A stretch of DNA of 28,122 bases from a virus, in the IMG/VR virus record IMGVR_UViG_3300027704_000120, positions 1 to 28,122 of that record. The stretch is one strand, 5' to 3'. Each line of letters begins with the position of its first letter. The stretch's first letter is position 1. Shown here piece by piece: positions 1 to 28,122 of this stretch. The notes beneath the pieces were generated by a model, which had not been told where the DNA came from, searched no databases, and saw only the letters and a list, made by a program, of their open reading frames with translations. A program made the position numbers and the translations under genes.

Positions 1-1
1 G

Positions 2-112
2 GCGGCAACTAAAATCCATTGTTTCCAAAGTGGAGTACCACAAGCGATTAATTTCTATTGGGATTATAGACAAATGACATTTTGGCAAAAGATTAAATTA
101 ATATTAAAATAA
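2..112 (+). CDS. 3' end of an unidentified gene (partial)
   Basis: An open frame runs in from the left edge and stops at TAA 110-112, giving 36 C-terminal residues ending in WQKIKLILK. It is preferred over the competing frame that stops at TGA 75-77 because its codons mostly end in A/T and use AGA for arginine, as in the neighbouring genes, whereas the other frame uses CGG and CGA. The short basic, hydrophobic end carries no recognisable motif. The product is unknown, and the start lies outside the window. Confidence 0.4.
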   Translation, partial: AATKIHCFQSGVPQAINFYWDYRQMTFWQKIKLILK

Positions 113-150
113 ACAGAGTAAAGACCCTCTCACTAATAAGGGCGTAGAAT

Positions 151-384
151 ATGGAAGCATTTATAAACCAACAAAATTTAAAATTAACTTCAGAAATGAG
201 TGGGTACACTATGACATATGCTCACCTCTGTAAGATGTTAGAAGATTACGCAAACAAAAGAGTTATTGAGGAGTTGGAATCAGCAGTCATTTTAATAAAC
301 CTATCTCGTGAGCTAACACCAACTGAAAGGATTGAAAGTATCTTATATGAAACTAAACTGAGAATTAAAGAACTAAAACAATAG
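151..384 (+). CDS. Small hypothetical protein, 77 aa
   Basis: ATG start at 151 after an A/T-rich leader without a clear Shine-Dalgarno site; it stops 2 bases before the next ATG at 387, so it is probably co-transcribed with the two methyltransferase-like genes. The protein is predicted largely helical and charged (YANKRVIEELES, LTPTERIESILYETKLRIKELKQ), with no signal peptide or membrane segment. I do not recognise a family. Its place just before the methyltransferases fits the run of small accessory early genes common in phages. Confidence 0.7.
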   Translation: MEAFINQQNLKLTSEMSGYTMTYAHLCKMLEDYANKRVIEELESAVILINLSRELTPTERIESILYETKLRIKELKQ

Positions 385-386
385 AT

Positions 387-1031
387 ATGAAAGTATTAGA
401 ATTATTTGCAGGTAGTAGATCATTTAGTAAGATTGCTGAAGAGTATGGTTATGAAACATTTTCAGTAGATATAAATGATTTTGATAATATAGATTATGTA
501 ACAGATATATTAGATTTTGATTATAAAAAAATAAAATTTATTCCTGATGTAATTTGGGCAAGTCCTCCATGCACTTATTTTTCTGTTGCAAGTATAGGAC
601 ATCATTGGAATAAAGATAATACTCCAAAAACAAAGGAAGCAGTTTTGGGTGTTAAGATAGTAGAAAAAACATTGGAAATAATTAGATATTATTTAAGTAT
701 TAATCCTGACATTAAGTATTATATTGAAAACCCTAGAGGAAAATTAAGAAAACTAGATGTTATGAAGGGAATGCCTAAAGCAACTATATGTTATTGTCAA
801 TATGGAGAAAACAGAATGAAGCCAACAGATATTTGGTCAAATAATCTTAATGATTTGTTTTATACAGATGGATGGACTCCTAGACCAATGTGTTTTAATG
901 GAAATACTAATTGTCATCATCAACCTGCTCCTAGAGGTTCACAAACAGGAACACAAGGATTAAAAGGAAATTACGAAAGAAGTATTGTGCCAAGTGAATT
1001 ATGTAAAGAAATATTAAAATTAACAAAATGA
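387..1031 (+). CDS. Short DNA cytosine-C5 methyltransferase-like protein, 214 aa
   Basis: The N-terminus LELFAGSRSFS (residues 4-14) is the SAM-binding motif I of C5-cytosine methyltransferases. D28 in FSVDIN fits motif II, and ASPPCTYFS (58-66) is motif IV with C62 as the expected catalytic nucleophile; IENP (113-116) fits motif VI. The usual role is transfer of a methyl group from SAM to cytosine C5 in DNA. At 214 aa it is much shorter than M.HhaI-type enzymes (over 300 aa), with little room for a separate target recognition domain; a Cys/His-containing stretch lies near residues 172-183. No restriction enzyme gene is adjacent. It overlaps the next gene by 4 bases (ATGA). Methyltransferase fold is likely; target and activity are unknown. 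Confidence 0.85.
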   Translation: MKVLELFAGSRSFSKIAEEYGYETFSVDINDFDNIDYVTDILDFDYKKIKFIPDVIWASPPCTYFSVASIGHHWNKDNTPKTKEAVLGVKIVEKTLEIIRYYLSINPDIKYYIENPRGKLRKLDVMKGMPKATICYCQYGENRMKPTDIWSNNLNDLFYTDGWTPRPMCFNGNTNCHHQPAPRGSQTGTQGLKGNYERSIVPSELCKEILKLTK

Positions 1032-1654
1032 AAATATTAATAGCCTGTGAAGAATCACAAACAATTACTAAAAAGTTTAGAGAATTAGGTCATGAAGCAT
1101 ATTCATGTGATTTATTGGATTGTAGTGGAGGTAAACCTGAATGGCATATCAAAGGAGATGCAATAAAAGAAGCTTATAGTGGTAAATATGATATGATGAT
1201 TGCACACCCTCCTTGTACGTTTTTGTCAGTTAGTGGAGCTAGATGGATGTATAATAAAGATGGAAGTGTGAACCAGGAAAGACTCAAAAATCAAAATAAA
1301 GCACTAGCTTTTGTTCAAAAATTATTAGATTCACCTATTAAAAGAATAGCTTTAGAAAATCCTGTTAGTGTAATTTCCACTAAAATTAGAAAGCCAAATC
1401 AAATTGTACAACCTTATATGTTTGGAGATGAAGCTACTAAAACAACTTGTTTATGGTTGAAGAATTTACCTTTACTAATCCCAACAAATATAGTAGGAAA
1501 AGGAGAAAAAGTTTTTTATAAAAGCGGAAAATCACACCCTAAATGGTATGCTGATGCATTGTCAAATTCAAAAACTCCTGAAGAGCGTAGAACTTTAAGA
1601 AGTAAAACATTTGAGGGTATGGCTAAAGCAATATCAGAACAATGGAGTTTTTAA
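1028..1654 (+). CDS. Second, divergent cytosine methyltransferase-like protein, 208 aa
   Basis: It starts in the ATGA overlap with the preceding gene. HPPCTFLSVSG (residues 60-70) matches the PPC motif IV, with C63 the putative nucleophile, and ALENPVS matches motif VI (ENP). Motif I is changed: the N-terminus reads LIACEESQTIT instead of FAGxGG, a version I know from a widespread family of small phage proteins annotated as DNA methylase. The C-terminal half contains PYMFGDEATKTTCLWLKNLP, typical of that family. It is not a close duplicate of its neighbour, since motif I and the C-terminal halves differ. Enzymatic activity is inferred only, and it may modify phage DNA against host restriction. 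Confidence 0.85.
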   Translation: MKILIACEESQTITKKFRELGHEAYSCDLLDCSGGKPEWHIKGDAIKEAYSGKYDMMIAHPPCTFLSVSGARWMYNKDGSVNQERLKNQNKALAFVQKLLDSPIKRIALENPVSVISTKIRKPNQIVQPYMFGDEATKTTCLWLKNLPLLIPTNIVGKGEKVFYKSGKSHPKWYADALSNSKTPEERRTLRSKTFEGMAKAISEQWSF

Positions 1655-1665
1655 AATAATTTTAT

Positions 1666-1673
1666 TAACTTTG
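1666..1673 (+). promoter_or_regulatory. TAACTTTG box, candidate Bacteroidetes -7 promoter element
   Basis: TAACTTTG matches the TAnnTTTG consensus of Bacteroidetes promoters and sits 4 bases before the ATG at 1678, in the only real gap of the early cluster. A good TTG/TTTG -33 element is not evident about 20 bases upstream (only a T-run at 1648-1652). If used, the mRNA would be nearly leaderless. The same box-to-ATG spacing occurs before the small terminase gene. Confidence 0.3.
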
Positions 1674-1677
1674 ACAA

Positions 1678-1875
1678 ATGAAATACGGCACTATAAAATC
1701 ACTTTTAAGAAATCAAGTAAAAAATAATTCAAAAGTATTATGGACTTGGAATATGGGTAAAGAAGAAAATTTTACTTGTATATATAAAAATTATAATGAC
1801 AATCTTCCTATATACACTCCAAACCAATTACTTGAAAAAATAGATGAAAAAACCAATTTACAGAGTATTAGTTGA
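1678..1875 (+). CDS. Small hypothetical protein, 65 aa
   Basis: ATG at 1678 follows a 23-base gap and a TAACTTTG box. The protein is basic at the N-terminus (KSLLRNQVKNNSKVLWTWNMG) and has no membrane segment. Its end overlaps the next gene by 32 bases in another frame. Codon choice (AAA, ATA, TTA) agrees with the cluster. No family recognised. Confidence 0.6.
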   Translation: MKYGTIKSLLRNQVKNNSKVLWTWNMGKEENFTCIYKNYNDNLPIYTPNQLLEKIDEKTNLQSIS

Positions 1876-2089
1876 TTTTGAATACAGAAACAGTAGTAGA
1901 AGTAATTACATTAAAACGCGGATAAAAAATGATACTATTGACACTTTTGCTTTATCTAAAGATAAGGATAAAATATATAATCACATCAAAGGTAAAATTT
2001 TAAGACAAATTGGTAAATCAGAATCAGAAGTAGATATTAAAATAATTAACATAGAAATTGAAGGACAATATGGCGAAACCAACAGATAA
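1844..2089 (+). CDS. Small hypothetical protein, 81 aa
   Basis: ATG at 1844 lies inside the end of the previous gene (32-base overlap), and the stop overlaps the start of the DUF3310-like gene by 20 bases. The sequence alternates hydrophobic and polar residues (IYRVLVDFEY near the start, VDIKIINIEIEGQ near the end), suggesting a small alpha/beta fold with N- and C-terminal strands. No catalytic motif is visible and the family is unknown. Confidence 0.6.
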   Translation: MKKPIYRVLVDFEYRNSSRSNYIKTRIKNDTIDTFALSKDKDKIYNHIKGKILRQIGKSESEVDIKIINIEIEGQYGETNR

Positions 2090-2381
2090 ACACAATGAAT
2101 ACTATTATGAAAAAGATAGAAATACAGATCAGTATAATGGTAAAACTAGGACTGGAGGTATTATGAGTGACAGTAGAGTGCCTGATTATTATAAAGGTAA
2201 AGAAGGTTATGAAGCTAGAAAGGTTTGTGATAACTTTGAACTTTCTTACCACTGTGCAACCGCCACAACTTACATATTACGAGCATATAGAAAGCATGAT
2301 AATCCTGTGGAATGTTTAACAAAAGCAATAGCTCACTTACAATTTGAGTTAGATAAAATAAAAAGACAAAAAAATGATTAA
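2070..2381 (+). CDS. DUF3310-like protein, 103 aa
   Basis: The core from DYYKGKEGYEARKVCDNF through ATATTYILRAYRKHDNPVECLTKAIAHL follows the DUF3310 pattern seen in many phages: a proline/tyrosine-rich opening, a helix, then a Y-R-x-x-K segment and a final helix 'KA..L..EL'. Those proteins are sometimes annotated as nucleotide kinases, but function is not established. The ATG at 2070 is preferred to the in-frame TTG at 2058 because GAAGGA lies just upstream. The N-terminal ~35 residues are polar and probably flexible. The stop overlaps the start of a 38-aa ORF (2374). Confidence 0.7.
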   Translation: MAKPTDKHNEYYYEKDRNTDQYNGKTRTGGIMSDSRVPDYYKGKEGYEARKVCDNFELSYHCATATTYILRAYRKHDNPVECLTKAIAHLQFELDKIKRQKND

Positions 2382-2490
2382 TTTTATAAAATCTTTTGTT
2401 AAGCTTGTAAAAATTTGTTTAAGTGCAAATTATGGTTATAAAAATAAATTATTTGAAAATTTAGAAGAGTATGAAAAGACAAGAAAATGA
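2374..2490 (+). CDS. Small ORF, 38 aa
   Basis: ATG at 2374 overlaps the stop of the previous gene by 8 bases, and the TGA at 2488-2490 overlaps the next gene, which starts at 2471, by 20 bases. It fills what would otherwise be the only 90-base gap in a cluster where all genes touch. The peptide opens with MINFIKSFVKLVKICLSAN (hydrophobic and basic, possibly an amphipathic helix) and closes with an acidic, tyrosine-containing tail. No family is recognised; expression is inferred from the overlaps only. Confidence 0.45.
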   Translation: MINFIKSFVKLVKICLSANYGYKNKLFENLEEYEKTRK

Positions 2491-2668
2491 ATCTTACGAG
2501 GATTATGTTGAAAGAAGAAAACAAGACAACATAAAAACTAAAAGAAGATTAAAAGGAATTAAAGTCTGGCCAGGAGATTGGGGGACTTATGACTCATCTG
2601 TAGATGGAGCAGTAGAAACTAGACTTAAATCTATGATGGAAAAATTAAAGAACAAAAAAGATGTCTAA
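2471..2668 (+). CDS. Small hypothetical protein, 65 aa
   Basis: The first half is highly charged and helical (ESYEDYVERRKQDNIKTKRRL). It is followed by KVWPGDWGTYD and a C-terminal lysine-rich helix. It overlaps both neighbours (20 and 8 bases). No membrane segment, cysteine or known motif. The basic character would allow nucleic-acid binding, but nothing shows it. Unknown function. Confidence 0.6.
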   Translation: MKRQENESYEDYVERRKQDNIKTKRRLKGIKVWPGDWGTYDSSVDGAVETRLKSMMEKLKNKKDV

Positions 2669-2846
2669 CTTACATGATCCTAACTATAAAGAATTGTGTA
2701 AAGAGTGTGATAAAAAATTTAGAGGATGTGTTTGTAACAGAAGAGAAGGAAATGATGGAGGTATAGTACACGCAATATGTTTGGAAAAATATAATCATAA
2801 ATTAAAAATTAAAGAAAATGAAGAAAACAAAAGCAAAAACAGCTAA
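2661..2846 (+). CDS. Small cysteine-rich protein, 61 aa
   Basis: The sequence contains CKECDKKFRGCVCNRREG (residues 13-30), with C13, C16, C23 and C25, plus H37 and C40 in a later AICLEKYNH segment. This spacing could bind a zinc ion as a small treble-clef or ribbon, but it matches no named family I know. The C-terminus is lysine/glutamate rich. The gene overlaps its neighbours by 8 and 29 bases, so it is part of the same transcription unit. Confidence 0.6.
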   Translation: MSNLHDPNYKELCKECDKKFRGCVCNRREGNDGGIVHAICLEKYNHKLKIKENEENKSKNS

Positions 2847-3102
2847 TGAAGTAATCTCTATTGATAACAATGAACAATACAGAGTTTGTATAGATTTAAA
2901 AGCTCAAGGTAATGCTGAAGGTGGTAAATTTATAAATGTAAAAGGTCTTAAAGACATGGTAGAAGGTCTTGAAGAAAAAGGAATAAATAAAATGGTAGGA
3001 TTGGTTTATGATGGAACAGATAGAATAGAGATACTTACTCAAAACATTGAAAACAATGGAGGTGAAAGAGGGTTTATACCAAATGCTAAAATAGTTGATT
3101 AG
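2818..3102 (+). CDS. Hypothetical protein, 94 aa
   Basis: ATG at 2818 lies inside the previous gene's end (29-base overlap). The protein has a lysine-rich N-terminus and then an alternating strand/helix pattern (YRVCIDLKA, GKFINVKGLKDMVEGLEEKG, GLVYDGTDRIEILT), suggesting a compact alpha/beta fold. The stop TAG at 3100-3102 overlaps the putative TTG start of the resolvase gene. Family unknown. Confidence 0.65.
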   Translation: MKKTKAKTANEVISIDNNEQYRVCIDLKAQGNAEGGKFINVKGLKDMVEGLEEKGINKMVGLVYDGTDRIEILTQNIENNGGERGFIPNAKIVD

Positions 3103-3475
3103 TTATAACAAGAAAGGAATGGCAAAACCAAGAATGACTCAAGCTGATTCTTGGAAAAAAAGACCTATTGTTTTAAAATATTGGGATTATAAACATGATA
3201 TAAAAGAATGGGCTTTTAAGAATGATTTTAAATTAGGAAATGAAATATATTGTTATTTTCATATACCAATGCCTAAGTCTTGGAGTGTTAAAAAGAAAAA
3301 AGAAATGCTTGGAGAAAATCATCAACAAAGACCTGATATAGATAATCTCTTAAAAGGTTTAATGGACGCACTTTTAGAAGAGGATTCTCATATTCACACT
3401 GTATATGCTAAAAAGATTTGGAGTGATAAAGGCTGTATAGAGTTTTATAACTTAACTAATCTTGATCTTTCATAA
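3095..3475 (+). CDS. rusA: RusA-type Holliday junction resolvase, 126 aa
   Basis: The signature RPDIDNLLKGLMDAL (about residues 80-94) is the RusA metal-binding core in which aspartates bind Mg2+, and a further acidic pair (EED, 97-99) follows; KPRMTQADSWKKRP near the N-terminus is typical of RusA-like proteins of Bacteroidetes phages. These dimeric endonucleases cut four-way DNA junctions, clearing branches before packaging. The length fits RusA (about 120 aa). The start is uncertain: TTG 3095, directly after an in-frame TAG, adds ISYNKKG, which looks like the usual first strand; ATG 3119, with AGAAAGGA upstream, is the alternative. It ends 20 bases inside the convergent gene on the other strand. 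Confidence 0.88.
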   Translation: MISYNKKGMAKPRMTQADSWKKRPIVLKYWDYKHDIKEWAFKNDFKLGNEIYCYFHIPMPKSWSVKKKKEMLGENHQQRPDIDNLLKGLMDALLEEDSHIHTVYAKKIWSDKGCIEFYNLTNLDLS

Positions 3476-3779
3476 TATTATAATCTTTAGATGTTTTATA
3501 TCTTTGTTTATATATTATATTTCGGCATTGCTTCTCAGTTATTCCATGTCTTATAGATATATCTATAAAAGTATTTCCTATATGACCTTCATTGTTTACT
3601 ATGAATTTATCAAAATCATTAAACATCATATAATTTCTTAATGCTTTAGGAGGTATTATACCATTTTCAATAAGATGATAGACCAAATCTTTAACAGTAA
3701 AATCTTCTCCCCACCTAGCTTCTGATTCTTTCCAGACTATATCTAAAAATTCATCTATAATCTCTTTGTGGTTAGCCAT
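3456..3779 (-). CDS. Hypothetical protein, 107 aa
   Basis: The last gene of the minus-strand packaging/tail unit. Its ATG follows the stop of the 78-aa gene directly, and its 3' end overlaps the convergent resolvase gene by 20 bases. It is largely helical and acidic at the N-terminus (KEIIDEFLDIVWKESEARWG). A segment near residues 72-92 (FIDISIRHGITEKQCRNII) looks like a possible helix-turn-helix, which would suit a DNA-binding role but is not conclusive. No family recognised. Confidence 0.65.
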   Translation of the reverse strand: MANHKEIIDEFLDIVWKESEARWGEDFTVKDLVYHLIENGIIPPKALRNYMMFNDFDKFIVNNEGHIGNTFIDISIRHGITEKQCRNIIYKQRYKTSKDYNIMKDQD

Positions 3780-4016
3780 TTATTTCCACCAATTCTTAGG
3801 GCAATATATAAACTTTTCATCTATATTATTTTTTGCTCTTAAGAAACAACCACAAGCACCACATTTTTCTAGTACTTTAAGCCCTAGAGGGTTCTTATAT
3901 TCATTACAAGGGTTACTACGACATATACCCATCCTTTTGTCATACAACTCCTTAGAAGCTATCTTTATTCCCTTGCCTAAAATTAATTGGTAGAACAATC
4001 TTCTTAAATCTTTCAT
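3780..4016 (-). CDS. Small Cys-rich, probably zinc-binding protein, 78 aa
   Basis: The C-terminal half carries MGICRSNPCNEYKN followed by KCGACGCFL and YCPKNWW: six to seven cysteines in C-x4-C ... C-x2-C-x-C ... C spacing, as in a zinc ribbon. Proteins with this C..CGC.L..K....CP...W pattern accompany tail genes in several Bacteroidetes phages as I remember them, without known function. The N-terminal 30 residues form a basic amphipathic helix. The gene lies 22 bases downstream of the tape measure gene, so it is co-transcribed with it. Confidence 0.7.
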   Translation of the reverse strand: MKDLRRLFYQLILGKGIKIASKELYDKRMGICRSNPCNEYKNPLGLKVLEKCGACGCFLRAKNNIDEKFIYCPKNWWK

Positions 4017-4038
4017 GGTGTAAATATATTAAATATTA

Positions 4039-7000
4039 TTAAAATATAGTGGACATACTCTCTTGAACATAAACATTGGATTGTGAACTAGTTATTGATG
4101 ATTCAGAAACATATACTTGTTGAGAGTTAATAGATCCAGCTATTAACCCTGCTATATCTGAAGCAGTCCAATTACCTTTACTAGCATCTAAAGCTGCATT
4201 TGTTCCTGGAGTTAAACCTCCTTGTTCAAATTTAACTCCACCACCTGCAACATTCATTGCTGACAACTGACTTCTAAACATTCTAGTAGATTTTCTATTT
4301 ATAACAGCTTCTCCACCTTCTAGTTCAGCTACTCTTCCACCTACTGCAAACTTAACTCCACCTTGTGCGTGTCTTGCACCATGAACCATTCCTCCTTTAG
4401 CAAACTTCTCTCCAGGAACAATACCTCCTTGTTCTCCAACAAACTTTTTAGATAAAATCATTCCAATTTGAGCAGCTATTAAAGCAGACATAAGAGGTGC
4501 TGCTACAATAGCTCCAACACCTGTTTGTTCAGAAACCTTTGTTATAGCTACTGCTCCATTAATTATTGCTGTTGCAACACTATTGGCTTTTTCAAGAACG
4601 AACATTTTTCTTTTAATAACCATTATCTTTTCTTCCTTTATGGCTTCTTGAGCAACTTGACTATCATCAAACTGTTCTTGCATTGCGGCAGTGTCTTGAC
4701 CAGCAGCTTCAGCCTGTTCTAGTTTAATTCTAAAAGCATTTTCTCTATCTGCGTTTTCTCCTTCAAACTGTTCGTTTAATTTCTGGATAGCAAAGTCAGC
4801 TTGATTTTGAGCAAATTCCATAGCAATAGCAGATGCCATACTATAAACTTCTGATATTTTAGCTAACCTAGCATCTTCTAAATCATTTAATTTATCACTT
4901 AAATCTTCAGCAATTTCTAGCTTCCTTGCTGCGTATGCTTGTTCATTTAACTCTCCGTTAAGAAATCTTCTTTTAGCAATAGCTAATTCTTCACCTGCTA
5001 TTTTATTAGCATGGTCTACTTTTTCTTTATTTACTCTAAAGAAATTTATTATACCTTGATCTTCTCTTGCTATCCTAGACTCAAAAGCTGCTTGATTGTT
5101 TTGATTTCTTTCTTCATCAAACTTTATATTGGCAGCTATTATCCTTTTTTTATAATCTTCATCAATCCCTTCTTGGATAAGACCATTAGTTACAATTTTA
5201 GCGTTTTCTTCTGCTAACATTGCTTCCATTAACCTTAATCTCTCTTTTTGTCCTGCTTCACCTTTTGCATTTGCTTTTGCCCAACCTTCAATAGTAAGTG
5301 CTTTTAAAACTTTATATTTATTTCTGTTACTAACTAAAAACTTTTTATCTATTTTATTTTGGTTTGCATCATTACCATCCATTTGAGTTTTTAAAGACTT
5401 TACATTAGATTCCATTAGGACTAACTCAGCTGCGTATTTTCTTTTTTGAGCATTTCTAGTGTTAGCTATTGATGCTATTTCTCTAGTTTCTTGATCTTCT
5501 ATATTTGAAATTTGTAATTTAAACAACTCTTTCCACTGATCTTTTGTTCTTTGTAACCTATGAACACTTAATGCAGATAAATCTGAAGCTTGACCTGATT
5601 TCTTTAAAGCAGCAGAAAGATTTGTAACTTGAGTTTTCATCTCATCTATTGTGATATTTAAATTAGCACCATTATCTTTCCATTCGGCAGTTCTCTTTAA
5701 AAACTTAGCTATATCTTTACCAGTAAAAGTTTTTAAAAATTCCCTTCCAGCTTTTTTTGCTTCATCAGCTGATTCTTTATCTCCATCTAATAGAGCTTGA
5801 CTTTCTTTAAATAGTAAAGCCTTATATTCTTGTACCTCTTTTAAATTATCTAATTCTTCTTCTGTTTTTTTAAGTTCTACTATTTGTTTACTTCTAGTTA
5901 ATTTCCTAAAATCCTCTAGCTCATCTATATATAATTGTCTAAGCACAAGTCTAGTTGTACCATTGGCTTCTACTCTAAATTCATTCCATCCTTTTTCTTC
6001 TGATTTTTTCTTATTTAGTTGTTTCTTTAAACTATTTAATAAATCTACTTCTACTTGTGATACTATCTTTCTATTATCTAAAATTGCTTTTTCTTGTTCG
6101 GCATAAAATTTCATTTTTATATTACCATCTTTTTCTGCTACATCTCCTAAATCAATAGCGTTTTGTAAAAGCAATTTATCCATTCTAATTTGTCTTAGTT
6201 TAAGTTGATTTTCTGCACTTAAACCATTAACAACATCTTCTTGCCTAGCAATTCTTACTCTTAACTCAGATTGTTCATTTAGAATTTTTGATAATTTAAT
6301 TAAATCTTCAGTTTTCATTATCTCAACATCATATCCTTTTAAAACTTCAGAATGTTCTTGCTTTAATTTTCTTAAAGCGGCAGTTCTTTCTTGAGTTCCT
6401 TCAGTAAGTAAGATTGCAGTGTTAATACTTTTATTTAAAGCTGTATTCATTCTGTTAGTCATTAACTCTACTTCGCCCATCTCATCTCCCATTGTCATTA
6501 AGTAACCAATTATAGTTCCAAGTATTACAACAAAAGCTCCTACTCCAGTAGATGCAAGTGCTATACCAAAAGCTTTAAAAGAAGTAGCAGCCATACCTGA
6601 AGCAAAAGTTAATGCTCTCATAGTAGTAACAAGAGTACCAAGCCCTTTATACATACTACCAAACACAGCAGCAGCTTTTAAAACAGCTAATCTTGAAATA
6701 ATTATTTTAAAGGCTATACTAATAAGATCAGCAGCAGCTTTTACTCTTTGCATTGCTGGTTCAGATGCAGCTAGTTTTTGAACCCAAGTCGTTAATCCTT
6801 CTATTGAATTTCTTAAACTTATATTAAATATTTGTCCTATTGCAATGCCTAATCCTTCAGTTGCAGATTTTAATAAAGTAAAATCACCCTCAAGATTATT
6901 TAATCTTATTGCTGCCATCCTTGATATAACACCTTCAGCATTATTAAGAGTGTCTAATCCTTGTTCTAATCCATCTATGTTTTCAATTAAAGCTAGAAAA

Positions 7001-7983
7001 GCTGGAGCTGACCTTTTATCTAATAATTCGGTTGCTTCAGTTAAACCAAAAGACTCATCCTTCATCTCTCTTAAAGCTACAATCATTTGAGGTAACCCCT
7101 GAACAGTTCTACCTAAATGTTTATTTAATTTAGAGTTAGCATCACCTAATCTTAAAAATATATTTTTTAAAGCATTACCTGCCAAAGAACCATGCAAACC
7201 ATTATCAGCAAGTATCATCATTTGAGCAGCAGTTTCTTCCATAGTAAAACCAGCAGCTCTTGCTATTGGAGCTACAAATTTCATAGACTGACCAAATCTC
7301 TCAAGATTTAATGCAGAGTTAGTAAAAGAAGCTCCCATAATATCAGCTACTCTTCCTGCTTGATCAGCTTCAATTCCAAAAGCTCTTAAGGTAGAACCAG
7401 CAATAGCAGCTGAACTTGCTAAAGATTCTCCTGTTCCTGCTGCTAGAGCTAAAGTACCAGCTTGAGCTGCTATAATTTCTTTGGCAGTAAAACCAAGTCT
7501 TGCATAAGCTTCTTGTAATTGACCTACTTGAGTTGCAGTAAATACTGTTGTTTTTCCTAATTCTAAAGCTGAATCTCTTAATGCTTTAAATTCTTTCTGA
7601 GTTGCTCCAGATATTGCTAATACAGCAGCCATTTGACTTTCAAAACCAGCAAATGTAGTAATAACACCTCTCAATCCTCCTATTATAGCTCTAAATGCAA
7701 AAGCAGAAGCAATAGCTATACTGGCAGACTTAAATATGCCAATCATTTTATTACCCCTTTTATTTAAACGACTTGTAGCTGTAGACATTTTTCTAGCGGC
7801 AGCTGCGTTTTGATTCATCTTCCCAGTCATTACTTGAATAGCTCTTGACTGTTTCCCATAAGCCTGTGTGGTTTTACCCAATGCAGAAAGATTCATTTTC
7901 GCTTCTTTTAACTTACGATTAAGAGCATCTAATTGCTTAAGGTCTGCACTAAATGTATAGAATGTTTCGCTTTTTTCAGCCAT
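4039..7983 (-). CDS. Tail tape measure protein, 1314 aa
   Basis: Sets tail length and occupies the tail lumen during assembly; in siphophages it also assists DNA ejection. Residues about 110-300 match the TP901-type tape measure core (FESQMAAVLAISGATQKEF, LGKTTVFTATQVGQL, AAGTGESLASSAAIAGSTL, GNALKNIFLRLGD). A long hydrophobic stretch at about 410-500 is followed by extended helical, coiled-coil-prone sequence to about residue 1080. Near residues 1130-1180 there is a second hydrophobic region, then a glycine-rich tail with repeated GGxV motifs (GEQGGIVPGEKFAKGG, GGRVAELEGGEAVINR) common in this family. The leader before ATG is A-rich without Shine-Dalgarno. Unusually, the gene lies at the end of the tail operon. 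Confidence 0.95.
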   Translation of the reverse strand: MAEKSETFYTFSADLKQLDALNRKLKEAKMNLSALGKTTQAYGKQSRAIQVMTGKMNQNAAAARKMSTATSRLNKRGNKMIGIFKSASIAIASAFAFRAIIGGLRGVITTFAGFESQMAAVLAISGATQKEFKALRDSALELGKTTVFTATQVGQLQEAYARLGFTAKEIIAAQAGTLALAAGTGESLASSAAIAGSTLRAFGIEADQAGRVADIMGASFTNSALNLERFGQSMKFVAPIARAAGFTMEETAAQMMILADNGLHGSLAGNALKNIFLRLGDANSKLNKHLGRTVQGLPQMIVALREMKDESFGLTEATELLDKRSAPAFLALIENIDGLEQGLDTLNNAEGVISRMAAIRLNNLEGDFTLLKSATEGLGIAIGQIFNISLRNSIEGLTTWVQKLAASEPAMQRVKAAADLISIAFKIIISRLAVLKAAAVFGSMYKGLGTLVTTMRALTFASGMAATSFKAFGIALASTGVGAFVVILGTIIGYLMTMGDEMGEVELMTNRMNTALNKSINTAILLTEGTQERTAALRKLKQEHSEVLKGYDVEIMKTEDLIKLSKILNEQSELRVRIARQEDVVNGLSAENQLKLRQIRMDKLLLQNAIDLGDVAEKDGNIKMKFYAEQEKAILDNRKIVSQVEVDLLNSLKKQLNKKKSEEKGWNEFRVEANGTTRLVLRQLYIDELEDFRKLTRSKQIVELKKTEEELDNLKEVQEYKALLFKESQALLDGDKESADEAKKAGREFLKTFTGKDIAKFLKRTAEWKDNGANLNITIDEMKTQVTNLSAALKKSGQASDLSALSVHRLQRTKDQWKELFKLQISNIEDQETREIASIANTRNAQKRKYAAELVLMESNVKSLKTQMDGNDANQNKIDKKFLVSNRNKYKVLKALTIEGWAKANAKGEAGQKERLRLMEAMLAEENAKIVTNGLIQEGIDEDYKKRIIAANIKFDEERNQNNQAAFESRIAREDQGIINFFRVNKEKVDHANKIAGEELAIAKRRFLNGELNEQAYAARKLEIAEDLSDKLNDLEDARLAKISEVYSMASAIAMEFAQNQADFAIQKLNEQFEGENADRENAFRIKLEQAEAAGQDTAAMQEQFDDSQVAQEAIKEEKIMVIKRKMFVLEKANSVATAIINGAVAITKVSEQTGVGAIVAAPLMSALIAAQIGMILSKKFVGEQGGIVPGEKFAKGGMVHGARHAQGGVKFAVGGRVAELEGGEAVINRKSTRMFRSQLSAMNVAGGGVKFEQGGLTPGTNAALDASKGNWTASDIAGLIAGSINSQQVYVSESSITSSQSNVYVQESMSTIF

Positions 7984-7996
7984 TGTTTTTTAATTT

Positions 7997-10900
7997 TTAA
8001 CAGTTATTATCATCTTGTTCATCTATATATGGCTTTTTAACATCTAAACCATATCTATCAATCTCTTGTATTTCTTCTTTTTTTAAATATAACTTCTTTA
8101 AATCCTCTTTATCAGTATAAACTAAATTACAAATTGTACCATCTTCACTTTGTACTATTAATTCATCTGCACCTACAACGATTTCTCCTTTTGAATTAAC
8201 TGATAAACCTGATTCTCCTAATAAAGTGTCATTTCTTTTTTCTTTATAGTCAATTTTATTTGATTTTCTAGTATCAGATCTTGACAGATAAGCAATCGTT
8301 TCTTCTCCCTCAACACTACCTACTTTAATGCTTCTCTTTTTTGAATTATTTCTAGGTGAATAATTTTGGTCATATTTCCATTCAATTAAATCAACTTCAG
8401 TAAGTTGTTTCTTGTTTGGCATATAATCTTTAATTCTCTGTACAGTCCAATATGTAGAAACTCCATCTATTTTTACATGAACTAAATCAGTATAATCAAA
8501 TAAATTAATATCTTCAGCAGTTAAAGCTACAGTACAAGTTCTTAACATAGCACCACCATTCATTTTATTATAAGCGTGTTGCCAATACTTACTAAACAAT
8601 CCAGGACTAGTATAACCATAACCATCATTATAATCATCCCAAGATAAATTATAATAATCTATCTGATTTCCTTTATCCCATCCATTTATCCAATCCATAT
8701 ATGGATATTTATTAGTCATTTGAACTGTATTGTCAGACTTTAAAAAGAAATAATTTACACAATCTTGTTTCCCATAATAATTTAAAATTCTTAATCCAAA
8801 TTTAGGTGTAGGATTATAGCTAGGTCGGTAAGTAAAATCTCCGTTAATTTGACCTCCAGTTTCATCCCACATAACAGGCATAAGAGGATTGTCATCATAA
8901 GAGTATGGGTTTTGCCAACTTAAATCACCCCATGCGTAAGCATTTGGAGCATAAGGGTGTGTATTTGAATGTTGGTTAGGATTAGGTTGTAATCCATAAT
9001 TATTAAAACGATAAGTAGAGCTAAAAACAGTTGAACCTAATTCAAGAACTTCTTTTCTAAATCTTTTTTCATTAAGTTCTGTATAAGATTTATATTCTGT
9101 TAAACCATTTTGCTCCCTCCAATTATATAATCCTGCTATACCTTTATCTTTAGTATCTTTTTTGTATTTAAAAGTAACACTTTGAGCTAACTCTTTTATT
9201 ATATAATTATCACTCCAGCTAGTTGTATCTATTTTACCTGTCCAATCTACTACTTTTCCTGAGCCGAAAAATTGATTATACGGCTCAACTTTTACCTTTT
9301 TTAATTCTTTATCAGCAGTCCATTGTAGATTAAATAACTCCGTTAATCCTTTTAAGTAATCCATTTGTTTAGTACAAGGCAATATTTTACTTAAATTAAA
9401 GTTATAGTCAGGTATTATTGCAGAAACTACTGGATAAACAGACATTACCATCTCTGCGGCATCACCCCACATATCCCATACAGAAGAATTGTTTACTCCT
9501 ATAACTCTATATGAAATTACATCTCCAGCATTAAGAGTTCTAACATGGGTTGAAGTTCCACTAACCCCATTTGATGCTCCTGATGTTGAGTTGTGAACTA
9601 TTTGACCACCAATCCATCCACTTCCAGATGATATAATAGAACTATTAATCATTAGCTGTGTTCCCATATATGTATTACTACCATTAGCAATATTATTTTG
9701 AGAAACATATAGTTTACTGTTAAGCATAATAGAGTAATCTCCAGTAAAAGGAATTGTATATCCTGTAGTAGCACTATTACCATTCCAATTATTACCTACA
9801 TCTGTTCCTAAAACTATATTTGGGTACCAGTATCTAGTAGCTCCATGTGGACATTTTCCTCCTGAACTAAAGCTACCTGCTGCTGTTGTTTTAGCTGACC
9901 TTGCTACTCTAGTGTATTGACTACCATTTGCATCAAATAAATCTGTTTCTATATACTCTTCACCTGAACTATAAGGATGGCATAACTTTGCAAATGTTGG
10001 AGATTCAATAAAATTACTTTCTAATGTATATCCAATCCCTTGAAATATTTTATGTATAAGGCTGTAGGCAAAAATAGATGGATGAAAGTCCATTGAATTT
10101 TTTTGATAATCTGGAGTAGAAGTAGTATTTAAAGATTCAGCGTTCCATTCACCATAATTAACTAAACCAAAATGATAAGAATCCCCATTATGAGGATCAT
10201 TATCCCAAGAACTTACAATGTTATCGTAACTTTTTTCTTGTTTAGATGAGTCCTCTTCAATAATAGCAACATCACATATAGTTAAATCTTCTAGTAGATT
10301 TGTCCAATCTATAGAGTCCTCAATTATATGACAAGAAAAAGCTCCTCCATTTCCTGAAACCCCTTCTTCTACTCTTAATAATCCCTTAAAAACATTTACA
10401 CCATCTACACTTACTCTACAGGGCTGCCAATCAATTTTAGTTCGCACAGCACCAACAGCCAACATAGGCTCTAATATTTGAACATTATGTTGATTAGCAG
10501 GAATCATAAATGTTTTAGAGTAACCTGCTGCTCTTTTTGTTAAATCCTTAAGGCTTCCAATACTATAAGTTAAAGATAAAGGCATTGCTTCACTATCAAA
10601 AATATCTAAATGATTCCAAGACAACTGGTCTACAGTATAGTTTACCACTGAAGTCATTATAGGTTCAGTAGTTGTTTGAAAGTCTGGATCTTGCTTTGTT
10701 ACCTTTATGTAGTCTAATGTTAATCTAGCAGGTATGGAGTTATCTATAGCCTTTGCTTCTACAAGGTTTACAGCTCCATCAGCCCAATCAAAAGCTCTAT
10801 TACCATCCATTTGTAAAAGACCTCCACTATATGCTGTGTCATTCCAAATTGCACTTCTTTTTAATGCACTTAAACAAACTGTATAAACACCTGGAGAGTG

Positions 10901-11923
10901 AAACTTCATCATTTGTCCTGGAATAGATGTTATATTTGTATCATCAGGATTCCCTTCAAGTACAGATAAAGTTGCATTAGTTATTTGAGATATTGAAATT
11001 TCAACCTGAAAACAATCTGCCCCTCCTGTTCCTGCCATATCACCCCAATAATCAGACCTTAATCCAAGTAATCCTTCACTATCATAACATTGGTTTTTCT
11101 GAACATTTAATGATGTATCTCTGTATAAAGAGCCTTCATAAGAACCAATTTCTGTTCTAACAGATAAACTTCCTCCTATCCAATGAAATGGCTGTCCACT
11201 ACCTAATGAACTATCCCAATTATGACTGTGCATATAAGCAGATATATACCAACTATAATCTTCAGGTGCGTTCCATAAATCAGGACATATTAAAGAGTAA
11301 TCATCCATATAATCAGAACCATTACCCATAAGCAAAATATCATCACCAGCTGCCTTTCCCATTACATCAAAAACAACACCTTCTCTTTTTGTAACATTAT
11401 TTGAACTTCCTATTGTGTTTGAATTGTGCGTATAATATATGCTTCTTCCTTGAGGGTTAGCACCTTGACCTTGTGCATTGTAAGGCACAAAATGATTAGA
11501 AGTTATTGGGAATGGAGATAACCAAACAAGACCAACAGGAGCATAACTACTATTTTTATATAATGTAGAGTAAATTATTTTATTATCATCAATATTAGTT
11601 CCTGGTTCAAATTGATTACCATTCCAAGTTGCCAAATAAGTAAGTAGGCATCCTTGAGATATACACCCAACACCAATAGCTTCTTGTAAAGTACCACCTA
11701 AAAAACTATTTAGAGCAGGAACAACACCTGTATAACATACTCTATTCATGTAGGGATCAACTATATTAAATCCCTGATCAAAATAAGAAGCTTTATCTTT
11801 GCACCCAATAAATTTCACTGTAGTTGTAGTTCCTGTTTGAGTTTCAGTTGTGAAATCTTTAGTTCCAGTAACTTCTCCTACTTCAAGAACACAGTTCTCT
11901 GCTAAAAAATTAGTCTGACTCAT
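7997..11923 (-). CDS. Large tail/baseplate protein, 1308 aa
   Basis: It lies between the 473-aa protein and the tape measure gene (gaps of 1 and 13 bases). Residues about 425-560 contain LTYSIGSLKDLTKRAAGYSK followed by FMIPANQHN and a segment VSVDGVNVFKGLLRVEEG; this 'sparse insertion' module recurs in baseplate/tail-hub proteins of Bacteroidetes phages. Residues about 835-1190 (ILPCTKQMDYLKGLTELFNL, KELAQSVTFKYKKDTKD) also fit tail-hub-type proteins. The N-terminal 420 residues are glycine, serine and aromatic rich with beta character, possibly a carbohydrate-binding or adhesive sandwich; the C-terminal 100 are charged. It most likely acts at the tail tip in host contact. No lytic motif seen. 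Confidence 0.75.
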   Translation of the reverse strand: MSQTNFLAENCVLEVGEVTGTKDFTTETQTGTTTTVKFIGCKDKASYFDQGFNIVDPYMNRVCYTGVVPALNSFLGGTLQEAIGVGCISQGCLLTYLATWNGNQFEPGTNIDDNKIIYSTLYKNSSYAPVGLVWLSPFPITSNHFVPYNAQGQGANPQGRSIYYTHNSNTIGSSNNVTKREGVVFDVMGKAAGDDILLMGNGSDYMDDYSLICPDLWNAPEDYSWYISAYMHSHNWDSSLGSGQPFHWIGGSLSVRTEIGSYEGSLYRDTSLNVQKNQCYDSEGLLGLRSDYWGDMAGTGGADCFQVEISISQITNATLSVLEGNPDDTNITSIPGQMMKFHSPGVYTVCLSALKRSAIWNDTAYSGGLLQMDGNRAFDWADGAVNLVEAKAIDNSIPARLTLDYIKVTKQDPDFQTTTEPIMTSVVNYTVDQLSWNHLDIFDSEAMPLSLTYSIGSLKDLTKRAAGYSKTFMIPANQHNVQILEPMLAVGAVRTKIDWQPCRVSVDGVNVFKGLLRVEEGVSGNGGAFSCHIIEDSIDWTNLLEDLTICDVAIIEEDSSKQEKSYDNIVSSWDNDPHNGDSYHFGLVNYGEWNAESLNTTSTPDYQKNSMDFHPSIFAYSLIHKIFQGIGYTLESNFIESPTFAKLCHPYSSGEEYIETDLFDANGSQYTRVARSAKTTAAGSFSSGGKCPHGATRYWYPNIVLGTDVGNNWNGNSATTGYTIPFTGDYSIMLNSKLYVSQNNIANGSNTYMGTQLMINSSIISSGSGWIGGQIVHNSTSGASNGVSGTSTHVRTLNAGDVISYRVIGVNNSSVWDMWGDAAEMVMSVYPVVSAIIPDYNFNLSKILPCTKQMDYLKGLTELFNLQWTADKELKKVKVEPYNQFFGSGKVVDWTGKIDTTSWSDNYIIKELAQSVTFKYKKDTKDKGIAGLYNWREQNGLTEYKSYTELNEKRFRKEVLELGSTVFSSTYRFNNYGLQPNPNQHSNTHPYAPNAYAWGDLSWQNPYSYDDNPLMPVMWDETGGQINGDFTYRPSYNPTPKFGLRILNYYGKQDCVNYFFLKSDNTVQMTNKYPYMDWINGWDKGNQIDYYNLSWDDYNDGYGYTSPGLFSKYWQHAYNKMNGGAMLRTCTVALTAEDINLFDYTDLVHVKIDGVSTYWTVQRIKDYMPNKKQLTEVDLIEWKYDQNYSPRNNSKKRSIKVGSVEGEETIAYLSRSDTRKSNKIDYKEKRNDTLLGESGLSVNSKGEIVVGADELIVQSEDGTICNLVYTDKEDLKKLYLKKEEIQEIDRYGLDVKKPYIDEQDDNNC

Positions 11924-11924
11924 A

Positions 11925-13346
11925 TTAACCTTTTTGTAATGTTATTTGCTCTGAAAAAGTATAGCTAAATTTAATAAAACTTATATTATTCTCTGTATTA
12001 TATATATCAAAAGAACCAGGAACTATTATTATAGGAACTAATCTACTATCGCTATAACTAAAAGGAATACTAGTTGGATTTTTTAACTTTAAATTAATCC
12101 AAACCATAGAACTAGTTATCATTTCTTCTATATGTAAACCTATCTTTCTGCTTACTGGTTGAGATGTAACAGTAAAAACATCTTCTCTATTATTATATAA
12201 TGTTTTTCTAGTGTGGAGTGAAGTTGATGCTGTTGGTATGGAATCATATATAACAGACTCAAAAGATGTTGTTTTGCTTTCAGTGCCATAAATATTTAAC
12301 CAATCAAACCCTCCTGATGTGTTTCTAAATATGAATTTACTTCTATTACACTTACCATTGTTTTCTTCCTCAGTGTAATCTAAAAATGTAGGAGCAGCAT
12401 TTCCTTCTCCATCTTGTTGAGTCTTTAATTGACTAGTAGAAGAAGATCTAACCATAGGATATATAGTTACACCAGCTCCCACTAGATTTCCAGAACTATT
12501 AATAAGAGTATTAGCCGTACCACCTCCATTACCTAAAATGTAAGCTTTTAAAGTATCAGGATGACAAGGTATCTTATATAAATTACTATAATCTGAAACT
12601 TGAAACATATGAACTCCAGCTACAGTTCCAGCAGTATTCATTACCGCTATATAAACCCAAAACTCATCCCAATAAGTTCCTAATCCAACAGGAAGATATA
12701 TAGCATCATTTCTAGCATCACTTCTATTAATAGTATATGCTTTAGTCGCAGCACAACTTCTCCAGTTTTGAGCATAACCAAATCCTCCACCTGCAAAATT
12801 GGGTTTATTTTGACTAAATTCATAATTAGGATCGGTTGAACTACCTCCCCAATTATCTCCAAATATTAATCTATCTACTTGATGATGACTATATGGAAAT
12901 CCTGTAGCATCAAGAGCTTGAAGCTCATTTGTTGTGGTTGGTAAAGCAAACCAACTATCAGAATAAGCAAAATCAGTTTCATCATCAATTAATGGCTGAT
13001 TTGGTGTATTTGAATGTCTAACTGCTGATATTCTTAATCTAAACTGACTTCCTATGTCATCTCCACTATGACCATTCCAATTTTTAGAAAATTCACCACC
13101 TGATATAAGTTCCCTGCAATATCCCATAGAATTAAAAGTATAGTGCTGAGAACCCCCTATATTTTCATAAGCATTTAAATAAATACCTAATCCAACATAA
13201 CTACCAGAATTAATCCAAGTTTCTCTTTCTAATTCAGCCTTAAGATAAGCTGCATCTCCAATAGTATCAATCGCAGTAGTTAATATTGGTCTATATGCTG
13301 TCCTAAAAATATGTTTATCTGTGTGAACGACTATTGATGATGCCAT
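11925..13346 (-). CDS. Putative tail/baseplate structural protein, 473 aa
   Basis: The gene starts 1 base after the gp10-like gene and ends 1 base before the 1308-aa gene. The N-terminus (FRTAYRPILTTAIDTIGDAAYLKAELE, positions 13-39) has the RP-x-hydrophobic strand followed by a 'xLKAEL' strand that I associate with baseplate or fibre proteins of Bacteroidetes phages. The rest is rich in S, N, G, Y and W with beta-strand alternation, and has neither coiled coil nor membrane segment. It may be a receptor-binding or tail-tip component. The family is not identified, and the structural role rests mainly on position. Confidence 0.65.
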   Translation of the reverse strand: MASSIVVHTDKHIFRTAYRPILTTAIDTIGDAAYLKAELERETWINSGSYVGLGIYLNAYENIGGSQHYTFNSMGYCRELISGGEFSKNWNGHSGDDIGSQFRLRISAVRHSNTPNQPLIDDETDFAYSDSWFALPTTTNELQALDATGFPYSHHQVDRLIFGDNWGGSSTDPNYEFSQNKPNFAGGGFGYAQNWRSCAATKAYTINRSDARNDAIYLPVGLGTYWDEFWVYIAVMNTAGTVAGVHMFQVSDYSNLYKIPCHPDTLKAYILGNGGGTANTLINSSGNLVGAGVTIYPMVRSSSTSQLKTQQDGEGNAAPTFLDYTEEENNGKCNRSKFIFRNTSGGFDWLNIYGTESKTTSFESVIYDSIPTASTSLHTRKTLYNNREDVFTVTSQPVSRKIGLHIEEMITSSMVWINLKLKNPTSIPFSYSDSRLVPIIIVPGSFDIYNTENNISFIKFSYTFSEQITLQKG

Positions 13347-13347
13347 T

Positions 13348-13827
13348 TTATTGTATTTTTATATTAAGTACTCTTTTAACATCAGCCTGTACACTAGATT
13401 TTGTGCTTGTTTCAAATAAATTAAGGATTTCATCATCTACTTGTTTTTTTATTTCATTAATCCAATTAGCGTTTTGAGGTGATGTTCCTGCATTTGTTCT
13501 TGCAATTTTAAATGCTTGAGTTAAAGCATCTCTTCCGTAAATTCCTTTTTTTTCCCCTAACCACCTAACTAATCCATGAATATAATTACTTCCAGGATTA
13601 GCTCCTGCTCCTGAAAAACTAAATCTAGTGGTTGTTGGAGAATTTAAATCTGAACCATATTTGTTTCCTATAAGTTTTATTCCAGAATTGCTTACTTCTG
13701 TTCTCATGCTATCCCTAAGACTGTTAGTGCTATTAATTGGCATTTTACTTCCAGGTCTAGTTATACTTAACTGAGAAGTAAATCTTTGCTTTATTATATT
13801 GGCTGCTATGTTTATAATTGAACTCAT
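13348..13827 (-). CDS. HK97 gp10-like tail completion protein, 159 aa (putative)
   Basis: The size, the N-terminal helix, the segment SLRDSMRTEVSNSGIKLIG and the later YIHGLVRWLGEKKGI ... AFKIARTNAG resemble the HK97-gp10-type/neck proteins of Bacteroidetes phages that complete the head-proximal end of the tail. It sits next to the tail-terminator-like gene, the usual neighbour of gp10. The ATG follows the previous stop by 3 bases, and the end is 1 base before the next start. Assignment is by pattern and context only. Confidence 0.55.
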   Translation of the reverse strand: MSSIINIAANIIKQRFTSQLSITRPGSKMPINSTNSLRDSMRTEVSNSGIKLIGNKYGSDLNSPTTTRFSFSGAGANPGSNYIHGLVRWLGEKKGIYGRDALTQAFKIARTNAGTSPQNANWINEIKKQVDDEILNLFETSTKSSVQADVKRVLNIKIQ

Positions 13828-13830
13828 ATA

Positions 13831-14424
13831 CTAAGCTCCTCTAAAGCAAGATGAAGCTTGACAATCTGCTAATGTAGAGTATTGACCATTACCATTACCA
13901 GGATCGTAACAAAGACCATTTTTACAATCAAAAGAAGCTGCTACAGCAGTTGGCGGCCAGTCGCTATTACAATCAATTTCAATACAATCAATAAATACTT
14001 CAATATTAAAAGAACAAGATACTGTAACTAACTGGTCATTATGAGTTCCTTTCTCTCTACTGAATTGTATTGTTTCTCTTGGAATTACATCTTGACAATT
14101 ACTACCTGCCCCTACACATCCTAAAAAACTCCATATTCTATTTTCTAAAGCAGTCATAATAACATGAACATTGTCTAATCTCCTAACACCTCTTGGATTA
14201 GATTTAGAATAAGGTCTACCTGCTGTTATTACACAATTATAAACTTGTAATCCATTATTTATATCTAATACTCTTGAGTTAGGGTATTCAAGATTTAGTA
14301 AGTCATACTTAATATTGTGGTCAAAATTAATATGAGGTAGTTTACCAAACTTAAAGGTTGTAAAACCTGCACTTTCTGCACAGATTTCCATATTGTTTAC
14401 TAATTGTGTTAAAGTTGTAGCCAT
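13831..14424 (-). CDS. Tail-terminator-like protein with C-terminal Cys module, 197 aa
   Basis: Residues about 25-155 follow the layout of small tail terminator/neck proteins: a strand-rich opening (KLPHINFDHNIKYDLLNLEY), central helix NVHVIMTALENRIWSFLG, and an alternating strand LVTVSCSFNIEVFIDCIEID at the end, as in proteins that cap the growing tail tube. It overlaps the frameshifted chaperone frame by one base (TAATG) and precedes the gp10-like gene. The last 34 residues form a separate small module with C167, C172, C188 and C193 (FDCKNGLCYDPGNGNGQYS), unusual for a terminator protein and probably an added domain. Function inferred. Confidence 0.55.
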   Translation of the reverse strand: MATTLTQLVNNMEICAESAGFTTFKFGKLPHINFDHNIKYDLLNLEYPNSRVLDINNGLQVYNCVITAGRPYSKSNPRGVRRLDNVHVIMTALENRIWSFLGCVGAGSNCQDVIPRETIQFSREKGTHNDQLVTVSCSFNIEVFIDCIEIDCNSDWPPTAVAASFDCKNGLCYDPGNGNGQYSTLADCQASSCFRGA

Positions 14425-15292
14425 TATTTCTGTTGTTTTTTTTGTATCTCTGTTACAATTTCATCAAACCTACTACAAGCGTTTTTCCAAGAAAGATAAG
14501 TTAATATCTCATAAAGCTTGGTATCTAAAACACTTTGAACAGCACTTTTACTATTATGAGTAAATAACCCATCAGCAGCTATTCTATAAACTGAGTTTAA
14601 CCACCCATATCCATCTATTGTTCCTTTAGCTGCTCTTGCTCCAACTGCATCGCCTTCACCGCCTGAGAGGTTAGGGAACTGATTGTCAATCCCTGCTCTA
14701 ACTTGGTCAAAAAAAAAGCGACATCCCAAATGGTTGCCATATCTAACGATTTGAACAACTCTTCTCGTTTATCAATTAAATTGTCATCTAAATTATCTCC
14801 CTCTCCTCCTTTTTTAACAAGTATAGCTATTTGTCTAGGCATAAACTCTATTTTACCTTTAGAAATCATTTCTGACTGTATTTCTAACTGTTCTGCTTCA
14901 ATATATCTACCAAATGTAGCTTCTCTCATTAAATTCTTAGGTAAAAAGAATTTCTCATCACCTATAGTGAAAGAAGATATGTCTATTGGTATATATTTTT
15001 CGTTTACAAAAGATAAACACTTCATAAGCTTTTCTGCTTCTTTCATATCCCAATGAGATATTTCCTCTTGAGTTAATCCAGTCCAAAAAGCCAATATCTT
15101 TGTGTTTAAATCTAAAGCCCTAATAGCTTCCTTCCATTCTTCTTCTTCTCCTTCCTTATCCTTATCTTTTTCCTTTATATTAGATTCATGTAATTCTATT
15201 AACTTACTAAACCCTAAAAATGTTCCCCACTTTACTTCTAGCCAAGATTCAGGTAATTCTACTACCTTTTCATTCATTAAAAATTCTTTCAT
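14424..15292 (-). CDS. Tail assembly chaperone, -1 frameshift fusion product, 289 aa (gpGT-like)
   Basis: The coding sequence is join(15292..14711, 14711..14424) on the minus strand. The reading frame of the 225-aa chaperone slips back one base in the T9 run at 14717-14709 (GC T TTT TTT TTG), giving 194 shared residues plus 95 new residues that start FDQVRAGIDNQ and end EIVTEIQKKQQK. The downstream frame overlaps the upstream one by 115 bases, has no good start of its own (only TTG at 14729), and ends in a TAATG overlap with the next gene. This is the known arrangement of lambda G/GT-type chaperones, in which the shifted product binds the tape measure and recruits tail tube protein. Frameshifting itself is inferred. 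Confidence 0.7.
14615..15292 (-). CDS. Tail assembly chaperone, unshifted product, 225 aa (gpG-like)
   Basis: This is the major product if ribosomes do not slip. The pattern matches tail chaperones of Bacteroidetes phages: ELPESWLEVKWGTFLGFSKL near the start, LNTKILAFWTGLTQEEI in the middle, then FTIGDEKFFLPKNLMREATF and a C-terminal WDVAFFLTKLEQGL. An acid-rich loop (KDKDKEGEEEEW, about residues 42-53) looks like an insertion. The start overlaps the previous stop by one base (TGATG). The product should coat the tape measure protein before tube polymerisation; the role follows from family and context. Confidence 0.75.
   Translation of the reverse strand: MKEFLMNEKVVELPESWLEVKWGTFLGFSKLIELHESNIKEKDKDKEGEEEEWKEAIRALDLNTKILAFWTGLTQEEISHWDMKEAEKLMKCLSFVNEKYIPIDISSFTIGDEKFFLPKNLMREATFGRYIEAEQLEIQSEMISKGKIEFMPRQIAILVKKGGEGDNLDDNLIDKREELFKSLDMATIWDVAFFLTKLEQGLTISSLTSQAVKAMQLEQEQLKEQ
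14673..14717 (-). promoter_or_regulatory. Programmed -1 frameshift signal (T9 slippery run plus hairpin)
   Basis: On the minus strand the 0-frame codons GCT TTT TTT TTG (14719-14708) contain the heptamer T TTT TTT, allowing tandem slippage by one base. Fourteen bases after the run, AGGGA (14694-14690) can pair with TCCCT (14677-14673), with an inner TGA/TCA pairing, giving a modest stem-loop at a distance that could stimulate slippage. A sequencing length error in the homopolymer is the main alternative. Confidence 0.6.
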
Positions 15293-15696
15293 CAGTTTAA
15301 ATTTATTTTATTTTCTTTTTCTGTAAATGGATGAACTAAAAGACTATCATTTAGTTTTTCTAAAACATCTACAGTCAAAGATAATAATTTATCTTCAAAT
15401 AAATATAAATCTTCATCTTGATTTAAAGCTAGGTTAGATATATAGCCTTTAGTTGCCCAATATATGTTATTTGGCAATGACATATACCAATCTCTACGAT
15501 TAACGCCACCTGATTCTACATAACCTCCTAATCCATTGTGAAACTCAATAGCTTTTTCTACTAAAAGCTCAAATCCAATATAATCTTCTTCAAACATAGT
15601 TACATCATCTATAACTTGATGAATATCATTCAAAAACTCATTGACTATAGAAGAATGTCTTTCGTTTAAATAAATTATATTGTTATTAATACTCAT
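15292..15696 (-). CDS. Hypothetical protein between terminase and tail chaperone, 134 aa
   Basis: ATG at 15696 is preferred to the in-frame TTG at 15711, which lies inside a conserved promoter-like motif. The protein is acidic and helical (NEFLNDIHQVIDDVTMFEED, with a central LVEKAIEFHNGLGGYVESGG). No transmembrane segment is seen. It overlaps the chaperone start by one base, which argues for translational coupling and a role in tail assembly, but I recognise no family. A phage with ordinary gene order would have portal and capsid genes here. Confidence 0.7.
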   Translation of the reverse strand: MSINNNIIYLNERHSSIVNEFLNDIHQVIDDVTMFEEDYIGFELLVEKAIEFHNGLGGYVESGGVNRRDWYMSLPNNIYWATKGYISNLALNQDEDLYLFEDKLLSLTVDVLEKLNDSLLVHPFTEKENKINLN

Positions 15697-15698
15697 CC

Positions 15699-15712
15699 TA
15701 CAATATAACAAA
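15699..15712 (-). promoter_or_regulatory. Promoter-like motif TTTGTTATATTGTA before the tail genes
   Basis: Minus strand TTTGTTATATTGTA is identical to the motif at 23220-23233 and differs by one base from the one at 18547-18560. It lies in the 37-base gap after the large terminase gene, just before the ATG at 15696. The upstream sequence repeats GTTCCAT twice (GTTCCATAAAGTTCCAT). A promoter is likely, although the sequence only partly fits TAnnTTTG. Confidence 0.4.
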
Positions 15713-15748
15713 TAAATAATGGAACTTTATGGAACAAAAATATAGTTT

Positions 15749-17068
15749 TTATCTCCATGCCATTATTTTCCTACCATTTTTAAACATATACCTCATTCTC
15801 ATCATTAATGCATCAGCAAAATCAGGAGAATGTCCTAAGATAGCTTTCATTTCTTTTTTTGACAGAATAGATAGTTTTCCATCATTATCCATATTCTTTC
15901 TTCTTATAACTTCAAATTCTTCAATAATCTTGTTTCTAAGGTCAGTATCATTGCATTTTACCCAGATATTACCTACATTTATCTGTTCTGCAAGTTTATA
16001 GTAGCATTGTGTTTTTAGATTCTGATAACTCTCTTTATCTAAAGGTTTGGCATTATTTACAAAAGGTTGCACTCCTTTCATGTAATGAGAGAGGTATTGA
16101 CCTACCCCATCACTATCAATTATGATGTTTTTTTGTGGTATTTTGTGTATATCTGCTGTGTTTCTTATCAATTTCTCTACATTATCGGCAGATGTCTTGT
16201 CTTTTGTTATCATTTCCTTGACTACCATCCCATACCATACGCAAATCACTAGTTTATCACTACCAAGAAGAGCAATATCGCAAGAAAGATACCTTTCACC
16301 TACATCTTCAGATACAGATGAGTTAGTAAACATATTTAAAACAGATTCATAGTCAAAAAGTCTATCTTCACCTGAATCATATTCCCAATTACCATGAAGT
16401 AGTCTTTCTCTTGAAACAGGATCAAGCTTTTTCAGTTGTTCCTCATAAAATTCTGATATATGTGGATTATCTGCTAATTTAGCCTTAACAAACTTCTTAT
16501 GAGTAGCTAAAGTACCATCTCTATCTTGTTTATAGAAGTCATATACCCAATTTTTTGCAGGATTGCACGACATAAGAACTTTTGGTCGTAATTTATACTC
16601 TGAAAGCATATATCTTATCCTTGAAGCTACAACATTCTTTGCTTTTTCTGTGCATTGGTTCACCTCATCTATAAATGCACCTGAAATTTCCAATGAACCA
16701 AGTGAATCAAAATTCGGATCAGCAGGGTATTGGTAAAGGTCTTTTAATAAGATTGAACTGCCATTAGTAAATTCAATAACATTACTTTGGGCATTAAACT
16801 TGTAAATTTGACCTTTTTTAACTCCCCAATCACTACAAACCATGAAAAAAGAGTTTAAAGTGGTTTCTTTAAGCGTTTTTAGCACTGCTCTACCCATTAA
16901 CCAACGAGTGCCAGGATAACGAAGGCAAGAATACAACAACCAAGCTGCTCCAAAATATGATTTACCTCCTCCAGCACTTCCTCCAAATAAAACTTCACTC
17001 GTTTCATTGTCGTGAAGGTAATTCCAGGCTTTGTCTTGTTTAGGTGTAGGTTTAAAATCTATTTCCAA
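15749..17068 (-). CDS. terL: Terminase large subunit, 439 aa
   Basis: This is the packaging motor ATPase and headful/site nuclease. Walker A is GGSAGGGKS (residues 29-37), and Walker B is ISGAFIDE with D134/E135; a coupling-like SCNP motif lies at 167-170. The RNase H-like nuclease half has D264 (LSCDIALLGSD), D318/D320 (IIIDSDGVGQ) and D416/D419 (SPDFADAL), the three acidic positions expected for metal binding. The length is normal for TerL. The start is a TTG at 17068: no in-frame ATG occurs before M58, and an in-frame TAA lies three codons upstream. The first 10 bases overlap a small membrane-protein gene, suggesting coupled translation. Confidence 0.96.
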   Translation of the reverse strand: MEIDFKPTPKQDKAWNYLHDNETSEVLFGGSAGGGKSYFGAAWLLYSCLRYPGTRWLMGRAVLKTLKETTLNSFFMVCSDWGVKKGQIYKFNAQSNVIEFTNGSSILLKDLYQYPADPNFDSLGSLEISGAFIDEVNQCTEKAKNVVASRIRYMLSEYKLRPKVLMSCNPAKNWVYDFYKQDRDGTLATHKKFVKAKLADNPHISEFYEEQLKKLDPVSRERLLHGNWEYDSGEDRLFDYESVLNMFTNSSVSEDVGERYLSCDIALLGSDKLVICVWYGMVVKEMITKDKTSADNVEKLIRNTADIHKIPQKNIIIDSDGVGQYLSHYMKGVQPFVNNAKPLDKESYQNLKTQCYYKLAEQINVGNIWVKCNDTDLRNKIIEEFEVIRRKNMDNDGKLSILSKKEMKAILGHSPDFADALMMRMRYMFKNGRKIMAWR

Positions 17069-17232
17069 ACTAACTTAACTAATGCCTTTACAGGTCTTAC
17101 TATACAAACTAATAAAATAAGATATATCATAATTGGAGGTAATGCAAATGCTACTGCTAATCCTCCAAATACATATTCTAAAATTCCTGCTTTTGTGTCC
17201 TTAAGACCTAACGATTTTTTAATTTTCTCCAT
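17059..17232 (-). CDS. Small membrane protein, 57 aa
   Basis: ATG at 17232 overlaps the stop of the 208-aa gene (TAATG), and the TAG at 17061-17059 lies 7-10 bases inside the terL start, so the ORF exactly bridges the two genes. The sequence is MEKIKKSLGLKDTKAGILEY followed by a long hydrophobic run (VFGGLAVAFALPPIMIYLIL and LVCIV, residues 21-45) with one central PP pair, then a basic end. It could span the membrane once or make a hairpin. Membrane proteins in a packaging cluster are unusual; possible roles include a holin-like or superinfection function. Nothing more specific can be said. Confidence 0.65.
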   Translation of the reverse strand: MEKIKKSLGLKDTKAGILEYVFGGLAVAFALPPIMIYLILLVCIVRPVKALVKLVWK

Positions 17233-17858
17233 TATTCTATTATTCCAATGCTAGTTAAAAATATTATTGATGCTTCATCTCTATTAAATTTATTCCTAAA
17301 AGTTTCTCTTGCTGAATGTTTAGCATTGTCTGCCAACTGATCCGCATATAATACTTCTATAAAATATTTTGCTTCTTCACCTATCTTTGTGTTTTCAAAT
17401 ACCTTAGATTTATAAATAGCGTTCATTAATTCAAGTATATTATAATCTACAGATGTATATGAACTGTACTTGTCAGAATGACTCTCTGCCAACAACAAAG
17501 TATCTTCAATAAAAGTAATTGCACTAGCTGCTCTTGCGGTTACTCCCTCTATATTAATAAATGCCTTAAGTTCTTTAGTAGTTAGTTTATCATTAAGAAG
17601 AATGTAATTTCCACCTGTAGAATACTCCAAAGCCCAAAGTGTTCCAGAAACAATTTCAAAAGGAGCTGGTCGGCTATTTGTTTTTGCATCAAGTTTAGGT
17701 TTAAAGAACTTCTTTTTCTCTTCTCTAGGCTCTTCTTTAAGTATTGATAATTTCTTATTATCCCTTACCTTTGTAGGGGGTAAAGAGGTTGTGTAATCCG
17801 AATCCATTGTTGAATCAGATATTGTAATTCTTAAGGGTGTAGCTATTGTTAAATCCAT
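17232..17858 (-). CDS. Hypothetical protein next to terminase genes, 208 aa
   Basis: The first 65 residues are polar, low-complexity and lysine/glutamate rich (EEPREEKKKFFKPKLDAKT), probably disordered. The remainder is compact and helical (TTKELKAFINIEGVTARAAS, LELMNAIYKSKVF, EEAKYFIEVLYADQLADN). The helical part resembles nothing I can name. Its position between small and large terminase genes suggests packaging, and the stop overlaps the next gene's ATG. The region upstream contains TTGACA (about 17924-17919), but no matching -10 is clear. Confidence 0.65.
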   Translation of the reverse strand: MDLTIATPLRITISDSTMDSDYTTSLPPTKVRDNKKLSILKEEPREEKKKFFKPKLDAKTNSRPAPFEIVSGTLWALEYSTGGNYILLNDKLTTKELKAFINIEGVTARAASAITFIEDTLLLAESHSDKYSSYTSVDYNILELMNAIYKSKVFENTKIGEEAKYFIEVLYADQLADNAKHSARETFRNKFNRDEASIIFLTSIGIIE

Positions 17859-18007
17859 TTTCTATGTTTTAATTTATTCTTAAAGTTTCCAAACTATGTC
17901 AATTATTTTGATTATATTAGCACCTTATTATTGTTGTTTATAAATAATATAAAAACCCCTTTAACAAAATCCTTTTCATTTTTGTTGAAGTGATGGTCAA
18001 GGGAATA

Positions 18008-18523
18008 TTATAATGTTTCTTCAGGGGATTTATAATTAAACACAAATCCTTCCCCACCACTAGTAACATCAACCCTGTCAATCACAATTCCTTTCATCTT
18101 TGCAATATCCTGGAGTAATAATCTACAGATATTCAAATCTCCTGCCTTATATCCTTGACTATATAAATCTTGCAACATTATTGCGTGTTTATCCATTTCA
18201 TATTCTCTCTCCTCTGCAAATTGCTCTGCAAAACTCTCTAATGCCTTCTTATAATAAATACTAGCCATCCTTCTCTTAATTCCCCAATGAGCTTCGCAAT
18301 ACTCCATTATATCAGTGTACCTTACTCCTCTTAAAATTAACCTTACAACTTCAGTGGTTCTTTTATAACTAACTAAAGAAGTAGCCTTACCTGAGTCCTT
18401 AGTTATATCTAAAGCTGAACTATTCTTAGTTGAAACAACAGCCTTAATAGTCTTTAAATCTTGCTCTTTTTGAAGCAGCTTGGCATCCCTCTTATCAGCC
18501 CTTCCTTGATCTCTTTTGTTCAT
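18008..18523 (-). CDS. terS: Terminase small subunit, 171 aa (putative)
   Basis: This protein should recognise phage DNA and hand it to TerL. After a basic N-terminus (KRDQGRADKRDAKLLQKEQD), residues about 56-92 contain VVRLILRGVRYTDIMEYCEA with HWGIKRRMASIYYKKALE, a helix-turn-helix layout typical of TerS N-terminal domains. A helical centre follows, and the end DRVDVTSGGEGFVF resembles the C-terminal 'D-x-VDVT' segment of small terminases. The size is usual. It starts the minus-strand unit: a TAACTTTG box lies 4 bases before its ATG, and the next gene is 149 bases downstream. Confidence 0.8.
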   Translation of the reverse strand: MNKRDQGRADKRDAKLLQKEQDLKTIKAVVSTKNSSALDITKDSGKATSLVSYKRTTEVVRLILRGVRYTDIMEYCEAHWGIKRRMASIYYKKALESFAEQFAEEREYEMDKHAIMLQDLYSQGYKAGDLNICRLLLQDIAKMKGIVIDRVDVTSGGEGFVFNYKSPEETL

Positions 18524-18527
18524 TTTA

Positions 18528-18560
18528 CAAAGTTACATTATTTATGTACAATATAACGAA
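18528..18560 (-). promoter_or_regulatory. Candidate promoter of the packaging/tail unit
   Basis: Minus strand: TTCGTTATATTGTA at 18560-18547, then TAACTTTG at 18535-18528, which matches the Bacteroidetes TAnnTTTG -7 box and ends 4 bases before the small terminase ATG. TTCG lies 21 bases upstream of TAACTTTG, close to the spacing of a -33 TTTG element. Whether the upstream motif or the TAACTTTG box is used cannot be decided from sequence. Confidence 0.4.
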
Positions 18561-18873
18561 TAATAAATTATAAAGTTTGGAACTAAAATAAATATTGTGC
18601 AGTTAGTGTAATAAAAGTTGAAAATCCGAAAATCTAGTGTGAATATCGTACTACCTAAAATGCTGTCTTGATCTACGTAATTAGATGGTAATTAATACGA
18701 CAACGCAAACCGCCAGGCAATAACAATTTAAAAATTTTTATGTATTAATACAGCCGAACCGCTGCACAGTTTACCGCTATAATGTCCGCGAAGCTGTGAC
18801 AACTGAACGCCAACAACACGCCAACAACTGTAAAATAGAATGCGTAAAAGTAAGACCCACAGCCCACAAATAA

Positions 18874-19020
18874 CACCACCACCACCACACCACCACACCA
18901 CCACCACACCAACCAACCAACGCCACACAATAACACAACCAACCAACGAACCCACGCGAAGCAATACACCCACACCAACCAACGAACCAACCAACGAACG
19001 AACGAACCAACCAACGCCAC
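18874..19020. repeat. Low-complexity CCA / CCAA / CGAA repeat block
   Basis: The plus strand is nearly G-free and made of CCA triplets (18874-18910), then CCAA and CGAA tetranucleotides (to 19020), with a partially repeated CGCCAC(A/G)CAATAnA segment at about 18920, 18950 and 19013. On the minus strand it reads GGTGG and GGTTGG tracts; GGTTGGTGTGG occurs twice (complement at 18904-18914 and 18970-18980). The base composition is quite unlike the neighbouring AT-rich DNA. Confidence 0.9.
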
Positions 19021-19027
19021 GCAATAC

Positions 19028-19052
19028 AGCCGCAGCCCTTAAAAAAGAGCAT
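19028..19052 (+). repeat. Left copy of cassette-flanking direct repeat
   Basis: The segment AGCCGCAGCCCTT followed by A6, GAGCAT is matched at 20317-20345 by AGCCGCAGCACTT, CAG, A7, GAGCAT in the same orientation. The pair encloses the two-gene cassette 19105-20190. The A-rich end of this copy runs into the terminator hairpin. Confidence 0.6.
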
Positions 19053-19083
19053 AAAAAAAACCGCCCATTTAAGGCGGCTTTAA
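19053..19083 (-). terminator. Intrinsic terminator of the GP88 cassette
   Basis: Minus strand AAAGCCGCC (19081-19073), a 7-base loop, GGCGGTTTT (19065-19057), then more T. The GC-rich stem with a run of eight T is a classic intrinsic terminator, 22 bases after the stop of the 105-aa gene. Confidence 0.9.
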
Positions 19084-19104
19084 TACTATTGATTTGCTCA
19101 GAGT

Positions 19105-19422
19105 TTACACGCGTTGCGGTATGCCGTTTCTATCACCTATATATAATTGCAACCCCTTACAAAGCTTTCCTATAAAGCTGCGTACTTCCTCCGCTTGGCT
19201 TTCGTGCATATATATTACGAAGCGTGAACCTGTAGCCCCTAATATATCGCATTGCGTACCACCTGCAAAAAGTATATAATTTTCATAAAGAGGGGCGTTA
19301 AGATTTAAGTACTCTTTGAGCTGTGCTAACTTGTTAGGGATGGCGTTCGTTGTCGCGTTGTCCCTGTCAAAGAGTAAGGTTACATCTATTTTGTGCGTTG
19401 GTGTTGTTTTTGTTTTTGTCAT
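19105..19422 (-). CDS. Hypothetical protein, 105 aa
   Basis: The gene lies 27 bases downstream of the GP88 gene and just before a strong terminator, so the two form one unit. The threonine/lysine-rich N-terminus is followed by an alternating pattern (KIDVTLLFDRDNA, ENYILFAGGTQ, SRFVIYMHESQAEEVRSFIG), suggesting a small alpha/beta fold. There is no signal peptide and no recognised family. The DNA is richer in CG dinucleotides than the tail genes (for example around 19109-19120), so this cassette probably has a different recent origin. Confidence 0.7.
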   Translation of the reverse strand: MTKTKTTPTHKIDVTLLFDRDNATTNAIPNKLAQLKEYLNLNAPLYENYILFAGGTQCDILGATGSRFVIYMHESQAEEVRSFIGKLCKGLQLYIGDRNGIPQRV

Positions 19423-19449
19423 GTTGTTTAATTTAAATTAGTTATTATT

Positions 19450-20190
19450 TTAGTTGTTATGTATTACGAAGCCGCTCTTATCCTTTACCGCTTTGCCCTT
19501 AGCTTTTAAGCCTAGTATACAGTTTTTAGCTTCTAACATTACAAGGTCGGAGCTGTCACCATCCACAACCGCAAACCCCTTATAATATTTAGGAAGTGAG
19601 CCGCTGAATACTGCCGCCACATTTCCGCCCATTTGCAAAGCTTTTAAAATGTCGCGTTCGTTATCCTCCTTTCGTGATAGTGTAACCGCGTAATTTGTTC
19701 CGATGTATTTTTTTACTTTGCCTAGTATAGCTGTATAGTCATAAAATACTAGATTTGCAAACTCTGAGCCGTTGAGTAGGTCTAAATTATTATACTTTTT
19801 TAATAATGCGATAAAATCTAAATCTGAAGTCCCATTTAATCGGATAGCAATTTTTTTATCTTGTTTTATTGCTTTTGCTCCTATTTTTATAATTTCCTTA
19901 GCTAATTTATCTAAAAATATAGTTTTGTCACTTATATAGAAGTCCGCTTTATTTATTCGTGCTTTTTTTACACTGTCAAAATTTCCACGCCCTGCGGTAT
20001 ATAAACACGCAGCCGCACAGCCTTTAGAAGCTTTCGGACATAAATTTACACCTTTACTATTTTGTTTTTCGGGTGCTAAGTATAAAATAAAGCTTTCAAG
20101 CTCATTTTTTTTGGTTTTTGCGTTCGTGCTTCCTTTACTTAGTAAGGAGGTCGGCACATAGTAACGCGGTTTTTTTGTTTCTGTATTCAT
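19450..20190 (-). CDS. GP88-family phage protein, 246 aa
   Basis: The segment NLCPKASKGCAAACLYTAGRG (residues 49-69) with C51, C58 and C62, the following KKARINKADFY, and AIRLNGTSDLDF (115-126) are the hallmarks of the family named after mycobacteriophage gene product 88, which is spread over many unrelated phages and mobile elements. No function is established; the three cysteines and invariant RLNGTSD suggest a metal or cofactor site, which is my inference. Length is usual. ATG at 20190 follows a leader with a divergent promoter-like sequence (20225-20212). Codon use is richer in G/C than the tail genes. Confidence 0.8.
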   Translation of the reverse strand: MNTETKKPRYYVPTSLLSKGSTNAKTKKNELESFILYLAPEKQNSKGVNLCPKASKGCAAACLYTAGRGNFDSVKKARINKADFYISDKTIFLDKLAKEIIKIGAKAIKQDKKIAIRLNGTSDLDFIALLKKYNNLDLLNGSEFANLVFYDYTAILGKVKKYIGTNYAVTLSRKEDNERDILKALQMGGNVAAVFSGSLPKYYKGFAVVDGDSSDLVMLEAKNCILGLKAKGKAVKDKSGFVIHNN

Positions 20191-20316
20191 CTTATTAGTT
20201 TTTGTTAGGGTTGCAATATATAAATAAATTTAATATTAATACTTTTTTATAGTTATTTATTAAATATTTATTTGTTACATGGTTTTTGCTCCTAGTGAGC
20301 GGACATAAACAAAAAG

Positions 20317-20345
20317 AGCCGCAGCACTTCAGAAAAAAAGAGCAT
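20317..20345 (+). repeat. Right copy of cassette-flanking direct repeat
   Basis: AGCCGCAGCACTT, CAG, A7, GAGCAT matches the left copy at 19028-19052 apart from one substitution and about four inserted bases. The same GAGCAT-A7 ending recurs at 20444-20456 before the next terminator. Confidence 0.6.
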
Positions 20346-20377
20346 CCACCCACAACACCCCCCAAAAATCTTATTCC

Positions 20378-20446
20378 CTTGTAAATAGAAAATCAAGCGT
20401 ACTTTTGAGTGCCGCTTGTAAATAGAAAATCAAGCGTACTTTTGAG
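20378..20446 (+). repeat. Two identical 32-bp direct repeats, 37-bp period
   Basis: Copies at 20378-20409 and 20415-20446 are identical, each beginning CTTGTAAATAGAAAATC and ending AAGCGTACTTTTGAG, separated by 5 bases (TGCCG). Each carries AGCGTACTTTT, related to AGCGTACATTT in the repeats at 23023-23098. Two copies with a 5-base gap do not make a CRISPR array. Confidence 0.95.
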
Positions 20447-20449
20447 CAT

Positions 20450-20480
20450 AAAAAAACCTCCAACTAAGGAGGTTTCTGTT
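20450..20480 (-). terminator. Intrinsic terminator (works in both directions)
   Basis: A perfect 8-bp stem, AAACCTCC (20475-20468 complement) with GGAGGTTT, around a 6-base loop; on the minus strand it is followed by T7 in total (20456-20450). On the plus strand the same hairpin is followed by TTTCTGTTTTT. It closes the operon 22858-20541. Confidence 0.9.
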
Positions 20481-20540
20481 TTTAAATTTAATCGCAAATC
20501 TTAAGAAATGCTAAGAAGAAGATTATTATCCATATGTACA

Positions 20541-20669
20541 TCATTCGCAAGTGTATGTTTTGATTTGTAGCTCATTTGCTTTACTTCTAAGATAATAACT
20601 CTGTAGTGTTATCACATTACACCTCAAAAGCAATTTAAGGTTGTTAGGAGTGTTATTTTGCTCTATCAT
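20541..20669 (-). CDS. Small ORF at operon end, 42 aa
   Basis: ATG at 20669 overlaps the stop of the 127-aa gene by 4 bases (ATGA), the join used throughout this genome; it ends TGA at 20543-20541, before the operon's terminator. The peptide begins MIEQNNTPNNLKLLLRCNVI and is mixed polar/hydrophobic with no membrane segment or motif. A still smaller hydrophobic frame (18 aa) overlaps its end. Expression is plausible from the overlap, not proved. Confidence 0.45.
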   Translation of the reverse strand: MIEQNNTPNNLKLLLRCNVITLQSYYLRSKANELQIKTYTCE

Positions 20670-21049
20670 CTATTAATGTGTTTTTCTAGCTTATTTGAAA
20701 GCTCATCTGCATTTAACAACAAGACTTGATATTTTTTATACATCTGCCTAAGTCCTCTCCTTGCAACTTCTTTGCTGTTTGTTTCAAACAATAATTCCAT
20801 TTTCAAGTTCAGTATTACCTCCTTTTGAGATTCAATTTTATCCTTTAATTCTGTAATATTTTCTTTTTGATTTTTCATTTTATAATTTTTGATTAATAGT
20901 ACTGCTTCATTTGTATTTATATTACCATCAGTATGTAACTCAGTAATTCTACCAATGCATCTATCTTTTAAGTTCAGAATAATATCTGCCCATGTTATGG
21001 TAATATGTCCTTGGTCTAGTAACCTTTCTACTATTGAATTTCTAGTCAT
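20666..21049 (-). CDS. Hypothetical coiled-coil protein, 127 aa
   Basis: Helical throughout: residues about 56-90 (QKENITELKDKIESQKEVIL) show heptad-like spacing of leucine/isoleucine, typical of a coiled coil, as does the C-terminal ELSNKLEKHINR. The N-terminal part has RNSIVERLLDQGHITITWAD, which could be a small helix-turn-helix but is not convincing. The start is 9 bases after the previous stop. Function unknown. Confidence 0.65.
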   Translation of the reverse strand: MTRNSIVERLLDQGHITITWADIILNLKDRCIGRITELHTDGNINTNEAVLLIKNYKMKNQKENITELKDKIESQKEVILNLKMELLFETNSKEVARRGLRQMYKKYQVLLLNADELSNKLEKHINR

Positions 21050-21058
21050 GATTTTTGA

Positions 21059-21361
21059 TTAATAGTTATAGGTATGCCCTCCATAATCTCCCACTTGAAA
21101 TCTTGTTTCTACTTCTTCACAATTCTCTAGCCCATTGTAATCATAGAAACCACTACCTCCTAATGTTTCTGCCTTATCTAAAGCTAAATCCATTTTATCA
21201 GTAATTTCCTCCTCAATATTCTTTTGCATCCACTCCTCTACATCATAATCTCCAACGCCTACAGGTACATTTACAGACACTTCTACAAATTTATGCAGAG
21301 TTATTCTTTGTTGGATTGTTACTTGCTTAAACCCTCCTTTTTGTTTTGTGATTTCAGTCAT
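21059..21361 (-). CDS. Hypothetical acidic protein, 100 aa
   Basis: The N-terminal strand-rich part (FKQVTIQQRITLHKFVEVSV) is followed by a DYDVEEWMQKNIEEEITD acidic helix, then a glycine/tyrosine-rich end. There is no membrane segment, cysteine cluster or catalytic motif. It is the middle gene of the unknown operon, with 18- and 9-base gaps to its neighbours. Family unknown. Confidence 0.65.
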   Translation of the reverse strand: MTEITKQKGGFKQVTIQQRITLHKFVEVSVNVPVGVGDYDVEEWMQKNIEEEITDKMDLALDKAETLGGSGFYDYNGLENCEEVETRFQVGDYGGHTYNY

Positions 21362-21379
21362 TTTGTTTTGTTTTATTTG

Positions 21380-22858
21380 TTATTTAATTATTAGTGTATT
21401 GATTTTTTTCATTTGTGATACAATTTTAGAACGAGTAGGAATATTCTCATCTTTAAATCTAACATCATCTTTCATGTACATAAGAGTTTCTAATGATGTT
21501 AATAGTAAAGGATAACTTTGAGGTGAGAATACTTCATCTTTAATGTCTACCTGTGATTCTAACTCATATATTCTATCTTCTAACTCTTTGATTCTTTGTG
21601 CCGACCTCCTTACTAAGGCTTCCATTGATACCGCTGTTTTTTCAAAGACTGTAATTCTATCCTTTAAATGATTATTAGCTAATCTACTTAACTCTAATTC
21701 ATCCACACTTCCCATTGCATCTCCATTCTTATCAAAACTTCCCATTGCACTTCCTAATTCATCACCATTATCCAAAGGTTTTTGGATACTCCAAGTTATT
21801 GAGCAATCAAATTCCAAGTAATCATCTACTAAATCTATAACATCAGAAGCCATTTCATCTGATGTACAGCCATTTAATAAGTAACTACAATCAAAGTATT
21901 CAGCCAATTTACCAAAATCTAAGTGATGAGTATCTAAAGGTATTTTACCATTAGAAATCTCTAACTCAATTTGGTTTTTTACTTTCTCAAAATTCTCTAT
22001 TTTTAAATCCCATTCTTTTGATACTCTTGTTTTTTCATCATCTTCAAACATATTTTTAGGCTCACATCCAAAGGTCATAGATTCATTTAGTACATTCCAA
22101 TTATCCCAAATCTTCAATATAGAATAACCATCTATTTTTAGGATTTCCATAGTATTCAAAAACTCATCAAGACTACTTGGCTCAAATGAACCAACTACTT
22201 CAACCATGTAATCTCTAGCTATTTGGTGAAATCTTAATTCAAATGATTCTTGCATATCTACTATGTTATCATAAACATCAAAACTATCTTCACATCTATC
22301 AAATTGACTTGAATCATAACTACTTCTCTCTAAATGATGAACAACAAATTGATTAAACTGTTCTTTATCACTATTATCATTAGCACTATTAGGTAGTAAT
22401 ACATCAAACAATTCTATGTTATTAATACTTAATCTAAAAGTATCAACAGAATCATTACCATAACTAATATCCTCAACTCTAAACCCCATATCTTCAAACA
22501 TAATGTAGTAATGTCCACTTTTATGCGGTGTGTGGATTCCAACATAAGGTAGCCACTCTTCCTTACCCATAACATTATCAATAAACCAATCATTGTATAG
22601 CGTTCTCTCTAAAGTATGAAGTTTATCACTCTCAATGTATTCATTACCTAGTGTTAATCCATAACTATCATTTAACATATAAGTATTGGCTCTATCATGT
22701 GTTGAAAAATTTGTATTAATATGTATATAGTAGTATTCCTCATATACATATATATGTGTTGTGTTGTTAGATACCTCTACATCATCATTATTCTTCTCGT
22801 TAAACTCTTGTGGAGTCATTTTTTTTCTTGTTGCTAGAAAGTCTTGAAATGTTTTCAT
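21380..22858 (-). CDS. Hypothetical acidic protein, 492 aa
   Basis: The first and largest gene of the operon ending at 20541. It is very acidic (many D/E) with aromatic strands early (THIYVYEEYYYIHINTN), a central mixed region, a short internal repeat (SAMGSFDKNGDAMGSVDE, about residues 368-385) and a helical segment at about 410-440 (RSAQRIKELEDRIYELESQ) likely to form a coiled coil. No enzyme motif, signal peptide or membrane segment. The start ATG at 22858 is preceded by a long untranslated region with promoter-like TTCGTTATATGTA at 22896-22884. I recognise no family. Confidence 0.7.
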   Translation of the reverse strand: MKTFQDFLATRKKMTPQEFNEKNNDDVEVSNNTTHIYVYEEYYYIHINTNFSTHDRANTYMLNDSYGLTLGNEYIESDKLHTLERTLYNDWFIDNVMGKEEWLPYVGIHTPHKSGHYYIMFEDMGFRVEDISYGNDSVDTFRLSINNIELFDVLLPNSANDNSDKEQFNQFVVHHLERSSYDSSQFDRCEDSFDVYDNIVDMQESFELRFHQIARDYMVEVVGSFEPSSLDEFLNTMEILKIDGYSILKIWDNWNVLNESMTFGCEPKNMFEDDEKTRVSKEWDLKIENFEKVKNQIELEISNGKIPLDTHHLDFGKLAEYFDCSYLLNGCTSDEMASDVIDLVDDYLEFDCSITWSIQKPLDNGDELGSAMGSFDKNGDAMGSVDELELSRLANNHLKDRITVFEKTAVSMEALVRRSAQRIKELEDRIYELESQVDIKDEVFSPQSYPLLLTSLETLMYMKDDVRFKDENIPTRSKIVSQMKKINTLIIK

Positions 22859-22883
22859 TGTGTTTTGTTTGATTAATATTAAT

Positions 22884-22896
22884 TACATATAACGAA
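22884..22896 (-). promoter_or_regulatory. Promoter-like motif before the 492-aa gene
   Basis: Minus strand TTCGTTATATGTA, one base shorter than TTCGTTATATTGTA before the small terminase gene; preceded by AAAAAAGTA and 26 bases upstream of the ATG at 22858. Further upstream TAAATTTG (about 22936-22929) fits TAnnTTTG and is an alternative. Confidence 0.35.
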
Positions 22897-23022
22897 TACT
22901 TTTTTAGATACACAAATTATATGCAATCAAATTTAATAAGATGAGATGAGGTGAATTTAGATTCAATTAGATGAATAAATGTGAAATCATATGCAATGCA
23001 ATACTCAGAAGAGCATATTTGC

Positions 23023-23098
23023 CATATTACATATAAAGAGGATCAATAGCGTACATTTACGATATTAGTATAAAGAGAATTTCCAGCGTACATTTATG
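23023..23098 (+). repeat. Imperfect tandem repeat, about 38 bp, two copies
   Basis: Copy 1 (23023-23061) and copy 2 (23061-23098) share ATATTA, TATAAAGAG, AT and AGCGTACATTTA in order, with scattered substitutions. AGCGTAC starts at 23048 and 23085, 37 bases apart. The same word at the same spacing occurs at 20396 and 20433. Confidence 0.85.
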
Positions 23099-23133
23099 TG
23101 TTAAAAATTAAATTTTCTTCCGCCTGGACTGAT

Positions 23134-23170
23134 CACAAAAAGAAAAAGGAGAGCATTTAAGCTCCCCTTT
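23134..23170 (-). terminator. Intrinsic terminator after the metallophosphoesterase gene
   Basis: Minus strand AAAGGGGAGC, TTAAAT loop, GCTCTCCTTT: a 10-bp stem with one G-T wobble (23170-23145), followed by TTCTTTTT. The wobble becomes an A-C mismatch on the plus strand, so it is oriented for minus-strand transcripts from the lysis unit. Confidence 0.88.
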
Positions 23171-23187
23171 ATCACTTTCTAACAAGT

Positions 23188-23206
23188 TATAGTAAGATTT
23201 ACTATA
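23188..23206. repeat. Inverted repeat TATAGTAA-3-TTACTATA
   Basis: A perfect 8-bp dyad around a 3-base centre, located between a promoter-like motif (23220-23233) and the terminator hairpin. It could be a repressor site or an RNA hairpin. Confidence 0.7.
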
Positions 23207-23219
23207 TTCAACAAAACAT

Positions 23220-23233
23220 TACAATATAACAAA
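23220..23233 (-). promoter_or_regulatory. Promoter-like motif TTTGTTATATTGTA
   Basis: Identical over 14 bases to the motif at 15699-15712. It is 46 bases downstream of the phosphoesterase stop and about 50 bases upstream of a terminator, so a transcript from here would be very short. Confidence 0.35.
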
Positions 23234-23279
23234 AAATATTTGACATATTAATCAAATAAAAGCTTTTTTTATAGTATAA

Positions 23280-24365
23280 TTAAAAATAATGCACAAATCT
23301 TGCTACTTGACCGCTTTCTTTGTCATGTAAAAATCCTTCTACTGCTTTAGGAACACCACAAAACCCCTTTCCTGAGTGCCAAGAATCACTAGCTGATGGA
23401 CTTCTCATATATTCCACAGTAACACCAATATAATCTTTAGCATCTAACCACTTGTGCTTAATCTTATGATGTAAATGATGTAGATACCAATACCTGTGAG
23501 TTGTTTCTGCCCATTCTTTTGGCTTCTCATTTGCCATCAAAAGGGGTAACTTGTCAAATTTAGCCCCATCCCCATGTTCTAGTCCAATTAAATTACTTCC
23601 AAATTTATAATATTTACGATTTGATACCCCAGCATCAACTGTAACATCATCTGCATTTCTAAACCAACTCTTTAAAGCGTGTGCCAGGTGAAATCCACTT
23701 TGGAAATCGTGATTACTCATTGAATGTACACAATCCACAGGAGCAACTTCTCTTAACATCTCTACACAATGAACATAAACCTGTAAAGCAACTTCATAAT
23801 GTTCCCACCACTTACCATCTGTATCTTGATAAGTACCTCTAGTAGTTGCCGAAAGCACGGAGTCGGTGTGGAGTATGTCATTACCAATACAGAATAACAC
23901 TCTATCTATCCCAAAACCTTTAGCTTTTTGAATAAGCCCACTAACACCCATTAAAACTCTTTGTATAGCAATCTCCATATTGTATTCTTCACCTGTTTCT
24001 CTTGCACTAGCATATTTTCCAATATGAACATCAGCAGGATTGATAACCAATAAGTGTTGCCCTTCTTTATGTATAATTTTAGGGTATTCAGGAGCATTAT
24101 CTTCAATAAGCTTTAAAACATTACTAAATACATTTTTCTCATCAACTACATTAGGCTTAGTGACTACTGAAAATCGTAAATCACCACCCATGTTTTGCCA
24201 ATGTTTAACTGAAATAACATCTTTCTTTTCAATACCTCTTTCAAGTAAATGCTCATCTAAAGCTGAATTGTGCGAAAGGTTATAGTTGAGGTTTTTTAAA
24301 TCCCCTGCTCGGTGTTGATATATAAAATCAACTTCTTCATCCGAAAGTCTTAATCGTTTTCCCAT
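23280..24365 (-). CDS. Metallophosphoesterase (calcineurin-like) protein, 361 aa
   Basis: The motifs of the two-metal phosphoesterase fold appear in order: D112-x-H114 (PADVHIGK), G161-N-D163 (CIGNDILHTD), N218-H219-D220 (MSNHDFQ), H264 (LEHGDG) and a histidine cluster HHLHH (296-300). Such enzymes hydrolyse phosphomono- or diesters; the phage substrate is unknown (DNA, nucleotide or other). The N-terminal ~100 residues look like a DNA-binding-type addition (RLSDEEVDFIYQHRAG), and similar phage proteins are known with this layout. It is the last gene of the lysis unit, 15 bases after the holin stop and before a strong terminator. Confidence 0.85.
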   Translation of the reverse strand: MGKRLRLSDEEVDFIYQHRAGDLKNLNYNLSHNSALDEHLLERGIEKKDVISVKHWQNMGGDLRFSVVTKPNVVDEKNVFSNVLKLIEDNAPEYPKIIHKEGQHLLVINPADVHIGKYASARETGEEYNMEIAIQRVLMGVSGLIQKAKGFGIDRVLFCIGNDILHTDSVLSATTRGTYQDTDGKWWEHYEVALQVYVHCVEMLREVAPVDCVHSMSNHDFQSGFHLAHALKSWFRNADDVTVDAGVSNRKYYKFGSNLIGLEHGDGAKFDKLPLLMANEKPKEWAETTHRYWYLHHLHHKIKHKWLDAKDYIGVTVEYMRSPSASDSWHSGKGFCGVPKAVEGFLHDKESGQVARFVHYF

Positions 24366-24380
24366 ATAGTAAAAGTATTG

Positions 24381-24773
24381 TTATTTTTTAACCTTTTCCC
24401 AACTCCTTCCACCGAAATATGCACCAATGACTGTTAATAAGATCAATTGTAGAAGATCGATCCAAGTTCCATCCACATGAAAGTCTATAAAACCTGCATC
24501 TATAAAGATAAGAATCATTGTACTTAAAACAAGAAATAAAAGTATAATTGGGCGTACATTTTTAGCTAACCAAGAGTCTGATTCCATATCTGACTTCCAT
24601 CTAGCTGATACTTCTTGTTGCATTTTAGATTCATAAGAGTGAATTATCTCCTGAATCTTTCTTTCTGCTTCTAACTTCTCTTCTTTTGTTGTAGTTAAGT
24701 TGTCTATAACACCTCCTACACTATCAACAAGGTCTTTAGCTCCACTTGAAAATATTTTACCTAGTATATTCAT
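24381..24773 (-). CDS. Holin, 3TM type (putative), 130 aa
   Basis: An amphipathic N-terminal region with a charged helix (TKEEKLEAERKIQEIIHSYE) leads into SWLAKNVRPIILLFLVLSTM and two further hydrophobic stretches, IFIDAGFIDF and WIDLLQLILLTVIGAYFG (residues about 72-124). The SWLA-x-N-x-RP entry into the first membrane helix is characteristic of the 3TM holin family found in phages and gene transfer agents. It would form the inner-membrane hole at lysis. It belongs to a lysis cassette, just downstream of the spanin-like pair. Confidence 0.75.
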   Translation of the reverse strand: MNILGKIFSSGAKDLVDSVGGVIDNLTTTKEEKLEAERKIQEIIHSYESKMQQEVSARWKSDMESDSWLAKNVRPIILLFLVLSTMILIFIDAGFIDFHVDGTWIDLLQLILLTVIGAYFGGRSWEKVKK

Positions 24774-24774
24774 G

Positions 24775-24822
24775 TTATTTTTTTATTGGATAAACCTTCT
24801 TTTTCTTTCTTTTCTTTGCCAT
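24775..24822 (-). CDS. Very short basic ORF, 15 aa (doubtful)
   Basis: ATG at 24822, 5 bases after the lipoprotein stop, encodes MAKKRKKKKVYPIKK and stops 1 base before the holin ATG. Nine or more of 15 residues are Lys/Arg. It fills the gap between two lysis genes exactly. It could be a translated leader or regulator of the holin, or chance; size alone cannot decide. Confidence 0.25.
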   Translation of the reverse strand: MAKKRKKKKVYPIKK

Positions 24823-24827
24823 TATGT

Positions 24828-25268
24828 TTATATTTTTCTAATCCACCTAAAAGTTTTTTTATACCATCTATTGTCTTTCTTGTTTTGTTTTGTCAGGCAA
24901 ACACCACATACTGTATCAGTTACAGTAAGTCTAACTGTGTCTATTATTGTTTGTAAAACTATTTTATATTCATATTGAATACTATCATCTCCCATTCTCA
25001 TTGTAGTCCTCTCGTACATATTACTTAGATTCCACAGACTATCTGAATATTTTTTTTTGATAACTTTTATATCTCTTTTCTTCCTCCATAAGTCTTGCTC
25101 TAACAATACTTTCTGTTCTTTTCTGGAGTTTACTTGGTCTACAGCTTCATCTGCTGACCTGAAAAGACTATCTAAATTATTATCAAAAGATTTTATCTCT
25201 TCCACAGGCTCTTCTGATGAGAAGCATGAGGACAATATAAGCAATAACATAAAACATTTAACTTTCAT
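24828..25268 (-). CDS. Lipoprotein, probable outer-membrane spanin (Rz1-like), 146 aa
   Basis: The N-terminus MKVKCFMLLLILSSCFSSEE is a short lipoprotein signal with lipobox LSSC; C15 would be lipidated. The mature part is helical and charged (residues about 30-110), able to reach through the periplasm, and has a second cysteine pair (CGVC, about 125-128) before a basic C-terminus. Its start overlaps the 72-aa membrane protein gene by 11 bases, as Rz1 genes overlap Rz. It would join the outer to the inner membrane at lysis. It is longer than classical Rz1, so another lipoprotein role is possible. Confidence 0.6.
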   Translation of the reverse strand: MKVKCFMLLLILSSCFSSEEPVEEIKSFDNNLDSLFRSADEAVDQVNSRKEQKVLLEQDLWRKKRDIKVIKKKYSDSLWNLSNMYERTTMRMGDDSIQYEYKIVLQTIIDTVRLTVTDTVCGVCLTKQNKKDNRWYKKTFRWIRKI

Positions 25269-25476
25269 TTATGTTTTTTAATGTTTCTATAAACTTATCA
25301 TTAAGCTTTTTATAATCTCCTCTAAGAATTATAACCTCTTCTTGTAAATCTTCTATTTGATTTGTAAGAGTAGTCTTATTGTCTATATATAAATAACCAA
25401 TAGCGATAATACAGAAAAATAAACCCCCTGCCATTGGGTTTGCTGCAAAATCTTTAAAGTTTATTGGAGATTTCAA
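25258..25476 (-). CDS. Inner-membrane spanin-like protein (Rz-like), 72 aa
   Basis: One membrane segment near the N-terminus (GGLFFCIIAIGYLYI, residues 17-31) is followed by a coiled-coil-prone helix (TLTNQIEDLQEEVIILRGDY and onward) to the end: the layout of inner-membrane spanins. It is shorter than lambda Rz. The gene overlaps both neighbours (4 bases ATGA upstream, 11 bases downstream with the lipoprotein gene), so it lies in the right place for a spanin pair. Confidence 0.6.
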   Translation of the reverse strand: MKSPINFKDFAANPMAGGLFFCIIAIGYLYIDNKTTLTNQIEDLQEEVIILRGDYKKLNDKFIETLKNINES

Positions 25477-25718
25477 CTGAAAAACATTTTAATAATAAAA
25501 CCAGCAACAATACCATAAAGAACCCAAAGCGACCTTGCTAGTGTTTTCCTAGCAGTTGTATTTCTATTTACTCTAGCAGTTACACCACTATCAGGATCAA
25601 GTAATCTTTCTGTAAGCATATCTAGTTTCGCATCCATTTTATCTAACTTATCTTCCATTGAGTCCATTCTATGTTCCATTAGTGCCATCTCCTTTACTAT
25701 GTCTTTATTAGTTGCCAT
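25473..25718 (-). CDS. XhlA-like holin-associated membrane protein, 81 aa
   Basis: An N-terminal coiled coil with repeated MDxMxxKLDKMDAKLDML spacing (residues 17-36) is followed by RVNRNTTARKTLARSL and one C-terminal membrane segment (LWVLYGIVAGFIIKMFF). This soluble-coil-then-anchor pattern is that of XhlA/haemolysin-type phage proteins, which associate with holins and the cell membrane during lysis. Start overlaps the previous stop (TAATG). Its exact role, holin or antiholin, is not visible. Confidence 0.65.
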   Translation of the reverse strand: MATNKDIVKEMALMEHRMDSMEDKLDKMDAKLDMLTERLLDPDSGVTARVNRNTTARKTLARSLWVLYGIVAGFIIKMFFS

Positions 25719-26194
25719 TATATTCTATTATCTAAATCAATATATTCTATGGTAACTTCATTCCCCAAAACTAATTGTCTAGCAATATCTGGATATATTC
25801 TTTTGTACGCATTAGTGGACTTTCCAATCCAACCATCTTTGATGATGACATTATTCTCTTGCGAATCCCCCACAAGTAAACATCCAGAAGTATGAGAATC
25901 ATCATTACCGCAGTGTAGCAGAACCCACTTAAAATTAGGAACATCACAAACCTCCAACATACCTTTATGTATTCCAGGAAATCTTTTTGAGTATTTTTCA
26001 TTGAACCCCCCTTCATCTCTAAAGTTTATATTATATGTTCCACTAGGGATTCTAGTTTCACCTTTAACCTTTAATGCTCTATGCTCATCCTCTAATGTAT
26101 AGGCAAGAAATCTCATACCCATTTCTGACTCTGTAAAGAGTAATCCATTAGTACAATCAGCTTGACTACTAAACCTTAGAACCTTAAGCTTCAT
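25718..26194 (-). CDS. DUF5675 lysis-associated protein, 158 aa
   Basis: The core RIPSGTYNINFRDEGGFNE, HKGMLEVCDVPNFKWVLLHC and GNDDSHTSGCLLVGD is the DUF5675 signature. In Bacteroidetes phages this family usually sits in lysis cassettes and is suspected of acting as the endolysin or peptidoglycan enzyme, with the H-x-GN and S/T-x-GC elements resembling a cysteine/histidine site; this is not proven. The ATG at 26194 (1 base after the previous stop) is preferred to the in-frame TTG at 26212, which overlaps the upstream gene. No signal peptide, so release would need the holin. Confidence 0.8.
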   Translation of the reverse strand: MKLKVLRFSSQADCTNGLLFTESEMGMRFLAYTLEDEHRALKVKGETRIPSGTYNINFRDEGGFNEKYSKRFPGIHKGMLEVCDVPNFKWVLLHCGNDDSHTSGCLLVGDSQENNVIIKDGWIGKSTNAYKRIYPDIARQLVLGNEVTIEYIDLDNRI

Positions 26195-26195
26195 T

Positions 26196-26651
26196 TTAGA
26201 TAGTTGCTGCAAAAACCTCTAAATCACAAGCTGCTACCTGTGCTTCTGCTGAGATTACAAATGCTGCATTATGAGATACACTACCTGTTGCTATATCTGC
26301 ACTTGCAATAGCATCAAAGCTTACACCACCTAAGATAAAAGATTTCCCAGCTTCTAGTTTTATAACCATTGAATCTGTTCCAAATACTTTTAAATTAACA
26401 TAATTAGTGTCATCTAAATTTGTTATTCTAATATACTTAACATCAGTTGCTTTTAAAATACCTTGACCTGAAGCTGCTCCAAGTTCAAGTACACTTGTAA
26501 ATGCAGAGATAGGAACTTCTACCACTCTACTATAAACCTCATCTATAGAAGATACTGTTAATGTGTTTGTGTTACCATAAGATTGTCCATTTAGGGTAAC
26601 TGAATCTGTTACTGTTACTGTTAAGTTTGCGTTTGTTACTGTTGTTGCCAT
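26196..26651 (-). CDS. Putative virion-associated protein, 151 aa
   Basis: Beta-rich, threonine/valine-rich sequence without charge clusters: TVTNANLTVTVTDSVTLNGQ, then VKYIRITNLDDTNYVNLKVF and MVIKLEAGKSFILGG. The 'IRI-x-N-x-D ... V-x-L-x-V ... L-x-AGKSF' series of strands is typical of small decoration or fibre-like proteins of marine phages. No signal or membrane segment. It sits between fibre-type genes and the lysis genes, fitting a structural role. The family is not named. Confidence 0.55.
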   Translation of the reverse strand: MATTVTNANLTVTVTDSVTLNGQSYGNTNTLTVSSIDEVYSRVVEVPISAFTSVLELGAASGQGILKATDVKYIRITNLDDTNYVNLKVFGTDSMVIKLEAGKSFILGGVSFDAIASADIATGSVSHNAAFVISAEAQVAACDLEVFAATI

Positions 26652-26676
26652 TTTTTTTTATTTATTTAATTTATTA

Positions 26677-26931
26677 TTATATTCCATTTAGATATTTAAT
26701 TCCATCTAACTCCCATTCTTCTATACCTGTATTATCTCCAGTCCAAAAAGAGCCTTCTTCAGCAGTATATAAAGATATTTCTAAAGTATTTTCAAAGCTT
26801 AATATTTCATTATCTATTAACTCTGTTGTTGTTACAGTCCATTCACTTCCATCTACACTTGAATGAGCAAATTCAATTAGTTTTTTATCTAATTCATCAA
26901 AAACTTCACTTGTTACTATATAATAATTCAT
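26677..26931 (-). CDS. Hypothetical acidic protein, 84 aa
   Basis: The ATG overlaps the stop of the LamG gene (TAATG). Acidic, with alternating strand and helix (YYIVTSEVFDELDKKLIEFA, EWTVTTTELIDNEILSF). The N-terminal 'Y-x-I-V-x-S-x-V' opening is common to small proteins that accompany phage fibre genes, but no function is known. It may be a chaperone or a small structural protein. Confidence 0.6.
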   Translation of the reverse strand: MNYYIVTSEVFDELDKKLIEFAHSSVDGSEWTVTTTELIDNEILSFENTLEISLYTAEEGSFWTGDNTGIEEWELDGIKYLNGI

Positions 26932-27881
26932 TATTTTGATTCAAAATTAGAGTTACCACTTAAAACAATATTAGGAGCAGAGTTTCCACTACTATCATTA
27001 CCATTGTTTTCCATTTTATAATACATTTTTAAATTACTAGAAGCACTATGTGCAGTTGCATCAAGTGGAGTGCCACTATTATATAATTCAGTAATCTCTG
27101 ATTGTGATAATTTCTTATCCCAAATAGTTACATCATTGTATTTTGTTTCTGCACTATTACCTGATTTAGCATAACTCCAACTATTACTACCTATAGCTAT
27201 TTGTCTATCTGCTGTACTCATATTAGGAGTTCCTTGACCAGTTCCATTTGAGCCATAATGACCATTTCCTAGTGGAGTAGCGTTCCAATACATTGGAGCA
27301 TTACTAGATCCAGCAGAATTTGATGTTCCTTTAGTAACTGTAATCATTGTATAACCAGCAGAATTAGCATTACCTCTATTTGCACTACTCCAATATTGTG
27401 AACTTCCTAAACCAGCAGCAGCATAAGCAGCAGCATGGTTACCAGAGTTCGCATGGAATAAATAAAAGTTAGATTTTTTTGCATTTGAAGCAGAACGATA
27501 TTCAAAATATAATCTATTGTAAGATTCATGATAAAAAATTCTTATCATATTAGCACTAGAATTTGTTGTTCCTGAAGTTGTAGAAGAAAATAAATGAATA
27601 TTAGTATTTAAAGAACTATTCCATCCTGCTTTCACCCAAAAAGATATAGTATAGGCAGAGCTATGAATAAAGTTAAATTTACCATTTGTGTCTGCTATAC
27701 GAACAGATTGCCCAGTACCAGTAGTAATAGACTTTGCCACAGCATTATCATTACCAAAAGAAGGAGAAGGTGCATTATATTCCACTCCAATAGCTGTACC
27801 AATGTTAGCAAGTGCTACAGTATTAACACTTCTTATGCGAGTTTGACCAACTCCATTTATATGACTTAAAGAACTTGCCAT
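26931..27881 (-). CDS. LamG/concanavalin-like fibre protein, 316 aa
   Basis: Residues about 40-265 form a LamG-type (concanavalin A-like) jelly roll: SAYTISFWVKAGWNSS, YNRLYFEYRSAS, YNDVTIWDKKLSQSEITELY and NSGTPLDATAHS are the typical 'ISFWVK' and 'DVxIWDxxLSxxEI-x-xLYNSG' elements, followed by LKMYYKMENNGNDSSGN. LamG domains bind glycans, so a tail-fibre or capsid-fibre role in host contact is likely. The start overlaps the previous gene's stop (TAATG). The N-terminal 40 residues would be the virion attachment part. Confidence 0.75.
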   Translation of the reverse strand: MASSLSHINGVGQTRIRSVNTVALANIGTAIGVEYNAPSPSFGNDNAVAKSITTGTGQSVRIADTNGKFNFIHSSAYTISFWVKAGWNSSLNTNIHLFSSTTSGTTNSSANMIRIFYHESYNRLYFEYRSASNAKKSNFYLFHANSGNHAAAYAAAGLGSSQYWSSANRGNANSAGYTMITVTKGTSNSAGSSNAPMYWNATPLGNGHYGSNGTGQGTPNMSTADRQIAIGSNSWSYAKSGNSAETKYNDVTIWDKKLSQSEITELYNSGTPLDATAHSASSNLKMYYKMENNGNDSSGNSAPNIVLSGNSNFESK

Positions 27882-28122
27882 TATCCTTCAGATATTTCTA
27901 TCCAAGTATTATCAGGATTAAACCAGATTTTTTTATCTTCAGCTCCAGTAGTTACCTTGTAACCAATAACTCTAACATAATCACTAGCACCACTTGGAGC
28001 AACTCTAGTTATTTGCCCTGAATTATTTGATAAATATAAAGGTATTCCACAACCAGCACCAGGAGCAACGGATAAACTAACCATTCCTCTTAGAAGCATA
28101 CCGACTTCACCAGGATCTCCAG
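27881..28122 (-). CDS. 3' end of a structural-type gene (partial, runs off the window)
   Basis: The frame remains open to the right edge, so the ATG at 28099 is not necessarily the start; upstream codons read GDPGEVG. The visible end, VSLSVAPGAGCGIPLYLSNN, then YVRVIGYKVTTG and IWFNPDNTWIEISEG, is the pattern of the C-terminal domain found in capsid- or fibre-associated phage proteins ('plYLS..GxIT..AP....VRVIGY....FxPdxTWIE'). Its stop overlaps the LamG start by one base. The full identity needs the sequence beyond the window. Confidence 0.65.
   Translation of the reverse strand, partial: GDPGEVGMLLRGMVSLSVAPGAGCGIPLYLSNNSGQITRVAPSGASDYVRVIGYKVTTGAEDKKIWFNPDNTWIEISEG

Follow-up and report, generated by a model that had tools for sequence, protein, structure and literature searches.

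In T4-type phages, as summarised in two reports, promoter-stem-loop cassettes (PeSLs) consist of a terminator hairpin and a promoter-like motif that lie among the genes of an accessory region subject to shuffling, and the promoters are of the host-like early type (PMC4503421, PMC3950731). Lambdoid morons are accessory open reading frames that lie between conserved late genes and carry their own promoter and terminator signals (PMC1524935). The stoperators of Cluster A mycobacteriophages are short asymmetric sites in one orientation, the consensus of which differs among related phages; they are found genome-wide and are read by a known immunity repressor (PMC6550527). The SAS and ESAS of Cluster K are conserved asymmetric sites, mostly in one orientation, that precede selected genes; the SAS sit immediately upstream of start codons and the ESAS consensus is subcluster-specific (PMC3203893). 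The -7 boxes of flavobacterial promoters read TAnnTTTG or, in an alternative class, TAnnTTGY (PMC9723704).

Here we describe a repeated two-box element of a marine flavophage. Its arrangement appears comparable to that of the T4 cassettes, as summarised in those reports, and to that of the morons, and its lineage-specific consensus recalls stoperators and ESAS. On the features compared, it is not itself a stoperator, an iteron or a SAS. We regard it, with a probability of roughly 80%, as a cis-regulatory element that is lineage-specific and serves accessory operons, a claim that is common to its reading as a promoter and its reading as an operator.

The repeat and the two-box element

The window (the whole 28,122-nt record) is AT-rich, with 32% GC. 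It contains copies of AGCGTAC[A/T]TTT starting at 20396, 20433, 23048 and 23085, all on the plus strand, and an exact search found no further copy in the record. The positions and common orientation given in the initial annotation are thereby confirmed. In first-order random sequence 0.025 copies would be expected in each window, and four were never reached in 200 randomised windows. Chance recurrence of low-information repeats would be helped by the base composition, but it is refuted by this count and by conservation of the element in other contigs of the family, and its probability is negligible. A near-match at 24551 lies inside coding sequence that is kept in relatives.

The repeat makes up the distal half of a longer, directional element of 27 bp which, read on the minus strand, the coding strand of the adjoining operons, is AAAWGTACGCT-N10-TTTAYA. 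The repeat units of pair B (20378–20409 and 20415–20446) are identical at all 32 bases, and those of pair A (23032–23059 and 23069–23096) are 82% identical over 28. The two pairs had been thought to lie in unlike surrounding units; this proved wrong, because the second box, TTTAYA, is common to both. Element A2, together with the TGTAA that follows it, contains TTATATGTAA, which is also the sequence of the host-like -7 box of its own operon (Table 1). Both pairs do have a period of 37 bp, as first noted, but tandem spacings in relatives are 11, 22, 25, 28, 29, 31–33, 36–40, 49, 56, 58 and 62 bp, which rules out a fixed functional period and makes the equality coincidental. None of the helical phasing of these spacings was significant. 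Rfam gave no match at 18000–24500 of the window and a tRNA search found none.

Arrangement of the operons

The pairs had been described as flanking one operon, 22858–20541. They do not flank it as a unit: either pair stands behind a terminator and ahead of a minus-strand operon of its own, one running down from 22858 and the other from 20190 (Table 1). Pair A lies about 170 nt from the ATG at 22858 and pair B about 190 nt from that at 20190. As in morons, accessory reading frames lie among late genes with putative promoter and terminator signals; the difference is that here multigene operons stand under one repeated, lineage-specific element.

Table 1. Features of the element region of the window and of its borders
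Feature	Position	Strand	Description
Exonuclease-like gene	24365–23280	-	Upstream border of the element region
Intrinsic terminator of upstream operon (exonuclease-like gene side)	23145–23170	-	10-bp stem, 5 GC pairs, T-rich tail
Two-box element A1	23069–23095	-	AAATGTACGCT-GGAAATTCTC-TTTATA
Two-box element A2	23032–23058	-	AAATGTACGCT-ATTGATCCTC-TTTATA, then TGTAA
Host-like -7 box, candidate flavobacterial promoter	22883–22892	-	TTATATGTAA, about 25–33 nt 5' of first ATG; compared with TAnnTTTG/TAnnTTGY (PMC9723704)
Accessory operon behind pair A	20666–22858	-	ORFs of 492, 100 and 127 aa; no known family
Intrinsic terminator	20450–20472	-	Hairpin, CCTCCTTAGTTGGAGG-TTTTTTT; 7 nt before element B1
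Two-box element B1	20417–20443	-	AAAAGTACGCT-TGATTTTCTA-TTTACA
Two-box element B2	20380–20406	-	Same sequence as B1
Host-like -7 box	20212–20220	-	TATATTGCA, about 30 nt 5' of ATG at 20190
Accessory operon behind pair B	19105–20190	-	GP88-family protein (246 aa, PF17338) and 105-aa protein
GP88-family cargo gene	19450–20190	-	PF17338
G/T-rich block	18760–19057	-	GGTTGGTT, GGTGGT
Block 5' of terS	18548–18646	-	ATATTCACACTAGATTTTC ... TTATTACAC ... TAGTTCCAA
terS-like gene	18523–18008	-	Other border of the element region

In most relatives the place of the GP88-family cargo is taken by an unrelated protein of about 300–360 aa. Between cargo and terS the window has a strand-asymmetric, low-complexity block rich in G and T; G002, G003, G032 and G035 have blocks of this kind in the corresponding position, which is also where several contigs end. 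The block just 5' of terS is strongly conserved across relatives and is possibly a cos or pac site.

Related phages and box types

When viral contigs were scanned, the doubled site returned 10 of them and the full two-box element 28. By blastp, the multi-copy contigs share synteny with the window, and many of the single-copy contigs are probably chance matches. The relatives have a common late gene order, and at least 12 marine flavophage contigs of this synteny have elements of the kind almost exclusively in the hypervariable region between the exonuclease-like gene and terS. Genes of this region have homologs in 11–31% of other complete genomes, compared with 73–90% for the remaining genes, a variability that resembles the shuffling region of the T4 cassettes. 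Other phage operons (terS, capsid side) are without the element. The sites are thus conserved in related phages and sit at operon boundaries, not scattered through coding DNA, in agreement with the initial annotation. Mosaicism is strong within the group: G029 and G003 (L297–L299, L158–L159) have several genes that are 93–99% identical, and their structural genes and genes 25, 26 and 31 are only 36–60% identical.

A second set of relatives was fetched with the exonuclease-like and terS-like proteins, without use of the motif, which avoids circularity. Most of the exonuclease relatives obtained in this way lack the GTACGCT word. Seven of the nearest were read for type, and each has another first box, in tandem and in the same place after a terminator. 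The first boxes of other lineages include AATTGGTAACA (L173/L177, which are G029/G030), AAATGGCCTGA (L181/G033), AAAAGTCCTGA, AAATGCAC (L180/G032, with a single GTACGCT copy in addition) and TTAGTACAC (L178/G031, the weakest case, in which the sites number two and the second box is unclear); L182/G034 has AATTGGTAGCA or AGTTGGTAG, L175 has AATTGTACG[CG]T and the more distant member G037 has AAAAGTCCTG. The second box and the spacing are similar in these types, with TTTA or TTAA about 20–22 nt after box 1 begins. A single phage keeps almost entirely to one type. Three GTACGCT-type genomes, G007, G019 and G038, are one species (99.8% identity) and so provide a distant phage of this type for which gp25 and gp26 are known. 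No comparable repeat was found in the cultured phages 11b, lillamy9-1 and phi10:1 by a crude test, which is insensitive since it also missed G032.

The position of the elements at the borders of a hypervariable region, and the mixture in G032 of AAATGCAC sites with one AAATGTACGCT site, could suggest that element and terminator are simply conserved borders at which modules are swapped by homologous recombination, the sequence being otherwise incidental. However, 27-bp boxes with a variable spacer and lineage differences leave little homology across types, and a trans-acting reader is indicated by the invariable orientation and by a type that hardly varies within one phage. As the explanation of the element we consider this very unlikely; a role in recombination may be additional to regulation and does not exclude it.

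Orientation and geometry

Across 11 phages, 56 copies of the type word in the cargo region run forward, co-oriented with the genes, and none runs in reverse; the word is rare elsewhere, and the first-order expectation is 0–3 per genome strand. Close relationship among some of the phages means that the 56 sites are only partly independent. Type words were picked by eye from the sequences, so that their counts are descriptive; neither the strand bias nor the location bias was part of that choice. The single orientation is shared with stoperators; genome-wide spread is not, the sites being almost confined to the cargo region, and the two-box form is a further difference. An exception outside it is a single two-box copy at G033 9691 (L309), which lies between minus-strand early genes and is opposed to their direction.

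A terminator was recognised at most 90 nt upstream in 18 of 27 clusters, and in 13 of the 27 box 1 begins only 3–12 nt past its T-run, so that terminator and motif adjoin as they do in the T4 cassettes. The distance to the gene is generally long: 17 of the 27 clusters end 96–200 nt before the next ORF (≥60 aa). This distance, and the usual position after a terminator, contrast with the placement of SAS. The exceptions are at G017 7299, where the element fills the gap before a lysozyme-like (lysis-type) gene and its second box overlaps the ATG, and at L175 452; two-box copies at L175 452 and 1570 lie directly before and after the exonuclease-like gene without a terminator. One site, at G017 9508, is inside a gene. 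A TATAT-type -7 box is found 20–52 nt before the next ORF in 19 of the 27 clusters.

In the GTACGCT type the gap between the boxes is constant at 10 nt. Over 30 deduplicated sites, information is present at positions 0–11 and 17–31 but not beyond, and 18 of the 30 have G at +29; as box 1 and a TTTA box were the criteria by which these sites had been chosen, only the flanking signal is independent. Copies with a 22-bp period overlap one another, and one array in G029 consists of box 1 without box 2, at a period of 11 bp.

Host and phage proteins

The element is not a host motif. With one mismatch allowed, 299 Flavobacteriaceae genomes typically have about one two-box match and at most a few each, modestly above the reversed control, and none has a tandem two-box pair; a genome-contig scan gave scattered single matches only, at about the estimated chance rate. 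The element carries TTTAYAnG, as opposed to the TAnnTTTG or TAnnTTGY of the host sigma-A or SM5 flavobacterial promoter (PMC9723704). It differs in this from the T4 cassettes: the motif is non-host, tandem and has a first box that varies by phage lineage, and a host-like box, where present, is separate and downstream.

No sigma factor, RNA polymerase or repressor was recognised among the G002 proteins scanned, which cover the structural proteins in part. Two overlapping early genes, 25 and 26 of G002 (L156 2269–3160), have no relative in the cultured phage collection. The first encodes a protein resembling DnaA domain IV (PF08299, 2.5e-6), with a fold match to the DnaA DNA-binding domain (3pvp/1j1v, probability 1.00). 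One possible explanation would be replication iterons or a partition site read by this protein, and the initial annotation had named iterons, a replication control site and a centromere-like site among its suggestions. Yet gp25 does not follow box type, which rules it out as the reader: that of G038, a GTACGCT-type phage, is 35% identical to those of G002/G003 of the same type, and those of G029/G030, of another type, are 51% identical. Nor do the sites form a regular array at a single origin; each phage has at least two separate clusters, with spacings of 11–62 bp, co-oriented at the heads of accessory operons and usually after a terminator. We consider an iteron or partition site highly improbable.

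The 176-aa gp26 has a confident predicted fold that matched nothing in the PDB. It is 51% identical between G038 and G002/G003, within the GTACGCT type, and 45% identical to the other type, and is a weak candidate for the reader; the co-variation is weak because structural genes 3–10 track type too, and more strongly. Two further candidates were rejected. A Mor-type activator was considered for the 107-aa protein at 3456–3779, but the Mor match is weak (0.11), a family search found none and the likely recognition helix appears by eye to be conserved across types. A split sigma factor, with gp25 as region 4 and gp26 as region 2, is at odds with the DnaA-like nature of gp25 and with the lack of a PDB fold match for gp26.

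Discussion

The initial annotation proposed binding sites of one protein. What stands is that these are conserved, non-host sites at operon boundaries, probably those of one DNA-reading factor. Its mention of operators named the right class, operator- or promoter-type sites.

At close to even odds, and judging from sequence and setting, the elements may be phage-specific, regulator-dependent promoters, in tandem, that head two accessory, moron-like operons. The upstream terminator would end the preceding transcript. From position and sequence, the near-invariant AAWWG (positions 1–5), at about -33, would be a weak -33 box, and the second box, TTTAYA (positions 22–27) within TTTAYAnG, would be the -10/-7-like element. 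The 6-bp word after AAWWG (TACGCT in this phage and different in other lineages) would be read by a lineage-specific factor, and each phage would thus have a code of its own for driving its cargo. Often a further promoter, of host-like sequence (TATATTGY or TATATGTA), would lie 20–50 nt before the first gene. Several observations count against promoters: the G017 element that ends on an ATG, the opposed copy in G033, the operons on the terS and capsid sides that do without the element, and the lack of a sigma factor or RNA polymerase among the scanned proteins. The host-like promoters nearer the genes also mean that the element may not be a promoter at all.

Those downstream promoters could instead be the target. 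The elements would then form an operator or roadblock array through which a phage DNA-binding protein controls a host-like promoter 90–190 nt downstream, or read-through from upstream. Asymmetric sites in a single orientation to transcription, with a lineage-specific consensus, are expected of such an array, and stoperators likewise share an orientation and a cognate-specific consensus (PMC6550527). Some copies overlap or precede terminators (L175 5278, G032 39195, G017 13090), and the overlapping 22-bp copies and the 11-bp box 1 array suit protein-binding sites better than promoters. However, the sites are limited to accessory operons, no repressor or integrase was recognised among the proteins scanned, the 11- and 22-bp periods come without significant helical phasing overall and the TTTAYA box is kept, as a promoter would need. 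We think an operator array somewhat unlikely, and favour the promoter, tentatively, as the form of the regulatory element.

The element gives a sequence signature that marks the accessory operons of a group of uncultured marine flavophages, that differs between close relatives sharing most of their genes and that is set apart from replication-origin readings. It offers a testable proposal for how mosaic phages hold swapped cargo under their own control. In a bolder form, which we think rather improbable, the AAWWG ... TTTAYA core with its exchangeable 6-bp word, together with a fast-diverging phage reader of no known fold, for which gp26 would be the weak candidate, would constitute a private regulatory code among co-existing marine flavophages; if this were true, swapped cargo would work only in phages of matching type.
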